Part shown: positions 1 through 52,229 of the stretch, in pieces
How the letters are laid out: every line of letters starts with the position of its first letter
Position numbering within the stretch: position 1 is the first letter of the stretch
Assembly: GCA_016195275.1 (NCBI GenBank)
Contig: JACPZZ010000029.1
Span: 1 to 52,229, forward strand
Direction of reading: 5' to 3'
From: Candidatus Aenigmatarchaeota archaeon
Lineage (GTDB): Archaea > Aenigmatarchaeota > Aenigmatarchaeia > JACPZZ01
Length of the DNA: 52,229 bases
The notes under the pieces: generated by a model
What the model was told of the DNA's origin: nothing
The model's database searches: none
The model's input: only the letters and a program-made list of their open reading frames with translations
Translations under genes and position numbers: made by a program

Positions 1-1
1 C

Positions 2-3000
2 GAAGTTGGTTTGAGTGCAACATACCTGTGCCACCGAAGCGCGGTTGACGGAAACTGGAAATGGGAAACACAGGCTGTTGTGCAGGCAGAGGTTGAAAGC
101 GATATATCTGTTTCAGGGATTTGTTCTGATAATTACGACAATAACTGCAACGGGTATATAGATTCTGCGGATGCGAACGATTGCAAAGCGCCTGTTTCTG
201 TCCTCGATTCTGTGGAAGGCGACAGCGCGGCTCCGTTTTTCGATACCATCAACGACGGAACAACAACGGTCAAATTGGCTGTTAATGATTTCCCGGTTGA
301 TACCAGCGAAGTCAGATGCAAATGGTATGTTTTGGAGTCAGGCTACGATGCTGATACGGGTGTTAATTGCGCAAACCCTGACGTATCAAATTTTGTATTT
401 TGCACTTTTGATCCGCTCGGTGATTCCGAAGGGTCTCACACAGGATATGTCGCATGCATTGACGAAAATCTAAACGGTCAGCCTTACACTGACGGCGTTT
501 CGTCCAGGACTTCCAAAAAAATCGACTGGACCGGCGACTGGACCGGACCTGCAGCAAGCTTTGCGAATCCGCCAGACCCGACTGGTGTTCCGTATGATAT
601 TGAAATCGGCTTGTCAGACGCGTTTGCGGGCGTTGACAAGAGCACTGTAAAAATATTTGTCAGCAACAACGGCGGCGCTGATACAGACATAACATCGTCG
701 GTTTCTGTTTCAGGCAACTGCCAGAACGCGGGGGTGAACTGCGCATACAAACGCACTATAATCAAAGGGGGCGCGGAAGCGGCGGATGGAACGCATAAAT
801 TGACAGTAACTTCAAAGGACAACTTAGGAAATTCGCAGCAAGCACCAAACACGTACACTTACATAGTGTCAACATGCAATTTGGATTCTGCTTCAATCGC
901 GCCTTCGGCGGCGTGTAATAAAGCGTTGAACATGTGTTCGGCAGCAGGTGCGGCATGTGCTGGCGGAAACGCGATCGATGTCACTGCGGGATACACGGGG
1001 CTGAATTGCCCGACATCATTCACGGTCCAGGTTGACGCAAAATCTGCTGATAACTTGTGCAATGTGCAGGGCTCGGGCGGGCAGATGGCAGGAATAAGCA
1101 TAACCTGTTCCAACCCGACGCCAAAGTCTACACAGCAAACATGCACAGGAACATGGAATTTGCCGAATCCTGTTCCTCCGGCATGCCAGGGAAAAGCCAT
1201 AACAGCAAAAAGCGGGGTGTGCGACGCGTCCATCGACGGGGTTTACTGTGCAACTCCCACCGGTTCTTTCGGCGCGTGCTATGATACAACTGTACCAATT
1301 ACATCAATAACAGTTAATAGTGGTAGTGATTTTTCATCCTCGCGGACAATAACCGCAACATCATTGTCAGGCAAGGACAACACATACGGTTTGAATTCCT
1401 GCATATTGGGCTGGGCCGATGCGGTAACGACTACGAAAACGTGCGGCGGTTCTGTCGGCGAGGAATGCGCAAGCTTATTTTCGGCGGCAGAAAAGCAGCA
1501 CACCTATGGGACAGACAGCGCATCTGTCGCTGATAAAATTTCCACGTTCAGCTGCACAAACAAAAACACCGTAACTGGAAGCACGTCAGATTCTATAACA
1601 GTGTGCAGCAGCATAGCCGACGCTTCGAATTTGCTGGCTTATGATTCCGCGTCAAAGACAACAACATTATCCGCATCCGCATGGCAGCGGGACAGCACGC
1701 CGTATTTTGAGTGGACCGCTGTAACGTCGCTGTGCGGCGTCACGTATGATGTGCAAGTCGATTCGAACCCTGCGACAACGATAACCACGAATTCATACGC
1801 ACCTGTCGGTTCGTTGTCAGACGCCAAACACACATTCACGGTCACGTCAAAGGACGGGAATAATTTAAGATTGGCGGGAACAGCGCAAACATTCAACCTG
1901 TGGGTCGATACAGCAGCGCCGACAACGTCTATTGATGAAACGATTCCGGCGTGGTTCACTACCGAACCGAACCTTCACCTGTCCTGTTCCGACAGTCCGG
2001 CGGGCGAGAATTCCGGCTGTGGGACAACCCGATACTGCACAGGTTCAGGCTGCGCGCCGGGCACGAATTATAATCCTGCAACAGGAATAACAATCTCATC
2101 CAGCACGGTTCTCGGCTATAGTTCAAGCGATAATGCAGGCAACAATGAAATCACGAGCTACACAACAATAAATGTTGATACAACGCCGCCGTCTGCTGTT
2201 ACCGTATCAGACAGCGGCGCGTTCACAGCATCAACGACAACGCTAACCGCTACATGGACAACCTCGGAGGATGCGCAATCGGGAATATCCTTGTACCAGT
2301 ATGCTGTCGGGACAACATCTGGCGGGACGGATATCAGAGGTTTTACAGATGTGGGGCTCGCGACTTCAGCGACTATTACAGGCTTGGCTTTGCTGAATGA
2401 AAACACCTATTACATTACAGTAAGATCAAAGAACGGCGCCGGATTGTTCAGCACGCCGGCTTCAACTGACGGTATAACCGTAGATACTGAAGGACCTACA
2501 GGCGTTAATGCCGTAACAGTGGAAAATTCTTTTGGAAGCTATTCGTCAAGCCCATTCGCGGCATTTACAGGCAGCATTGCGGATGCGTTGTCAGGCGTAA
2601 ATAGAGGGACATGCGGATATACAATAGATGACAGTGTATGGGGTGCCGCAATATGGAATGCTACTGACAGCAGTTGCAAAGAATCGGATATTGCCTGTAC
2701 TGACGGCCAATCGCTTACGGTTAAGATGCGCGTATCCGATAATCTTGATACCTATTCAGCAACATCGCCTGCAATAAGTAAAATATGCGACGCCACAACG
2801 CCTGTTATCGAGTCAATAATTCCTGGTACCGGGGAAACGCGCCGTACTTCGTCCAAAGACGTAGGATTTTCTGTTACAGCCAAGGATGCCAAATCGGGAA
2901 TGTCGGCAATTGAATGGATTCTATTTGTCAATGATGTGGACAAGGGGTCATTATTTAAGAAATGTGATGGCGGCACAGGCGTTTCGGTTACATGCACGTT

Positions 3001-4891
3001 TCAGTCCGGCCTGACCGAGATGACCTCCTGTGCATCGCAGAGTTCGCCTGAAACATGCAGTTTTGCGCCCAAGTCTGGTAAAAGTTATTGGCTTTCAGTT
3101 GAAGCTCAAACAGGTTCCGGTACAGGGACAATATCGTTGGAAATGGCGAGTCCAGGAGATACTGTAGAGACAACTGATACCGCAGTAGTGACTCCTGCGC
3201 CAACCGGGTTTACGTGCGCTGATGCAACAGACCTTGGTTCGATCAGCCCAGGCGGAACTATTTCGCAATCAACTAATAATTTGGATGCCAGCAGCCTTGT
3301 AAATAAACAATTGTTCAAATTCACTACAAACGCAGACACGGCGTTAACGTTAACACTTACGTCTCCTGATGGCGCGGATTTCGATGCGAAGATTTACTAT
3401 GGAGATTGTCCAAATGTGAAAAATGGTGATAAAATACGTGTGGACATCTTAGCTGGTGATCATGTAGATACGTGGTCTGATGTTGCATCGTCCGGCGAAT
3501 GGATCATCGATTTTGATATCCCAGGAGTCTCAGATATATCGCCCACTGTTGCTACGTTTAACGTGCAAACAAATTATTCTGCGGTGGCTAAGTCTCAAAC
3601 TGGCAAAACAATAGTATCGTGTGATCTTTTGGTAAATGGGGTTAAAGTTGATGATATGGTTCTGACAGCCGGAACTGCAGAAGATGGTACGTGGACAGGA
3701 CGGTATACAATAACCTCGCCGGCAATTATTTTCATGAGGGCGCAATGCACAGACAGCGCCGGCAATAAAGGTGATGGTTTAGATGTTTTGGTATCATTGG
3801 CCACAGATTTAAAAAGCGGCGTGAACCTTCTTATAGACAAGCCTCCAGTATTTTCACAACCTCTGTTTAAAAGCCTCCCTCCGGTACGAATCATTAAAAG
3901 CCTTTCTACAAGGGTTATAACTGAAATCAAAAGCCTCCCTCCGGTGTCTCGAGACATACCTCATGCACTTATGCTACCTATCACACGTACTCATTCTAAA
4001 ATCACAAACCAGTCCTCAAAAAACATATCTTCTCAGTTATTACCTATCTCTCAAATCCTTAAAAGCCTCCCTCCGGTGTCAGAAAACATATCTTCTCAAC
4101 TATTACCTATTTCCGAAATCAAAAGCCTCCCTCCCGAATCTGTAATTATCGTCAATCTAGAAAAAGGTGACATCACAAATATAACAGCTTATTACAAATT
4201 ACTTGGCGAAGCCCCGGAAAGAGAGGCTATAAAGGGAGCGAAATGTTGGATATCTGCCAGTAATTTCAATGACCCGGCAAAAGGCATAGTTGGAGCAAAT
4301 CTGAAAGGTTTGGATAACGGCTACTACACATATTCATTCGAAGCTCCAACGATCTCTGGTTTATATGGTTATACGGTTTCATGCGCTAAAAGAGGTTATC
4401 AAACCAGCTCTAATTCAGGCTCTTTTTTTGTATTAGGATGTGAAGGAGTGGTATGCATTAAAGTCACGCCTAAGGATACTGCAGCAATACTCACACTGGG
4501 AAAAACGCAAACAATAAGCCTTCAATTAAAGAACAGGGCAGACGATACTCGGAAATATTCGATATCGCTGATTTCTTCGGACCCTAAGGTGCTGACAGAG
4601 ATATCGCCTACCCAAATAACATTAGCAAACGGTGAAATAAAAACAGTAAAAGTTTTGCTTACTTCACTGGTACTGGATGAGCGACAGATAATACAGAACA
4701 TAAAAGTCGAGAATATCGCTACTAATGCTGATTTTGAAGTATCGTCTATAAGAATAGCAATAGCCATAAGCACGCTTCCTGAAATAGGCGCTGTTGAAGT
4801 GGTTGCGATTTTTGCGCTAGCAGCGCTTATCGTCTACCTGAAATCCAAAAACAAAAAACACGCAAAAAAGAGTGGTAAGAGAAGGCGATAA
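2..4891 (+). CDS. Giant Cys/Ser/Thr-rich surface protein, 5' partial
   Basis: The frame is open to the left edge, so the true start lies outside; the first in-window alternative start is a TTG at 11. About 1,630 residues are visible. Near the left end (121-185) an Asp/Asn/Cys pattern resembles MopE-type putative metal-binding motifs. It is followed by many Ig/FN3-like segments opened by linkers such as VDTTPPSAVTVS, VDTAAPTTS and VDTEGPT. Residues about 1286-1376 are a low-complexity linker with repeated KSLPPV and NISSQLLPIS units. The C-terminus has one membrane helix (about residues 1590-1610) and a Lys/Arg-rich tail. I infer a membrane-anchored extracellular adhesin or stalk protein with the basic tail inside. 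Many paired cysteines suggest disulfides. The exact domain family cannot be named by eye. Confidence 0.85.
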   Translation, partial: EVGLSATYLCHRSAVDGNWKWETQAVVQAEVESDISVSGICSDNYDNNCNGYIDSADANDCKAPVSVLDSVEGDSAAPFFDTINDGTTTVKLAVNDFPVDTSEVRCKWYVLESGYDADTGVNCANPDVSNFVFCTFDPLGDSEGSHTGYVACIDENLNGQPYTDGVSSRTSKKIDWTGDWTGPAASFANPPDPTGVPYDIEIGLSDAFAGVDKSTVKIFVSNNGGADTDITSSVSVSGNCQNAGVNCAYKRTIIKGGAEAADGTHKLTVTSKDNLGNSQQAPNTYTYIVSTCNLDSASIAPSAACNKALNMCSAAGAACAGGNAIDVTAGYTGLNCPTSFTVQVDAKSADNLCNVQGSGGQMAGISITCSNPTPKSTQQTCTGTWNLPNPVPPACQGKAITAKSGVCDASIDGVYCATPTGSFGACYDTTVPITSITVNSGSDFSSSRTITATSLSGKDNTYGLNSCILGWADAVTTTKTCGGSVGEECASLFSAAEKQHTYGTDSASVADKISTFSCTNKNTVTGSTSDSITVCSSIADASNLLAYDSASKTTTLSASAWQRDSTPYFEWTAVTSLCGVTYDVQVDSNPATTITTNSYAPVGSLSDAKHTFTVTSKDGNNLRLAGTAQTFNLWVDTAAPTTSIDETIPAWFTTEPNLHLSCSDSPAGENSGCGTTRYCTGSGCAPGTNYNPATGITISSSTVLGYSSSDNAGNNEITSYTTINVDTTPPSAVTVSDSGAFTASTTTLTATWTTSEDAQSGISLYQYAVGTTSGGTDIRGFTDVGLATSATITGLALLNENTYYITVRSKNGAGLFSTPASTDGITVDTEGPTGVNAVTVENSFGSYSSSPFAAFTGSIADALSGVNRGTCGYTIDDSVWGAAIWNATDSSCKESDIACTDGQSLTVKMRVSDNLDTYSATSPAISKICDATTPVIESIIPGTGETRRTSSKDVGFSVTAKDAKSGMSAIEWILFVNDVDKGSLFKKCDGGTGVSVTCTFQSGLTEMTSCASQSSPETCSFAPKSGKSYWLSVEAQTGSGTGTISLEMASPGDTVETTDTAVVTPAPTGFTCADATDLGSISPGGTISQSTNNLDASSLVNKQLFKFTTNADTALTLTLTSPDGADFDAKIYYGDCPNVKNGDKIRVDILAGDHVDTWSDVASSGEWIIDFDIPGVSDISPTVATFNVQTNYSAVAKSQTGKTIVSCDLLVNGVKVDDMVLTAGTAEDGTWTGRYTITSPAIIFMRAQCTDSAGNKGDGLDVLVSLATDLKSGVNLLIDKPPVFSQPLFKSLPPVRIIKSLSTRVITEIKSLPPVSRDIPHALMLPITRTHSKITNQSSKNISSQLLPISQILKSLPPVSENISSQLLPISEIKSLPPESVIIVNLEKGDITNITAYYKLLGEAPEREAIKGAKCWISASNFNDPAKGIVGANLKGLDNGYYTYSFEAPTISGLYGYTVSCAKRGYQTSSNSGSFFVLGCEGVVCIKVTPKDTAAILTLGKTQTISLQLKNRADDTRKYSISLISSDPKVLTEISPTQITLANGEIKTVKVLLTSLVLDERQIIQNIKVENIATNADFEVSSIRIAIAISTLPEIGAVEVVAIFALAALIVYLKSKNKKHAKKSGKRRR
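3869..4135 (+). repeat. 60-bp-period repeats inside the surface protein gene
   Basis: The 17-mer AAAAGCCTCCCTCCGGT occurs at 3869-3885, 3929-3945 and 4061-4077, with a shortened copy at 4121-4135 and a degenerate one near 3895. Copies 1-2 and 3-4 are each 60 bp apart. A second unit beginning AAACATATCTTCTCA occurs near 4022 and 4085, giving composite repeats that encode NISSQLLPIS and KSLPPV. They lie in frame between the Ig-like region and the membrane-proximal domain. Expansion and contraction in 60-bp steps (20 codons) would keep the frame and change stalk length. Confidence 0.8.
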
Positions 4892-4896
4892 CCACC

Positions 4897-5424
4897 ATGC
4901 CACTCGCTGTTACCCATGTTTTATTGACAGTGATAGCCGTGGACCTTTACAGGGATTATGTCACAAAGCATAAGAAATATTTCACACTGCATACGATTTT
5001 CGTGGCAGGAGTTGCAGGCTTGCTTCCGGATATCGACATACCATTGACCTGGGTTTTAAACGTTTTGATCCCGGGTTCAATGCCTGCAATATTAGCGCAC
5101 GGCGGTTTGACGCACACGCCTTTTTTTGGGCTCGTTTTTTTGTTGCCGGCGTTCTACCTTTGGAAGGATAAGGAACATAAAAAAGCGATGTATTTTTTCG
5201 TGATAACATTCGGAGTCTTATTTCATATATTTTTAGACTTTTTGCTTGGCGGCGGCATGCGCGAGGGTATAATGGTTTTTTGGCCTTTGTCGGCGGATAC
5301 GTTCAAAATACACATCCTGTCAAAACTCGGACTTGTTGATGTGCCGCAGGGGCTTGACGCCCTGATACTCCTTTTATGGCTCTACCGCGAGGAAAGAAGG
5401 CATAAAATCAAGGATTTCATATAA
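4897..5424 (+). CDS. Membrane-bound metal-dependent hydrolase-like protein (YdjM/DUF457 type)
   Basis: 175 residues, ATG start 5 nt after the surface protein stop, so the two are probably co-transcribed. The N-terminus MPLAVTHVLL, the segment GLLPDIDIP (about residues 40-48), HGGLTHTP (about 68-75) and FHIFLDFLLGG (about 108-118) match the His/Asp pattern and hydrophobic helices of the YdjM/DUF457 family. Those proteins are annotated as inner-membrane metal-dependent hydrolases. Four or so membrane segments are visible. The substrate is unknown. The family call is from motif resemblance. Confidence 0.75.
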   Translation: MPLAVTHVLLTVIAVDLYRDYVTKHKKYFTLHTIFVAGVAGLLPDIDIPLTWVLNVLIPGSMPAILAHGGLTHTPFFGLVFLLPAFYLWKDKEHKKAMYFFVITFGVLFHIFLDFLLGGGMREGIMVFWPLSADTFKIHILSKLGLVDVPQGLDALILLLWLYREERRHKIKDFI

Positions 5425-5459
5425 ATTTACGGATTTTTCAACAAAGCCACGTCTGCCGA

Positions 5460-5473
5460 AAACCTTAAATATA
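5460..5473 (+). promoter_or_regulatory. TATA box of 5S rRNA
   Basis: AACCTTAAATATAC lies about 25 nt upstream of the predicted 5S 5' end, the normal archaeal box A spacing. Confidence 0.6.
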
Positions 5474-5490
5474 CGCTATATTATAATATG

Positions 5491-5619
5491 GTCTGGCTGG
5501 CGGCCAAAGCGGAAGGGAAACATCCGTACCCATATCGAACACGGCAATTAAGACTTCCTGCGATCTAAGCTGTAGTTGGATGCAATATCCTGCGAAACTT
5601 AGGACGCTGCCTGCCGCCT
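5491..5619 (+). rRNA. rrf: 5S ribosomal RNA
   Basis: The segment GGCGGCCAAAGCGG is followed by the highly conserved CATCCGTACCC and CGAACACGG blocks, which are diagnostic of 5S rRNA. The 5' strand at 5494-5504 pairs with 5606-5616 to close helix I with one mismatch. A T-run at 5619-5623 follows the 3' end and could terminate transcription. No 16S or 23S gene is adjacent, so this 5S is unlinked from the other rRNAs within this window and sits beside tRNA genes. Ends are accurate to a few nucleotides. Confidence 0.92.
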
Positions 5620-5709
5620 TTTTAAAAAAAGGTCAAGTAAAAATGTTCATCCGCCGGTGGTAAATTATTATAAAAAAATCTGATTTGGTTGCAATTTCTG
5701 TTAAGCAAA

Positions 5710-5951
5710 GCCTGGGTAGTGTAGCGGTCTACCACGCGGGACTGTCAAATAAAATCCCTTTCTTTTTCGAAGAAAGGTCTTTTAAACAAAGGAAACCTTT
5801 GGTTCCCTTGCACAGTTTTGCTGTTGCAAAACCTGTGACCCCAAAGAAAACGAACGATCATACAGGGAAAGATAGACCGGTAAGAAAACCGCAGGTTTTC
5901 TTGCGGTACAGAACTCCCGTAACCCGGGTTCAAATCCCGGCCCAGGCGCCA
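5710..5951 (+). tRNA. tRNA-Asp (GTC) with a 166-nt intron and encoded CCA
   Basis: Exon 1 (5710-5747) gives acceptor GCCTGGG, a D-arm and the anticodon arm ending in GTC-A37. Exon 2 (5914-5951) gives CTCCCG, the T-arm with loop TTCAAAT, acceptor CCCAGGC, G73 and CCA. The intron 5748-5913 sits at canonical position 37/38. A textbook BHB is visible: exon CTGT (32-35) pairs with intron ACAG (5908-5911), with 3-nt bulges CA|A and AA|C marking the cuts. The intron holds several short hairpins, for example a perfect 9-bp stem at 5882-5902. Confidence 0.93.
5748..5913 (+). repeat. Hairpin array filling the tRNA-Asp intron
   Basis: Hairpins in order: 5758-5776 (7 bp), 5787-5801 (6 bp), 5811-5836 (TTTTGC/GCAAAA core, imperfect outside) and 5882-5902 (9 bp, loop GCA). 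The last stem, AAGAAAACC/GGTTTTCTT, belongs to the AAAACC/GGTTTT family that recurs elsewhere in the window. Confidence 0.7.
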
Positions 5952-5959
5952 AACCATAT

Positions 5960-6008
5960 ATTAGAAAACCATTCAGGTTTTCTAATTGAGAAAACCGCGG
6001 GTTTTTCC
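5960..6008 (+). repeat. Two hairpins between tRNA-Asp and tRNA-Lys
   Basis: 5960-5986 is a perfect 11-bp hairpin, stem ATTAGAAAACC with loop ATTCA. 5988-6008 is a GAAAACC-type hairpin with loop GCG. The first stem is identical to that of the hairpin at 29836-29860, which has a different loop (TTG). They lie outside the mature tRNAs, in what is probably the shared precursor. Confidence 0.75.
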
Positions 6009-6092
6009 AATCACCAGAAAGATTACATGAAACATTCAAAACGAACCGAAAATGCAATATCAAAATTAAATTTGATGTTCGATTCGTTTTAC

Positions 6093-6378
6093 GGGCCCGT
6101 AACTCAGCCTGGTAGAGTATCGGGCTTTTAAGCGAGTTGTCGGATGAAACAGGAAGTAAACTGAAGTATACCAATGGTATGCTTCGGTCTGAACCTGTTT
6201 CGATCAGCAAAAGTTTAAAAGAGCTGAGACCGTTCAAACTTTGAGACAAAGTTTGATCAAAGGGGGCGGTTTATGATCAAAAATCAAAACAGATATGAAA
6301 AATCAGAAATAATTGATATCAGTTTTGATTTTACGTAAAGAAACCCGAGAGTCGTGGGTTCAAATCCCGCCGGGCCCA
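6093..6378 (+). tRNA. tRNA-Lys (TTT) with a 212-nt intron
   Basis: Exon 1 (6093-6130) gives GGGCCCG, D-stem ACTC/GAGT, anticodon stem TCGGG and loop C-T-TTT-A37. Exon 2 (6343-6378) gives A38, CCCGA, variable GAGTC, T-stem GTGGG/CCCGC with loop TTCAAAT, acceptor CGGGCCC and A73. CCA is not encoded. The BHB is complete: exon CTTT pairs with intron AAAG (6337-6340), bulges TA|A and AA|A. The intron (6131-6342) contains long stems at 6146-6201 (with a nested 12-bp stem at 6161-6187), 6234-6256 (perfect 10 bp) and 6280-6332. rpoH begins 18 nt after this tRNA. Confidence 0.93.
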
Positions 6379-6396
6379 AAATTCGGAGAGGTTGGA

Positions 6397-6645
6397 ATGA
6401 AAGAAGAGATCAAAATCACGAGCCATTTTGTTGTACCAAAACATGAGATATTGACGCCGGATGAAATAAAAGTTCTTCTGGACAAGTTCAAAATTTCCAT
6501 AAACCAGTTACCCAGGATTGCGGAAGACGATGTTGTAGTAAAAGAAATAGGGGCCAGTGTAGGCGATGTCCTTAAAATTACAAGAGCTTCGCTTACGGCA
6601 GGCGTTTCCCAGTATTACCGGTTGGTTGTGAGGGAACAGCTATGA
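6397..6645 (+). CDS. rpoH: DNA-directed RNA polymerase subunit H (RPB5 C-terminal homologue)
   Basis: 82 residues. The core VVPKHEILTPDEIKVLLDKF followed by INQLPRI matches archaeal RpoH, which binds the jaw of RNA polymerase near the downstream DNA. I chose the ATG at 6397, which gives the family's usual length of about 80; an upstream in-frame extension runs into tRNA-Lys. It overlaps rpoB2 by 4 nt (ATGA). There is no room for a promoter between tRNA-Lys (ends 6378) and this gene, so transcription must start within or before the tRNA. Confidence 0.93.
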   Translation: MKEEIKITSHFVVPKHEILTPDEIKVLLDKFKISINQLPRIAEDDVVVKEIGASVGDVLKITRASLTAGVSQYYRLVVREQL

Positions 6646-8114
6646 ATTCTAAGTTATTAATGGGTTCGTTTGCGAAAGAAAGAGGATTTGTAAAATACCA
6701 ACTGGAGTCTTTCAGCGATTTTGTAAGTTTCAGACTCCAAAAAATCATCACGCAGATAAACGAGATAAAACCTGAAGTTCCTGAATTAAACCTGAAAATA
6801 AAACTGGGTAAAATAAAGCTGGGCAAGCCTTCGGTAAAAGAGGCGGACGGCGCTGTAAGAACCGTTTTCCCGATGGAAGCCCGTTTGAGAAATTTAACTT
6901 ATGCGGCGCCGCTTTTTGTCGAGATGACGCAGGTCATCAACGACATAGAAGAAAGGCCTGTGATGGTCCATATCGGAGATTTGCCTGTGATGGTAAAATC
7001 CGGATTGTGCTCCACTACGGGACTTTCGGAACAGGAGTTGGTCGATGTAGGAGAAGACCCTCAGGATCCGGGCGCATACTTTATAGTAAACGGAACCGAA
7101 CGTGCACTGGTTTTGGTGGAGGAAATATCCCCGAACAGGATAATATTGGAAAAGAAAGAGGGGAGCGTGACCGGCGTAGCCAGAATAAATTCAGAAAAAG
7201 ATGGTTTCGTGCAGAGGCATATAGTAGAGATGAAGCAGGACGGCATAATCACGGCTTCTTTTGCAAATGTGCATAAAATACCTATCATAATCTTGCTCAA
7301 GGCATTGGGCTTGGAGACGGACAAAGACATCATATCGTCCGTATCCAGCGACGCCCAGGTGGGAGAGGAATTTTATCCGAACATTTACGAGAGCGATGTG
7401 AAAAAAGTAGAGGACGCTCTGGACGGGATAGGAAAACATTTGAAGGTCGCTCCGGAATACAGAAAGTCCAGGGCCGAACAGGTGATAGATCGTTACTTAT
7501 TGCCTCATATAGGCCAGAAACCCGAGAACAGGCTAGAAAAGGCAAAATATCTTTCAAAAGTTGCCAAGAAGCTAATAGACCTGAAGATGGGAAAGGTTGT
7601 AGAGGACGATTTAGACCATTATTCCAACAAGAGATTGAGGATGTCCGGCGATCTGCTTGAATTGTTGTTCAGGTCAATACTCCTTGGAAGATGGGGGTTG
7701 ATAACAAGAATCTGTTACAATTACCAAAAGCTTGCCAAGAGAGGAAAAGTTCCTTCGGTCCAATCCGTAGTGGAATCGAATGTGTTGACAAACCAATTGG
7801 CATCCTCGCTGGCAACAGGAGCCTGGGTAGGCGGACGAACCGGCGTTTCACAAAGACTCGAAAGGGGAAATTTCATAAGGACGCTTTCACATTTACGCAA
7901 TGTATTATCACCGTTGACGACAACGCAGGAACATTTCGAGGCAAGAGAACTGCATTTGACGCACTGGGGTCGTTTATGCCCGTCAGAAACGCCTGAAGGG
8001 CCGTCTATCGGATTGAGAAAATACCTTTCGATAATGGCCGAAGCGACGCCGGGTATGAATGAAAAAGAAAGCAAAGATCTGTTGGATTCGCTGAATATAG
8101 AAAACCCTGTTTGA
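6642..8114 (+). CDS. rpoB2: RNA polymerase subunit B'' (N-terminal half of beta)
   Basis: 490 residues, the archaeal split-beta N-terminal half. Landmarks are HIGDLPVMVKSGLC (about residues 110-123), DPGAYFIVNGTERAL (about 140-155), and GGRTGVSQRLERGNF followed by SHLRNVLSP near residues 396-425. It ends with HWGRLCPSETPEGPSIGL, part of the conserved beta core. It overlaps rpoH by 4 nt and stops 5 nt before the chosen rpoB1 ATG, consistent with coupled translation. The B''/B' split is typical of many euryarchaea. Confidence 0.97.
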   Translation: MNSKLLMGSFAKERGFVKYQLESFSDFVSFRLQKIITQINEIKPEVPELNLKIKLGKIKLGKPSVKEADGAVRTVFPMEARLRNLTYAAPLFVEMTQVINDIEERPVMVHIGDLPVMVKSGLCSTTGLSEQELVDVGEDPQDPGAYFIVNGTERALVLVEEISPNRIILEKKEGSVTGVARINSEKDGFVQRHIVEMKQDGIITASFANVHKIPIIILLKALGLETDKDIISSVSSDAQVGEEFYPNIYESDVKKVEDALDGIGKHLKVAPEYRKSRAEQVIDRYLLPHIGQKPENRLEKAKYLSKVAKKLIDLKMGKVVEDDLDHYSNKRLRMSGDLLELLFRSILLGRWGLITRICYNYQKLAKRGKVPSVQSVVESNVLTNQLASSLATGAWVGGRTGVSQRLERGNFIRTLSHLRNVLSPLTTTQEHFEARELHLTHWGRLCPSETPEGPSIGLRKYLSIMAEATPGMNEKESKDLLDSLNIENPV

Positions 8115-8119
8115 TATTT

Positions 8120-9928
8120 ATGGCCGACATATACTTCAATGGAAAATTTGTAGGAACCTCCGGTAAAGGGGAGAAATTTGTAGAAGATGTGAGAAAAAAG
8201 AGAAGAGCGGGTTTGCTGCCTCAAAAAATGAACATAGTATACTACAAAGAGTTCGATGAAATTCGCATCAACAGCGATTCCGGAAGATTGCGCAGGCCTT
8301 TGGTGATAGCTGAAAAAGGAAAGCCCAAATTAACGGATGAGCACCTGAAAAAATTGGAAGCCGGGGAAATTTCCTGGAACGATCTTCTAAGCAAGGGCAT
8401 CATAGAATTTTTGGATGCCGAAGAGGAGGAGAATGCGTACATAGCGCTCACCGAGAAAGACCTGAACGAAGAGCATACGCACGTTGAGATAAGCCCAAGC
8501 ATAATACTCGGCATTTCCGCATCATTGATTCCTTTTGCAGAACACAACAGAGGAGACCGTGTAAATTACGGCGCAAAAATGACAGGACAGGCCATAGGAA
8601 TGTACGCGTCAAATTTTTTGATGCGAACAGACACTAAAGCGAACCTGATGATATACCCGCAAGTCCCGCTGGTGAGGACTGAAAGTTCGGACATAGTAGG
8701 CTTGACAACGCACCCTGCCGGGCAAAATCTGGTAATCGCAGTCATGCCGTACGGAGGTTACAACATGGAAGACGCTTTGGTGATAAACAGGGGGGCTGTA
8801 GACCGAGGCATGTTGAGATCAGTTTATTTCAGGATATACGAAACTGACGAAAAGAAGTACTGGGGAGGCCAGGAAGACGAGATCCGCATACCTGATCCTA
8901 CGGTGCGCGGCTACAAATCCGAAGAAGATTACAAGCGTCTCGGAGAAGACGGCGTGATAAACCTTGAAACCCCTGTTACTTCGGGCGATGTGCTTATCGG
9001 AAAAATATCGCCTTTACGTTTCTTAGGCACTGTGGAAGAATTCATGACAGGCATAGAAAACAGGAGGGAATCTTCGGTTACTGTAAGGCACGGTGAAAAG
9101 GGAATCGTGGAAAAAATAATGATTTCAGAGTCTGCGGACGGCAACCGTCTGATAAAAGTTTCTGTAAGGGACGAGAGGATCATAGAAATAGGCGACAAGG
9201 TGTCTTCGCGCCACGGACAGAAAGGCGTTGTAGGACTCCTGGTTAATCCTGAAGACATGCCGTTCACGGAATCCGGAGTCGTTCCCGACGTGCTTTTCAA
9301 CACGCATTCGATACCGTCAAGGATGACAATGGGACAATTGCTGGAAATGATCACAGGAAAAACTTCGGCAGTCACGGGTGAATATTACGACGCTACAGGG
9401 TTCACGGGCGTGGATGAAAATTATATCAGAGAAACGCTGGGTAAATTAGGATTCCGGGAAGATGGGAAGGAAATTTTGTACGACGGAAAGACCGGGAAAC
9501 AGTACGAAGTTATGATATTTACCGGTGTCGCGTATTACCAAAAGCTCGATCATATGGTTGCGAACAAGATACACGCAAGATCAAGGGGGCCTGTTGCGCT
9601 TTTGACAAAACAGCCTACTGAAGGACGCGCAAAGGAAGGCGGTTTGCGTCTTGGTGAAATGGAAAAAGACTGCATAATAGCGCACGGAGCTGCAATGGTG
9701 CTGAAGGAAAGATTTGATTCGGACAAATACATGGTGGCGGTTTGTGAAAATTGCGGGCTGATTGCCATGAACGACCGTACAAAGAATAAACTCGTGTGTT
9801 CACTGTGCAGCGAATCGAAGATAAGCTGGGTGGAAATGTCTTACGCATTCAAGCTCATGCTTGAAGAGCTGAAATCGCTTTTGATTTACCCGCGCGTGGA
9901 AGTCGGGGATCATAAAAGCCCGAGTTAA
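8120..9928 (+). CDS. rpoB1: RNA polymerase subunit B' (C-terminal half of beta)
   Basis: 602 residues from the ATG at 8120; a TTG at 8111 is in frame but less likely. The active-site region GDKVSSRHGQKGVVG lies near residue 357, and ATGFTG, GVAYYQKLDHMVANKIHARS and TKQPTEGRAKEGG follow as in all beta subunits. A zinc ribbon CENC...CSLC sits near residues 540-562. Together with B'' it forms the complete beta-like subunit. It is 9 nt from rpoA1. Confidence 0.97.
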   Translation: MADIYFNGKFVGTSGKGEKFVEDVRKKRRAGLLPQKMNIVYYKEFDEIRINSDSGRLRRPLVIAEKGKPKLTDEHLKKLEAGEISWNDLLSKGIIEFLDAEEEENAYIALTEKDLNEEHTHVEISPSIILGISASLIPFAEHNRGDRVNYGAKMTGQAIGMYASNFLMRTDTKANLMIYPQVPLVRTESSDIVGLTTHPAGQNLVIAVMPYGGYNMEDALVINRGAVDRGMLRSVYFRIYETDEKKYWGGQEDEIRIPDPTVRGYKSEEDYKRLGEDGVINLETPVTSGDVLIGKISPLRFLGTVEEFMTGIENRRESSVTVRHGEKGIVEKIMISESADGNRLIKVSVRDERIIEIGDKVSSRHGQKGVVGLLVNPEDMPFTESGVVPDVLFNTHSIPSRMTMGQLLEMITGKTSAVTGEYYDATGFTGVDENYIRETLGKLGFREDGKEILYDGKTGKQYEVMIFTGVAYYQKLDHMVANKIHARSRGPVALLTKQPTEGRAKEGGLRLGEMEKDCIIAHGAAMVLKERFDSDKYMVAVCENCGLIAMNDRTKNKLVCSLCSESKISWVEMSYAFKLMLEELKSLLIYPRVEVGDHKSPS

Positions 9929-9937
9929 GTGGTTAAT

Positions 9938-12454
9938 ATGGCAGACATGAAAGAAGTTCAGAGCATTGAATTTGGCGTTTTGTCACCTAAAATGATATTG
10001 AAAATGTCTACGGTGAGGATTGCGCGTGCCGAATTGTACGACCCGGACGGGTATCCAATAGACGGCGGCGTGATGGATCCGAGAATGGGTGTTATCGATC
10101 CCGGATTAAGGTGCAGGACGTGCGGTGGTTCTGTCGGCGATTGCGGCGGGCACTTCGGTTATCTGGAGCTGGCAAGGCCTATAGTTCATGTTTTGTACGC
10201 CAAATTCGTTTACAAGCTGCTGAAAGTAATATGCAGAAAATGCGGCAAGCTGCTAACAGGCATCAGGGAAAAAACTTCTCTCAAGGAAGTAATGAAAACC
10301 GCGAATAAAAAATGCCAGGGTTGCGGCGAAGAGCAGGGTGAAATAAAATTCGAAAAGCCGTATTCATTCTGGGAGGATAAGGCTCCTTTAAATCCCATGT
10401 CGATCAGGGAAAGATTCGAGAAAACGCCTGACGAAGACCTTGAATTGATCCGCGTAAGGATAAGGCCGGAATGGCTGATCATAACTATATTGCCTGTGCC
10501 CCCGGTTACGGTTAGGCCAAGCATAACACTGGAAACCGGTGAGCGCTCAGAAGACGATTTGACTCATAAACTGGTTGACATAGTCAGGATAAACCAGAGG
10601 CTGAAGGAGAACATAGACATAGGCGCCCCGGACTTTATCATTGAAGACTTGTGGGAATTGTTGCAATACCACGTTTCGACATTCTTTGACAATGAATTAA
10701 CAGGCGTTCCTCATGCAAGACACAGGTCAGGGCGCGGGTTGAAAACTCTTGTACAGAGATTGAAGACTAAAGAAGGGCGATTCAGAAGCAACCTTGCAGG
10801 CAAGCGTGTGAATTTCTGCGCCAGAACCGTCATCTCCCCGGACAATAACATAGACATAGACGAGGTTGGCGTACCCGAAATTATCGCAAAGGAGTTAACA
10901 ATTCCGTCTCGTGTCACGGATTTCAATATAGCAATGGTCAAAGAAGTCGTGAAAAACGGTCCCAATGTGTGGCCGGGTGCAAATTATGCAATTAGGCCGG
11001 ACGGGAGAAAGAAAAAGATCACCGAAGAAAGCAGGAACGAAATTGCGGAAGAGATAGTCAATGGGTGGATAGTAGAAAGGCATCTGCAAAACGGCGATAT
11101 AGTTTTATTCAATCGCCAACCTTCGTTGCACAGAATGTCCATAATGGCCCACCGCGTGAAGGTGATGCCTTATCGTACTTTCAGATTAAATTTGTGCGTT
11201 TCACCGCCCTACAACGCAGACTTTGACGGGGATGAAATGAACTTGCACGTCCCGCAGACCGAGGAGGCACAGGCGGAAGCGATGCTTTTGATGCAAGTCC
11301 AGAACCAGGTTCGTTCTCCGAGATTCGGAGGGCCGATAATTGCGCCGAAAAACGATCACATATCAGGACTCTTTTTGTTAACGAGAAAAGAAACTATAAT
11401 GACAAAGGAAGAAGCTGCACAGATTTTGGCTTATGCGGGCATAGACGCAGAGTTGCCGGACAAGGAAAAAATCGCCGGCAAGGAAGTGTTTAGTTTGCTG
11501 CTGCCCAAGACGCTAGACATTGAATTCCAATCCACGTGGCATAAAGGAAAAGCCGAGAAGGAGGAAGATTCAAACGTAGTTATCAAAGACGGCAAACTGG
11601 TAAAAGGTGTGATTGACAAAAGCGCTGTAGGATCGGAAGAGGGCGCGATCATAGATAAAATAGATAAGGTCAGCACGCCGCAGGAAGTCAGTGACTTCAT
11701 AAATAAAGTTTCAAGACTCGGTACCGCCATGCTCGATACAAGAGGATTTACAGTCGGTATATCCGACAACGACCTTTCCGACGAGGCGAAGAAGCTTGTG
11801 AGTAAAGCGATCAAAAAGGCCGAAGAGGATGTCGCAGACCTGATAGACCAATATAACAAAGGCAAACTGGAAGGTTTGCCTGACAGGTCCCTGAACGCAT
11901 CGCTGGAAGTTTACATAATGCAAAGGCTTGCAAAGGCCGTAAACGAGTGCGGCGAGATTGTAAGCTCCCACGTACCGGAAAACGACACGATATTCATGGC
12001 CCGCACAGGAGCGAGGGGTTCGCTGGTTAACGTAACACAAACAGCGGCTTGCATAGGACAAGAAACCGTATTGGGACAAAGGATACACCGCGGTTATCTG
12101 AACAGGACACTGCCTCATTTCAAGAAAGGGGATTTGTCGCCAATTTCACACGGCTTTGTCGGAACGAGCTTCAAAGCAGGATTGACGCCTTTTGAGTTTT
12201 TTTGGGACTCATTGAACGGCCGTGAAGGGCTCATGGACAAATCGCTGAGAACAAGACACAGCGGTTACATGGAACGCCGTCTCGTAAACGCCCTGCAAGA
12301 CCTAAAGGTAAAATACGACATGACTGTGCGCGACCTTACAAATTCCATTGTTCAATTTGTCCCGGGAGAGGACGGAATAGATCCGGCAAAATCCAACTGG
12401 GGTAAATTTGATGTCGATAACTTCGTAAACATGGAGGTTTCCAAAGATGATTGA
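9938..12454 (+). CDS. rpoA1: RNA polymerase subunit A' (N-terminal part of beta')
   Basis: 838 residues from the ATG at 9938; a GTG at 9929 is in frame. N-terminal SIEFGVLSP matches archaeal A'. Zinc motif CRTCGGSVGDCGGHFG lies near residue 58 and a second CRKC...CQGC pair follows. The invariant Mg-binding loop NADFDGDEMN is near residues 426-435. It overlaps rpoA2 by 8 nt. It forms the catalytic clamp with A''. Confidence 0.97.
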   Translation: MADMKEVQSIEFGVLSPKMILKMSTVRIARAELYDPDGYPIDGGVMDPRMGVIDPGLRCRTCGGSVGDCGGHFGYLELARPIVHVLYAKFVYKLLKVICRKCGKLLTGIREKTSLKEVMKTANKKCQGCGEEQGEIKFEKPYSFWEDKAPLNPMSIRERFEKTPDEDLELIRVRIRPEWLIITILPVPPVTVRPSITLETGERSEDDLTHKLVDIVRINQRLKENIDIGAPDFIIEDLWELLQYHVSTFFDNELTGVPHARHRSGRGLKTLVQRLKTKEGRFRSNLAGKRVNFCARTVISPDNNIDIDEVGVPEIIAKELTIPSRVTDFNIAMVKEVVKNGPNVWPGANYAIRPDGRKKKITEESRNEIAEEIVNGWIVERHLQNGDIVLFNRQPSLHRMSIMAHRVKVMPYRTFRLNLCVSPPYNADFDGDEMNLHVPQTEEAQAEAMLLMQVQNQVRSPRFGGPIIAPKNDHISGLFLLTRKETIMTKEEAAQILAYAGIDAELPDKEKIAGKEVFSLLLPKTLDIEFQSTWHKGKAEKEEDSNVVIKDGKLVKGVIDKSAVGSEEGAIIDKIDKVSTPQEVSDFINKVSRLGTAMLDTRGFTVGISDNDLSDEAKKLVSKAIKKAEEDVADLIDQYNKGKLEGLPDRSLNASLEVYIMQRLAKAVNECGEIVSSHVPENDTIFMARTGARGSLVNVTQTAACIGQETVLGQRIHRGYLNRTLPHFKKGDLSPISHGFVGTSFKAGLTPFEFFWDSLNGREGLMDKSLRTRHSGYMERRLVNALQDLKVKYDMTVRDLTNSIVQFVPGEDGIDPAKSNWGKFDVDNFVNMEVSKDD

Positions 12455-14945
12455 ACTGCCCAAGTCGATACTTGAAAAAGCTGAAAAGATATTCGAGGAA
12501 AAAAAGATACCACAGAATAAAAGGGACGAGATACTTGAAAACCTGAAAAAGGCTTACAAGATGTATTTGTACGAACCGGGCGAAGCCATAGGCATAGTTT
12601 CGGCGCAATCCATTTCCGAGCCAGCAACGCAGATGTCACTTGACGCGGGCGAAAAGGTCATAATCAAGAATATGGACAGGATAAAAATCTCTGAAATAGG
12701 AAAATTCACTGACACAGTGATGAATGCTTTCGGTTTCGTGTCCCACGATGACTGGGACATCTGTGAGCTTGGTGGCATGTACGTTTATGTGCCGAGCATA
12801 AGCCAGGACGAGAAAATCGAATGGAAGCGCGTGCTCGCCTGCAGCAGGCATGAATCGCCGGAAAAATTGCTGAAAATAAAAACCATGTCAGGGCGGGAAA
12901 TAACAGCAACAGACTCTCATTCGTTTGTAATAAGAAAGGACAACAGCATCGTTGCGATATCGGGCAAAGACTTGAAGGCAGGTGAAAGAATACCCACAAT
13001 AAAGCTGCTTCCTGAAAACTGCATCCATTCGGTAGATTTGGCTGCGATAGCCGGAAAGGAATTTGCAAATGCAAAAAAGCCGTTGCCCCGGAACTTCGAA
13101 CTCGGTGAGATCGAAGGTTTCATGTTCGGTGCTTATTTATCAGAAGGAAACAGCACTCAGAATTTTGTAAGCATATCCAATACAGACGGAAATTTCCTTC
13201 AGAAGATCAGGCTTTTTGCGGCTAAATACGGTCTTACATATAACGAATACGACAATTTCAGGGGCTTTGCTAAGGGGCATGACATCCATGTCAATTCCGT
13301 ATTGTTATCCTCGGTGCTGGCAAAAACCTGCGGAAAGGGCTCTGCCAACAAAAGGGTGCCGGATTTTGCGTACAGCGCAGACGAAAATTTTGTCTCAGGT
13401 TTATTGCGCGCCTACTTCGACGGCGATGGAAGCGTATCGGTCGACAGGGATGCTATAAGAATATCCTCCAATTCGGAAGAACTTATTGATGGAATCGCAT
13501 TGCTCCTTAACAGGTTCGGAATCTTTTCCCATAAGGGCAGAGGAAAACAGTCCACGCTTTCGATATTGGCCAGATATGCTGTTATTTTCAGGGAAAAAAT
13601 AGGCTTTGTTTCAGGAGACAAGCCGACAAGGCTGGATGAATTGTGCAGCAAATATGCGGACCAAAAACAGGATTTTGTAGAATTGGTCGGGGGATTTGGG
13701 GATCTGCTGGTTAAAGCGGCAAAGAAACTTGGCTATCCCACCAGATATGTAAATAGTTTTACAAATAGGCAAAAAATAGGAAAGTCCGCACTTCTAAGAT
13801 ACATCGTTCTGTTCGACCAGATGGCAAAGGAGAAAAAACTGAACATAAACGAAGAGCTGGGTGTGATGAAAAGGATGTACGCCTCGGATGTTGTATGGGA
13901 CGAGATTGTGGAAATTATCGAAGTTGAACCTTCCTCGAAATTCGTCTACGACCTCACTGTTGAAGGGACAGAAACGTTCACAACTTTCGACGGGATAGTC
14001 ACGCATAACACGATGAGATCTTACCACGTTGCAGGATCAGCAGGTATCCGCGTAACTTTGGGTCTTCCCAGATTGATGGAAATCTTTGATGCGCGACGCA
14101 CACCAACCACGCCAATGATGATCATCTACCTAGAAAAGCAGTACCAGTCGAAAGAAAAGGCGAGAGACGTGGCTGCGAAAATAAAAGAAGTGCGGATAGA
14201 GGAAATGGTCACCGACGACGTTATAGATCTGCTTAATTCGCAACTGGAATTAAAAATAGACCTGAAAAAAGCGTCTATGTTTGGGTTGGACAAGGAAAAA
14301 ATTATCGATGGTCTCAAGAAAAACACGAAAGACATCGTGATAAAGTCCCATGAGGACAAAATAATAATCTCCACTAAAAAAGAGGAGGTTTCAATAAGGG
14401 AAATGCAAAAGCTGAAGGTAAAAATACTTGACATGCACCTTTACGGTATTAAAGGCATACAGCAGGTTGTCGTAAAGAAGGAGGGGGATGAATGGGTATT
14501 GAACACGCTCGGATCCAACCTGAAAAAAGTCATGGCCGTTGAAGGCGTTGACGCAACCAGAATAGAAACCAATGACATACACGAAGTCGCAAAAACTCTG
14601 GGCATAGAAGCCGCCCGTTCAATAATAATCAAGGAAGCTTCAAGGACACTTGGAGAACAGGGATTGGAAGTGGATATACGCCATATAATGCTTGTTGCGG
14701 ACGCGATGACGGCTACGGGAAAAATACAAGCGATAGGCCGTTACGGGGTTGCGGGGTCAAAAGGTTCTGTTCTTGCGCGTGCAGCTTTCGAAGAGACCAT
14801 AAAACATCTTACTGCCGCCTCAATCAGGGGAAGAAAGGACAGATTTAACGGTGCCATAGAAAACGTGATGGTCGGTAAACTGGTTCCGATAGGCACGGGG
14901 ATGTTCGATCTTGCAATGAAGGTTGAAGAAGAGGAAAAGAAATGA
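12447..14945 (+). CDS. rpoA2: RNA polymerase subunit A'' with an intein
   Basis: 832 residues as translated: extein 1-63 and 522-832 (374 residues in total, normal for A'') around an intein at 64-521. The N-extein ends EPGEAIGIVSAQSISEPATQM and the C-extein resumes TMRSYHVAGSAGIRVTLGLP, so splicing restores the EP-TQM-T-R-F/Y-H-AG motif of the bridge and trigger region. The gene overlaps rpoA1 (8 nt) and rpl30e (4 nt). RNA polymerase assembly should need protein splicing of this subunit. Confidence 0.95.
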   Translation: MIELPKSILEKAEKIFEEKKIPQNKRDEILENLKKAYKMYLYEPGEAIGIVSAQSISEPATQMSLDAGEKVIIKNMDRIKISEIGKFTDTVMNAFGFVSHDDWDICELGGMYVYVPSISQDEKIEWKRVLACSRHESPEKLLKIKTMSGREITATDSHSFVIRKDNSIVAISGKDLKAGERIPTIKLLPENCIHSVDLAAIAGKEFANAKKPLPRNFELGEIEGFMFGAYLSEGNSTQNFVSISNTDGNFLQKIRLFAAKYGLTYNEYDNFRGFAKGHDIHVNSVLLSSVLAKTCGKGSANKRVPDFAYSADENFVSGLLRAYFDGDGSVSVDRDAIRISSNSEELIDGIALLLNRFGIFSHKGRGKQSTLSILARYAVIFREKIGFVSGDKPTRLDELCSKYADQKQDFVELVGGFGDLLVKAAKKLGYPTRYVNSFTNRQKIGKSALLRYIVLFDQMAKEKKLNINEELGVMKRMYASDVVWDEIVEIIEVEPSSKFVYDLTVEGTETFTTFDGIVTHNTMRSYHVAGSAGIRVTLGLPRLMEIFDARRTPTTPMMIIYLEKQYQSKEKARDVAAKIKEVRIEEMVTDDVIDLLNSQLELKIDLKKASMFGLDKEKIIDGLKKNTKDIVIKSHEDKIIISTKKEEVSIREMQKLKVKILDMHLYGIKGIQQVVVKKEGDEWVLNTLGSNLKKVMAVEGVDATRIETNDIHEVAKTLGIEAARSIIIKEASRTLGEQGLEVDIRHIMLVADAMTATGKIQAIGRYGVAGSKGSVLARAAFEETIKHLTAASIRGRKDRFNGAIENVMVGKLVPIGTGMFDLAMKVEEEEKK
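12636..14009 (+). mobile_element. Intein in RpoA'' (458 residues, Ser1, Thr+1, DOD endonuclease)
   Basis: It starts SLDAGEKVII with a Ser nucleophile rather than the more common Cys. Block B is TATDSHSF (Thr..His). Two dodecapeptide endonuclease blocks are visible: GAYLSEGNS (about residues 226-234) and LLRAYFDGDGSV (about 318-329). It ends in VYDLTVEGTETF then GIVTHN followed by Thr+1. The endonuclease acidic residues (Glu in block C, Asp in block E) look intact, so it may still home. Boundaries follow from extein continuity. Confidence 0.93.
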
Positions 14946-15202
14946 GAGAGATAAGAAAAGAGCTGAAAAATGCCTTGGAAAAGGGGAAAGTGGCCATCGG
15001 GACAAAGGAATCCCTGAAGGCTGCTGGCAACGGCAAGGCAAAAACGCTTGTTTATGCTGCAAATTGCCCCTCTGAAATAAGAGCAAGGCTGAAAAAGGCG
15101 GCTGTGACGCATAAAATCGAGGTCGAACAATTCGACGGAAATTCTGTGGAACTTGGAACCATGTGCGGCAAGCCTTTCGCGGTTTCCGTACTCGCTTTCT
15201 GA
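14942..15202 (+). CDS. rpl30e: Ribosomal protein L30e
   Basis: 86 residues, slightly short for the family (about 100). IRKELKNALEKGKVAIGTKE and LVYAANCPSEIR match L30e. ATG overlaps the rpoA2 stop by 4 nt, in the usual archaeal order rpoA2-rpl30e-nusA-rps12-rps7. It is a 50S subunit protein of the L7Ae-like RNA-binding fold. Confidence 0.93.
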   Translation: MREIRKELKNALEKGKVAIGTKESLKAAGNGKAKTLVYAANCPSEIRARLKKAAVTHKIEVEQFDGNSVELGTMCGKPFAVSVLAF

Positions 15203-15221
15203 TTATGAAAAGGATGTTGCC

Positions 15222-15638
15222 ATGATGAAACTGGACACCGAAGCCATAAAGGCGATGAATTTTTTCGAGAAATACACGAGAGTTCACGCACGTGATTGTG
15301 TAATAGAAACGGGTAGTATAATATTCATAGTTGACGAGGGTAAGGCGGGCAAGGCCATAGGTAAAAAAGGCCTTACCATAGCGGAACTGGAAAAAAAATT
15401 CAACAAAAGGATAAGAATATTCGAGTGGTCGGACAATCTTGAAAAATTTGTGGGTAACCTTGCCCCCCAGGCCAAATCGGTAAAACTTGAACAAATAAAA
15501 GATAAAAACATACTTACTATAAGCGTTGATGCCAGCAGGCGGGGCCTGCTAATAGGGAAAGGCGGCGCCAATATCAACAGGATAAAGGCATTGTTGAAAA
15601 GATACCACACTATAGACGAGATAAAATTGCAGCAATGA
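15222..15638 (+). CDS. nusA: NusA-family KH-domain transcription factor
   Basis: 138 residues from the ATG at 15222 (15225 also possible); an in-frame upstream extension overlaps rpl30e and is not conserved-looking. Two KH cores are seen: GKAGKAIGKKG and RRGLLIGKGGANI. This is the short archaeal NusA-like protein (two KH domains, no S1 domain), encoded between L30e and S12 as in other archaea. It likely binds nascent RNA or the polymerase. Confidence 0.92.
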   Translation: MMKLDTEAIKAMNFFEKYTRVHARDCVIETGSIIFIVDEGKAGKAIGKKGLTIAELEKKFNKRIRIFEWSDNLEKFVGNLAPQAKSVKLEQIKDKNILTISVDASRRGLLIGKGGANINRIKALLKRYHTIDEIKLQQ

Positions 15639-15640
15639 AC

Positions 15641-15650
15641 AAATTTAAAT
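15641..15650 (+). promoter_or_regulatory. Probable TATA box before rps12
   Basis: AAATTTAAAT lies about 40 nt before the rps12 ATG in the only sizeable gap of this operon, so S12-S7 may have their own start site near 15672. Confidence 0.5.
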
Positions 15651-15689
15651 GCTGCAGTATCAAATGGTTTACAACGGTTTGTGATACAT

Positions 15690-16109
15690 ATGGGAGAATT
15701 TTCGGCCAGGAAAATAAAGAAAAATAAACAAAGACTCAGATGGAAAGATATTAGATACAGGGCTAGAAAACTCCAATTCTGGAAAAAAGACCCGCTTGAG
15801 GGATCGCCGCAGGCGCGCGGAATTGTGTTAGAAAAGCGTGTAGTTGAACAAAAACAGCCGTCTTCAGGCCTTATCAAGGCTGTCAGGGTTCAGATTGTCA
15901 AAAATGGCGTCGGTGTAACGGCTTGGGTTCCGGGAACTGGTGCGATTGATAAGGTAAACGAACACGATGAAGTTGTTATCGAAGGTGTCGGCGGTTCTCA
16001 GGGCGGTCCGATCGGCAAGCAATGGGGCATAAAATTCACAGTCGTCAAGGTTAACGGCGTTGCGCTGAAAGAACTGGTTTCTGGAAAAAAACAGAAGCCG
16101 ACGAGGTAA
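15690..16109 (+). CDS. rps12: Ribosomal protein S12
   Basis: 139 residues from the ATG at 15690; a GTG at 15681 adds three residues. It has [17 protein letters not shown] at the N-terminus, and [18 protein letters not shown] and [15 protein letters not shown] as in archaeal and eukaryotic S12/uS12. It functions in decoding on the 30S subunit. Confidence 0.96.
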
Positions 16110-16137
16110 CAGCTTCAGTTAACATAGAAGTGATTTG

Positions 16138-16860
16138 ATGGAAGATAAAAACATTGAAAATCCGGTTCCGAGCAACGAAACTGTAGATGTGCCTTTGTCC
16201 AACGAGGTTGTAAAAGAGAAAAAAGAAGAAGTCAAAACCAAGAAAAAGCCGAAATATGCGGCCAAGTTCTTATTATTCGGGCGCTGGGACCCTTCCAACA
16301 TCGAAGTTAAAGACAGGGGTCTGGCTGTTTATATGACACTCAGGCCTGTTCTTATCCCGAGAAATTACGGACGCCACGCAGGCAGGAAATTCCACAAGCT
16401 GGACATGAATATTGTTGAGAGGTTAATGAACAAAATGATGATTCCGGGTCACAAAAGCAGGAAACACGTTCTCACATCAGGGGCAGCGGGCGGGAAAAGC
16501 GAACGTGTAATGAGACTCACCAGAGAAATTTTTTCAAAAATAGAACAGCAGACAAAACTAAATCCCATCCAAGTTTTAGTGACTGCTATAGAGAACGTTG
16601 CATTGCTTGAAGAGATAACGGCGTACCAAATGGGCGGCATAATGGTGCGCAAGGCTGTTGTTACGTCCCCGCAAAGGCGTATAGACTGGGCTTTGCGCCT
16701 GATAACGCAAGCCGCTTACCAGAAATCGTTCAACAACAAAAAGAGCATAGCCGATGCGATGGCTGCGGAGATACTGGCGTGCTATAATAGGGATGTGCAG
16801 AATTCAAACGCTATGAGAGAGCGCGAAAGAATAGAACGTGAAGCGGAAGGTGCAAGATAA
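16138..16860 (+). CDS. rps7: Ribosomal protein S7 with an N-terminal extension
   Basis: 240 residues from the ATG at 16138. The uS7 core starts near residue 45 (LLFGRWD) and includes GRHAGRKFHKLDMNIVERL, KLNPIQVLVTAIENVAL and SPQRRIDWALRLI. The first 40 or so residues are a charged Glu/Lys/Asn-rich extension. uS7 nucleates the 30S head. Confidence 0.96.
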   Translation: MEDKNIENPVPSNETVDVPLSNEVVKEKKEEVKTKKKPKYAAKFLLFGRWDPSNIEVKDRGLAVYMTLRPVLIPRNYGRHAGRKFHKLDMNIVERLMNKMMIPGHKSRKHVLTSGAAGGKSERVMRLTREIFSKIEQQTKLNPIQVLVTAIENVALLEEITAYQMGGIMVRKAVVTSPQRRIDWALRLITQAAYQKSFNNKKSIADAMAAEILACYNRDVQNSNAMRERERIEREAEGAR

Positions 16861-16863
16861 TAG

Positions 16864-17124
16864 TTGATCCGGCTTTTGTGCCCGTTTTTTGGGTTCTGTA
16901 ACAGCTTCTACAATGTTCTTCCCACAGGTATGGAAAGCTTGGACAACAAAAAAACCAAGGACCTTTCATGGCTGACTATTATGATAGGCACGCTTAACGG
17001 GTTTTTCTGGGTCGTTTATGGCTTGTTGAAATCTGACCCGTTCATATACGTTACGAATGTATTATTGTTCACCGCGACGGCTCTTTTGGTCGTACTAAAG
17101 AAAAAATACGACCCTAATAAATAG
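16864..17124 (+). CDS. SemiSWEET/PQ-loop-like small membrane protein
   Basis: 86 residues if the TTG at 16864 is used; the first ATG (16930) would remove the first helix. Three hydrophobic segments, a LPTG motif at the PQ-loop position, NKKTKDLSWLTIM, then FFWVVYGLLKSDPFIYVTN resemble SemiSWEET half-transporters, which dimerise to move sugars. It sits 3 nt after rps7 and before EF-2, an unusual place for a transporter. The first helix is weak (FFGFCNSFYNV) and the start is non-ATG, so it could be decaying. Confidence 0.55.
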   Translation: MIRLLCPFFGFCNSFYNVLPTGMESLDNKKTKDLSWLTIMIGTLNGFFWVVYGLLKSDPFIYVTNVLLFTATALLVVLKKKYDPNK

Positions 17125-17140
17125 CGCTGATTTTAAAAAG

Positions 17141-17150
17141 TTAAATATAC
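17141..17150 (+). promoter_or_regulatory. Probable TATA box of aEF-2
   Basis: TTAAATATAC lies about 31-40 nt before the ATG at 17181, so EF-2 likely has its own promoter and a very short leader. Confidence 0.5.
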
Positions 17151-17180
17151 AAGACTCAAAAGTAAAAAAGGCAATGTTTT

Positions 17181-20100
17181 ATGGCCAAAATGGACATGAC
17201 CGAAAGGATAAAGCAAGTGATGTATCACTCCGAAATGATCAGGAACATTGCCATCATAGCCCATATTCACCACGGGAAATGTGTATCTCCCGAAGCTAGA
17301 ATATCGTTGGCTGATGGAAATTTCGTAAAAGCTGAAAATTTATTTAATGATTACTCAAAACTAGGAAAAGTCGTAAAAAAGGGCGCCGAGACCGTAATAG
17401 ATATTGAAAACATTGGACTCAATGTATTCAGTCTTAATAAGAAAACTCTCAAAGTAGAGAAAAAACCCATAAAATATCTTTGGAAATTGCAAGGCGGGGA
17501 TGTATTAAACGTAGAAGTGAAAAATGGCTCTTCAATAAAAACTACGCCCGAACATAAATTCCTAGTTTTTTCTAACGGAATAAAAGAAAGATCAGCAGAG
17601 GAATTGAAAGAAGGGGATTTTATAGTCTGTGCCAAAAAAACAGAAAATTATACTGCTACGACTGAAGAGATGAAGTTTCATATATTGCAGAACTTAAGCA
17701 CCGATATAGGATTCTATGGCACATTAAACACAAAATTTGCAAAGAATATCAGAGATAAAATCTTAGCAAACGATATCAAAAAAACATGGGAACGAATAAA
17801 GACCCGTTTAAGCCTTAAAAGTTTTTATCATTCTATCTGCCATGGGAAAGTAAGAATAAAGGATATTTGTTCAATTGCTGATATTTTCAATATACCCAGA
17901 GGTGTTATTTACAACGAAATAATTTCCATAAGTTATAGAGCCCAATTAGATAGATATGGCCGTACATCAGTTTCGTTAAAATTACCTAAGACTGAAGACG
18001 AATTCAAAAAATTCTTCTATATTGTTGGACTTTTAACAGGGGATGGAAGTTTTGTAAACCTTACTAATTCTGATGGCAAAATACAGCAAAAGTTCATGGA
18101 ATATTGCAAATCGATGGGCCTCAAACCGCATTTAGATTTATACAAAGACAGAGCACCCAGAATAAGAAGTGGCGGTGGGTTTACTTTATTAAATCTTTTA
18201 AGCCTGTTGTTTAACTATCCAAAAAAATCAAAGGCGCACAAAGTTAGCATTTCTGAGTTTTTATTCAAATGCCCCAGCGAATACGGAACAGAATTTCTTA
18301 GAGGCTATTTTGATACAGACGGTACAGTAGAAAAAGCACGTAGAGCCGTATCGCTTACCTCTGTAAGCAGGCAGATGATAAAGGATTTGCAATTATTCCT
18401 GTTAAGATACGGATGCGTTTCAATAGCACGAGATGACACTTTATATATTTCAGGAAAGTCGGCAAAGGTATTCTCTGAAAAAATAGGATTTACTCATGAA
18501 GGAAAAACTAAAAGATTGATACAGCTCTTGGAAAAAGTAGAGTGCAACAAATTAACGGATATAGTGCCGTTTTATCCGGCATCATTAAAAGCGATAAGAG
18601 AAAGCCTTGGCATAAAAAAATCCGATGTTCCACACGGTTATCATAACTACGAAAGCTCCGCTCTTGCCCCGTCTTTTTATTCTCTAAACAATTTTGATTC
18701 TGTGTTTTCAGCAATGCCAAATTCCGAAAGCATTGAGGATTTACAGCTTATGAATTCAGTGTTAAAAGGAGATGTTTGCTTCATAGAAGTAAGTAGGATA
18801 AATCGGTCAAAAGAATCTGCAGTTTATGATTTCACAGTTCCAGAAAATGAAAATTTCATAGCAGAAGGATTTGTCATTCACAACACTACTCTTACAGACA
18901 ACCTTGTCGCCGGCGCGGGGATGATCGCATCCGAACTTGCAGGCGAGGCCATGTTCACATGGATAGACGAACAGGAACGCCAACGCGAACTAACGATATA
19001 CGGCGCGAACGTTTCAATGGTTCACACTTACGAAGACAAAGACTATTTAATTAACCTGATGGACACGCCCGGACACGTGGACTTCGGAGGAGACGTAACG
19101 CGCGCAGTGCGCAGCGTCGACGGCGCGATTGTTGTCGTCGATGCTGTGGAAGGGACGATGCCGCAAACAGAGATTGTCCTACGTCAGGCCCTGAAAGAAA
19201 GGGTTAAACCGGTAATTTTCATAAACAAAACAGACAGGCTCATAAACGAATTGAAACTCACACCGGAACAAATACTGGAAAGGTTCGAAAAAATACTTGC
19301 GAATGTAAACGTCCTGATACAAAAATATGCAGAGGAAGAATTTCTCAAAAAATGGGGGTTGCCGAACGTCAAAGACGGATCCGTCGCATTCGGTTCCGCC
19401 TATCACAACTGGGCAATTTCCATGCCGTTCATGCAAAAAACCGGCATAACGTTCAAAGATATTATTGAATTGACACGATCCGGCAAGAAGGAAGAATTAA
19501 AACAAAAAGCGCCGATGTACAAGGTCATACTCGACATGGTGGTAAGGCATTTGCCCAACCCTGTCGACTCCCAGAAATACAGGGTGCCGAAAATATGGAA
19601 CGGCGACCTTGAATCGCAGGCGGGAAAGGACATGCTCAACTGCAACATAAACGGCAAACCGGTCGCGATGATAACCAAGATGTTCCCTGATCCGCATACG
19701 GGATTCGTTGCGTGTGCCAGGATTCTTTCGGGTAAATTAGCAAAAGGGCAGGAGATTTATCTTATCGGACAGCATCGTTCCCGGAGAATACAGCTTGTAA
19801 GCATCTACAAAGGAATACAAAGAGTACCGGTTGACGAAGTTGTGGCCGGGAACATTGTCGGTATTGTAGGATTGCAGGACGCTTATTCCGGAGAAACTAT
19901 CTGCGATCCGAATGAAATAATAGAACCGTTCGAAGAAATAAAACATTTATTCGAACCCGTTGTAACAAAGGCCATTGAACCGGAAAGCACAAAAGACCTT
20001 TCGAAGCTTATAGACTTTTTGCGCCAGCTGAACCGCGAGGATCCGACCATACAAATCAAGATAAACCAGGAAACAGGCGAATACCTTGTTTCCGGTTTGG

Positions 20101-20978
20101 GTGAATTGCATATAGACGCGAAAGTGGAAAGAAAACTGAAAGAAAACAACATACCGATAAAATCCACACAGCCTATTGTCGTTTACAGGGAGTCGTGCGG
20201 CGCCGGCGTCGCTGATGTGGAAGGAAAATCCCCGAACAAGCATAACAGGTTCCTTTTTATCATCAGCCCGTTACCCGCAGCTGTGTCAGAGGCTATACGA
20301 AACCGTGAAATAGAAGACTCGGAAATGAAGCGAAAGGACACACAACTGGTAAAGAAGTTTGAAGACTTGGGATTCGATAAAAACGAAGCACGAAGCGTCA
20401 AACTAATTTATAATAAAAATATTTTCATAGACGGCACAAAAGGCATACAGTATCTCAACGAGGCCATGGAACTCATTAAAGAAGGGTTCAAAAGCATGAT
20501 GGACGAGGGGCCTCTTTCCAAAGAACCTTGTATGTACCTGAAAATCGTGATAACCGACGCCACACTGCACGAAGATGCGGTGCACCGAGGACCGGCACAG
20601 GTTTTACCTGCAGTGCGCTTTGCGATTAAAGAAGGCATTCTAAAAGGCGACCCATTTTTGATGGAACCGAAGCAGATAATCCGGATAGACACGCCTAAAG
20701 AACAAATGGGTGGGGCGATACGCGAAGCCCAGAACAGGCGAGGGCAAATACTCGACATGGCAGAGGAACGCGGCGCCTCCGTAATAACAGCAAAGATACC
20801 TGTTGCAGAAATGTTTGGTTTCGATTCCGCCTTGAAATCCGCGACTGGCGGGCATGGATTTTATTCGTTAATAGACGTGATGTTCGAAAGGATGCCGCAC
20901 GACTTGCAGGACAGGGCTGTGCTGCAGATACGCAAGAGAAAGGGAATGACGGAAGAGATACCCCAACCGGAGACATAA
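17181..20978 (+). CDS. fusA: Translation elongation factor aEF-2 with an intein in the P-loop
   Basis: 1,265 residues: extein 1-33 plus 569-1265 (730 residues, normal) around an intein at 34-568. The P-loop AHIHHGK is joined to [14 protein letters not shown] after splicing; His replaces the usual Asp in HxDHGK. G3 [10 protein letters not shown] and G4 NKTD follow the intein. The diphthamide site VHRGPAQ is present, with His at precursor residue 1135. It drives translocation. The GTPase cannot be active before splicing because its phosphate-binding loop is split. Confidence 0.96.
17280..18884 (+). mobile_element. Intein in aEF-2 (535 residues, Cys1, Thr+1, DOD endonuclease)
   Basis: It begins [13 protein letters not shown], has block B KTTPEHKF, endonuclease motifs [11 protein letters not shown] and [12 protein letters not shown], and ends [12 protein letters not shown] then GFVIHN before Thr+1. 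About 130 residues between block B and the first endonuclease motif (precursor residues about 150-280) are longer than needed and may carry an extra DNA-recognition module. Third-position composition is more A/T-rich than the EF-2 extein, which fits recent transfer. Confidence 0.93.
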
Positions 20979-20983
20979 AAATT

Positions 20984-21121
20984 TTAATCTGATTTTATTG
21001 CATCAATAAATTTTTCACCGGCGAAACGACTGCTTAACCAATTATCAACGAAACTAGAAGCCAGGTATACGTGCATGTTATGACGTTTCATAATCATTAT
21101 CCTCAGTACATAGTTTTCCAT
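20984..21121 (-). CDS. Small unrecognised ORF, 45 residues
   Basis: ATG at 21121 on the reverse strand, ending just after the aEF-2 gene (stops converge). The protein starts MENYVLRIMIMKRHNMHVYL and resembles no family I know. It begins 5 nt after the stop of another short reverse ORF (21127-21255), and both lie downstream of a symmetric TATA box. Coding status is an inference from tandem arrangement and promoter; composition gives little support either way. Confidence 0.35.
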   Translation of the reverse strand: MENYVLRIMIMKRHNMHVYLASSFVDNWLSSRFAGEKFIDAIKSD

Positions 21122-21126
21122 GAAAT

Positions 21127-21255
21127 TTAAACTGCACTCGGCTGTTCAACTATTTCATTTATCGCTGCGGGCCTCATTTTTTTACGAACAAATTGAAATT
21201 TGTCGTTTTCGTGCAAAGGTATTGCTAATCTGTTGTTTTTCCCGTATTTTGCCAT
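21127..21255 (-). CDS. Small unrecognised basic ORF, 42 residues
   Basis: ATG at 21255 on the reverse strand; the protein starts MAKYGKNNRLAIPLHENDKF and contains FVRKKMRPAAINEI. It is divergent from aEF-1A. The palindromic TATATTTAAATA-like box at 21279-21288 is 23 nt upstream, a spacing that would give a leaderless transcript. Function unknown. Confidence 0.4.
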   Translation of the reverse strand: MAKYGKNNRLAIPLHENDKFQFVRKKMRPAAINEIVEQPSAV

Positions 21256-21278
21256 GAAATGCGGTTATTCCGGTAACC

Positions 21279-21288
21279 TATTTAAATA
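21279..21288. promoter_or_regulatory. Palindromic TATA box, probably bidirectional
   Basis: TATTTAAATA is its own reverse complement. It is 27 nt from the aEF-1A ATG on the plus strand and 23 nt from the small ORF ATG (21255) on the minus strand. Both distances suit archaeal initiation close to the start codon. Confidence 0.6.
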
Positions 21289-21315
21289 CAAGAGTGGTAA
21301 ATAAAGTGATCAAAA

Positions 21316-22578
21316 ATGGCTAAGCCGCACATCAATATTATGACATCAGGCCACGTAGACCATGGTAAATCTACGTTAATAGGAAGACTTCTATTCGATA
21401 CGGGCGCTATCCGGGAAGACGAGATGCGCAAGCTCAAAGAAACTGCCACCGAATTAAAAAAGGAGACTTTTGAATTTGCTTTTGCAATGGACACATCAAA
21501 AGAAGAGCGTGAACGCGGTGTCACAATCGATTTGATGCACAAGCCTTTTGAAACACAGAAAAATTATTTCACAATCATAGACGCACCCGGCCACAGGGAC
21601 TTTGTAAAGAACATGATCACGGGAGCGAGCCAGGCTGATGCTGCCATTTTGCTTTGTTCTGCCAAAGAAGGCATCCAGGACCAGACAAGAGAGCACGCTT
21701 ACCTGTTGAAAGTTCTTGGAATAAAACAAATGACTGTTGCTGTCAATAAAATGGACGCTGTTAATTACGATGAAGCGAAATTCAACGCGATAAAATCCGA
21801 AGTTACGAAACTTCTGCAGGGAATAGGCTACAAGATTGACGCTATTCCTATGATACCCTTATCCGCTTACTTGGGCGACAATGTTGTTAAGAAATCCGAC
21901 AAAATGCCCTGGTACAAAGGACCGACATTGCTTGAATCCTTGGATTCCATACAACTGCCGCCAAAACCAAGCGGCAAGCCTTTGAGGTTGCCTGTGCAAG
22001 ACGTTTACGATATCAAGGGCATCGGCGTTGTTCCTGTAGGCAGGGTTGAAACAGGTATTTTGAAACCCGGCGACCAGGTTGTTTTCATGCCTTCGGGTGC
22101 AAAAGCTGAAGTGAAATCTGTTGAAATGCACCACAAGCAGTTGGTTCAGGCTGAACCAGGCGACAACGTCGGTTTCAACGTGCGAGGAATTTCACGCGAC
22201 CAAATTAAACGCGGTGACGTAGTTGGCAAGCCTGATAACCCGCCTACGGTTGCTAAAGAGTTCACAGCGCAAATTATTGTGTTAAATCATCCTACGGTAA
22301 TTACAAAAGGTTACACGCCTGTGTTCCATTGCCACACATCCCAAATGGCCGGTGAGATATTTGAAATTGTCAAGAAACTTGACCCGAAGACAGGCGCAAC
22401 ACTCGCAGAGAATCCGGATTTGTTAAAGACAGGTGATGCTGCGATTGTAAAAGTCCGTCCTTCAAAACCTCTGGCTATTGAAAAGCAGTCTGATTTCCCG
22501 CAGCTTGCGCGTTTCGCAATAAGAGACATGGGACAGACGGTTGCCGCAGGCGTTGTAATAGACCTTGTAAAGGCTTAA
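21316..22578 (+). CDS. tuf: Translation elongation factor aEF-1A
   Basis: 420 residues. P-loop GHVDHGKST (residues 12-20), [18 protein letters not shown] and NKMDA are canonical. Domains 2-3 include [13 protein letters not shown] and NVGFNVRG. It delivers aminoacyl-tRNA to the ribosome. In many archaea rps10 follows directly; here two unknown genes follow instead. Confidence 0.97.
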
Positions 22579-22652
22579 GTTTGTGTTTTGAAGCGATTTA
22601 TAGAGCTTAAATGCTTATCTGTTCTAAATGCATACAAATTAAAGTGATGTAA

Positions 22653-23180
22653 ATGGCACAAAAACTTATAAATTATTTTGCAACGCCGGTACAATTCGAT
22701 CCTGCAAAGCGTGACTATGCGCGATCTTATGCCAGATGGGTGTTGCCTCCTCCGGAGCTGGCGTCGCAGTTAGAAAACTGGCCTCCCCGCAAGGTGTTCA
22801 TAAACTTACCGCCGAGGCGTGACATCAGGGTTGTGAACGTCTTGTCGGTGGAAGAAGATAGCACGGGTTTTTTTGTAGACGAGAAAATGTGGTATCCAAA
22901 TGAACACGGCGTTTATGTTAGCGGTGGCGGATCACAGTTTCATGCATCGAAAACACCGACAGGGGGATATGAAACTGTCGGGTCGGCCAAAGGCTATCTT
23001 TTTGCTGGTCGCGTTCCTGGTCCAGTCAAACAAGCTCTAATTGACTTGTTTTCGGAAGAACTGGAAAAGGTAAGAAAAGAAAAAGGTATGAAATTCCTAT
23101 TTTCGTGGGAGGATCAGGAGCCACGTTACCCTGAAAGTTACATTCCTCTTTTCAATACCATACATCAATTGCCCGAGTAA
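22653..23180 (+). CDS. Unrecognised 175-residue protein
   Basis: Starts MAQKLINYFATPVQFD. It has a Pro-rich region (VLPPPELASQ, NLPPRRDIRV), a Gly-rich turn VSGGGSQFHA and an amphipathic C-terminal helix with LFSEELEKVRKEKG. There is no signal peptide or membrane segment, so it is probably cytoplasmic. A TATA-like ACTTAAATG element lies at about 22605-22613, about 40-48 nt before the ATG. I cannot assign a family. Confidence 0.7.
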   Translation: MAQKLINYFATPVQFDPAKRDYARSYARWVLPPPELASQLENWPPRKVFINLPPRRDIRVVNVLSVEEDSTGFFVDEKMWYPNEHGVYVSGGGSQFHASKTPTGGYETVGSAKGYLFAGRVPGPVKQALIDLFSEELEKVRKEKGMKFLFSWEDQEPRYPESYIPLFNTIHQLPE

Positions 23181-23254
23181 AATTGGATAAGCCTAATTTT
23201 TGTATTTTTCTCCGCTTTTGTAACATTTAAATGTCTTCCTGTTGTTTTATAAAA

Positions 23255-23584
23255 ATGCCGGAAAGGACCGAAGAACAGTTGAGAGAATTGTACCCTGTTG
23301 CCGCTATTTACACACCGCTTGACGGGTTTGACATACACCGAACCAAAAGGCGGATAACCGCACTTGTTGCCGTGGAGGATCAAAAAGGCGGTAGGGATCT
23401 AAGATTGTACACTTGGCAATGGAGAAAATCTAAGCTCAACGAAGCCGGGCAGGCTAACGAGCCGGAGTATCGGTGGAAAGTCGATCTGGCAAGACAGTCG
23501 GTCACGGGTTGGGATTTTAGAGAACTCGCCACGCAAGCAAGAAAATTGGCTGCAAAGTACGATATAAAGATGGATTCAATGTAA
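23255..23584 (+). CDS. Unrecognised 109-residue protein
   Basis: I chose the ATG at 23255 (MPERTEEQLRELYP) because a TATA box (ACATTTAAAT, 23223-23232) is placed to start transcription almost exactly there, giving a leaderless mRNA. The upstream in-frame ATG at 23231 overlaps that box. The protein has beta-rich stretches (RITALVAVEDQKGGRDLRLY) and a C-terminal helix. It may belong with the preceding unknown gene. Family unknown. Confidence 0.7.
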   Translation: MPERTEEQLRELYPVAAIYTPLDGFDIHRTKRRITALVAVEDQKGGRDLRLYTWQWRKSKLNEAGQANEPEYRWKVDLARQSVTGWDFRELATQARKLAAKYDIKMDSM

Positions 23585-23603
23585 TCAATGTAATTTCAGC
23601 CGC

Positions 23604-23613
23604 GCCTTTAAAT
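23604..23613 (+). promoter_or_regulatory. Probable TATA box of tRNA-Ser
   Basis: GCCTTTAAATTC begins about 30-36 nt before the tRNA 5' end at 23640. Confidence 0.5.
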
Positions 23614-23656
23614 TCAAACCAGTTTAATTCTTTGTATTTGCTGCGATAGCCAAGTC

Positions 23657-23694
23657 AGGTTCAGGCGACTGAAGCAGACATGGTCTGCTTCTAG
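23657..23694 (+). other. D-loop insertion in tRNA-Ser, probable second intron
   Basis: The insertion has a perfect 9-bp hairpin (GAAGCAGAC/GTCTGCTTC, loop ATG) flanked by ACT and TAG, plus an alternative small stem TTCAG/CTGAA closed by GCGA. If not spliced, the D-loop would be about 50 nt long. The same ACT-GAA...TTC-TAGC frame surrounds the hairpin at 50655-50675. Confidence 0.6.
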
Positions 23695-23723
23695 CGGCCA
23701 AAGGCGCTGGTCTGGAATGTATA

Positions 23724-23908
23724 GGAACAAGTTGTTCGCAGGGGAGTAGTTTTCCAAAAGGAAACTATTGCAATTTACAAGGTAAACCCGATGGGTTTAC
23801 CTGTACAGTTTTTGCAAAAGCAAAAACTTGTACCTTCAGGTGGATTGCAAACGTGTGTTTGCTAGTTTACCAGTGGTAAACTGCAGCAGTTTTGCTCAAA
23901 GCAAAACT
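23724..23908 (+). repeat. Array of seven hairpins in the tRNA-Ser anticodon-loop intron
   Basis: In order: 23725-23737; 23747-23767; 23780-23802 (10 bp, AGGTAAACCC); 23807-23828 (9 bp, AGTTTTTGC, extendable outward to 23803-23833); 23847-23862 (6 bp); 23864-23882 (8 bp, AGTTTACC); 23888-23908 (8 bp, AGTTTTGC). Most are perfect, with loops mainly of 3-5 nt. Nearly the whole intron is base-paired into side-by-side stems. Confidence 0.85.
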
Positions 23909-23976
23909 AGCTTTCCTGCGACCAGAGAGCCAGTGTGCGCAAGCACGCGGGGGTTCAAATCCCTCTCGCAGCGTTT

Positions 23977-24060
23977 ATGAAACTCGAAAAGAAATGCCTG
24001 ATCTGCGGCAAAAAAGGCCACTGGCTGGTTGGATGCAAGTTTGAAAAGAAGTTTGATTAG
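23977..24060 (+). CDS. 27-residue CCHC zinc-knuckle microprotein
   Basis: The ATG lies 3 nt after the tRNA-Ser 3' end. The product begins MKLEKKCLICGKKGHWLVGC and ends KFEKKFD. It fits the zinc-knuckle spacing C-x2-C-x4-H-x4-C exactly (Cys7, Cys10, His15, Cys20), with the Gly-Lys-Lys-Gly-His core and an aromatic after His, as in single-stranded nucleic-acid-binding CCHC proteins. Basic flanks fit RNA binding. The coincidence of an exact motif with ATG and stop in 27 codons supports a real gene. Function is inference. Confidence 0.6.
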   Translation: MKLEKKCLICGKKGHWLVGCKFEKKFD

Positions 24061-24111
24061 CCCGCCGCAATTAATATATTAACTGTAAATCAACTAAATT
24101 ACTGAATCAGG

Positions 24112-24702
24112 ATGAAAAAAGAAACCGCAATTTTCGCTGTCTTGACCGCCTTAATTGCTTTTTTCATATCAACAGGCACGATGGCGAGCAAGGAAAACGG
24201 AATAAAAATGGATGGGATTGTAATTTTGGAAACTTCCAACGGGAATATAGAAATACAGTTAGACAGCGCGCATGCGCCGATAACGGTTGCAAATTTCCTG
24301 AAATATGTCAACGAAGGGTTTTACAACGGCACGATATTCCATCGGGCTATTCCAAATTTCATGGCACAGGCCGGTGGTTTTACGAGTGACGGCACGGAAA
24401 AACAAACGCACGAACCGATAAAACTCGAGTCTAACAACGGTTTGAGCAACAAACGCGGGATGATTGCGATGGCCCGGACAAACGATCCGGACAGTGCAAC
24501 AAGCCAGTTCTTTATCAATGTGGCTGACAATTATTTCCTTGATTATGGCCGCGGCAATGATGGTTATGCCGTTTTTGGAAACGTGACAAAGGGCATGGAT
24601 GTTGCGGATGCGATTGTTTCTGTTAAAACAGGCGACAGGGGCTTTTTTTCAGACTGGCCGGTAGAGGATATCATTATCAAAGGCGCCTATGTTAAAAAGT
24701 AA
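24112..24702 (+). CDS. Secreted or membrane-anchored cyclophilin (peptidyl-prolyl isomerase)
   Basis: 196 residues. An N-terminal hydrophobic segment (about residues 4-25) acts as signal or anchor. The cyclophilin core follows: APITVANFLKYVNEGFYNG, FHRAIPNFMAQAGGF (catalytic Arg), ARTNDPDSATSQFFINVADN. It resembles compact bacterial PpiA/PpiB-type enzymes and was probably acquired from bacteria. It would assist folding of exported proteins such as the surface proteins here. A TATA-like TTAATATATTAA lies near 24070. Confidence 0.93.
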   Translation: MKKETAIFAVLTALIAFFISTGTMASKENGIKMDGIVILETSNGNIEIQLDSAHAPITVANFLKYVNEGFYNGTIFHRAIPNFMAQAGGFTSDGTEKQTHEPIKLESNNGLSNKRGMIAMARTNDPDSATSQFFINVADNYFLDYGRGNDGYAVFGNVTKGMDVADAIVSVKTGDRGFFSDWPVEDIIIKGAYVKK

Positions 24703-24745
24703 CTATAAATAAGCAACAAGCGCTTAATACCTAGGAGAAAAACAA

Positions 24746-25939
24746 ATGAATTTTGAGGATTTGCAGCTAAAACCGGAACTGCTTAAAGCTGTTACAGAGC
24801 TTGGTTTTACGGAATTGACAGAGATACAGCAGAAATGCATACCTGAAATACGCGGCGGCAGGGATGTTGTCGGCCAGTCAAGCACCGGATCGGGCAAAAC
24901 AGCCGCGTTCGGGCTTCCGATACTCGAAAAAATCGAACATGGAAAGGGCATACAGTCTTTGATTGTGACGCCGACACGCGAGTTGTGCGTACAGGTAACA
25001 GATGCTTTGCGTAGCTTCGGTAGGTTCATGCACACCAATGTTGCGAGCGTGTTCGGCGGCGTCAGTATCGAACCGCAGATAACCGCGGTGCGCACAGCTG
25101 ATATTGTTGTCGGGACGCCCGGACGTATTCTGGACCACATGGAACGAAGGACGATCAATTTCCAAAACGTGCGCTTTTTAGTCATCGACGAAGCGGACAA
25201 AATGTTTGAAATGGGGTTCATAGAAGACGTTGAGCGCATAATAAAACAAACGCCACAAAACAGGCAGACTTTATTATTCAGCGCTACTATACCGGCAGAG
25301 GTGAGGCACATAGTCGAGCGCCATCTTAATTCACCAGTAACGATTAAGGGCGTGATTTATGTTGATACGAGCCTGCTCAGGCACGTTTATTATGATATAA
25401 AGCCCCACGACAAATTTTCTTTGTTAGTTCACCTGTTGAAGCAAAACAAGGAAGGCATTGCGCTTGTTTTCTGCGCCACAAGGCACGAAGTCGACGCTGT
25501 TGCGGAAAACCTCAAGTCGCAGGGGATAAACGCAGAAGCCATACACGGCGGCATGGAGCAGAACAGGCGTTTGCGATCTGTCGAAGCTTTGAAAAACGAA
25601 ACGATAAACGTGTTAGTCGCAACTGATGTCGCTGCGCGCGGACTTGACATAAGAAATGTATCGCATGTGTACAATTACGACGTTCCCAAATCCTCCTCGG
25701 ATTACATACATCGCGTTGGCCGCACCGCGCGCGCAGGCGGTGAAGGCGATGCTGTCACATTGTTGTCTGAACGCGATCATGATAACTTCTCGCGGATTTT
25801 GCGCGACAGAAGTTTGAAAATTGCAAGAACTGAAAAGCCGGAAATTGAACGCGTCCAGTTTAAACGCGCGGAAAGGCGCGGCCGTTTTGGCAGCCGGGGT
25901 TTCCGAAAACCTGGTTTCCACAGAAGGCCGAGATATTAA
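24746..25939 (+). CDS. DEAD-box RNA helicase
   Basis: 397 residues with all motifs: Q motif region TEIQQKCIP, motif I STGSGKT (about residue 48), Ia PTREL, GG, TPGR, motif II DEAD (about 149), III SAT, and VI HRVGRTARAG. The C-terminal tail (about residues 365-397) is basic and Arg/Gly/Phe-rich, as in helicases that bind structured RNA. Given the hairpin-dense tRNA precursors here, an RNA-unwinding enzyme is of interest, but no direct link is shown. Confidence 0.96.
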   Translation: MNFEDLQLKPELLKAVTELGFTELTEIQQKCIPEIRGGRDVVGQSSTGSGKTAAFGLPILEKIEHGKGIQSLIVTPTRELCVQVTDALRSFGRFMHTNVASVFGGVSIEPQITAVRTADIVVGTPGRILDHMERRTINFQNVRFLVIDEADKMFEMGFIEDVERIIKQTPQNRQTLLFSATIPAEVRHIVERHLNSPVTIKGVIYVDTSLLRHVYYDIKPHDKFSLLVHLLKQNKEGIALVFCATRHEVDAVAENLKSQGINAEAIHGGMEQNRRLRSVEALKNETINVLVATDVAARGLDIRNVSHVYNYDVPKSSSDYIHRVGRTARAGGEGDAVTLLSERDHDNFSRILRDRSLKIARTEKPEIERVQFKRAERRGRFGSRGFRKPGFHRRPRY

Positions 25940-26000
25940 ACAAAAAGTTCCATTGTTAAAGTGACCTGCATGGATTCTTGGTTTATTGTCGACCTAACAA

Positions 26001-26010
26001 ATATTTAAAT
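26001..26010 (+). promoter_or_regulatory. TATA box of the DUF2905 gene
   Basis: ATATTTAAAT, about 23-32 nt before the ATG at 26033, predicts a leaderless transcript. Confidence 0.55.
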
Positions 26011-26032
26011 CAGATTGTGAGCAGTTTTAATT

Positions 26033-26254
26033 ATGGCAGAAGTCACAAGTTTGGGCAATGTGCTTGTCTTAACAGGCGGGTTATTGGTTCTGTTAGGCTT
26101 GGTTGTGCTGATCGGCGGCAAAATACCGTTCTTCGGAAATTTGCCCGGAGACATATCCATAGAAAGAGGCAATTTCAAATTTTACGCGCCGATAGCAACG
26201 TTTCTGGTAATAAGCATAGTACTGACGGTTTTGCTGAACCTGTTATCAAAATGA
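26033..26254 (+). CDS. DUF2905-type small membrane protein
   Basis: 73 residues with two membrane helices around the conserved middle GGKIPFFGNLPGDISIERGN, the signature of DUF2905 proteins. Family function is unknown. Its stop abuts the stop of the opposite-strand gene at 26255. Confidence 0.85.
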   Translation: MAEVTSLGNVLVLTGGLLVLLGLVVLIGGKIPFFGNLPGDISIERGNFKFYAPIATFLVISIVLTVLLNLLSK

Positions 26255-26716
26255 TCATACCGTCAGATAATCCGCGAACTTGATGTCAGGTATTCCGTCA
26301 GATCTTTCTTCGACTTTTATGTACTTAAGCTCTCTTCCCACAACAATCTCTGCAGGCAGCTCGTTTTCCAATTGTTCTTTGACCCAATTAAACTGTCTGG
26401 GTGAGTTTGTTGCAAGCGCTATTTCCACTTCGCAGGAATACCTTTCAGGGTCATCCGCCTTTTCGACATCCATGAAACCTGCCAGGTAGAATTCGACCCT
26501 GCCGTAATCTGTTGGTACAGACCCTTTGACAGTAAACATTCTTTTGTCAGGCGATATCTGCATCTTTCCGCCAATTCTTACCAGTTCCGATGCCATATGT
26601 TTTAAGCGGTAGCCTGTTTCCATCCCGAACGAATATCCGGTATGCGGATCAGAATACCTGTCCATACCCAACAGTTGCGGTGTAAGCCTGGCCCTGTACA
26701 CTTCAAAATCTGCCAT
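26255..26716 (-). CDS. Unrecognised 153-residue protein
   Basis: Starts MADFEVYRARLTPQLLGMD on the reverse strand. It has mixed alpha/beta composition, with a beta-like stretch around YGRVEFYLAGFMDVE and a C-terminal segment ending DIKFADYLTV. No signal peptide. Convergent with the DUF2905 gene without a gap. I do not recognise a family. Confidence 0.75.
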   Translation of the reverse strand: MADFEVYRARLTPQLLGMDRYSDPHTGYSFGMETGYRLKHMASELVRIGGKMQISPDKRMFTVKGSVPTDYGRVEFYLAGFMDVEKADDPERYSCEVEIALATNSPRQFNWVKEQLENELPAEIVVGRELKYIKVEERSDGIPDIKFADYLTV

Positions 26717-26753
26717 GTTTGAGAATACAGACTGAAGATATTTAAAGCACTTT

Positions 26754-27296
26754 TTACAGGGATGTCACATTCAGAACGAACGATCCTGCTATTTCTGACG
26801 AACGGCCTGCTTCCTCGGCCTTTGCCCAGTAGTTGATCGCTCCTGATGTTGTTACGGGAATTACATAAGTACACGTTATCTCGGCGCCATCAGGCTTTGC
26901 GCTGCCCTGCCCTATGCAGTAACGGCCTGTACATTGCTCATTCTTGCAGACGCTGACTGTGACAAACTCGCTTTCCGCATCAGCAACTGTGACCGCAAAC
27001 GTTACTTCTTTGCCTGTCCTTACCGGGTTCGGTCGTTGAACAGACGAAAGGACGCGCGGCGGCTGGTTGCCTGCAATTGTCGATGTGGTTGTAGAGGTTG
27101 TTGTGGTGGTTGTTGACGGTAACATCGTGGTTGCCGATACTGTTGTTGTCGCTGTTATGGTCGTTGTGGTGGTTGTAGTCTGTTGGGGCTGTTCAGTTTT
27201 CCCTGAAAACAGGACAAAAAGAAGAAGCAGAATGCCGACACCGATAATGTAAAGGCTGGGATGGCGTTTATTTCTGCCTGTGAAATCGTAATTCAT
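26754..27296 (-). CDS. Thr-rich membrane-anchored surface protein
   Basis: 180 residues on the reverse strand. A short cytoplasmic head MNYDFTGRNKRHPS is followed by one helix (about residues 15-31), then a run of about 35 mostly Thr residues (about 39-74). An Ig-like domain beginning NQPPRVLSSVQRPNPVRTG contains two Cys pairs. It probably has N-in/C-out topology with an O-glycosylated stalk. It resembles many archaeal cell-surface proteins but no specific family is clear. Confidence 0.85.
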   Translation of the reverse strand: MNYDFTGRNKRHPSLYIIGVGILLLLFVLFSGKTEQPQQTTTTTTTITATTTVSATTMLPSTTTTTTSTTTSTIAGNQPPRVLSSVQRPNPVRTGKEVTFAVTVADAESEFVTVSVCKNEQCTGRYCIGQGSAKPDGAEITCTYVIPVTTSGAINYWAKAEEAGRSSEIAGSFVLNVTSL

Positions 27297-27385
27297 ATAA
27301 ATAATATTACAACCTCTTATTTAAGGTGTTTTTATAGGAACTTCGCATTGTAAACAGTTCTTAATACCAATGAATATCTAAGATC

Positions 27386-28453
27386 ATGGAACATATAATC
27401 ATACACGCTGACCTGGACGCGTTTTTTGCCTCGTGTGAAGAGCGCGAGAACCCTTTGCTGAAAGGCAAGCCTGTCATCATAGGGGCGGATCCGAAAAACG
27501 GCCGCGGACGCGGGGTTGTAAGCACTGCGAACTATGAGGCGCGCAGGTTTGGCGTAAGGTCGGCAATGCCGGTATCGCGCGCGTACAGGCTGTGCCCGAA
27601 CGGAGTTTATCTCAGGCCGAATTTCACGCTTTACGAAAAGGTTTCTGGTGGTGTGATAGCGATATTGAAAAAGTACGCTGACAAATTCCAGCAGGCAGGA
27701 ATAGACGAGGCGTTTTTGGACGTGTCGTCCGCAGGAAATTTTGAAAAGGCTGCCAAAATTGCGGACCGGATAAAAGAGGAAATAAAAAGAAAGGAAAAAA
27801 TAACAGCTTCTGTGGGCATTGCTCCGAACAAAATGATCGCAAAGATAGCCTCTGATGAAAATAAACCGGACGGCATTACGGTTGTTAAACCGGCGGATGT
27901 CAGAAATTTCATTTATCCGAAAAGCGTACGGAAACTTTGGGGAATAGGACCCAAAACTGAAATTCTGCTGAACCAGTTAGGGATAAAAACGATCAAGGAT
28001 CTGGCAGAAGCAGATACCAGACAATTAAAAGAAAAATTGGGTAATATGGCGGAATATTTTCAAATTTTAGCCAATGGAATAGATGAAAGCCCTGTGGAGG
28101 AATCGTATGAGATTAAATCGTTTAACCGCGAACATACGTTTGAAGAGGACACCTCACGAAAAGATGGCATATTGCCCACGATAAAAACCCTTGCTCACGA
28201 CTTGTACGAACAGGCAAAATTGAATAAAGCCTGTTTCAGGACGATAACGCTGAAAGTGCGCTTCTCCAACTTCGAGACATACACACGCGCAAAAAGCCTT
28301 TCTTCCCACACGGACGACGAAAAAACGATAACCGAGACTGCGAATATGCTCGCCGAAGAGTTTTTAAAAACCGGCCGCAAAATACGGCTCGTCGGCGTGC
28401 GCATTTCGAACCTTAAGTTAGGCGAAATGCAGAAAAAACTTTCTGCTATTTAA
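27386..28453 (+). CDS. dinB: Y-family DNA polymerase IV (DinB/Dpo4 type)
   Basis: 355 residues. Catalytic HADLDAFFAS (Asp9 and Asp11), STANYEARRFGVRSAMP, and AGIDEAFLDVS (about residues 105-115) are intact. A helix-hairpin-helix IGPKTEILLNQLGIKT and a little-finger domain follow. It performs translesion synthesis. No PCNA-binding motif is evident beyond the extreme C-terminus. It may be co-transcribed with the HAD gene 22 nt downstream. Confidence 0.96.
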   Translation: MEHIIIHADLDAFFASCEERENPLLKGKPVIIGADPKNGRGRGVVSTANYEARRFGVRSAMPVSRAYRLCPNGVYLRPNFTLYEKVSGGVIAILKKYADKFQQAGIDEAFLDVSSAGNFEKAAKIADRIKEEIKRKEKITASVGIAPNKMIAKIASDENKPDGITVVKPADVRNFIYPKSVRKLWGIGPKTEILLNQLGIKTIKDLAEADTRQLKEKLGNMAEYFQILANGIDESPVEESYEIKSFNREHTFEEDTSRKDGILPTIKTLAHDLYEQAKLNKACFRTITLKVRFSNFETYTRAKSLSSHTDDEKTITETANMLAEEFLKTGRKIRLVGVRISNLKLGEMQKKLSAI

Positions 28454-28475
28454 GTGCTGAAGCAAATATCTGGTT

Positions 28476-29171
28476 ATGAAACGCGGTCCCGGCCTTATAA
28501 TTTTCGATTTAGACGGGACTCTTATAGATGCGAGGCACAACTTAAAGGAAAACATAAATTATGCGCTGAAGATGAACGGCTACGCACCGGTAACTGGAAA
28601 CAGAATTTTCACCCTTATAGGGCACCCGCTGATAGACATTTACAAAATAATTCTGCCAAAAAAAGATGCGTACATAGCTGCAAAACTTGTGAAGGATTAC
28701 AGGAAACGGTATAAAAAAACGTGCCATATAGGCGTTAAAATACTTTCAGGCGTTGAAAAAACTCTGGAAGCATTCAAAAGAAACGGTTTCGGTATTGCGA
28801 TGGCAACTGCCAAAGGCGAAGCGCAGACAAAGCTGCTGCTGAAAAGGCTTGGACTGCGGAAATATTTTGACCTTGTGGTGGGATACAGATATGGAAAATC
28901 CCAATTGCGGCCCAAGCCGCATCCTGACATGATCTTGCACATAATGAAGCACCTGAAATTCAACAGAAACCGGACAATAATGGTTGGCGACACGCAACTG
29001 GACATACGCGCGGGCAGGAACGCGCGCGTCCGGACAATCGCCGTAAAGACCGGGGTGAAACTGGGAATTTCAAGGCTGGAAGAATTAAAAAAAGCGCGTC
29101 CCGACGCCATAATAGGCTCTGTAAGCACGCTGGCTGGGAGACTTAAAAAATACGGGTTCGACATTTATTAA
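28476..29171 (+). CDS. HAD-family hydrolase, phosphoglycolate phosphatase-like
   Basis: 231 residues. Motif I FDLDGTL (Asp11, Asp13), motif II in GIAMATAKGEAQTK, and motif IV VGDTQLDIRAGR (about residues 169-180) are present, with a helical cap between I and II. The substrate cannot be told from sequence. The arrangement is that of Gph/PGP-type phosphatases. Confidence 0.88.
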   Translation: MKRGPGLIIFDLDGTLIDARHNLKENINYALKMNGYAPVTGNRIFTLIGHPLIDIYKIILPKKDAYIAAKLVKDYRKRYKKTCHIGVKILSGVEKTLEAFKRNGFGIAMATAKGEAQTKLLLKRLGLRKYFDLVVGYRYGKSQLRPKPHPDMILHIMKHLKFNRNRTIMVGDTQLDIRAGRNARVRTIAVKTGVKLGISRLEELKKARPDAIIGSVSTLAGRLKKYGFDIY

Positions 29172-29192
29172 CCCGCCGGTACAATCCAACTT

Positions 29193-29492
29193 ATGGTTTC
29201 GGAAGAGCAGGCAAAATCCATATTAAAGAATTGCTACGACCCGGAGATACCGATAAACATAGTTGACCTTGGACTGGTTTACGGGATAAAAATCGACGAT
29301 GGAAACAAAAAAATCAAAATTACCATGACATTAACGTCTCCAGGTTGCCCGCTCTATGGCCAGATTTCAGAAGACGTTAAACGCAGGCTCGAAGAAGGCA
29401 CTTCTTACGAGGCTATTGTTGAGATGGTCTGGGAGCCGCGCTGGACGCAGGAAATGATGAGCGAAGATGCGAAAGCGATGATAGGGCTTTGA
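29193..29492 (+). CDS. MIP18/DUF59 family iron-sulfur assembly protein
   Basis: 99 residues. CYDPEIPINIVDLGLVY and TLTSPGCPLYGQISEDVKRR are the two signatures of the MIP18 (SufT/PaaD-like) family, which is involved in Fe-S cluster assembly or transfer; VWEPRWTQEMMSEDAK closes the domain. It is 21 nt after the HAD gene. Confidence 0.93.
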   Translation: MVSEEQAKSILKNCYDPEIPINIVDLGLVYGIKIDDGNKKIKITMTLTSPGCPLYGQISEDVKRRLEEGTSYEAIVEMVWEPRWTQEMMSEDAKAMIGL

Positions 29493-29516
29493 GCGCCTTG
29501 AATTTCTTGCTGTTGT

Positions 29517-29750
29517 ATGAATTCTATGCCCGGTTATATAACCAAATATTTGAACGGGACTAAAGTGCGGACAGGCCAAAAAAGGAGACCTTTAGAGACT
29601 ACTAATAAACAAATGGAAAAATACAAATTAAGGGTAACAAGAAAACAGGGCGTTTATTCGGTGGTGCGAAACGGCAAAAGAACGCTTATAAAGGCTATCC
29701 TATATTATAATTTGGTACAATTACATTCGATGTTTGATCGAATTTATTAA
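29517..29750 (+). CDS. Doubtful basic 77-residue ORF
   Basis: Starts MNSMPGYITKYLNGTKVRTG and is very basic; an alternative start at 29613 gives 46 residues beginning MEKYKLRVTRKQG. Its last third overlaps the probable L3 promoter (29685-29694) and a hairpin at 29725-29743, so part of it must serve other purposes. No family recognised. Confidence 0.3.
   Translation: MNSMPGYITKYLNGTKVRTGQKRRPLETTNKQMEKYKLRVTRKQGVYSVVRNGKRTLIKAILYYNLVQLHSMFDRIY
29685..29694 (+). promoter_or_regulatory. Probable TATA box of the L3 operon leader
   Basis: CTTATAAAGG followed by an A/T-rich stretch resembles the 5S promoter region. Initiation about 25 nt on (near 29715) would give a leader of about 325 nt before rpl3. 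Confidence 0.5.
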
Positions 29751-30021
29751 AAGGGCGATAAAACCCTGCGGTTTTGGTTCCCGCGCGGTTCGAATGCCCT
29801 CAAACCAAAAACCACAAGTGCTGGCGTGGTTCTGGATTAGAAAACCTTGGGTTTTCTAATTTAGTAAACCTTTATGGTTTACTAAACTTAGAAGTTTAAA
29901 CGCTTCTTAGGTGCAGTTTTTGACTAGATGTAGGAAACTTTGTTTCCTATGCACGGCTGCAAGTTTGCCCTAAGGCAAACTGCAACAGTTTTGCCATGCA
30001 AAACTTGTTTGCAGTGCAAAC
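29725..30021 (+). repeat. Hairpin array in the rpl3 leader
   Basis: Hairpins in order: 29725-29743 (7 bp), 29760-29775 (6 bp), 29836-29860 (11 bp), 29860-29886 (11 bp), 29888-29910 (one mismatch), 29931-29949 (8 bp), 29962-29981 (8 bp), 29987-30005 (8 bp), 30007-30021 (6 bp). Most are perfect with 3-5-nt loops. The pair at 29962-30005 closely matches the tRNA-Ser intron pair at 23864-23908, including the spacer GCARC between them. A lone TTCGAAT at 29789-29795 looks like a T-loop, but no tRNA can be folded. No ORF is present. Confidence 0.75.
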
Positions 30022-30041
30022 CGTTGGCAAGGTAGGTTAAT

Positions 30042-31034
30042 ATGCCGAAAGTAAAATCCCCACGAAAAGGAAGCTTGGCTTTCAAACCGAGAAAAAGAGC
30101 TAAACGAATCTATCCTGTAATAAAATCATGGCCTGCAATGAAAGACGTTAAACCTTTGGGCTTCGCCGGCTACAAGGCCGGTATGACACATATCATGGCC
30201 GTCGACAAACAGGCCAACTCGCCAACAGCCGGCCAACTGGTCCAGTTCCCGGTTACAGTGATCGACTGCCCTCCCATTTTTATTCTCGGCGTGCGCGCCT
30301 ATTCAAAAGATTACAACGGCTTAAAATCGGCAAAAGACTTGTTCTTCAAAACGTTCCAAAAAGACCTTTCCAGGAAAATGAAACTGCCTAAAAATTATGA
30401 TTTTGAAAGCAGATTAAAAGAATTCGAATCAGCTGACATTGCGGATGTCAAATTAATCGTGAACACGCTTCCCAGGCAGTCGGGCCTTGAAAAAAAGAAA
30501 CCTGAAATATTCGAAATCGCGATTGGCGGTTCCGATGTCAAATCGAAAATAGAATACGCGAAACAACTTCTTGGCAAGGAAATTTCTGTCGGTAAAATTT
30601 TCAAGAACGGCGACTGGGTTGACATTGTATCCGTAACTACGGGAAAAGGCTTTCAGGGCTCGATAAAAAGGCATGGAGTTAAAATGCTCTCTCATAAAGA
30701 GGGCAAAAACAGGCGCGGTATAGGTTCAATGGGGCAGAAAAGGCCGGGCAAATTGCGCTGGACCGTGCCGTTGCCAGGACAACTGGGATTTCACACGAGA
30801 ACAGAATTAAATAAGAGAATAATACTGATAGGCGATAAAAACAGCGCGGTGAATCCGGCAGGCGGTTTTGTGAAATACGGCAATATCCCAAATGAATACG
30901 TAATTTTGCACGGTTCTGTGGCAGGCCCGAGAAAAAGGCTTGTGAGAATGAGATTTTCAGTGAGGCCGCCGAGCCTGAACCTTCCTCTTCCAGAGGTTAA
31001 ATCAGTTTCAACGGAAAGCAAACAGGGTGTATGA
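30042..31034 (+). CDS. rpl3: Ribosomal protein L3
   Basis: 330 residues. FAGYKAGMTHIM, VDIVSVTTGKGFQGSIKRHGVKM, and RRGIGSMGQKRPGKLRWTVPLPGQLG match archaeal/eukaryotic uL3. First gene of the S10/spc operon. The ATG is about 20 nt after the last leader hairpin. Confidence 0.97.
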   Translation: MPKVKSPRKGSLAFKPRKRAKRIYPVIKSWPAMKDVKPLGFAGYKAGMTHIMAVDKQANSPTAGQLVQFPVTVIDCPPIFILGVRAYSKDYNGLKSAKDLFFKTFQKDLSRKMKLPKNYDFESRLKEFESADIADVKLIVNTLPRQSGLEKKKPEIFEIAIGGSDVKSKIEYAKQLLGKEISVGKIFKNGDWVDIVSVTTGKGFQGSIKRHGVKMLSHKEGKNRRGIGSMGQKRPGKLRWTVPLPGQLGFHTRTELNKRIILIGDKNSAVNPAGGFVKYGNIPNEYVILHGSVAGPRKRLVRMRFSVRPPSLNLPLPEVKSVSTESKQGV

Positions 31035-31035
31035 T

Positions 31036-31830
31036 ATGGTTAAAGCAAACGTTTACAATATGGACGGGAAAGTAAAAAACCAGCTTGAACTGCCTGCAAT
31101 ATTTTTCATAGACATCAGAAAAGACCTTATACAAAAAGCGTTCCTTTCCGCGATGTCAAACGCCAGACGCAAGCATTCCAGAGACCCTATGGCCGGTAAA
31201 CGCACCTCAGCAAGTTATCATGGCCGCAGAAGCGTTTTCCAGTCAATGGCAAACAAGGAAATGGCGCGCGGTCCCAGGATAACGGGACAAGGCTACCTGA
31301 ATATGCGATTAAGATTTGCCCCGCACGCAGTAAAAGGACGATTAGCGCATCCCCCACTGGAACAAAAAATTTTTGCTGAAAAAATCAACGACAAGGAAAG
31401 GCGCGCTGCAATACTTTCTGCGATTGCCGCAACATCGAACAAGGAACTCGTCACGGAAAGCGGGCACAGGATAACAAATATCAACCTGCCGATAATAGCG
31501 GACGACGCGCTTCAGAAATCCAAAAAGGCCGGCGATGTTGAAAAGTTTTTACGCTCAATCGGATTGGACGAAGAGCTGGAAAGATCCAATGAAAAAACCG
31601 TAAGGGCGGGCCGCGGCAAATCAAGGGGTAGAAAATATAAAGGCAAAACAGGACCCCTGATAATCGTAGATAAAAACGAGGGGATCGCAGAAGCGGCGGG
31701 CAACATGAGCGGCGTCGACGTCATAGAAATCTCAAACATTAACGCGAAGCTTTTGGCTCCGGGCGGGAAACCGGGAAGGTTGGCCATATGGACGGAATCT
31801 GCAATAAAAAAACTTTCGGAGCACGGTTAA
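31036..31830 (+). CDS. rpl4: Ribosomal protein L4
   Basis: 264 residues from the ATG at 31036. KANVYNMDGKVKNQLELP is the uL4 N-terminus; the tunnel loop region has RKHSRDPMAGKRTSASYHGR. The ATG is 1 nt after the rpl3 stop. Confidence 0.96.
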   Translation: MVKANVYNMDGKVKNQLELPAIFFIDIRKDLIQKAFLSAMSNARRKHSRDPMAGKRTSASYHGRRSVFQSMANKEMARGPRITGQGYLNMRLRFAPHAVKGRLAHPPLEQKIFAEKINDKERRAAILSAIAATSNKELVTESGHRITNINLPIIADDALQKSKKAGDVEKFLRSIGLDEELERSNEKTVRAGRGKSRGRKYKGKTGPLIIVDKNEGIAEAAGNMSGVDVIEISNINAKLLAPGGKPGRLAIWTESAIKKLSEHG

Positions 31831-31831
31831 A

Positions 31832-32227
31832 ATGGAAGAAGAAAAACACGGCGCAACGGAAGAAAAGAAGAAAACTAAAAAGTTCGTGAAAAAACCCGGA
31901 CAAAAAACGGAAGCGCAGCCGAAAGAAAGGAAAATAGAAAAGAAAAGCGTTAGGAAAACGCCCACGAAAAACGAATGGGGCATATTGTCCCATCCGCTGA
32001 TGACTGAAAAATCCATAGGGTTGATAGAAAAGGAGAACAAGCTCGTGTTCGTGGTTAACCTAAAAGCCAACAAGGTCGACATAAAATACGCGATGGAAAA
32101 AGTGTTTGATGTAAAAGTTGATGACGTAACCACTTCGATAACCAGAAAAGGCCAGAAAAAGGCTTTCATAAAACTTTCAAAGGATTATTCCGCGTCGGAA
32201 ATAGCGACAAGGCTGGGGATGCTGTAG
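31832..32227 (+). CDS. rpl23: Ribosomal protein L23 with a long charged N-terminal extension
   Basis: 131 residues, against about 85 in most archaea. The uL23 core begins near residue 49 (GILSHPLMTEKS) and contains NKLVFVVNLKANKVDIK and KKAFIKL. The first 46 residues are almost all Lys, Glu, Thr and Pro. uL23 sits at the tunnel exit, where SRP and translocon dock, so the tail could lie at the ribosome exit site. Confidence 0.95.
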   Translation: MEEEKHGATEEKKKTKKFVKKPGQKTEAQPKERKIEKKSVRKTPTKNEWGILSHPLMTEKSIGLIEKENKLVFVVNLKANKVDIKYAMEKVFDVKVDDVTTSITRKGQKKAFIKLSKDYSASEIATRLGML

Positions 32228-32935
32228 ATGGGAAAGCGCCAAATTGTAAGGGCAAGAGGAAAAGGTTCGATGAGCTACACCGCTCCTTCGCACAATTGGG
32301 CAGGCGTTGTGGAATATCCGCAGCCCGGCTTAAGCGGAACGCAGGCCACCGTAACCGAATTGATACACGATCCGGGAAGAAACGCGCCCCTGGCAAAGAT
32401 AAAAATGGCTGACGGGGAAGAGATGCTGGTTATTGCACCCGAAGGTATACAGGTGGGAAACACGATTTCGTGCGGAATAACAGCGCCCATCGCCCCGGGC
32501 AACGTGTTAACACTTTCAGAAATACCTGAACGAACACTGATATACGGAATAGAATCAAAACCCGGTTCAGGCCCAAAGTTTTGCAGATCTTCAGGTTCAT
32601 TCGGCATAATAGCTGCCCATGACATAGGCAAGGTATTTGTCCAGATGCCGTCCGGCGAAATAAAGGAATTCAAGCCGCTCTGCCGGGCAGCAATAGGCGT
32701 TCCTGCCGGAGGCGGTCGTAAAGATAAACCGTTTGTCAAAGGCGGTTCGAAACTTTACCTTATGCGCGCACGCGGTAAACTGTTCCCAAGATCAAAAGGC
32801 GTCGTAATGAATGCGGCCGACCATCCTTACGGAGGGAAAACTCGCCCGGGCCACCCGAAAACGGTTTCGAGAAACGCGCCGCCCGGACAGAAGATAGGTT
32901 ACATAGCTGCGAGAAGAACAGGAAGGAAGAAGTGA
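32228..32935 (+). CDS. rpl2: Ribosomal protein L2
   Basis: 235 residues, contiguous with rpl23. It contains RARGKGSMSYTAPSH, GRNAPLAKIKM, PSGEIKEFKPLCRAAIG and the peptidyl-transferase-proximal MNAADHPYGGKTRPGHPKT. The C-terminus ends in GRKK as usual. Confidence 0.97.
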   Translation: MGKRQIVRARGKGSMSYTAPSHNWAGVVEYPQPGLSGTQATVTELIHDPGRNAPLAKIKMADGEEMLVIAPEGIQVGNTISCGITAPIAPGNVLTLSEIPERTLIYGIESKPGSGPKFCRSSGSFGIIAAHDIGKVFVQMPSGEIKEFKPLCRAAIGVPAGGGRKDKPFVKGGSKLYLMRARGKLFPRSKGVVMNAADHPYGGKTRPGHPKTVSRNAPPGQKIGYIAARRTGRKK

Positions 32936-32940
32936 TTCGC

Positions 32941-33318
32941 ATGATGCTGTTCCATCTCACAACGGTTTACAAAGACGACAATGGTATAGAAGTTAACAAA
33001 TTTGGAGAACCATTCACGGTGAAAGAGGAAGGGTTGAAAAGGTCACGATCGCATCCTGTGTACCTTACGCCATTGCTTTACCGTGCTATCACACACGCCG
33101 CATCTAACAGAAACGGGGCAGCAAAAATTTTGGTTTATGCGGTTGAAAGTGAACACGTACCCAGGGTAAGGGAAGAAGGTCGTGCCGTATGGACATCGGA
33201 ACACGTTCCAGTGAATGCTATAAAGGATACTATACAACTCCAAGCTACGGAAGAGATAACGTACAGGGACATACGATATCTCATAGAGAATGCCGGAAAA
33301 CAAAGAGGTTGGATGTAA
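32941..33318 (+). CDS. ADP-ribosyltransferase-like protein inside the ribosomal operon
   Basis: 125 residues from the ATG at 32941, placed where no gene normally exists, between rpl2 and rps19. Its stop overlaps the rps19 start (TAATG). The pattern resembles Tpt1/KptA and Arr-type ART domains: LFHLTT (His5) as in the YHGT strand; a KEEGLKRSRSHPVYLTPLLY block (residues 28-47) like the EGL...HVYLT segment; ILVYAVES as a central strand; and AVWTSEHVPVNAI (82-94) like the VWLT..VPP element. It lacks the N-terminal lobe of full Tpt1. Activity and substrate are unknown; the fold is inference. Co-translation with S19 suggests a ribosome- or RNA-related job. Confidence 0.6.
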   Translation: MMLFHLTTVYKDDNGIEVNKFGEPFTVKEEGLKRSRSHPVYLTPLLYRAITHAASNRNGAAKILVYAVESEHVPRVREEGRAVWTSEHVPVNAIKDTIQLQATEEITYRDIRYLIENAGKQRGWM

Positions 33319-33701
33319 TGGCAAAGAAATTCCTATTCCGCGGTAAGACTCTTGACGAATTGCAGAACATGTCACTTGAAGATTTCTCAAAATTATTGAA
33401 GTCGCGCGCCAGAAGGGCTCTGGAAAAAGGGTTAACCGCAGAAGAAAAGATATTGCTGCAAAACGTACGCAGGGAGCCGGACAAATTTCACAAGACACAC
33501 TGCAGGGAAATGGTCATACTTCCGGAAATGGTGGGCAGGAAGTTCGGGGTTCACAACGGAAAAGAATTTTTCTCTGTCATGATCACGGAAGAAATGCTGG
33601 GTCATCGTCTTGGCGAATTTTCACACACCACACAAGAAGTGAAACACTCAGCCCCCGGAATAGGCGCGACCAAATCAAGCAAATACATACCGTTGAAGTG
33701 A
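33318..33701 (+). CDS. rps19: Ribosomal protein S19
   Basis: 127 residues from the ATG at 33318, which overlaps the preceding stop. KKFLFRGKTLDELQNMSLED, then REMVILPEMVGRKFGVHNGK and GHRLGEFSHTT match archaeal uS19. Confidence 0.96.
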   Translation: MAKKFLFRGKTLDELQNMSLEDFSKLLKSRARRALEKGLTAEEKILLQNVRREPDKFHKTHCREMVILPEMVGRKFGVHNGKEFFSVMITEEMLGHRLGEFSHTTQEVKHSAPGIGATKSSKYIPLK

Positions 33702-33705
33702 TGTT

Positions 33706-34089
33706 ATGAAATACTCTATGGAAATGGATCCTAAAATATCGGCGAAGGCGTTTGGAAGAGCGTTGAGAATATCCACGAAGCACGCCATCGAAATATGCAG
33801 GCGTATAAACGGGAAGAATTTACAGAAGTCGAAGGCGATGCTGCAGAACATCGCTGACCGAAAGAATTCGTTAGACGGCAAATTTTACACCAACGCGACA
33901 AATGAGATGATAAGCCTTTTGGAAAGCGCGGAGGCCAATGCAAAAGCCAAAGGGCTTGACGTGAACAAGATGATCGTAAAGGCGTCCGCAACGAAAGGAT
34001 TCCATTTCAGCAGGCCGAGATCCAGAAGAAAGCTCGCAGGCCAGACGGGCAGGATGACAAACGTGCAGATAATGCTGAGGGTGGCATAA
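33706..34089 (+). CDS. rpl22: Ribosomal protein L22
   Basis: 127 residues. AFGRALRISTKHAIEICRRI and KGFHFSRPRSRRKLAGQTGR match archaeal uL22, the latter near the exit tunnel. Confidence 0.95.
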   Translation: MKYSMEMDPKISAKAFGRALRISTKHAIEICRRINGKNLQKSKAMLQNIADRKNSLDGKFYTNATNEMISLLESAEANAKAKGLDVNKMIVKASATKGFHFSRPRSRRKLAGQTGRMTNVQIMLRVA

Positions 34090-34701
34090 ATGGCAAAAGA
34101 AATCAAATTCATCAGGGAAGGAATAAGATCGGTTTTCATAGAGGAATACCTGAAAAACCAATTCCAGCGCGCGGATTATTCCCATATAGAAGTGAGCAAA
34201 ACGCCGCTCGGGACAAGGATACTCATATTCGCGAACAGGCCCGGCATAGTGATAGGCAGAGGCGGCGAAAAAATAAAAGCGATAACAGAATATCTGCGCG
34301 ACCATTTCAAGCTCGATAACCCTCAACTGGACGTAAAAGAAGTGGATAACCCTGACACAGATGCGCAGATAATAGCGAGGCAAATCGCTTCCTCGCTTGA
34401 GCGCGGGCTGAACTACAAGCGCGTAGCAAACATGACAATAAAGCGCGTGATGGACTCGGGCGCCGTGGGCATACAGATTAGGGTGTCCGGAAAAATGAGC
34501 GGCGAAAAATCAAGGACTGACAAATTCATGCAAGGATACCTGCAACATTCAGGAGACACGGCGGACAAGCTTGTGTCCAAAGGAAAGGCCGAGGCTTTGC
34601 TAAAACCCGGCAAAGTGGGCATTCAGGTGAAAATAATGACGGTTAATATAGAACAGGAAATGAAACAGGCAAAAGAAACCGAAGAAAAAAAGGCTGAATG
34701 A
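34090..34701 (+). CDS. rps3: Ribosomal protein S3
   Basis: 203 residues. The KH core IFANRPGIVIGRGGEKIKAI and the C-terminal SGAVGIQIRVSGKMSGEKSR are diagnostic of uS3. Contiguous with rpl22 (no gap). Confidence 0.96.
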   Translation: MAKEIKFIREGIRSVFIEEYLKNQFQRADYSHIEVSKTPLGTRILIFANRPGIVIGRGGEKIKAITEYLRDHFKLDNPQLDVKEVDNPDTDAQIIARQIASSLERGLNYKRVANMTIKRVMDSGAVGIQIRVSGKMSGEKSRTDKFMQGYLQHSGDTADKLVSKGKAEALLKPGKVGIQVKIMTVNIEQEMKQAKETEEKKAE

Positions 34702-34702
34702 T

Positions 34703-34930
34703 ATGGCAATAATGAAAGCGAAGGATGCGAAGGCGATGAAAACCGAAGACAGAATGAAACGGCTTGCAGAATTCAGGCTTGAACTCGCGAAGCTCAAAGG
34801 CAGCTCCGCGGTAGGCGCAAGCATCAAAGAACCCGGAAAGGTGAAAGAGCTGAAAAAGGCTATTGCTAGAATACTCACAGTTGAAAACGAGGATAAAAAA
34901 ATCAAACCCAAGGGAGGTAAAGAAAAATAG
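34703..34930 (+). CDS. rpl29: Ribosomal protein L29
   Basis: 75 residues. RLAEFRLELAKLKGSSAVG and KELKKAIARILTVENE match uL29. Contiguous with the aIF1 gene. Confidence 0.9.
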   Translation: MAIMKAKDAKAMKTEDRMKRLAEFRLELAKLKGSSAVGASIKEPGKVKELKKAIARILTVENEDKKIKPKGGKEK

Positions 34931-35233
34931 ATGGCAGACACTTGCCCCAACTGCGGCTTGCCACGGGAACTTTGCGTATGCGTTGTCATGGGTATTAAAG
35001 ACCAGCAAATACTGGTGTACCTTGACAAGAGAAGTTACGGGAAAAACGTGACTATCATAGAGGGTGTTGACGAAAAGAACGCAAAAAACCTGACAAAAAC
35101 GCTGAAATCAAAGCTTGCCTGCGGAGGCACGTACAAAAACGGCCGGATTGAACTCCAAGGCGACCATAAAAGAAAGCTTAAAGACATGCTCGTGAAATAC
35201 GGGTTCAAAGAAAGCCAAATACAGGTGAAATAA
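34931..35233 (+). CDS. Translation initiation factor aIF1 (SUI1)
   Basis: 100 residues. An N-terminal CPNCGLPRELCVC zinc-like cluster is followed by the SUI1 fold: KRSYGKNVTIIEGVD, LACGGTYKNGRIELQGDHK. It governs start-codon selection fidelity on the 30S. Located between L29 and Rpp29, as in many archaea. Confidence 0.95.
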   Translation: MADTCPNCGLPRELCVCVVMGIKDQQILVYLDKRSYGKNVTIIEGVDEKNAKNLTKTLKSKLACGGTYKNGRIELQGDHKRKLKDMLVKYGFKESQIQVK

Positions 35234-35235
35234 CC

Positions 35236-35505
35236 ATGATAAAACCTTCGAATATAACAAAACACGAAATCATAGGCTTGAAATGCGAAGCGAGCCTGAA
35301 AGGCGGCGCTTCAAAAATAGACGGCCGCGTAATAGACGAGACGAGAAATACCTTCGTGGTGCAAACAAAAAAGGGGAAGAAAACTTTGATAAAGGACAAG
35401 TATAATTTCGTGTTCAAGCTTCCGGAAAAAAGCGTGAACGTCAGCGGGGTCGTTCTTGTGGGACGCTCACGGGACAGAATAAAGAAAAAAACCGATAAAT
35501 GGTGA
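35236..35505 (+). CDS. rnp1: RNase P protein component 1 (Rpp29/Pop4)
   Basis: 89 residues. HEIIGLKCEASLKGGASK, GRVIDETRNTFVVQTKKGKK and VVLVGRSRDR match archaeal Rpp29, which assists tRNA 5' processing. Its usual position between aIF1 and S17 is kept. Confidence 0.93.
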   Translation: MIKPSNITKHEIIGLKCEASLKGGASKIDGRVIDETRNTFVVQTKKGKKTLIKDKYNFVFKLPEKSVNVSGVVLVGRSRDRIKKKTDKW

Positions 35506-35509
35506 TGAT

Positions 35510-35845
35510 ATGAAAAACAAGCATAACATTGGAGTGGATGCGAAACCGCCGGGCAAAACCTGCAACGATGAGAAATGCTGCTGGCACGGCTCATTGCCTG
35601 TCAGAGGACGCGTGTTCGAAGGTAATGTCATTTCGGACAGGGCATCAAAAACTGTCGTCGTGAAATGGGGCTACAACAAATTCATACCGAAATACCAGAG
35701 ATATGAAAGGCGCAACACTACTGTCAGGGCTTACAATCCGGAATGTATATCGGCAAAAATGGGGGATCATGTAAAAATTGCGGAATGCCGGCCGCTCAGC
35801 AAAACCAAATCGTTCACAGTAATTGAGAGGGGCGAATCAAAATGA
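35510..35845 (+). CDS. rps17: Ribosomal protein S17
   Basis: 111 residues. The archaeal metal-type motif CNDEKCCWHGSLPVRGR is followed by GNVISDRASKTVVVKW and KYQRYERR, diagnostic of uS17. Overlaps rpl14 by 4 nt. Confidence 0.96.
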   Translation: MKNKHNIGVDAKPPGKTCNDEKCCWHGSLPVRGRVFEGNVISDRASKTVVVKWGYNKFIPKYQRYERRNTTVRAYNPECISAKMGDHVKIAECRPLSKTKSFTVIERGESK

Positions 35846-36240
35846 AAGCCATATCTTCATCCGCGTCGCGCGGGATAAATGTCGACTCCGTAATCAATTG
35901 CGCGGATAACTCGGGCGCTAAAACGCTTAACGTGATTGCTGTAAAGGTGTACAAAAGCACTAAACGCAAAAAACCCGCGGCGGCAATAGCCGATCTAATA
36001 GTGTGCTCAGTAGTAAAAGGTGACGTTAAAAAGAGGCACGAAGTTGTGTTAGCTGTCATAATCAGGCAAAAAAAGGAGTACAGGCGTTCAAACGGCGTGA
36101 GGATAAGATTCGAGGACAACGCGGCTGTCGTGGTTAATGACCGTGGCGAGCCTGTTGGCACAGAAATTAAAGGACCCGTTGCAAAGGAAGCGGTCGAAAG
36201 GTTTTCCACGATCGGAAAGATCGCATCCCAGATAGTGTGA
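35842..36240 (+). CDS. rpl14: Ribosomal protein L14
   Basis: 132 residues. NCADNSGAKTLNVIAVK and VRIRFEDNAAVVVNDRGEP with GTEIKGPVAKE are the uL14 signatures. Confidence 0.97.
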   Translation: MKAISSSASRGINVDSVINCADNSGAKTLNVIAVKVYKSTKRKKPAAAIADLIVCSVVKGDVKKRHEVVLAVIIRQKKEYRRSNGVRIRFEDNAAVVVNDRGEPVGTEIKGPVAKEAVERFSTIGKIASQIV

Positions 36241-36250
36241 GTGGTGTTAC

Positions 36251-36568
36251 ATGGACAAATTGCATATCAAAAAGAAACGTATGGGCACTGCGCTCAACAA
36301 GGAACTGAGGGCCCAGTTGAAAAGAAGGTCTGTCGGAATACGTAAAGGCGACCAGGTAAGGATAATCAAAGGCAAGTTCAAAAACATCGAAGGTACGGTA
36401 ACGTCCGTGGATCTTAAAAAGATGAGAGTTTACGTTGACAATGCCGTTGTTAAAAAGAAAAGCGGAGAACAGGTGCAGGTTCCGTTAACAACGTCGAAAT
36501 TAAGAATAACCAAGCTGTTCACAACGGATAAAAACAGGCAGGTCGCGCTTGGACAAAACAAGGTGTAA
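36251..36568 (+). CDS. rpl24: Ribosomal protein L24
   Basis: 105 residues. A KOW motif RKGDQVRIIKGKFKNIEGTV, preceded by LNKELRAQLKRRSVGIRKGD, matches archaeal uL24. Confidence 0.95.
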   Translation: MDKLHIKKKRMGTALNKELRAQLKRRSVGIRKGDQVRIIKGKFKNIEGTVTSVDLKKMRVYVDNAVVKKKSGEQVQVPLTTSKLRITKLFTTDKNRQVALGQNKV

Positions 36569-36570
36569 AA

Positions 36571-37266
36571 ATGAGGTTAAAAAGGCAGATGGCTCCAAAA
36601 TTTTGGAGAATAGAAACGAAAACGAGGGCGTTAACAACCAGCCCAAGCGCTGGGCCGCATCCGGCATTTTCGTCCATACCATTAAGGATTATCATACGCG
36701 ACATCCTCGAGGTAGCCGAAAGCGCTTCTGAGGCTAAAACCATACTGAACGCGGGCAAGGCGCAGGTTGACGGCGTAATACGGAAAGACCCGGGATTCCC
36801 GGTGGGGCTGATGGATGTGGTTCACATGCCGGACATGCAGAAATATTACCGCGTCCTACCATCCCGTAAGGGATTGGTCGTTAAAGAGATGACCAAAGAT
36901 TATGATAAAAAAATGCTGAAGATAAAAAACAAGACGATCCTAAAAGGCAACAAGATACAACTTAACTTCCACGACGGCACCAATCTGATATCGGGCAAGA
37001 CGGATTACAAACCCAATGACGTGGTTGTTGTCAAGATACCTTCGAGAGAAATAGTGTCCCATGCTTCACTGGAAACGGGCGCGTCACTGCTTATAACCGG
37101 AGGCAAAAATGTGGGTAAAACAGCAAAACTTAAGAAAATCGAGAGGATCAGCGGCTCGCGCGCCGACGAATTAATCGTAGAAACCGAGGACGGCGACCAC
37201 AAAACCCAGACAAAGTTCGTTTTTGTTCTGGGAAAAGAAAAACCGCTGATCAGTTTGGGTGAGTGA
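36571..37266 (+). CDS. rps4e: Ribosomal protein S4e
   Basis: 231 residues. LKRQMAPKFWRIETK, the S4-like RILE-AE segment and TKDYDKKMLKIKNKT match eS4, an archaeal/eukaryotic protein. Overlaps an in-frame GTG of rpl5. Confidence 0.95.
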   Translation: MRLKRQMAPKFWRIETKTRALTTSPSAGPHPAFSSIPLRIIIRDILEVAESASEAKTILNAGKAQVDGVIRKDPGFPVGLMDVVHMPDMQKYYRVLPSRKGLVVKEMTKDYDKKMLKIKNKTILKGNKIQLNFHDGTNLISGKTDYKPNDVVVVKIPSREIVSHASLETGASLLITGGKNVGKTAKLKKIERISGSRADELIVETEDGDHKTQTKFVFVLGKEKPLISLGE

Positions 37267-37267
37267 A

Positions 37268-37771
37268 ATGAATCCTATGTTTCAAATTTCGATCGACAAG
37301 CTGACCTTAAACATGGGAGCCGGAGGGCCGGGAGAAAAACTGGAAAAATCGAAAAAATTACTTGAACGCGCAAGCGGGGAAAAAGGCGTCATAACGCACG
37401 CGCACAAAAGGTCAACTTTCGGCGTGGCAAAGGGCAGGCAGATAGGTGTCAAAGTCATAATGCGCGGCAAAAAAGCCGAGGAATTCCTGAAAAGGGTTCT
37501 TGAATCACTGGATAACAAAATAAAAGCCTCGCAATTCGACGATCATGGAAACTTTTCGGTGGGCGTTCACGAATACATAGACCTTCCCGGAATGAAATAC
37601 GACCCTTCGATAGGCATAATGGGATTCGATGTAGCGGTTACGTTGAAACGCGCCGGTTACCGCGTTTCGAAGAGAAGGATAAGGCCTGCGAAAATAGGGG
37701 GAAAACACCTTGTAACACGCGAGCAGGCAATGGAATGGACAAAAGAAACTATGGGGACTGAGGTCTTATGA
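37268..37771 (+). CDS. rpl5: Ribosomal protein L5
   Basis: 167 residues from the ATG at 37268 (GTG at 37259 possible). [20 protein letters not shown] and [18 protein letters not shown], then [15 protein letters not shown], match uL5, which binds 5S rRNA. Overlaps rps14 by 4 nt. Confidence 0.96.
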
Positions 37772-37926
37772 AGGCGATAAAAAGGGAAAGGAAGTTCGGA
37801 CCCGGATCACGGACATGCAGGAGATGCGGCAGGTACGGAGCGATAATAAGGAAATACGGGCTTAACTACTGCAGGCAATGTTTCAGGGAAGTGGCGAAAA
37901 GCGTCGGTTTCAGGAAATATAATTGA
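37768..37926 (+). CDS. rps14: Ribosomal protein S14, zinc form
   Basis: 52 residues, starting [17 protein letters not shown]. The zinc site CRRC...CRQC (Cys19, Cys22, Cys37, Cys40 region) is intact, as in archaeal uS14. The ATG overlaps the rpl5 stop. Confidence 0.94.
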
Positions 37927-37937
37927 GGTGTAAAGAT

Positions 37938-38324
37938 ATGGCACAAGATTTACTCAATGAAGCGCTGACCGTGATCAGGAATGCGGAGCGTGCTGGAAAA
38001 ACGGAGTGCACAACCCCGGCATCGGAACTCATCAAAGACGTACTGCTGGTCATGCAAAAGAACGGGTATATAGGAAACTTCGAGCGCATGGACGACAAGA
38101 AATCGGGAAGATTCAAAATAGAACTTATGATGAAGATAAACGACTGCGGCGCAATATCCCCAAGATTTTCCATCAGCCTGAAAAAAATGGAAAAAAAAGA
38201 AATTGTTTACCTGCCTGCAAAAGATTTCGGCATACTTGTACTGTCCACCAGCAAAGGTGTGATGGATCAAAAAGAAGCCAAGTCCAAAAAAATAGGCGGC
38301 AAATTGATTTCATTTGTTTATTGA
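37938..38324 (+). CDS. rps8: Ribosomal protein S8
   Basis: 128 residues from the ATG at 37938 (a TTG at 37923 overlaps rps14). LLNEALTVIRNAERAGK and DFGILVLSTSKGVMDQKEAK match uS8. Confidence 0.95.
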   Translation: MAQDLLNEALTVIRNAERAGKTECTTPASELIKDVLLVMQKNGYIGNFERMDDKKSGRFKIELMMKINDCGAISPRFSISLKKMEKKEIVYLPAKDFGILVLSTSKGVMDQKEAKSKKIGGKLISFVY

Positions 38325-38334
38325 CGTGATTAAT

Positions 38335-38853
38335 ATGCGAATTTTACAGATACCGGAGGATGTCAGCATAGAAATAAGCAACAATGACATAGTCGTGAAA
38401 GGGAAACTCGGAACTGTCAAGAAAAACGTGGCTATGGAAGCTGTTGAAATCAAGAAAGAGGATGGCAAAATAACCATTAACCCGAAAAGCGAAAGGCGGC
38501 AGTCGAAATCCATGGCAGGGACAGTGCTGTCTCATATAGAAAACATGTTTACAGGCGTGACGAAAGGGTGGACTTACACTTTGAAAATACTTTACCTGCA
38601 CTTTCCAATGACCGTAAAAGTGGAGAAGGAAAAGGTTGTAATATCAAACTTCCTCGGAGAAAGGACGCCGCGGGTTGCCGGTGTTGTAGGTGACACAAAA
38701 ACGGAGGTAAAGGGGGACCAAATAATAGTAACGGGCCCGGATATCGAAGACGTGAGCCGGACAGCATCGAATATAGAACGCGCAACCCGCATAAAATCCT
38801 ATGATAGAAGGGTTTTCCAGGACGGAATTTTCATAACTTCAAAAGGAGATTAA
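38335..38853 (+). CDS. rpl6: Ribosomal protein L6
   Basis: 172 residues from the ATG at 38335. VSIEISNNDIVVKGKLGTVK and NMFTGVTKGWTYTLKI match archaeal uL6, followed by the second domain with FLGERTPR. Confidence 0.95.
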   Translation: MRILQIPEDVSIEISNNDIVVKGKLGTVKKNVAMEAVEIKKEDGKITINPKSERRQSKSMAGTVLSHIENMFTGVTKGWTYTLKILYLHFPMTVKVEKEKVVISNFLGERTPRVAGVVGDTKTEVKGDQIIVTGPDIEDVSRTASNIERATRIKSYDRRVFQDGIFITSKGD

Positions 38854-38855
38854 AA

Positions 38856-39194
38856 ATGAGTAAAAATTTCAGAAGGCAGGAAAAATACGCGGAGAAAAGG
38901 GTTAACAACAAAAGCTGGCGAAAGCCGCGCGGAATAAACTCAAAAATGCGCATGCGCGAAGGCGGCAAGCCTATGGTTGTACGCGTTGGCCATCGCACCG
39001 CCAACCGCAAGAGAGGTTTCCACCCGTCGGGTTTCAGGGAAGTGCTTGTAAACAACGAAAAACAGATAGCCCTGATAACCAAAGTTGCGGACGGCAAGAC
39101 AGCGGTTAGAATAGCGTCTACGGTGGGCGGAAAGAAGCGCGCTGCCATACTGAAAATGGCTGATGAAGCCAAATTAAAGATATTGAACAGGTGA
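38856..39194 (+). CDS. rpl32e: Ribosomal protein L32e
   Basis: 112 residues. SWRKPRGINSKMRMREGGKP and GFHPSGFREVLVNNEKQ match eL32, an archaeal/eukaryotic protein. Confidence 0.95.
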   Translation: MSKNFRRQEKYAEKRVNNKSWRKPRGINSKMRMREGGKPMVVRVGHRTANRKRGFHPSGFREVLVNNEKQIALITKVADGKTAVRIASTVGGKKRAAILKMADEAKLKILNR

Positions 39195-39199
39195 AATTA

Positions 39200-39685
39200 A
39201 TGAACACTTCGGTACAAAGACGGATTGCGGCAAAAATATTGAAATGCGGAAAAAACAGGGTTTGGACGGATCCGCAAAAGTTGAAGGACATATCCGAGGC
39301 TATAACCAGGGAAGACGTGCGCAGGCTGATAAAGAGCGGTGCCATAGTCAAATCCGCAGAAGAAGCGCCTTCGAGGGCTGTGATAAGGACACGCGCCGCC
39401 AAAAGGAGAAAAGGCCGGCGTTCAGGGCAAGGCAGCCGCAAGGGTTCCTTCGAATCGCGCACAGGCAACGAGCAGAAACTAAGATGGATAAAAACTATAA
39501 GGCCGCAGAGGCGGATGATTGGAGAATTAAAGGCTTCCGGAGCGATAAACAATGAAACTTACAAAAGACTTTACAAACTTTCCAAGGGTGGTGTTTTCCG
39601 CAGCCGCAAACACTTGGAACTTTACATAAAAGAACACAAATTGCTGGTTGAAAAGGGTGTGAATAAGCCTTTCAAAAAGGCTTAA
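39200..39685 (+). CDS. rpl19e: Ribosomal protein L19e
   Basis: 161 residues from the ATG at 39200. QRRIAAKILKCGKNRVWTDP, RKGRRSGQGSRKGSFESR and KGGVFRSRKHLELYIKEH match eL19. Confidence 0.95.
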   Translation: MNTSVQRRIAAKILKCGKNRVWTDPQKLKDISEAITREDVRRLIKSGAIVKSAEEAPSRAVIRTRAAKRRKGRRSGQGSRKGSFESRTGNEQKLRWIKTIRPQRRMIGELKASGAINNETYKRLYKLSKGGVFRSRKHLELYIKEHKLLVEKGVNKPFKKA

Positions 39686-39713
39686 GCGAAAGAGAATGTG
39701 AGAAGGGTTTAAA

Positions 39714-40283
39714 ATGATGAGGTTACAATTCCGCCGAAGGCGTGAAAATAGGACGGATTACAACAAGCGACTCGGTCTGCTTCGTTCAGGCAAAACAAGA
39801 CTGGTTGTGAGAAAAACACTGCGCCACTATTCGGCCCAACTGATTGACTACACCCAGCAGGGCGACAGGGTTATCGCTGCCGCAAACAGCCTTGAGTTGA
39901 AAAAATTCGGCTGGCTGCTGCCAACAGGCAACTTACCGTCGGCATATCTTACAGGTTTTTTGTGCGGGTTGAAGGCAAAAGGCAAGGTCAGGGAAGCAGT
40001 TCTGGATATCGGCCTTCACGATTCCACCAAGGGAGGCGCAATATACGCGGCTATGAAAGGCGCTGTCGACGCCGGTATAACGATTCCTCACAGCAGCGAA
40101 ATTTTGCCTGCCGCAGACAGGATCACCGGCAAACACATAGCCGATTATGCGGAAATGCTGAAAAAGTCTGACCAGGCAGAATTCAAGAAGCGCTTTGCGT
40201 CTTACCTGAAAAATAATGCCAAACCCGAACAAATTGCAAAGACATTCGAAGAGACGAAAAAGGCGCTGCTGATGAAGTTTTGA
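39714..40283 (+). CDS. rpl18: Ribosomal protein L18
   Basis: 189 residues. FRRRRENRTDYNKRLGLLRS, KTRLVVRKTLRHYSAQLIDY and LTGFLCGLKAKG match archaeal uL18, a 5S rRNA binder. In most archaea S5, L30, L15 and SecY follow; here the operon stops and an opposite-strand gene begins. Confidence 0.96.
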   Translation: MMRLQFRRRRENRTDYNKRLGLLRSGKTRLVVRKTLRHYSAQLIDYTQQGDRVIAAANSLELKKFGWLLPTGNLPSAYLTGFLCGLKAKGKVREAVLDIGLHDSTKGGAIYAAMKGAVDAGITIPHSSEILPAADRITGKHIADYAEMLKKSDQAEFKKRFASYLKNNAKPEQIAKTFEETKKALLMKF

Positions 40284-40371
40284 GACCGAACATTTTGCGG
40301 TGTCCTATCCTTATGAAAAAAGCGTTCTAACTTAGCAGACCACAAAAAACACGCAAGTTGAAACTAAAACA

Positions 40372-41022
40372 TTACAACCCGTCCAGAAAACCTTTTCCTC
40401 GCTCTCCGGATATGTCATCAATTATTCTTGTTGATAAATAATCGAATGCATTTGCATACAATTCCAGAATAGACAAGTCTTTGTATCTCCATTCTATTGG
40501 TTCATAACCGTCTGCCAAATTATCCAATAAATTTTTAGCAGCGCCCCCCGACGCCCCCAGAGGATATACAGGGCAATCCTTTAGCACTCTTCTCATTGTG
40601 GCCAATTTGCACCTTTCGTTCCCTTTTTGATAAAAATTATCATCACCGCCTATGAGTATGATGCCCTGAACTGGGTTTTTAGCCACGAAATCTGCAAGAT
40701 CTTCTTGAAAAGCCCTTCCTGTTCCACCAGCAAGATACGATTGCATTTCTTCTGTCAATTGGCCTGTTCCTTTTACTTCGGCCACATCCACTAAAGAATG
40801 ATCTTGCAAAAGGTATTGGTAAAAATGTTCTCCTATGTGAAGCATCAACGGTGTTGTTACAGCATCGTACGGAGTAACAATTCTTCCTTCTGATCTAAAA
40901 ATAGACTCGGTAACTGCCACGACGGCATCGGTTACGTCATAATATCTTTGGCTCGTTACTATCTTTGATAAAATCGCGATAGATTTATCTTTTAACCTAT
41001 GATCAGGGTATGTAAGGGACAT
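40372..41022 (-). CDS. Unrecognised 216-residue protein, possibly Rossmann/SLOG-like
   Basis: Reverse strand, start MSLTYPDHRLKDKS. A hydrophobic strand GIILIGGDDNFYQKGNE (about residues 126-142) and YPLGASGGAAKNLLDNL (about 162-178) resemble nucleotide-binding turns of SLOG/LOG-type Rossmann domains. I cannot make a firm assignment. A box with TTAAATAG lies just upstream near 41043. It separates the ribosomal operon from the accessory region. Confidence 0.65.
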   Translation of the reverse strand: MSLTYPDHRLKDKSIAILSKIVTSQRYYDVTDAVVAVTESIFRSEGRIVTPYDAVTTPLMLHIGEHFYQYLLQDHSLVDVAEVKGTGQLTEEMQSYLAGGTGRAFQEDLADFVAKNPVQGIILIGGDDNFYQKGNERCKLATMRRVLKDCPVYPLGASGGAAKNLLDNLADGYEPIEWRYKDLSILELYANAFDYLSTRIIDDISGERGKGFLDGL

Positions 41023-41159
41023 TCTATGACCATTATCGTTTCTATTTAAGTAGTTAAGGATTTAAATCCGCGTCCCGCCAGTTGCAGACTAGTGGTATTA
41101 CGCTATAAATAACATACTCGTTACCTAAACAACTATCCCTTCTCTCAAGGCCTCGCTAA
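41023..41159. other. Intergenic A/T-rich stretch
   Basis: Contains TATA-like boxes in both directions (near 41043-41050 for the reverse-strand gene, and CTATAAATAA near 41103). Nothing else recognised. Confidence 0.4.
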
Positions 41160-41392
41160 CTATGGAATAAACAGCAAAATATCAACAGGATAATCAATTT
41201 TCTGCTTCAAATGCCATTCGTCATAAAGTTCCGGCGTTATCGTAAAATGTTCCTTTAACCCGAATCTTCTGCTTACAACGATTATATCGACATCGCTGTC
41301 CCTTGTCATTTCTCCCCGTGCAGCAGAACCAAAGATTATAATTTTATCTACAAAAAATTTTTTTTGATGGCATTTTCGAACCTTTTGCCCAT
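41160..41392 (-). pseudogene. Frameshifted MNT-type nucleotidyltransferase (antitoxin) remnant
   Basis: Reverse strand. From the ATG at 41392 the frame gives MGKRFENAIKK, then breaks at a run of eight T (plus strand 41358-41365). One more base would join it to FFVDKIIIFGSAARGEMTRD, with DSDVDIIVVS next: the GSAARG...DSDVD core of the minimal nucleotidyltransferase family. It runs to the stop at 41160 (about 78 residues if repaired). It is the classic partner of HEPN, whose remnant lies immediately upstream. Confidence 0.7.
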
Positions 41393-41557
41393 TTTACAAC
41401 CGCCTTGCTGCATTTTACTGCGTCTTCAGCCATTCTTTTGTTGTAGTTTATTCCACAATCTTTTGAATTTCAAAATATACAAAGCTTTCAGCGCTTTCTC
41501 GGCTGCTTGGTGTGAGAGGAACGCGGCCACGTCAAACAGGTTTTGTTTCAGGTTTAT
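41344..41557 (-). pseudogene. Truncated and frameshifted HEPN toxin remnant
   Basis: Reverse strand. One frame (about 41557-41426) reads NLFDVAAFLSHQAAEKALKA then LYILKF, the HEPN QAAEKALKAL helix. A second frame (about 41455-41344) reads YNKRMAEDAVKCSKAVVKWA, like the last HEPN helix. The middle, including the catalytic R-x4-6-H motif, is missing, and no intact start is seen. Together with the MNT remnant this was a HEPN-MNT toxin-antitoxin pair. Confidence 0.65.
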
Positions 41558-41651
41558 CTACCACATTATAACGCTGTGACCGCTTAATATTATGCTGCTT
41601 CTTTCAACCCTTCAAAACATTATTATTACCCCTGCAAACGAGATTATTATC

Positions 41652-42020
41652 ATGGTCAACACCTACTTGTGGAATTTCCTGATATTTTCCGGCTTTTCGC
41701 TGACAATAGTTTACATCTTCGCGTCCTATTTCATATTGAAATTCGTTTACGAAAGGTACAAAAAACGTGAGCGTCCCCTTTCATGGCTGGGTTTGGTCGT
41801 GTCCATACTGGTGATAGGCGCGGCTAACTTATCCGAAGCGTCTTACCACGCTTACAATGCGCTGACAGGCAGCATTTTCGGGGAGCCGTACATACTTTTT
41901 GACAGTCAGGTTTCCAGGTCCCTGTTGTTTTTCTCGCTGTTTTTCAAATATTACGCGGCCATGTTGCTGATACTGTTTGCCTTGTTACTTGCCCGCGAAA
42001 CCAGAAAGCCGATGAAATGA
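41652..42020 (+). CDS. Unrecognised membrane protein, 122 residues
   Basis: Start chosen at the ATG at 41652 (MVNTYLWNFLIFSGFSLTIV); an upstream ATG at 41592 would add 20 residues. Three hydrophobic helices: about residues 6-30, 43-62 and 92-116, with a polar loop around EASYHAYNALTGSIFGEPY. No family recognised. Confidence 0.7.
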   Translation: MVNTYLWNFLIFSGFSLTIVYIFASYFILKFVYERYKKRERPLSWLGLVVSILVIGAANLSEASYHAYNALTGSIFGEPYILFDSQVSRSLLFFSLFFKYYAAMLLILFALLLARETRKPMK

Positions 42021-42086
42021 TTTTGCCTGCCAAATTCGTCCAAAAATACGTCTTTTGACGTAAAAATTCGACAAGCGACGAATATG

Positions 42087-42096
42087 TGTTTAAATC
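42087..42096 (+). promoter_or_regulatory. TATA box of the 42130 gene
   Basis: GTGTTTAAATC about 35 nt before the ATG; AGGTGAAACGAC just before the ATG may be a ribosome binding site. Confidence 0.5.
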
Positions 42097-42129
42097 AACA
42101 ACTTCCCAATAAGGCTTAGGTGAAACGAC

Positions 42130-42435
42130 ATGGCTGTTGGCTTGGAACTATTAGGTAGTCCAGTCACAAGTGTGTTCGTCGTACTCGCATTGGCTGAGTA
42201 CACAGGTATCCGAAAGATGGCCGAGAAGGCTTTCAACTGGATCGCCGCAGGCGGAGTATTGCTACTCCTATCCGGCGTAACAGCTGAGAGCTTGGGATCC
42301 GGAACACTAGGTATGGTGGGTCTGGGTTCGTTGTCTTTCGGAGGCCAGCTCGCAGGGCTTTTCAGCGTCCTGGGCGGTATATCCGTCTTGGTCGGAGCTT
42401 TGCTGGCGGCATTGACACTTCTTCAGGAAACTTAA
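42130..42435 (+). CDS. Small Gly/Leu-rich membrane protein, 101 residues
   Basis: Starts MAVGLELLGSPVTSVFVVLA. Three hydrophobic stretches (about residues 10-22, 36-50, 69-97) separated by short polar links, including EYTGIRKMAEKAFNW. The Gly-rich SLGSGTLGMVGLGSLSFGG loop would allow tight helix packing. Family unknown. Confidence 0.65.
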   Translation: MAVGLELLGSPVTSVFVVLALAEYTGIRKMAEKAFNWIAAGGVLLLLSGVTAESLGSGTLGMVGLGSLSFGGQLAGLFSVLGGISVLVGALLAALTLLQET

Positions 42436-42519
42436 GCTTCCTGCAAGTCTTGCCAGACCAACGAACAAAACTGTGGATTGGTGATCACTACTTCTTTTAA
42501 TTTATTTTTTTGCTTAGAG

Positions 42520-42846
42520 ATGTTTTTATCAAGATATCGCCGCTTGGAAGTCGATTGGTTTCAAAACCCTAATTGCGACCCTTTGAAAACAAAGTACGAA
42601 AGTTTAGATGATGGTTGGCATGTTTTTGAACAGGGTTTCCCAGACTCCCGTAGATATGGAAAATTGGTTAATTTCCGCGATGTGGAAAAGCGTGAAGGAG
42701 GAGGAGGCGGTTTCGTCCTTGGTCCTATAGTTGCTACGGATACTGATCTGGGTCAACCGGGCTTTGATTTTTTTGCTGCCAATGCACCGTTTGTGAGAGA
42801 AAGTGAAGAAAGTAGCGTGTCTAAGTTATTTTTCCAAGAAGCCTAA
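42520..42846 (+). CDS. Unrecognised 108-residue protein
   Basis: Start chosen at the ATG at 42520 (MFLSRYRRLEVDWFQNP); an upstream in-frame GTG at 42478 gives a hydrophobic, unlikely leader. Contains a poly-Gly stretch REGGGGGFVLGPI. Aromatic-rich and soluble-looking. It precedes the TlpA-like gene by 9 nt. No family recognised. Confidence 0.55.
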   Translation: MFLSRYRRLEVDWFQNPNCDPLKTKYESLDDGWHVFEQGFPDSRRYGKLVNFRDVEKREGGGGGFVLGPIVATDTDLGQPGFDFFAANAPFVRESEESSVSKLFFQEA

Positions 42847-42855
42847 TAATTACCA

Positions 42856-43386
42856 ATGAACCGCAGAATTTTGATATTATCGGTTATCGTCGTTATTATA
42901 TTAGCCGTTTTTGTGTTCGAAAAGCTGCAACCGCCCCTTGAGATGCATGTCTTAACCATACTTTCCCGAGGCGGAACAGAGGCTGGCGATAATGCAACCG
43001 ACTTTATTCTGGAAAGTTTCAACGGTACAGACATCAAGCTGGACAGCTTTATCGGCAAAAAAGCGATCGTGCTCCATTTCTGGTCTCTGGAGTCGGCGGG
43101 TGAATTAACGCAACTACAGACCGTACGCAACTTCTTCGGGGACAAGGTTGAGATAATCGGGGTATACCCGGAGATAGACTCTTCGAAAGCAAGAAATGCG
43201 GTAAAAGATATGGCATTAACCTTCCCGATGCTTATTGATCCAACAGGACAGGCCAAACAAGCTTACGAAGTTTTCATAACGCCCACGACTTATTTCATAG
43301 ACACGTCCGGCGTTATAACAGACAAAAAGGAAGGCGCTTTAACCGAACAGGAACTGAATGAGAAACTGAAACTGCTGATCAAATAA
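42856..43386 (+). CDS. Membrane-anchored TlpA/AhpC-like thioredoxin-fold protein lacking the CXXC
   Basis: 176 residues. An N-terminal helix (about residues 4-22) anchors it. The fold is AhpC/TSA-Redoxin like: GDNATDFILESFNGTDIKLD, KKAIVLHFWSLESAGELTQL, then FPMLIDPTGQAKQAYEV and the cis-Pro segment TPTTYFIDTSGVI. The active-site WxxxCxxC after FW is replaced by SLESAGEL, with no Cys, so it cannot be a thiol oxidoreductase. A structural or binding role is likely. Confidence 0.8.
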   Translation: MNRRILILSVIVVIILAVFVFEKLQPPLEMHVLTILSRGGTEAGDNATDFILESFNGTDIKLDSFIGKKAIVLHFWSLESAGELTQLQTVRNFFGDKVEIIGVYPEIDSSKARNAVKDMALTFPMLIDPTGQAKQAYEVFITPTTYFIDTSGVITDKKEGALTEQELNEKLKLLIK

Positions 43387-44133
43387 CTAACGCCGATAAT
43401 TCCATTCATCAGTTTTGTACCTTTCTTCTGCGAGTTCTTTTGCCCTGTAAACCTCTTCCTCGCTCAAACAGCCCATTTCATAATCCTTGCCGTCCGTAAA
43501 ACCTTTTAACACCGAATCATAAACGTCCTGAACCGAAAAATTTCCGAAATTCAGGACTTTCGTTACCCTTTCTTCAACCGATTGTATCATTTTGTCTGAT
43601 ATCTTTTCCCTGGGAACTTTCAGAAGCGTGAACATGGTACGCACATCCAGGTCGTAAAGTAATGTGCCATGTTGCAGCAAAACGCCGTTGCGCCGAGTCT
43701 GCGCATTGCCGGAAATTTTCTTGCCGCCTGCTATTATGTCGTTAATAGGCTTGAATTCGGATTCTATGCCGAGGTTTTTCAGCGATCCTGTTATCCACCC
43801 GCAGATCATTTGATACGACTCCCTGATTCCCGAAGGCATGCCAGATTCCGGAGCGATGACGCTGTAGGTTATCTCGCCTTTTGCATCGTGATAAACCGCG
43901 CCTCCGCCTGTGCGACGACGGACTATATCAACGCTTAACTCCTTGGCAACGTTAACGTCAACTTCATCGTTCAAGTTCTGGAAATAGCCTATTGAGACGG
44001 CCGAAGGCTTCCATGTGTAAAATCTTACCGTAGGCGGCGATTTGCCCGCAGCAACAGCTTCGCAGACTGCCTCGTCGACTGCCATGTTAGTAAACGCATC
44101 GCCCGTTTGCAGGGGGATGACACGCCATTTCAT
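43387..44133 (-). CDS. lplA: Lipoate-protein ligase A, catalytic part
   Basis: 248 residues, reverse strand. RRRTGGGAVYHDAKGEITYS and the NDI..GGKKISGNAQTRR and LLQHGTLLYDLD motifs are those of LplA, which activates lipoate and attaches it to lipoyl domains. It lacks the C-terminal accessory domain, which is supplied by the adjacent upstream gene (4-nt overlap). Confidence 0.93.
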   Translation of the reverse strand: MKWRVIPLQTGDAFTNMAVDEAVCEAVAAGKSPPTVRFYTWKPSAVSIGYFQNLNDEVDVNVAKELSVDIVRRRTGGGAVYHDAKGEITYSVIAPESGMPSGIRESYQMICGWITGSLKNLGIESEFKPINDIIAGGKKISGNAQTRRNGVLLQHGTLLYDLDVRTMFTLLKVPREKISDKMIQSVEERVTKVLNFGNFSVQDVYDSVLKGFTDGKDYEMGCLSEEEVYRAKELAEERYKTDEWNYRR

Positions 44134-44420
44134 CGGTTTTCACCCAATGCCCTGATCACGTTCCTCGCTATTGCAGCCGCATCTATGCCGACCAAGTCAG
44201 CGCCTGTTTTTACTATTACACCATCTATTTTGTTTTGCATTTCCTGCTCACGCACGCCCAAATCCAGCCCGCCCAAAGAAACTTCTATCTTTTCTATAAC
44301 ATCTTCCGGGTGGGCAAAAAAATCACCGGTAATCTGGACTCTGTTTATTTTATCGCCGAAGTCAACCTTGACGCGCAAAAGCTTGCCGCCCTGAATTTTT
44401 TCCGTGGAAACGCCTTGCAT
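44130..44420 (-). CDS. lplB: Lipoate-protein ligase accessory domain (LplB-like)
   Basis: 96 residues from the ATG at 44420, reverse strand; it is the first gene of the pair. GGKLLRVKVDFGDKINRVQI and GDFFAHPEDVIEKIE match the C-terminal domain of LplA enzymes, which some archaea encode separately. The arrangement implies a two-protein ligase. Confidence 0.85.
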   Translation of the reverse strand: MQGVSTEKIQGGKLLRVKVDFGDKINRVQITGDFFAHPEDVIEKIEVSLGGLDLGVREQEMQNKIDGVIVKTGADLVGIDAAAIARNVIRALGENR

Positions 44421-44478
44421 ACAACACAATAATTCTGCAGAATTAAATAACCTTCGAACACAATATCATTTGATAGGC

Positions 44479-45018
44479 ATGACAGAGAAATCGAAAAAAC
44501 TGGTTGAAGCGGCATTATTCCTGTCTCAAAACCCGATTTCTGCGAAAAGCCTGGCGCAAATCGCGGGTGTAGCCGAAAAAGAAGCTGAGAAACTAGTCGA
44601 TGAGCTAAAAACAGAATACGCGGACCGTGGCATCGAGATAATTCAAACGCCCCTGGGCTGGCAAATTCATGTCAAAACGGAATTGATCGGCAAAGTGTCC
44701 CATTTGTCGCCTTATTCAGACTTGTCGGAAGGCGTGTTAAAAACGCTTGCGCTCGTTGTTTACAAGCACCCAGCGACGCAATCGTACCTGGTAAAAATGC
44801 AAGGCAACAAAGTTTACAACTACATAAAAAAACTCGAAGCCCGCGGCATGATAAAAACGCAAAAAAAGGGAAGGACGAAAGAAGTTTACGTCACGCAGGA
44901 ATTCGAAAACTACTTCGGAACCACTTTAGACGAGATAAAAAAACGCGTCGAAGAGCAGATAGCGGAAATAAAAGCCAAGCAGGCCAAATCAAAAAAGGCT
45001 GATGTAGATGTCGAGTAA
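44479..45018 (+). CDS. scpB: Segregation and condensation protein B (ScpB)
   Basis: 179 residues from the ATG at 44479. LVEAALFLSQNPISAKSLAQ begins the first winged helix; TLALVVYKHPATQSYLVKMQ begins the second, followed by RGMIKTQKKGRTKEVYVTQE. ScpB works with ScpA and SMC. No scpA or smc is in this window. It overlaps the next gene by 11 nt. Confidence 0.92.
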   Translation: MTEKSKKLVEAALFLSQNPISAKSLAQIAGVAEKEAEKLVDELKTEYADRGIEIIQTPLGWQIHVKTELIGKVSHLSPYSDLSEGVLKTLALVVYKHPATQSYLVKMQGNKVYNYIKKLEARGMIKTQKKGRTKEVYVTQEFENYFGTTLDEIKKRVEEQIAEIKAKQAKSKKADVDVE

Positions 45019-45661
45019 GAAACTTCCGAAGAACTGGCGCACGAAATTCAGGAATTTCATTACCAGCGACGGCTTTGTTGTTGTGATTGCATCGAATGCG
45101 GCGGACAAGGAAAAACTGGTATCGAAAATTGCGGAAGAGAATGATTTGGTTTTGCGTTCCGAAGATGCGGACTCGCCATTTGTTTTGCTTAAAACTAACA
45201 ACCAATTAAGCGAGACGGCGTTGAAAGAAGCTGTAGAATACACTGTCGCGCACTGTGTTCAATGGAACGATAAACTGGAAAACGCCAATGTGTACTGCGT
45301 CAAGCCTAATCAATTATCGAAAACCATTCCAACAGGCGAAACGCTTGCGAAAGGCTATTTTTTTGTCAACGGCGACAAGAAGTTTTTTAACAAGATCTAC
45401 GTCAAACTTTCAATAGGCGTTAAAATGGATGCGACAGGTAATGCGTTACTGGTTTCAGGCCCTGTGATGGCGGTTAGAAAAAATTCCGACTATTTCATTA
45501 CGCTGCTGCCCGGCACGGCAGAAGCTGCCACGATAGTAGACGAAATAAAACGAAAGCTGTTGCTGAAGGCCGCGCCGGAACACAAGGCGTTGCTGGAAAG
45601 CATGCCAATATCAGAAATTGCCAACATTTTGCCGGATGGGACAGTAAGAATAGCGGAATAA
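45008..45661 (+). CDS. Standalone NFACT-R (DUF814) domain protein
   Basis: 217 residues. KFRNFITSDGFVVVIASNAA, ENDLVLRSEDADSPFVLLKT, and VKPNQLSKTIPTGETLAKGY match the NFACT-R domain found at the C-terminus of Rqc2/NEMF/FbpA proteins of ribosome rescue. The other NFACT domains are absent. It overlaps scpB by 11 nt, so translation is coupled. A role in nascent chain or tRNA handling is suggested by family only. Confidence 0.85.
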   Translation: MSSKKLPKNWRTKFRNFITSDGFVVVIASNAADKEKLVSKIAEENDLVLRSEDADSPFVLLKTNNQLSETALKEAVEYTVAHCVQWNDKLENANVYCVKPNQLSKTIPTGETLAKGYFFVNGDKKFFNKIYVKLSIGVKMDATGNALLVSGPVMAVRKNSDYFITLLPGTAEAATIVDEIKRKLLLKAAPEHKALLESMPISEIANILPDGTVRIAE

Positions 45662-45695
45662 GTTCTATAAATACTCACAACTTATTATTTGACAT

Positions 45696-46157
45696 ATGCC
45701 ATCTATCGACGAAGAAGCGAGGAATATGATGCATAACCTGTTTAGTTCTGAAGTTTTCAGAGGCTACGAATCTTCTTTTCGCACCAATTTCCAGACGTTG
45801 AGAAAAGGCGTAGACCCAAAAGTCCAAAAAAAACCCTATGAGCAGTTCCTTGTCGCATTTGCGGCCTTTGAGCTTGCGGGACCTGACAATATTGATGAAG
45901 CCCTCGGTATCGCATTTCCTGCCGGTGTTGAAAGCGCCGACTTCAGAACGGTTTACGACAGAATAGTAACCAATAAAAATTTATTTGAAGTCCAGTACGA
46001 TGATAGTGACATGCCAGTTGCATACAGATTACACACAAACGGCAGATTCGGTAGGCGGGATGTGCACGGAGAATTGCACATTTTGCCGGAAGGTGTGGAA
46101 AAGGGCGGCTTTATAAGATACTCTGAAATAGCAGAGTGGCTCAGGCAAAACAGATAA
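45696..46157 (+). CDS. Unrecognised 153-residue protein
   Basis: Starts MPSIDEEARNMMHNLFSSEV. Mostly helical N-terminal half, beta-rich C-terminal half (MPVAYRLHTNGRFGRRDVHG). A CTATAAATAC box at 45664-45673 implies a leaderless transcript. Family unknown. Confidence 0.7.
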   Translation: MPSIDEEARNMMHNLFSSEVFRGYESSFRTNFQTLRKGVDPKVQKKPYEQFLVAFAAFELAGPDNIDEALGIAFPAGVESADFRTVYDRIVTNKNLFEVQYDDSDMPVAYRLHTNGRFGRRDVHGELHILPEGVEKGGFIRYSEIAEWLRQNR

Positions 46158-46222
46158 AGCACAGGCGTTATCGGAACCTCAAAGACCGTATTGTTTTTAA
46201 CCTTGTGTGCTGAATCTCATTC

Positions 46223-49200
46223 ATGATTGAAAAGCTTTTGGAATTATCAGGCATCAACTCGCTCAACCCGGTGCAGAAGGAAAGTGTGGATGCGGGCGTT
46301 CTAAACGGCGAGAACCTTGTCGTCTCTGCGCCCACCGCGTCCGGCAAGACATTGATCGCCGAACTGGCCATGCTGCGCTGCGTTCTGGAAAAGAAGAAAA
46401 AAACCGTTTACATCGTGCCCTTGAGAGCTTTAGCTTCGGAAAAATACGAAACGTTCAAAGAAAAGTATGAAAAGGTCGGGATAAAAATCGCGATTTCGAT
46501 TGGCGATTACGATTCATCGGATTCATGGCTGGAAAAATACGACGTTATAATACTTACGTCTGAAAAATTCGATTCTTTGCTGCGGCGCGACATTTCCTGG
46601 ATAAGCTCAATTGGGTTGGTCGTCGCGGACGAAATCCATATCATCGGCGACCAGAACAGGGGCCCGACAATGGAAATTTTATTGACAAAATTAAAACGAT
46701 TAACAAAAGCGCAATTTATTGCGTTGTCGGCTACGATAAAAAACGCGCGCGAAATAGCCAATTGGTTAGACGCGAAGGTCGTTGAATCGGATTACCGGCC
46801 TGTTAAACTTTACGAAGGCGTTTATGCCGAAGGGAAAATCGGATTTTACGGAAAGGAAAGCGTTAATCTGGATGGAGATGAGCTGCCGGAAATAAAAATC
46901 GTTCACGATACTGCCAAAAAAAATAAACAATCTTTGGTTTTCATGGCGACACGAAAATCTGCCGAGGCGACTGCGGAACGGATTTCCGAATATATGAACG
47001 ATAAATTGTCCAGTACCGATACGGCGGAACTAAAAAAATTGTCCGAGGAAATCTTGAATGTACTGGAATATCCCACAAAACAATGCGAACGGCTTGCGAA
47101 ATGCGTTAAAGGAGGAATTGCGTTCCATCATGCGGGATTGGTTTCAAAGCAACGCAAGCTTATTGAAAACGGATTCAGAAACAATTTGATCAAGGCGATT
47201 GCTGCGACGCCGACTCTTTGTTTAGACGGAAATACAGAAATATGGAACTTCATGAAGCGTACCCGTATCGAAGATACTAGCAAAGGCATGTCATTAGCTT
47301 TAAAAGGGAACGATGTTGTTGAAGTCCCTGTCCAAGGTATCAACAATCTAAAATCTCCAAAAAGAATGATAAAAATTACTACAGTTTCTGGCAATAGTAT
47401 AACCGTAACGCCTAACCATGAAATGATGGTAAAAAAACAGGGAAAACAGGCATTGGTGCAAGCCGGTAATTGTAAAAAAGGGGGCAGAATAGCAACCGTG
47501 GGAAATATCCCCATCGTTCAGTTTAAAAACCCCAAATGGAGTGACTTTGTTATTGATCATACATTGCCGTTTCCCGACGAAGAATTGGATAAAAGAACGT
47601 TTTACATTATAGGTTTGATGTTGGGTGATGGATATTCGGGTGCAGAAACAAACAACGATCGTATAAAGTATAAAGGATCCCCTTCTATAGTCGGACGTGA
47701 TGCACTATTATTCAAAGAAGTAAAACGGCTTTGTAATAAGCGTAAAATCCATTACAGGGAAACGAAAAACGTATACGGCGTCCCACAACTTGTTTTATCC
47801 AAATCAAATTGGTTTAGGGAATTTTTAGTTAGATGTGGGATAGATGCAGGAAGCAAAAAATATATAAGCCTCAGGCTACTATCGGCTGACAGAAACCTGT
47901 TAAAATGGCTGGTCAAAGGCTTATTTGATACAGACGGATGGGTGGAAAAGAGAACCAAAAGAGTCTGCTTCTCCAATATATCTGTTAACCTGATAAAAGA
48001 TGTCAGAATGGCATTACTTAGGTACGGCATCGTTACACGTGCAAGAAATCGGGAAGGAAAAAAATTAAAGATGCACAGAAAGATTTATTATTCAAAGGAT
48101 TCCAAAGAGCTTTCTATCAACCATTCGGCTTCTATAAAGAATTTTTTCACAAAAATAGGATTTTTGTTAGAAAGAAAAAACAACAAACTGAAGGGCGTGT
48201 ATAACAGCCTTAACAAAGATCTTTTAAAAGTGGCATGTAAGAAATGCAAATATACAGTTCATGCTGATGTTTTCGGTGGTAGGACAAAAACCCAAAAAAT
48301 ATGGGGACGACAAAAAAGATCGATAGTTATGCTCCTAGGAAGGGAAGGATCCCTGACTTCCAGACATGTAAGAGCCCGGCTGAATTGTTCGCCGTTCAGA
48401 CGAGAAGGCAGATTAGACCATCATTTTGCATTTATTTCCAGAAATAAGGAAGGAAATACTAAAATATGGAAATTGAACAGACTGGGTTATTATGTTTATA
48501 GGAATATTTTATTGAAAAAAAGAGAAATAAAGAACTTCTTTAATAAGTTACATTTTTGCCCTTTTTGCAAGAAAATTCTTATAAAAACCCTCAGAAAAAG
48601 TTGGAGAGAAAACGATTTCTCCGGCGACATTTTCTGGGACATAATAAAATCCGTCACCACTACCAAACCCAGCGGTAAATTTGTATACGATGTGATCCTG
48701 CCTGAAGACGGTACTAATAGTCATCTTTTCGCGGCAAATGGTTTTTTAGTCCATAATTCTATGGGCATCAATCTGCCCGCTTACCGTGTGGTAATTCGCG
48801 ACGCAAAAAGGTTTTACGCGCTTACAGGTTGGTCGTATATACCTGTCCTCGATTACCAGCAGATGTGCGGAAGGGCCGGGCGGCCTCAATTTGACACGCA
48901 CGGAGAATCAATTTTAATTGCAAAATCACTCAACGAAGGTGAAGACCTTGCGGAACGCTACATAATGGGAGAAACGGAAGAGATTTATTCCAAGCTTGCA
49001 TCGGAACCTGTTTTGCGCGTTCAGATACTCGCGCTGATAGCAACCGAAACCTGTAATTCAATTCAGAGCGTATACGATTTCTTCTCCCGAACATTTTACG
49101 GTTTGCAATATGGCTCTTCATCCGAACTGGCTGAAAAAATTGATGCGATAATCGATTTTTTAAAAGGCCAGCGTTTTGTCGAACAACTTGATGATAAACT

Positions 49201-49915
49201 TCGCGCGACTGTGATAGGCAAAAGGGTTTCAGAGTTGTACATAGATCCGGACACGGCTGTAAAAATCATTGCCGGGTTAAAAAATTCCAAGGGCGCGCAG
49301 GTCGATAGCAGCGCTTTGATAGAATTGTTGACAACGGCTCTGGAAATGCGGCCTTATCTTAATGTCAGGCAAAGAGAATTCAACGACCTTTATGAAAAAA
49401 TCAGTTCCGCAGAACTGTTGCATGAAATGCCGGACGAGTGGGATTACGATTACGAGGAATCGCTTAAATCGTTTAAGACTGCGTTAATGGCTTGTGACTG
49501 GATGAATGAGGCTACGGAAGAACAAATTTTTGAGATTTACGGGCTAACACCCGGAGAATTGCACAATAAAATTTCTATACTGGACTGGCTTTTTTATTCG
49601 GCTCAGGAAATCGCAATTCTGCTGGGCGCAAAGGAAATAATCAAAGATTTGCGCAAGACGCGTGTCAGGATTGTTTACGGCATCAAGGAAGAATTGCTGC
49701 CTCTCGTGAAGTTGCGCGACATAGGGCGCTTCCGCGCAAGGAGGCTGTTCAATGCAGGATTTGTTTCCATTGAAAAATTAAGAGAAGCGCCGGAGATTAC
49801 TATAGCTACGTTATTGGGACCGAATGTTGCCAAATCCGTTAAACGACAGCTGTCCGGCAAAGAGGATGAAAAGAATTTTGAGGCAAAAGGTCTGATGGAG
49901 TTTACACAGGAGTAA
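46223..49915 (+). CDS. hel308: Hel308 (Ski2-like) DNA helicase with an intein
   Basis: 1,230 residues; extein 1-332 plus 846-1230 (717 residues, normal for Hel308) around an intein at 333-845. Motif I APTASGKT (36-43), Ia PLRAL, motif II DEIH (136-139), motif III SAT, FHHAGL (301-306), and after the intein GINLPAYRVV and motif VI QMCGRAGRPQFD are intact. Hel308 acts at stalled replication forks. The intein splits motif V (ATPTL | SMGINLPA), so the enzyme is inactive until spliced. Confidence 0.95.
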   Translation: MIEKLLELSGINSLNPVQKESVDAGVLNGENLVVSAPTASGKTLIAELAMLRCVLEKKKKTVYIVPLRALASEKYETFKEKYEKVGIKIAISIGDYDSSDSWLEKYDVIILTSEKFDSLLRRDISWISSIGLVVADEIHIIGDQNRGPTMEILLTKLKRLTKAQFIALSATIKNAREIANWLDAKVVESDYRPVKLYEGVYAEGKIGFYGKESVNLDGDELPEIKIVHDTAKKNKQSLVFMATRKSAEATAERISEYMNDKLSSTDTAELKKLSEEILNVLEYPTKQCERLAKCVKGGIAFHHAGLVSKQRKLIENGFRNNLIKAIAATPTLCLDGNTEIWNFMKRTRIEDTSKGMSLALKGNDVVEVPVQGINNLKSPKRMIKITTVSGNSITVTPNHEMMVKKQGKQALVQAGNCKKGGRIATVGNIPIVQFKNPKWSDFVIDHTLPFPDEELDKRTFYIIGLMLGDGYSGAETNNDRIKYKGSPSIVGRDALLFKEVKRLCNKRKIHYRETKNVYGVPQLVLSKSNWFREFLVRCGIDAGSKKYISLRLLSADRNLLKWLVKGLFDTDGWVEKRTKRVCFSNISVNLIKDVRMALLRYGIVTRARNREGKKLKMHRKIYYSKDSKELSINHSASIKNFFTKIGFLLERKNNKLKGVYNSLNKDLLKVACKKCKYTVHADVFGGRTKTQKIWGRQKRSIVMLLGREGSLTSRHVRARLNCSPFRREGRLDHHFAFISRNKEGNTKIWKLNRLGYYVYRNILLKKREIKNFFNKLHFCPFCKKILIKTLRKSWRENDFSGDIFWDIIKSVTTTKPSGKFVYDVILPEDGTNSHLFAANGFLVHNSMGINLPAYRVVIRDAKRFYALTGWSYIPVLDYQQMCGRAGRPQFDTHGESILIAKSLNEGEDLAERYIMGETEEIYSKLASEPVLRVQILALIATETCNSIQSVYDFFSRTFYGLQYGSSSELAEKIDAIIDFLKGQRFVEQLDDKLRATVIGKRVSELYIDPDTAVKIIAGLKNSKGAQVDSSALIELLTTALEMRPYLNVRQREFNDLYEKISSAELLHEMPDEWDYDYEESLKSFKTALMACDWMNEATEEQIFEIYGLTPGELHNKISILDWLFYSAQEIAILLGAKEIIKDLRKTRVRIVYGIKEELLPLVKLRDIGRFRARRLFNAGFVSIEKLREAPEITIATLLGPNVAKSVKRQLSGKEDEKNFEAKGLMEFTQE
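47219..48757 (+). mobile_element. Intein in Hel308 (513 residues, Cys1, Ser+1) with an extra Zn-ribbon module
   Basis: Starts CLDGNTEIWNFM, block B TVTPNHEM, endonuclease motifs IIGLMLGDGYSG and LVKGLFDTDGWV, ends VYDVILPEDGT then GFLVHN before Ser+1. Between the endonuclease and the end lies an unusual segment: CKKC (Cys672, Cys675) and CPFC (Cys779, Cys782) flank about 100 residues that look like a winged helix (SLTSRHVRARL). This suggests a DNA-binding insert. A/T-rich codon use differs from the extein. Confidence 0.93.
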
Positions 49916-50527
49916 TAAATTACCCGGGGAACCTTCTTTTAAAATCCTACAGGTATCGATCTGCTTGCCGATTTCCTCCAGCCGGTCCGAACAGTGTTGG
50001 AGTCGGTCGAAGTTTACCCGGTAGATTTTCGCCGTGCTACCCATACCATATTTGGGAAATTCTTGCTTCGTGACCTCTCTTGGCTCCTGGAGTATCCCCA
50101 ATTCCTTCAAATATGCGAAATGCTCCCGGCTAACAAGGCGTTGATAGTAGTAATCGCCGTGTGGTTCTTTTGCTGCATTTCCATGCCATACAAACACCAG
50201 TCGCGCCTCACCATCGGCAACCCCAGAGGCAGCACCGCCAGCAAGACCGGCATCAAGGTCATAAGGGTTGCAGAGCTACTTCCTATATCCCCGTGGTCCA
50301 ACGGCGTGCCTCTCTTTGTACGCGGGATCCAGCCCCAGCCTGGACAAATACACGTCCCAATAAACCCTCTCGTCTCCGCTGAGGTTGGTGGGCGGTCCAT
50401 GCTTGACTACGGCTTCGCGCCATCTGGCAAACTCGCGCGGCGATTCGTCTTTCATCTCCTCGAACGCGACCTCAGCCGCAGCCTCAAGGAAGAACTTCTT
50501 TATGGAATTCACCATCCATCGCCGCAT
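49811..50527 (-). pseudogene. Gene interrupted by an in-frame amber codon, 3' end run into hel308
   Basis: Reverse strand, start MRRWMVNSIKKFF at 50527. The frame reads 83 residues (NLSGDERVYWDVYLSRLGLD) to a TAG at 50276-50278, then continues in the same frame as LCNPYDLDAGL and DYYYQRLVSREHFAYLKELG for over 100 residues. Both halves look like protein, the second like a winged helix. After about 49925 it reads antisense through the end of hel308, so the natural C-terminus is probably lost. Base composition is more G/C-rich than the surroundings. No family recognised. Confidence 0.55.
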
Positions 50528-50577
50528 ATATTTGTCCTGGCAGGCCTAAGTACGTAACGGTTTATCCGCTTCCTGTA

Positions 50578-50625
50578 TATTGTAACTACTATACAATAGA
50601 AATCCTTATATACTACTACAGTATA
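50578..50625. promoter_or_regulatory. Two tandem inverted repeats over the promoter of the 50695 operon
   Basis: TATTGTA-ACTACTA-TACAATA (50578-50598) and TATACT-ACTAC-AGTATA (50609-50625). Both have ACTAC spacers. The second overlaps the TATA-like CTTATATAC. They could be operators for a dimeric repressor. Confidence 0.5.
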
Positions 50626-50646
50626 ATATCACTAACCCGTGGTAAA

Positions 50647-50680
50647 AGCTAACTGAAACACACACTGTGTGTTTCTAGCT
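50647..50680 (+). repeat. Perfect hairpin in the leader of the 50695 operon
   Basis: A 9-bp perfect stem GAAACACAC/GTGTGTTTC (50655-50675, loop ACT) is enclosed by AGCTA/TAGCT (50647-50651 with 50676-50680) and an ACT bulge. It has the same ACT-GAA...TTC-TAGC frame as the tRNA-Ser D-loop insertion. Confidence 0.65.
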
Positions 50681-50694
50681 CCGAAGGTGCTATT

Positions 50695-50892
50695 ATGGTC
50701 GTAATTAACAAGGAAGATATGGAAGATCTGGTTAAGCTGTATAGAGAGCAATTGGTTGATGCGAAAATAAGGCTGAACGCTGCACGCACGCTTAAGGAGA
50801 TCAAGTTCCTGCAAAGCAAGATTAACTTCCTGACATCGCAGATAGGCGAGATCAAGGGAAGCAAGATCAATACGCACAGAAAGGGGCGTTGA
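50695..50892 (+). CDS. Small coiled-coil protein, 65 residues
   Basis: Starts MVVINKEDMEDLVKLYREQL; nearly all helical with heptad-like Leu/Ile (RLNAARTLKEIKFLQSKINF) and a basic tail. First of three closely spaced genes (10 nt and 0 nt gaps). Family unknown; it could be a small DNA- or protein-binding subunit. Confidence 0.65.
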   Translation: MVVINKEDMEDLVKLYREQLVDAKIRLNAARTLKEIKFLQSKINFLTSQIGEIKGSKINTHRKGR

Positions 50893-50902
50893 GGCGGTTT
50901 TT

Positions 50903-51229
50903 ATGAAGCAGTTAATGAATAGTTTAGGCATACCTTCGGTCTGGGGTGTGGTTTTTACAGACAAACTAGACATAATAGACGTCTATCCAAGGAATTTTGA
51001 TGCGATTGACATTAGGGCATTAGCCGAGATAAACGGCGTTCTCGATGAATGGATAAGATTAAGAAACATACGAGAAATCGTTGATGCTGACACAAAACTC
51101 TATGTAAGCAAATTCGGAAATATTGTCTTGTATGTAAGCGGGGATCCGGATGTGAATTTCTCGGATATCTGGGACATTGCATCCGGGCTCAAGAACAGAT
51201 ATGCTGAGAAAATTAAAAAGGGTGATTAG
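50903..51229 (+). CDS. Unrecognised 108-residue protein
   Basis: Starts MKQLMNSLGIPSVWGVVFTD. An alternating alpha/beta pattern, with strands GVVFTDKLDII and NIVLYVSGDPDV and helices between, looks like a small roadblock/profilin-like fold, but this is only an impression. Second gene of the operon, stop abutting the next ATG. Confidence 0.65.
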   Translation: MKQLMNSLGIPSVWGVVFTDKLDIIDVYPRNFDAIDIRALAEINGVLDEWIRLRNIREIVDADTKLYVSKFGNIVLYVSGDPDVNFSDIWDIASGLKNRYAEKIKKGD

Positions 51230-52057
51230 ATGAGTCCGACATTTGAAAAAGGCAAAGATCCGTACCATCTTGATAACATATTTTACAATATTTACGAAAT
51301 AGACAGTTGCGGTTTAAGACCGCAGAGACGCTTGGTCGAGACTTTAATGTCGGATGTGCAGACAGGCTTTGACCATGAGGCTCCTTACCACAGTCCTTCT
51401 TTCTGGCTAAAAATGGACAAAGTGTCCAATCTGTTCACCGGTGTCACAATAGCGAAAATTTTCGATCCTTCATTTTACGCCGAATCCGCGCTGGTGCCCG
51501 GTGAATATCTGGGAGAAGACAATGAAAAGCTTCGGGTAATGAGAAAAGATTTACAAAAATTAATGAGAGCAGGAAGAAGTTTTACCCTAAGAATGCTTGC
51601 TGGCTATCCCGCAGGTTTGGATCAAAAAGAATTAACAGAAGAGGAAGCACGCAAAATAGCAGAAAGATTGAGATCAAGATACGGTATAAACTCAACCTCT
51701 GACAGCTGCATCGGATTTTTGACTGGTAAAAGCGCAGTAGAATCCGAAAATCTTGAAGAGACTACGCTCCAGCTTACTAAGTTTTGGGAAATAACTTATG
51801 ATTTCTGGAACAACGAAGGCAGGGAAGAAAGGACATTGTACCATGCGGCCAAGCTTGATTTGATGAACGCGATAACAGATGCGACAATAAGAAAAGCTGA
51901 ATCATTGGGGTTAGATCCGAATATGTTCACGCGCAATGATGAAATGCACGCAGACTATTGGAGACAGGTTTACAACGAAGACGTGCCTTTGCCCCATGTT
52001 CTTCTTGCGAGATCAAGAGAAGTTGTTGATATGGCTAGAGGAAAATATCAAAGGTGA
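51230..52057 (+). CDS. Unrecognised 275-residue helical protein
   Basis: Starts MSPTFEKGKDPYHLDNIFYN, directly after the previous stop. Mostly helical, rich in charged and aromatic residues, without signal peptide or membrane helix. Repeated patterns such as EEARKIAERLRSRYG and TTLQLTKFWEITYDFW are seen. No catalytic motif recognised. Likely cytoplasmic and working with its two upstream partners. Confidence 0.7.
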   Translation: MSPTFEKGKDPYHLDNIFYNIYEIDSCGLRPQRRLVETLMSDVQTGFDHEAPYHSPSFWLKMDKVSNLFTGVTIAKIFDPSFYAESALVPGEYLGEDNEKLRVMRKDLQKLMRAGRSFTLRMLAGYPAGLDQKELTEEEARKIAERLRSRYGINSTSDSCIGFLTGKSAVESENLEETTLQLTKFWEITYDFWNNEGREERTLYHAAKLDLMNAITDATIRKAESLGLDPNMFTRNDEMHADYWRQVYNEDVPLPHVLLARSREVVDMARGKYQR

Positions 52058-52099
52058 AGAATTTGGAATCGAACACTAGATATAGATATATGACATCCT

Positions 52100-52119
52100 C
52101 CCGCGACTAAAGTCGCGGG
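52100..52119. mobile_element. IS200/IS605-type terminal hairpin
   Basis: CCCGCGACT-AA-AGTCGCGGG is a perfect 9-bp palindrome within CATCCTCCCGCGAC and GGGTTTCC, a context typical of IS200/IS605 family ends recognised by the Y1 transposase as single-stranded hairpins. It lies 5 nt from the transposase stop. Confidence 0.75.
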
Positions 52120-52124
52120 TTTCC

Positions 52125-52229
52125 TTAGGCGAATGTCACGTTGTGATGTTCTACCTGACCCTCAACGTAACGGATCTGCGTATGCACGTCCGTTAGACCT
52201 GTCGTCACAGCGTAATATCCGCGGCTCCA
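52125..52229 (-). CDS. tnpA: IS200/IS605 TnpA (Y1 transposase), C-terminal part
   Basis: Reverse strand, running off the right edge. The visible 34 residues begin WSRGYYAVTTGLTD and continue QIRYVEGQ, matching the C-terminal WSxGYxxxTxG...YIExQ motif of IS200/IS605 TnpA. The catalytic His and Tyr lie outside or at the edge of the window. Confidence 0.7.
   Translation of the reverse strand, partial: WSRGYYAVTTGLTDVHTQIRYVEGQVEHHNVTFA

Follow-up and report, generated by a model that had tools for sequence, protein, structure and literature searches.

Two neighbouring tRNA genes of a Candidatus Aenigmatarchaeota archaeon are interrupted by introns of 166 and 212 nt packed with hairpins, and the locus raises the question of how such introns arise and grow, and why they persist. 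We analysed a whole stretch of DNA of 52,229 nucleotides (the window), which is contig C1 of a genome of 1.07 Mb that is 83% complete. In the explanation that we favour, at a probability of roughly three in four, both insertions are BHB introns, the tRNA-Lys intron is a self-methylation guide that grew by insertion of mobile hairpins and the tRNA-Asp intron shows growth only. Computation shows how the introns are built, that the core is conserved and covaries, that a hairpin family exists and how presence and absence differ between species; splicing, methylation, protein binding and transposition are inferred. The guide core of the tRNA-Lys intron is the main point beyond an earlier sequence-only reading of this DNA, in which it had gone unnoticed.

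Two introns downstream of the 5S rRNA gene

The rpoB' of the window shares 94% identity with rpoB' of three Aenigmatarchaeota bins, and the gene order 5S rRNA, tRNA-Asp, tRNA-Lys, rpoH, rpoB is common to the window and all three. The taxonomic order is represented by five genomes, all belonging to one genus (G000, the window genome, to G004); the 5S-Asp-Lys region of G001 is locus L040, that of G002 L041 and that of G004 L039 (identical sequences). The two genes and their introns lie in the window as follows.

5710-5951, forward strand: tRNA-Asp(GUC) gene, intron included (sequence reading of the acceptor, D, anticodon and T arms)
5748-5913, forward strand: intron of tRNA-Asp, 166 nt at position 37/38, with three to four hairpins (sequence, ARAGORN)
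6093-6378, forward strand: tRNA-Lys(UUU) gene with intron (3' end according to ARAGORN)
6131-6342, forward strand: tRNA-Lys intron, 212 nt, position 37/38, BHB CUUU/AAAG (sequence; position 38 is 6343)

The sequence-only reading had placed introns of these lengths at position 37/38, with correct coordinates. Both are inserted after A37 and have the anatomy of archaeal BHB tRNA introns, with a 4-bp central helix and two 3-nt bulges: C32UUU35/AAAG with bulges UA^A and AA^A in tRNA-Lys, and C32UGU35/ACAG (ACAG at 5908-5911) with bulges CA^A and AA^C in tRNA-Asp, where the inner helix is weak, just about 2 bp (A-U, U-G). The description of the motifs as exact is slightly too strong for tRNA-Asp. 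Both pre-tRNAs fold far below dinucleotide shuffles (z -5.1 for Asp and -8.6 for Lys; 0/200 shuffles each). Judged by their sequence, the two insertions are BHB introns, which the archaeal splicing endonuclease would remove. Of the hairpins that had been called perfect, one within the introns is 100% (6234-6243/6247-6256) and the other intronic ones are 87-90%; a further 100% hairpin (5960-5986) lies between the two genes, outside the introns. That the introns hold no ORF was borne out: open frames across them extend over tRNA exons and intergenic DNA with no gene-like signs, and an intronic ORF was rejected. No Rfam family matched the introns, and matches to C/D families all lay far below gathering scores.

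Uninterrupted gene copies, from which the mature tRNAs might come instead, were found for neither tRNA in the 83%-complete genome, where a UUU pattern search gave a single tRNA-Lys(UUU) match and a second tRNA-Asp copy was not found. Default ARAGORN and Rfam detected neither gene; with introns allowed, ARAGORN returned 166 nt for Asp and 210 nt for Lys, the latter one register off and labelled 'Stop'. The remaining ARAGORN tRNA insertions in this genome measure 6-91 nt, all shorter than the Asp and Lys introns, and its isotype labels are partly wrong there (e.g. Ser labelled Glu).

Hairpins that lengthen the introns

The same tRNA-Lys intron measures 85, 103, 194 and 212 nt in four congeners, and the main differences are hairpins at three spots: upstream of the guide, on the tip of the stem that joins the boxes (guide and boxes are described below) and upstream of the 3' junction. 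The hairpins of the window introns, and two further window matches to the repeat family R1, are listed here.

5750-5784, forward strand: hairpin that opens the Asp intron (hairpin search)
6146-6201, forward strand: nested hairpin module GAAACAGG..GUAAACU-hairpin-GGUCUGAA..CCUGUUUC in the Lys intron, its inner part an R1 copy (R1 match 6155-6197, 26.6 bits, E 1.1e-5)
6234-6256, forward strand: added perfect hairpin UCAAACUUUG-AGA-CAAAGUUUGA (hairpin search)
6280-6332, forward strand: third of the added hairpins, missing in L043 and L045 (hairpin search, congener alignment)
23659-23699, reverse strand: R1 match, 23.8 bits
50643-50683, reverse strand: R1 match, 29.4 bits

Through the 15-mer GTCTGAACCTGTTTC, taken from the Lys intron, inserts were found in 5S rRNA (G001), tRNA-Ser (G004, twice) and tRNA-Leu (G002). 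The hairpin pattern of this family, R1, gave 23 rows in the five congeneric genomes and none in a reversed control. Twenty copies align as ACU-R-GAAACA-N5-loop-N5'-UGUUUC-AGUC, where the N5 pairs vary on both sides; 94.6% of their pairs are formed, with 34 compensatory cells against 11.7 in shuffles. The R1 model matched 54, 32, 72, 59 and 109 times in the five congeners at E <= 0.01 (among 150 candidates scored per genome, and with some hairpins counted on both strands). At E <= 1e-5 it occurred in 5 of 156 genomes of the class, all of this genus, and in none of the other 151.

In the orthologous Asp introns, which ARAGORN gives as 55, 64 and 88 nt in L039, L040 and L041, CUUU(UU)/AAAG hairpins resembling that at 5750-5784 open the introns of L039 and L040, and such hairpins also open other tRNA introns of the window genome (by eye). 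Furthermore, AAAGUUUGAUCAAA of the Lys intron hairpin at 6234-6256 recurs exactly in the tRNA-Cys intron (C34:30577). A second recurrent hairpin type, roughly NNNCUUUUU-loop-AAAAAGNNN followed by (A/U)CAAAA and with differing stem ends, was seen by eye in introns of L006 (Cys), L020 (Leu), L032 and L112 (Ala) and L025 (Arg), as well as in the window Asp and Lys introns. As a genome-wide repeat, AAAGTTTGATCAAA was rejected: it has four exact places (two tRNA introns, one within an open reading frame on C15 and one between open frames on C33) and two with one mismatch, and at up to two mismatches 16+18 places stand against 12+16 in the reversed control.

Inserts in tRNA-Ile, tRNA-Ser, tRNA-Leu and 5S rRNA genes

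In a tRNA-Ile-like gene of G000 (UAU by eye), the 5' anticodon stem is interrupted by a 60-nt insert that includes an R1-type hairpin, and this insert is absent from four gene copies in G001, G002 and G004. Its flanks, AGA-GCGA-CG^U ... UCGC-AU^G-UCU, form a strict BHB (by eye), and the predicted excision leaves exactly GAGCGACGGTCTTATAA, the sequence of G001, G002 and G004; the R1 model scores the insert at only 20.0 bits (E 0.0007, L214 286-337). An R1-type hairpin seems to have formed a new tRNA-Ile intron in G000, an intron gain by hairpin insertion. Literature in which similar introns occur at different tRNAs and positions likewise implies insertion as the source of intron gain, whereas in this genus what inserts belongs to a family of short dispersed hairpins with copies outside genes too, and one gain can be followed with base precision. 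At position 37/38 of the same gene, the intron hairpin has the loop TTT in G002 and an R1-like module instead in G001 and G004 (17.6 bits, L219 494-534), and two further insertion sites vary between species. The proposal of growth by hairpin modules in the sequence-only reading is upheld by this loop swap, by the hairpins that set the length of the Lys intron among congeners and by the membership of one of them in the genus-wide repeat family R1. Altogether the tRNA-Ile-like gene (L214 reverse strand, L048, L050, L046, L219) has up to four insertion sites whose presence or content differs among G000, G001, G002 and G004.

Class II tRNAs (Ser GCU, Leu) whose variable arm holds a long insert containing R1 were also observed (L006 1246-1408, L081, L085, L078). 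A strict BHB is found at this arm only in the tRNA-Ser of G000 and a relaxed one in a single Ser gene of G004; the other Ser and two Leu variable-arm inserts have none, and we do not claim that all inserts are introns.

The 5S rRNA genes of G001, G002 and G004, upstream of tRNA-Asp, carry hairpin inserts in the helix IV loop, and the window 5S gene (5496-5615) has no insert. Each of the three inserts has strict BHB ends, and its excision would leave a pentaloop, equal in size to the loop of the window 5S, so that they may be introns; these ends are suggestive, since shuffled inserts satisfy BHB and pentaloop as well, 55-78 times in 2000 trials per insert, and the three inserts are mutually related. 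We regard them as candidate BHB introns. The 5S rRNA expansion segments described in PMC7812874 and PMC7530397 are likewise hairpin inserts in archaeal 5S genes, whereas those of the congeners carry R1-type hairpins and strict BHB ends. A passage of PMC7812874 holds that computation alone cannot settle what insertions in 5S genes are. A literature search over titles and abstract openings brought up no account of BHB introns in 5S rRNA.

The positions of R1 copies bear on their mobility. When 92 listed R1 places were compared with 78 tRNA places, 26 proved to have a tRNA within 100 nt, against 0.65 expected under uniform placement; 18 of the 26 are on the 5' side, and in 14 of these only 0-4 nt separate the edge of the model from the first base of the tRNA. 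With further copies upstream of 16S and 23S rRNA, this would fit an immobile R1 made of duplicated functional elements of stable-RNA leaders, such as processing or transcription signals. Such a reading also suits the Y1 (IS200/605-type) transposases, which exceed the cut-off in only two of the five congeners, with one strong case each in G000 (C8:16637-16981, about 1.3 kb from an R1 place) and G004 (C5:95358-95714) and none in the incomplete genomes G001-G003; a Y1 transposase does not accompany the repeat in each copy-bearing genome, as would be expected of IS200/605-related REP or MITE elements. However, 12 of the 18 5'-side places are in the opposite orientation, copies also lie in introns, variable arms, 5S rRNA and far from tRNAs, and presence or absence varies at orthologous sites, which makes an immobile R1 rather unlikely, though it keeps some weight. 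REP, MITE and IS200/605-related palindromic repeats are short hairpins scattered over a genome, with copy numbers from tens to about a hundred. R1 resembles them in all these respects and is, as expected of REP or MITE elements, a conserved hairpin dispersed at different sites in sister genomes; it differs in being enriched beside tRNA genes, in being present inside RNA genes and in that no linked transposase has been shown. In the explanation that we favour, transposition of R1 is the probable source of its copies. In L212, an R1 hairpin lies about 240 nt upstream of a 16S rRNA (760-1934) that covers model positions 1-1478 in just 1175 bases and is shortened or misassembled.

The core of the tRNA-Lys intron

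Alignment of the Lys intron of four congeners revealed four fixed islands, the remainder being lineage-specific: the 5' junction, GCUUAAAAGAGCUGA-AC (GUUUAAAAG.. in the window), GG.GGUUUAUGAUCA and ACGUAAAGAAA. The second island includes an antisense to the anticodon loop followed by CUGA, the third includes a C-like box, and a stem joins both. The layout is thus a 9-nt antisense, two nucleotides, a D-like box, a covarying stem, three nucleotides and a C-like box, which in the window (guide test, covariation) lie at these positions.

6213-6221, forward strand: guide GUUUAAAAG, antisense to C32UUUUA37 and the first intron bases
6224-6227, forward strand: D-like box CUGA; the fifth nucleotide upstream pairs with U34 (6127)
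6228-6271, forward strand: stem joining the D-like and C-like boxes (6228-6234 with 6265-6271), with the added hairpin at its tip
6273-6279, forward strand: C-like box AUGAUCA after a 3-nt bulge, k-turn-like

Box C/D guides direct methylation at the fifth nucleotide upstream of the D or D' box (N+5 rule), their boxes C (RUGAUGA) and D (CUGA) form a kink-turn, and a second C'/D' motif is usual in box C/D sRNAs. By the N+5 rule, the wobble base U34 would be the target of the window guide. Its D-like box is CUGA, and its C-like UGAUCA deviates from the consensus UGAUGA. A second C'/D' motif is not conserved among the four congeneric introns (by eye), so that we do not claim the core as a box C/D sRNA, and L043 and L045 have no D-like box downstream of the C-like box (by eye). 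The core likely works like a box C/D guide.

Across the class, tRNA-Lys(UUU) patterns matched in 41 of 156 genomes: one is cut by a contig end (G022), ten have no 37/38 intron, one has 13 nt, and 26 gave parsed introns of at least 25 nt. The remaining three (G145, G149, G151), which a second, T-arm insertion kept out of script parsing, also carry UUUAAAAG, two nucleotides and UUGA by eye. Among the 26 parsed introns, the guide is present in 21 (4.98 expected from dinucleotide shuffles), guide and D-like NNGA in 20 (1.39 expected) and guide, NNGA, stem, three nucleotides and GA in 18 (0.27 expected), the latter spanning 11 genera in 7 families. In these 18, stem pair 1 is formed in all, with five pair types, pair 2 in all and pair 3 in 16, and the guide pairs with intron base i2 in 17, each with 0/2000 column shuffles, a significance overstated because the compared rows are related. 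D1-C6 is paired in 12 of 18 (P 0.007) and is C against C in the four congeners; D2-C5, paired in 5 of 18, shows no covariation (P 0.75). The N+5 position is U34 in 14 of the 18, window included, and the other four aim elsewhere. The core is wholly absent from the Lys introns of G074 and G075, G039-G041 have an A-rich variant rejected by the core test, and G054, G100 and G103 each fail one core test. The compensatory stem changes among relatives to which the sequence-only reading had looked are present across the Lys introns: compensatory changes in guide and stem occur across the 11 genera and 7 families while flanking hairpins vary. The structured RNA which it had proposed as an alternative to growth holds for tRNA-Lys, where the conserved RNA is this small C/D-like core and not the hairpins; in the tRNA-Asp intron no guide was seen and the conserved core was not found.

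The nearest known relatives are tRNA-Trp introns, guides for C34 and U39 according to passages of PMC4090602, PMC7994747, PMC6313347 and PMC2584109. The described tRNA-Trp box C/D guide (sR50; Haloferax, Pyrococcus) also has, next to C/D-type boxes in the intron, an antisense to the anticodon loop of the same tRNA, with position 34 as target, whereas the Lys intron points at U34 and has a single guide with a single pair of boxes where the Trp intron has a dual guide for C34 and U39; its boxes are degenerate, and hairpins have grown around its core. The sRNAs that PMC7994747 records for the first anticodon position are directed at Leu(CAA), Leu(UAA), Met and Trp, and 'Lys' is absent from its main text; the review passages name intron-encoded self-guides in tRNA-Trp only, and titles and abstract openings of a limited literature set gave no report of a tRNA-Lys intron guide. 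The tRNA-Trp intron of the window genome reads UUGGAG-CG-AAGA-GGC-GAAA-GCC-GAUGA, a layout like the Lys core and aimed at C34 (by eye).

In the mechanism that we propose, the 9-nt antisense would pair before splicing with the anticodon loop and the first intron bases, and the D-like and C-like boxes would form a kink-turn recruiting putative L7Ae, Nop5 and fibrillarin, which would 2'-O-methylate U34. As the BHB and the guide pairing both use C32-U35, they are mutually exclusive and an order is imposed: BHB refolding, then splicing, would follow methylation. Short mobile hairpins, R1 and others, may have inserted at the three tolerant spots, and the intron would for this reason have grown around its core; for the Asp intron the growth part alone would apply.

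Alternatively, the core could be no methylation guide: anticodon and intron would pair in cis, in a hairpin that sets the time of splicing or conceals the anticodon, and the k-turn-like part would bind L7Ae or nothing. The pairing takes in i1-i2 and therefore exists in the precursor only, it competes with the BHB helix for C32-U35, and the boxes are degenerate, all of which favours such a hairpin. Yet it would have no need of a D-like box with constant spacing, of the 3-nt bulge, of GA in each strand or of stem covariation (18/26 against 0.27 expected), the spacing places U34 at N+5 in 14 of 18 introns, and for other archaea the passages cited above describe guides in tRNA-Trp introns; we hold this alternative to be improbable. 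That the introns are merely inflated by hairpins, as first read, and the Lys core is functionless ancestral sequence is very improbable: length changes fast among congeners, the Asp intron has no core and similar hairpins occur in other tRNA introns of the window genome, but compensatory changes in guide and stem persist while the hairpins around them come and go. An assembly artefact or pseudogenes, conceivable for metagenome bins and a genome 83% complete, can practically be dismissed given the 5S-Asp-Lys-rpoH-rpoB synteny and the intact exons with 7/7 acceptor pairs common to four bins, the Asp and Lys genes being the only copies seen.

Beyond the proposed self-guiding Lys intron, a wider and tentative reading, to which we give a little less than even odds, is that R1 is a mobile hairpin spreading as a BHB-spliced intron: it would land in tRNA and 5S genes, bring or complete a BHB so that the host RNA survives, nest in older introns and make archaeal introns from scratch, including the candidate 5S introns, and the Lys intron would keep its self-methylation guide as a reason to stay. 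One genus offers testable answers to both the origin and the persistence of introns in archaea, the former through a hairpin family with insertions readable by presence or absence and a predicted excision exact to the base, the latter through a Lys intron kept across the class, apparently for guiding modification of its own wobble base. An extra T-arm insertion was also observed in the tRNA-Lys genes of further class members (L071-L074, L201, L204-L206).

Follow-up and report, generated by a model that had tools for sequence, protein, structure and literature searches.

The region immediately upstream of rpl3, the first gene of the S10 operon, is crowded with small hairpins in the window (the whole 52,229-nt stretch analysed here). 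Is this array a single RNA that controls the operon, is it a set of introns that moved out of a tRNA gene, or was it put together from separate parts? The first two readings were offered by the original prediction, in which nine hairpins of one family, akin to hairpins of tRNA introns, were described.

The source genome (G000) is a draft of 1.07 Mb in 34 contigs, and its nearest named relatives are Aenigmatarchaeota assembled from groundwater metagenomes. It was compared with four congeners (G001–G004) whose L3 protein is 81–82% identical to its own; the five genomes that bear the elements described below are all drafts. rpl3 (uL3; 30042..31034, + strand) was assigned from its translation and from this identity, and its start codon is the ATG at 30042.

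Folding of positions 29690–30060 gave an MFE of -125 kcal/mol (z = -5.77 against dinucleotide shuffles), and none of 100 shuffles was as good. The hairpins upstream of rpl3 are genuine by this measure, and about ten helices are predicted in the approximately 310 nt that precede the gene. In the window, 18 perfect hairpins of 8 bp or longer were counted, as against 3–7 in Markov controls, and these clustered in the S10 leader and in tRNA genes.

Two layers in the S10-operon leader

Alignment with the congeners separated the rpl3 leader into two layers, a leader conserved in the genus and two insertions of the source genome. The features of both layers lie on the + strand. The conserved layer starts with a TATA box (TATAAAGG, 29687..29694) that is retained in G001, G003, G004 and a second G002 contig. 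From the usual archaeal TATA spacing, transcription would be expected to start near 29712. A small conserved hairpin, TTCGA...TCGAA (29726..29742), recovered in the congener alignment and in the fold, is followed by the aligned leader core (29751..29834), which consists of a compound hairpin AGGGC...GCCCT with the loop TTTTGGTT and then a hairpin AACCAC/GTGGTT. The distal leader (29887..29928), also conserved in the alignment, carries a hairpin AGAAG...CTTCT and the tail CAGTTTTTGACTAG. A ribosome-site-like GGTAGG (30031..30036) is placed 5 nt upstream of the start codon with a spacing conserved in congeners, whose leaders too end in GGTAGG or a close variant ahead of the start codon. A conserved structure thus spans the interval from promoter to first gene, as in a ribosomal-protein leader.

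Mean column identity of the core was 92% across 5 congeners. In the five sequences 98% of the pair cells were paired, but covariation was slight, amounting to a single double change among 20 pairs. The 83-nt core was also made into a covariance model (R1), which returned one match per genome in five of five genus genomes, in each case upstream of rpl3, and with strict filters it matched none of the 151 other genomes of the class and no genome of other Aenigmatarchaeota families. By eye, the sequences upstream of rpl3 look different in several of these other families. Some of them have in common a short motif of another kind ahead of rpl3, GGAAAGTTTTCGTA...ACGTGTTCT (L023, L024, L031), perhaps a leader of their own, and in another family (L038 of G025) a hairpin-rich stretch precedes rpl3, with unrelated stem sequences. 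No Rfam family matched the leader at the gathering score, and matches up to E = 10 were at chance level.

Two candidate assignments of the leader were rejected. A pseudoknot between the core loop TTTTGGTT and a tail, AACCAAAA, required an alternative fold 7–10 kcal/mol less stable; its partner sequences are invariant and therefore uninformative, and the full stem together with the pseudoknot looks strained since the tail begins 2 nt past the stem base. The leader is also not a divergent RNase P RNA, since that RNA was found elsewhere, on contig C5. RNase P RNA is itself unusually long in the genus, 406–454 nt (L043 / L112 3475–3928; L062; L067), and SRP RNA is of ordinary length. The sequence of the GAAACAG...CTGTTTC hairpins of RNase P RNA appears again in the tRNA-Lys intron and close to G000:C2:26275; no type-1 element (defined below) was seen in the alignment of the genus RNase P RNA.

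The second layer consists of two insertions that have no counterpart in the leaders of relatives. A 51-nt type-2 double-hairpin element (29836..29886) lies between GTTCTGG and CTTAGAAG and is absent in the G002 and G003 leaders; in G001 and G004 the core is followed by a different, unrelated stretch common to both. A 98-nt composite (29929..30026), absent in all four congener leaders, is a type-1 element (TGTAGGAAAC...GTTTCCTATG-CA-CGG...CCG-TTG) whose second hairpin holds a nested type-3 double hairpin (29957..30007), a pair like that of the tRNA-Ser intron and 78% identical to window positions 23860–23910. The composite leaves GGTAGG intact. Without both inserts the leader measures 209 nt from TATA box through ATG, compared with 208 nt for G003 without its own insert, and 177 of 203 aligned positions (87%) are identical between the two. 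Removal of the insert from the G004 leader leaves exactly the length of the G001 leader.

The description of nine hairpins as one family did not hold. Only two hairpins (29836–29886) and four hairpins (29929–30026) belong to a dispersed family; those at 29726–29742, within 29751–29834 (the compound hairpin and AACCAC/GTGGTT) and at about 29890–29907 are parts of the conserved genus leader.

Dispersed double-hairpin elements and their insertion sites

The inserted elements are about 48–52 nt long and consist of two small perfect hairpins side by side, with fixed ends and variable loops. Type 1 follows the pattern CATAGGAAAY-loop-RTTTCCTATG-CA-CGR...-loop-...YCG-TTG; it starts with CATAGG (or CACAGG, TGTAGG), ends with CGTTG and has CA between the two hairpins. 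Type 2 follows ATTAGAAAACC-loop-GGTTTTCTAAT-TGAGAAAAY-loop-RTTTTCTCA-A, and type 3 is the tRNA-Ser-like hairpin pair. A whole-genome pattern search found 19 type-1 copies in the source genome and 4–11 per congener, the pattern occurred in none of 35 genomes of other families, and the reversed pattern gave no match. Hairpin 1 of type 2 is present at 8 places in the source genome and 1–3 per congener, and type 3 in 3 copies and 0–2 per congener; both were found only within the genus. The elements lie mostly outside genes, in both orientations, and nested in one another. Composites with the same nesting as that at 29929–30026 were found at G000:C2, G003:C3:222440 and G004:C3:50649. A repeat of about 150 nt, in three copies in the source genome (L003, L004, L005, around 1300–1560), starts near TGACCTCCTC and bears a double hairpin of type 2. 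This repeat may represent a derivative of IS200/IS605-like type that carries the hairpins as hitch-hikers.

The stems of type 1 have changed in a compensatory manner. The arms of hairpin 1 are 95% Watson-Crick paired, compared with 82% when arms were shuffled among copies, and those of hairpin 2 are 96% paired compared with 62%.

Insertion polymorphism of the double-hairpin elements was seen between close relatives. The rpl3 leader is occupied in G004 (48 nt) and empty in G001. The promoter-proximal leader is occupied in G002 (50 nt) and empty in G001 and in the source genome; G003 carries a related insert there. Outside the leader, a G002 locus (L129) holds a 52-nt element where the window is empty (39570–39800); the empty site is a small hairpin (39664–39684), and the element sits inside the hairpin loop. 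A further G002 locus (L149, 50 nt) is occupied where G004 is empty, and a Y1 transposase gene is occupied in G004 (48 nt) and empty in the source genome. At the sites examined between congeners, neither target duplication nor base loss was found. For one other candidate empty site (L144) no clean alignment was obtained. Leader inserts lie at differing positions among congeners, so the leader was entered several times in the genus. The expectation of similar arrays in relatives was borne out as far as like elements occur in congener leaders, but they occur there as other insertions at other positions. Dispersal, defined ends, empty and occupied sites, nesting, compensatory stem changes and restriction to the genus are thus features of this family.

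How could such elements move? Palindrome-associated elements of Haloquadratum derive from IS200/IS605 (PMC3119063), and the elements described here might similarly be non-autonomous derivatives of the IS200/IS605 (Y1) type, mobilised in trans by the genome's own Y1 transposase. Like these archaeal elements and REP/BIME, they have terminal hairpins and lack target duplication; insertion would fit single-stranded DNA, and an intact Y1 gene is present (G000:C8:16637–16981) along with the interrupted one in G004. Unlike them, they show no fixed target motif: the flanks differ among about 30 copies, with no constant 5' tetra- or pentanucleotide. They also share no ends with the local Y1 insertion sequence, as hairpins adjoining Y1 (GCGGGCTTCAGCCCGC; CCCCGCACTTTAGTGCGGGG) looked unlike the elements by eye at one locus per genome, and the element-bearing but incomplete genomes G001–G003 gave no Y1 match. 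A Y1 derivation therefore appears unlikely. As a separate observation, the 48-nt element in the Y1 (IS200-type) gene of G004:C5 (L118, 15322–15369) is of type 2; the corresponding gene is intact in the source genome (L100, 16890–17110).

Local formation of the hairpins by template switching during replication, with no transposition, is still less probable. In the hairpin census, which was built from searches and targeted stretches and favours regions with hits, the four-base loop reads CGTT in L099 (14527–14574) and its reverse complement, AACG, in L107 (8594–8713) and L110 (9204–9282), with the same stem and flanks, as though an in-place inversion of the hairpin had occurred. Such inversions between similar copies, together with arms that stay perfectly complementary despite sequence change, are what template switching would give. 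It leaves unexplained, however, why the same 48–52 nt sequence with the same ends is found at dozens of loci, and why whole elements are cleanly inserted between congeners. Template switching may account for the complementarity of the arms in elements that spread by insertion; the loop inversions hint at this process, or at a hairpin resolution that keeps the arms complementary.

Operon control and tRNA introns

The strong fold and the location between promoter and rpl3 would suit a single regulatory RNA made of the whole nine-hairpin array and acting on the S10 operon. Six of the hairpins, however, are insertions missing from congener leaders that retain promoter, core and start codon, and the inserted hairpins recur at many unrelated places. 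We consider this explanation highly improbable. What stands of the proposed control region is a structured leader that, judging from the TATA box and the core conserved in congeners, is probably transcribed; the array within it is two insertions that congeners lack at these places. A regulatory role is arguable for the conserved core alone.

The link to tRNA introns was partly upheld. Each of the three tRNA genes detected in the window has a very long, hairpin-rich intron and is missed by a default tRNA search. tRNA-Asp(GTC) (5710..5951, +) has a hairpin-rich intron of 166 nt, compared with 55 and 88 nt in two congeners, and tRNA-Lys(TTT) (6093..6378, +) one of about 212 nt, compared with 85 and 103 nt in two congeners. 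tRNA-Ser(GGA) (23640..23972, +), delimited by alignment with G003, contains a hairpin-rich anticodon intron of about 170 nt with a type-3 pair at 23862–23911, and a D-arm insert that is absent in G003. The tRNA-Ser genes of the source genome and G003 share the type-3 pair, and extra hairpins are present in the former. Type-1 copies were also found in introns of tRNA-Leu (source genome) and tRNA-Arg (G004), and a type-3 copy lies inside a tRNA gene call of G002.

The reported match between the leader pair at 29962–30005 and the tRNA-Ser intron pair at 23864–23908 was reproduced, with a score of 22.5 and, over 50 columns, 78% identity. In 20,000 random windows no score was as high, and the top-scoring ones proved to be further copies of the element. 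Identity of the leader pair to the G003 tRNA-Ser intron was 87%. That an intron array left the tRNA-Ser gene for the leader, as this last identity might suggest, is nevertheless scarcely probable, as the leader pair is nested in a type-1 element, the same composite occurs at three other loci in three genomes (source genome C2, G003, G004) where no tRNA gene was called, and the sequence that flanks the pair in the tRNA-Ser intron is absent from the leader copy. Some of the leader hairpins are thus akin to those of tRNA introns, but their history is explained more simply without a direct transfer from a tRNA, since the composite is nested alike at those loci. The most economical account has a single mobile family colonising the leader as well as the tRNA introns.

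Taken together, the observation that opened this study is partly confirmed: the hairpins and the tRNA-Ser match stand, the single nine-hairpin family does not. These results suggest that the S10 operon very likely has a conserved 5' untranslated leader which was invaded twice in the source genome by genus-specific mobile double-hairpin elements.

A model for the elements and its meaning

In this model, the leader, which in its ancestral state measured about 205 nt between TATA box and start codon, would be transcribed, and its core may control the operon, e.g., through binding a ribosomal protein of the operon. The elements insert precisely, with neither target duplication nor loss in the cases examined, and their nesting builds arrays. 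Each copy folds on itself, which would make it tolerable within leaders and tRNA introns; in the rpl3 leader, tolerance could be attributed to this local folding and to the retention of the ribosome-site-like stretch (30031–30036) with its spacing. The inserts would then be near-neutral passengers. The mobilising factor could be supplied in trans; no autonomous partner or enzyme was linked to the elements.

The closest behaviour is described in fungal and sponge mitochondrial DNA for double-hairpin elements and repetitive hairpin-forming elements, which are short single or double hairpins dispersed in intergenic regions and in variable parts of RNA genes, form arrays by tandem insertion, carry complementary stem substitutions and vary in presence between relatives (PMC2800124). 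Dispersal, arrays, compensated stems, free loops and presence or absence between relatives are the same here, whereas the host is a cellular archaeal genome, the ends are CATAGG...CGTTG, the length is 48–52 nt and the sites include tRNA introns and a ribosomal-protein leader. The elements would best be read as an archaeal counterpart of the mitochondrial ones in behaviour, and kinship is not claimed. The open-licence papers that were searched gave no account of elements of this kind from DPANN archaea.

Rickettsia palindromic elements are about 150 bp long and often lie in frame in genes (PMC10969869). With these and other prokaryotic MITEs the present elements share small size, non-autonomy, palindromic structure, lineage specificity and entry into genes and RNA genes. 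MITEs usually have target duplications (PMC10969869), whereas these elements, of about 50 bp, show none. The leader itself resembles autoregulatory leaders of ribosomal proteins in being a conserved structure immediately upstream of a ribosomal-protein operon, and differs in matching no Rfam family and in being confined to this genus in the strict-filter model search.

Tentatively, the elements could represent a lineage-specific class of archaeal mobile DNA, non-coding, of about 50 bp and two hairpins, which inserts precisely, and with no target duplication, into hairpin loops, tRNA introns and leaders. Such a class would use neither a DDE nor a standard Y1 transposase, would possibly move via RNA or single-stranded DNA, and would be among the chief sources of the large tRNA introns found in the genus.

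The empty and occupied sites in close relatives show how inserted mobile hairpins that fold on themselves enlarge the structured RNAs of a DPANN archaeon with a small genome. One family of elements thereby connects the exceptionally long tRNA introns with an operon leader, and the precise insertions provide a tractable set for finding how such tiny elements move. The candidate regulatory leader of the S10 operon can now be separated from the passenger hairpins that masked it.
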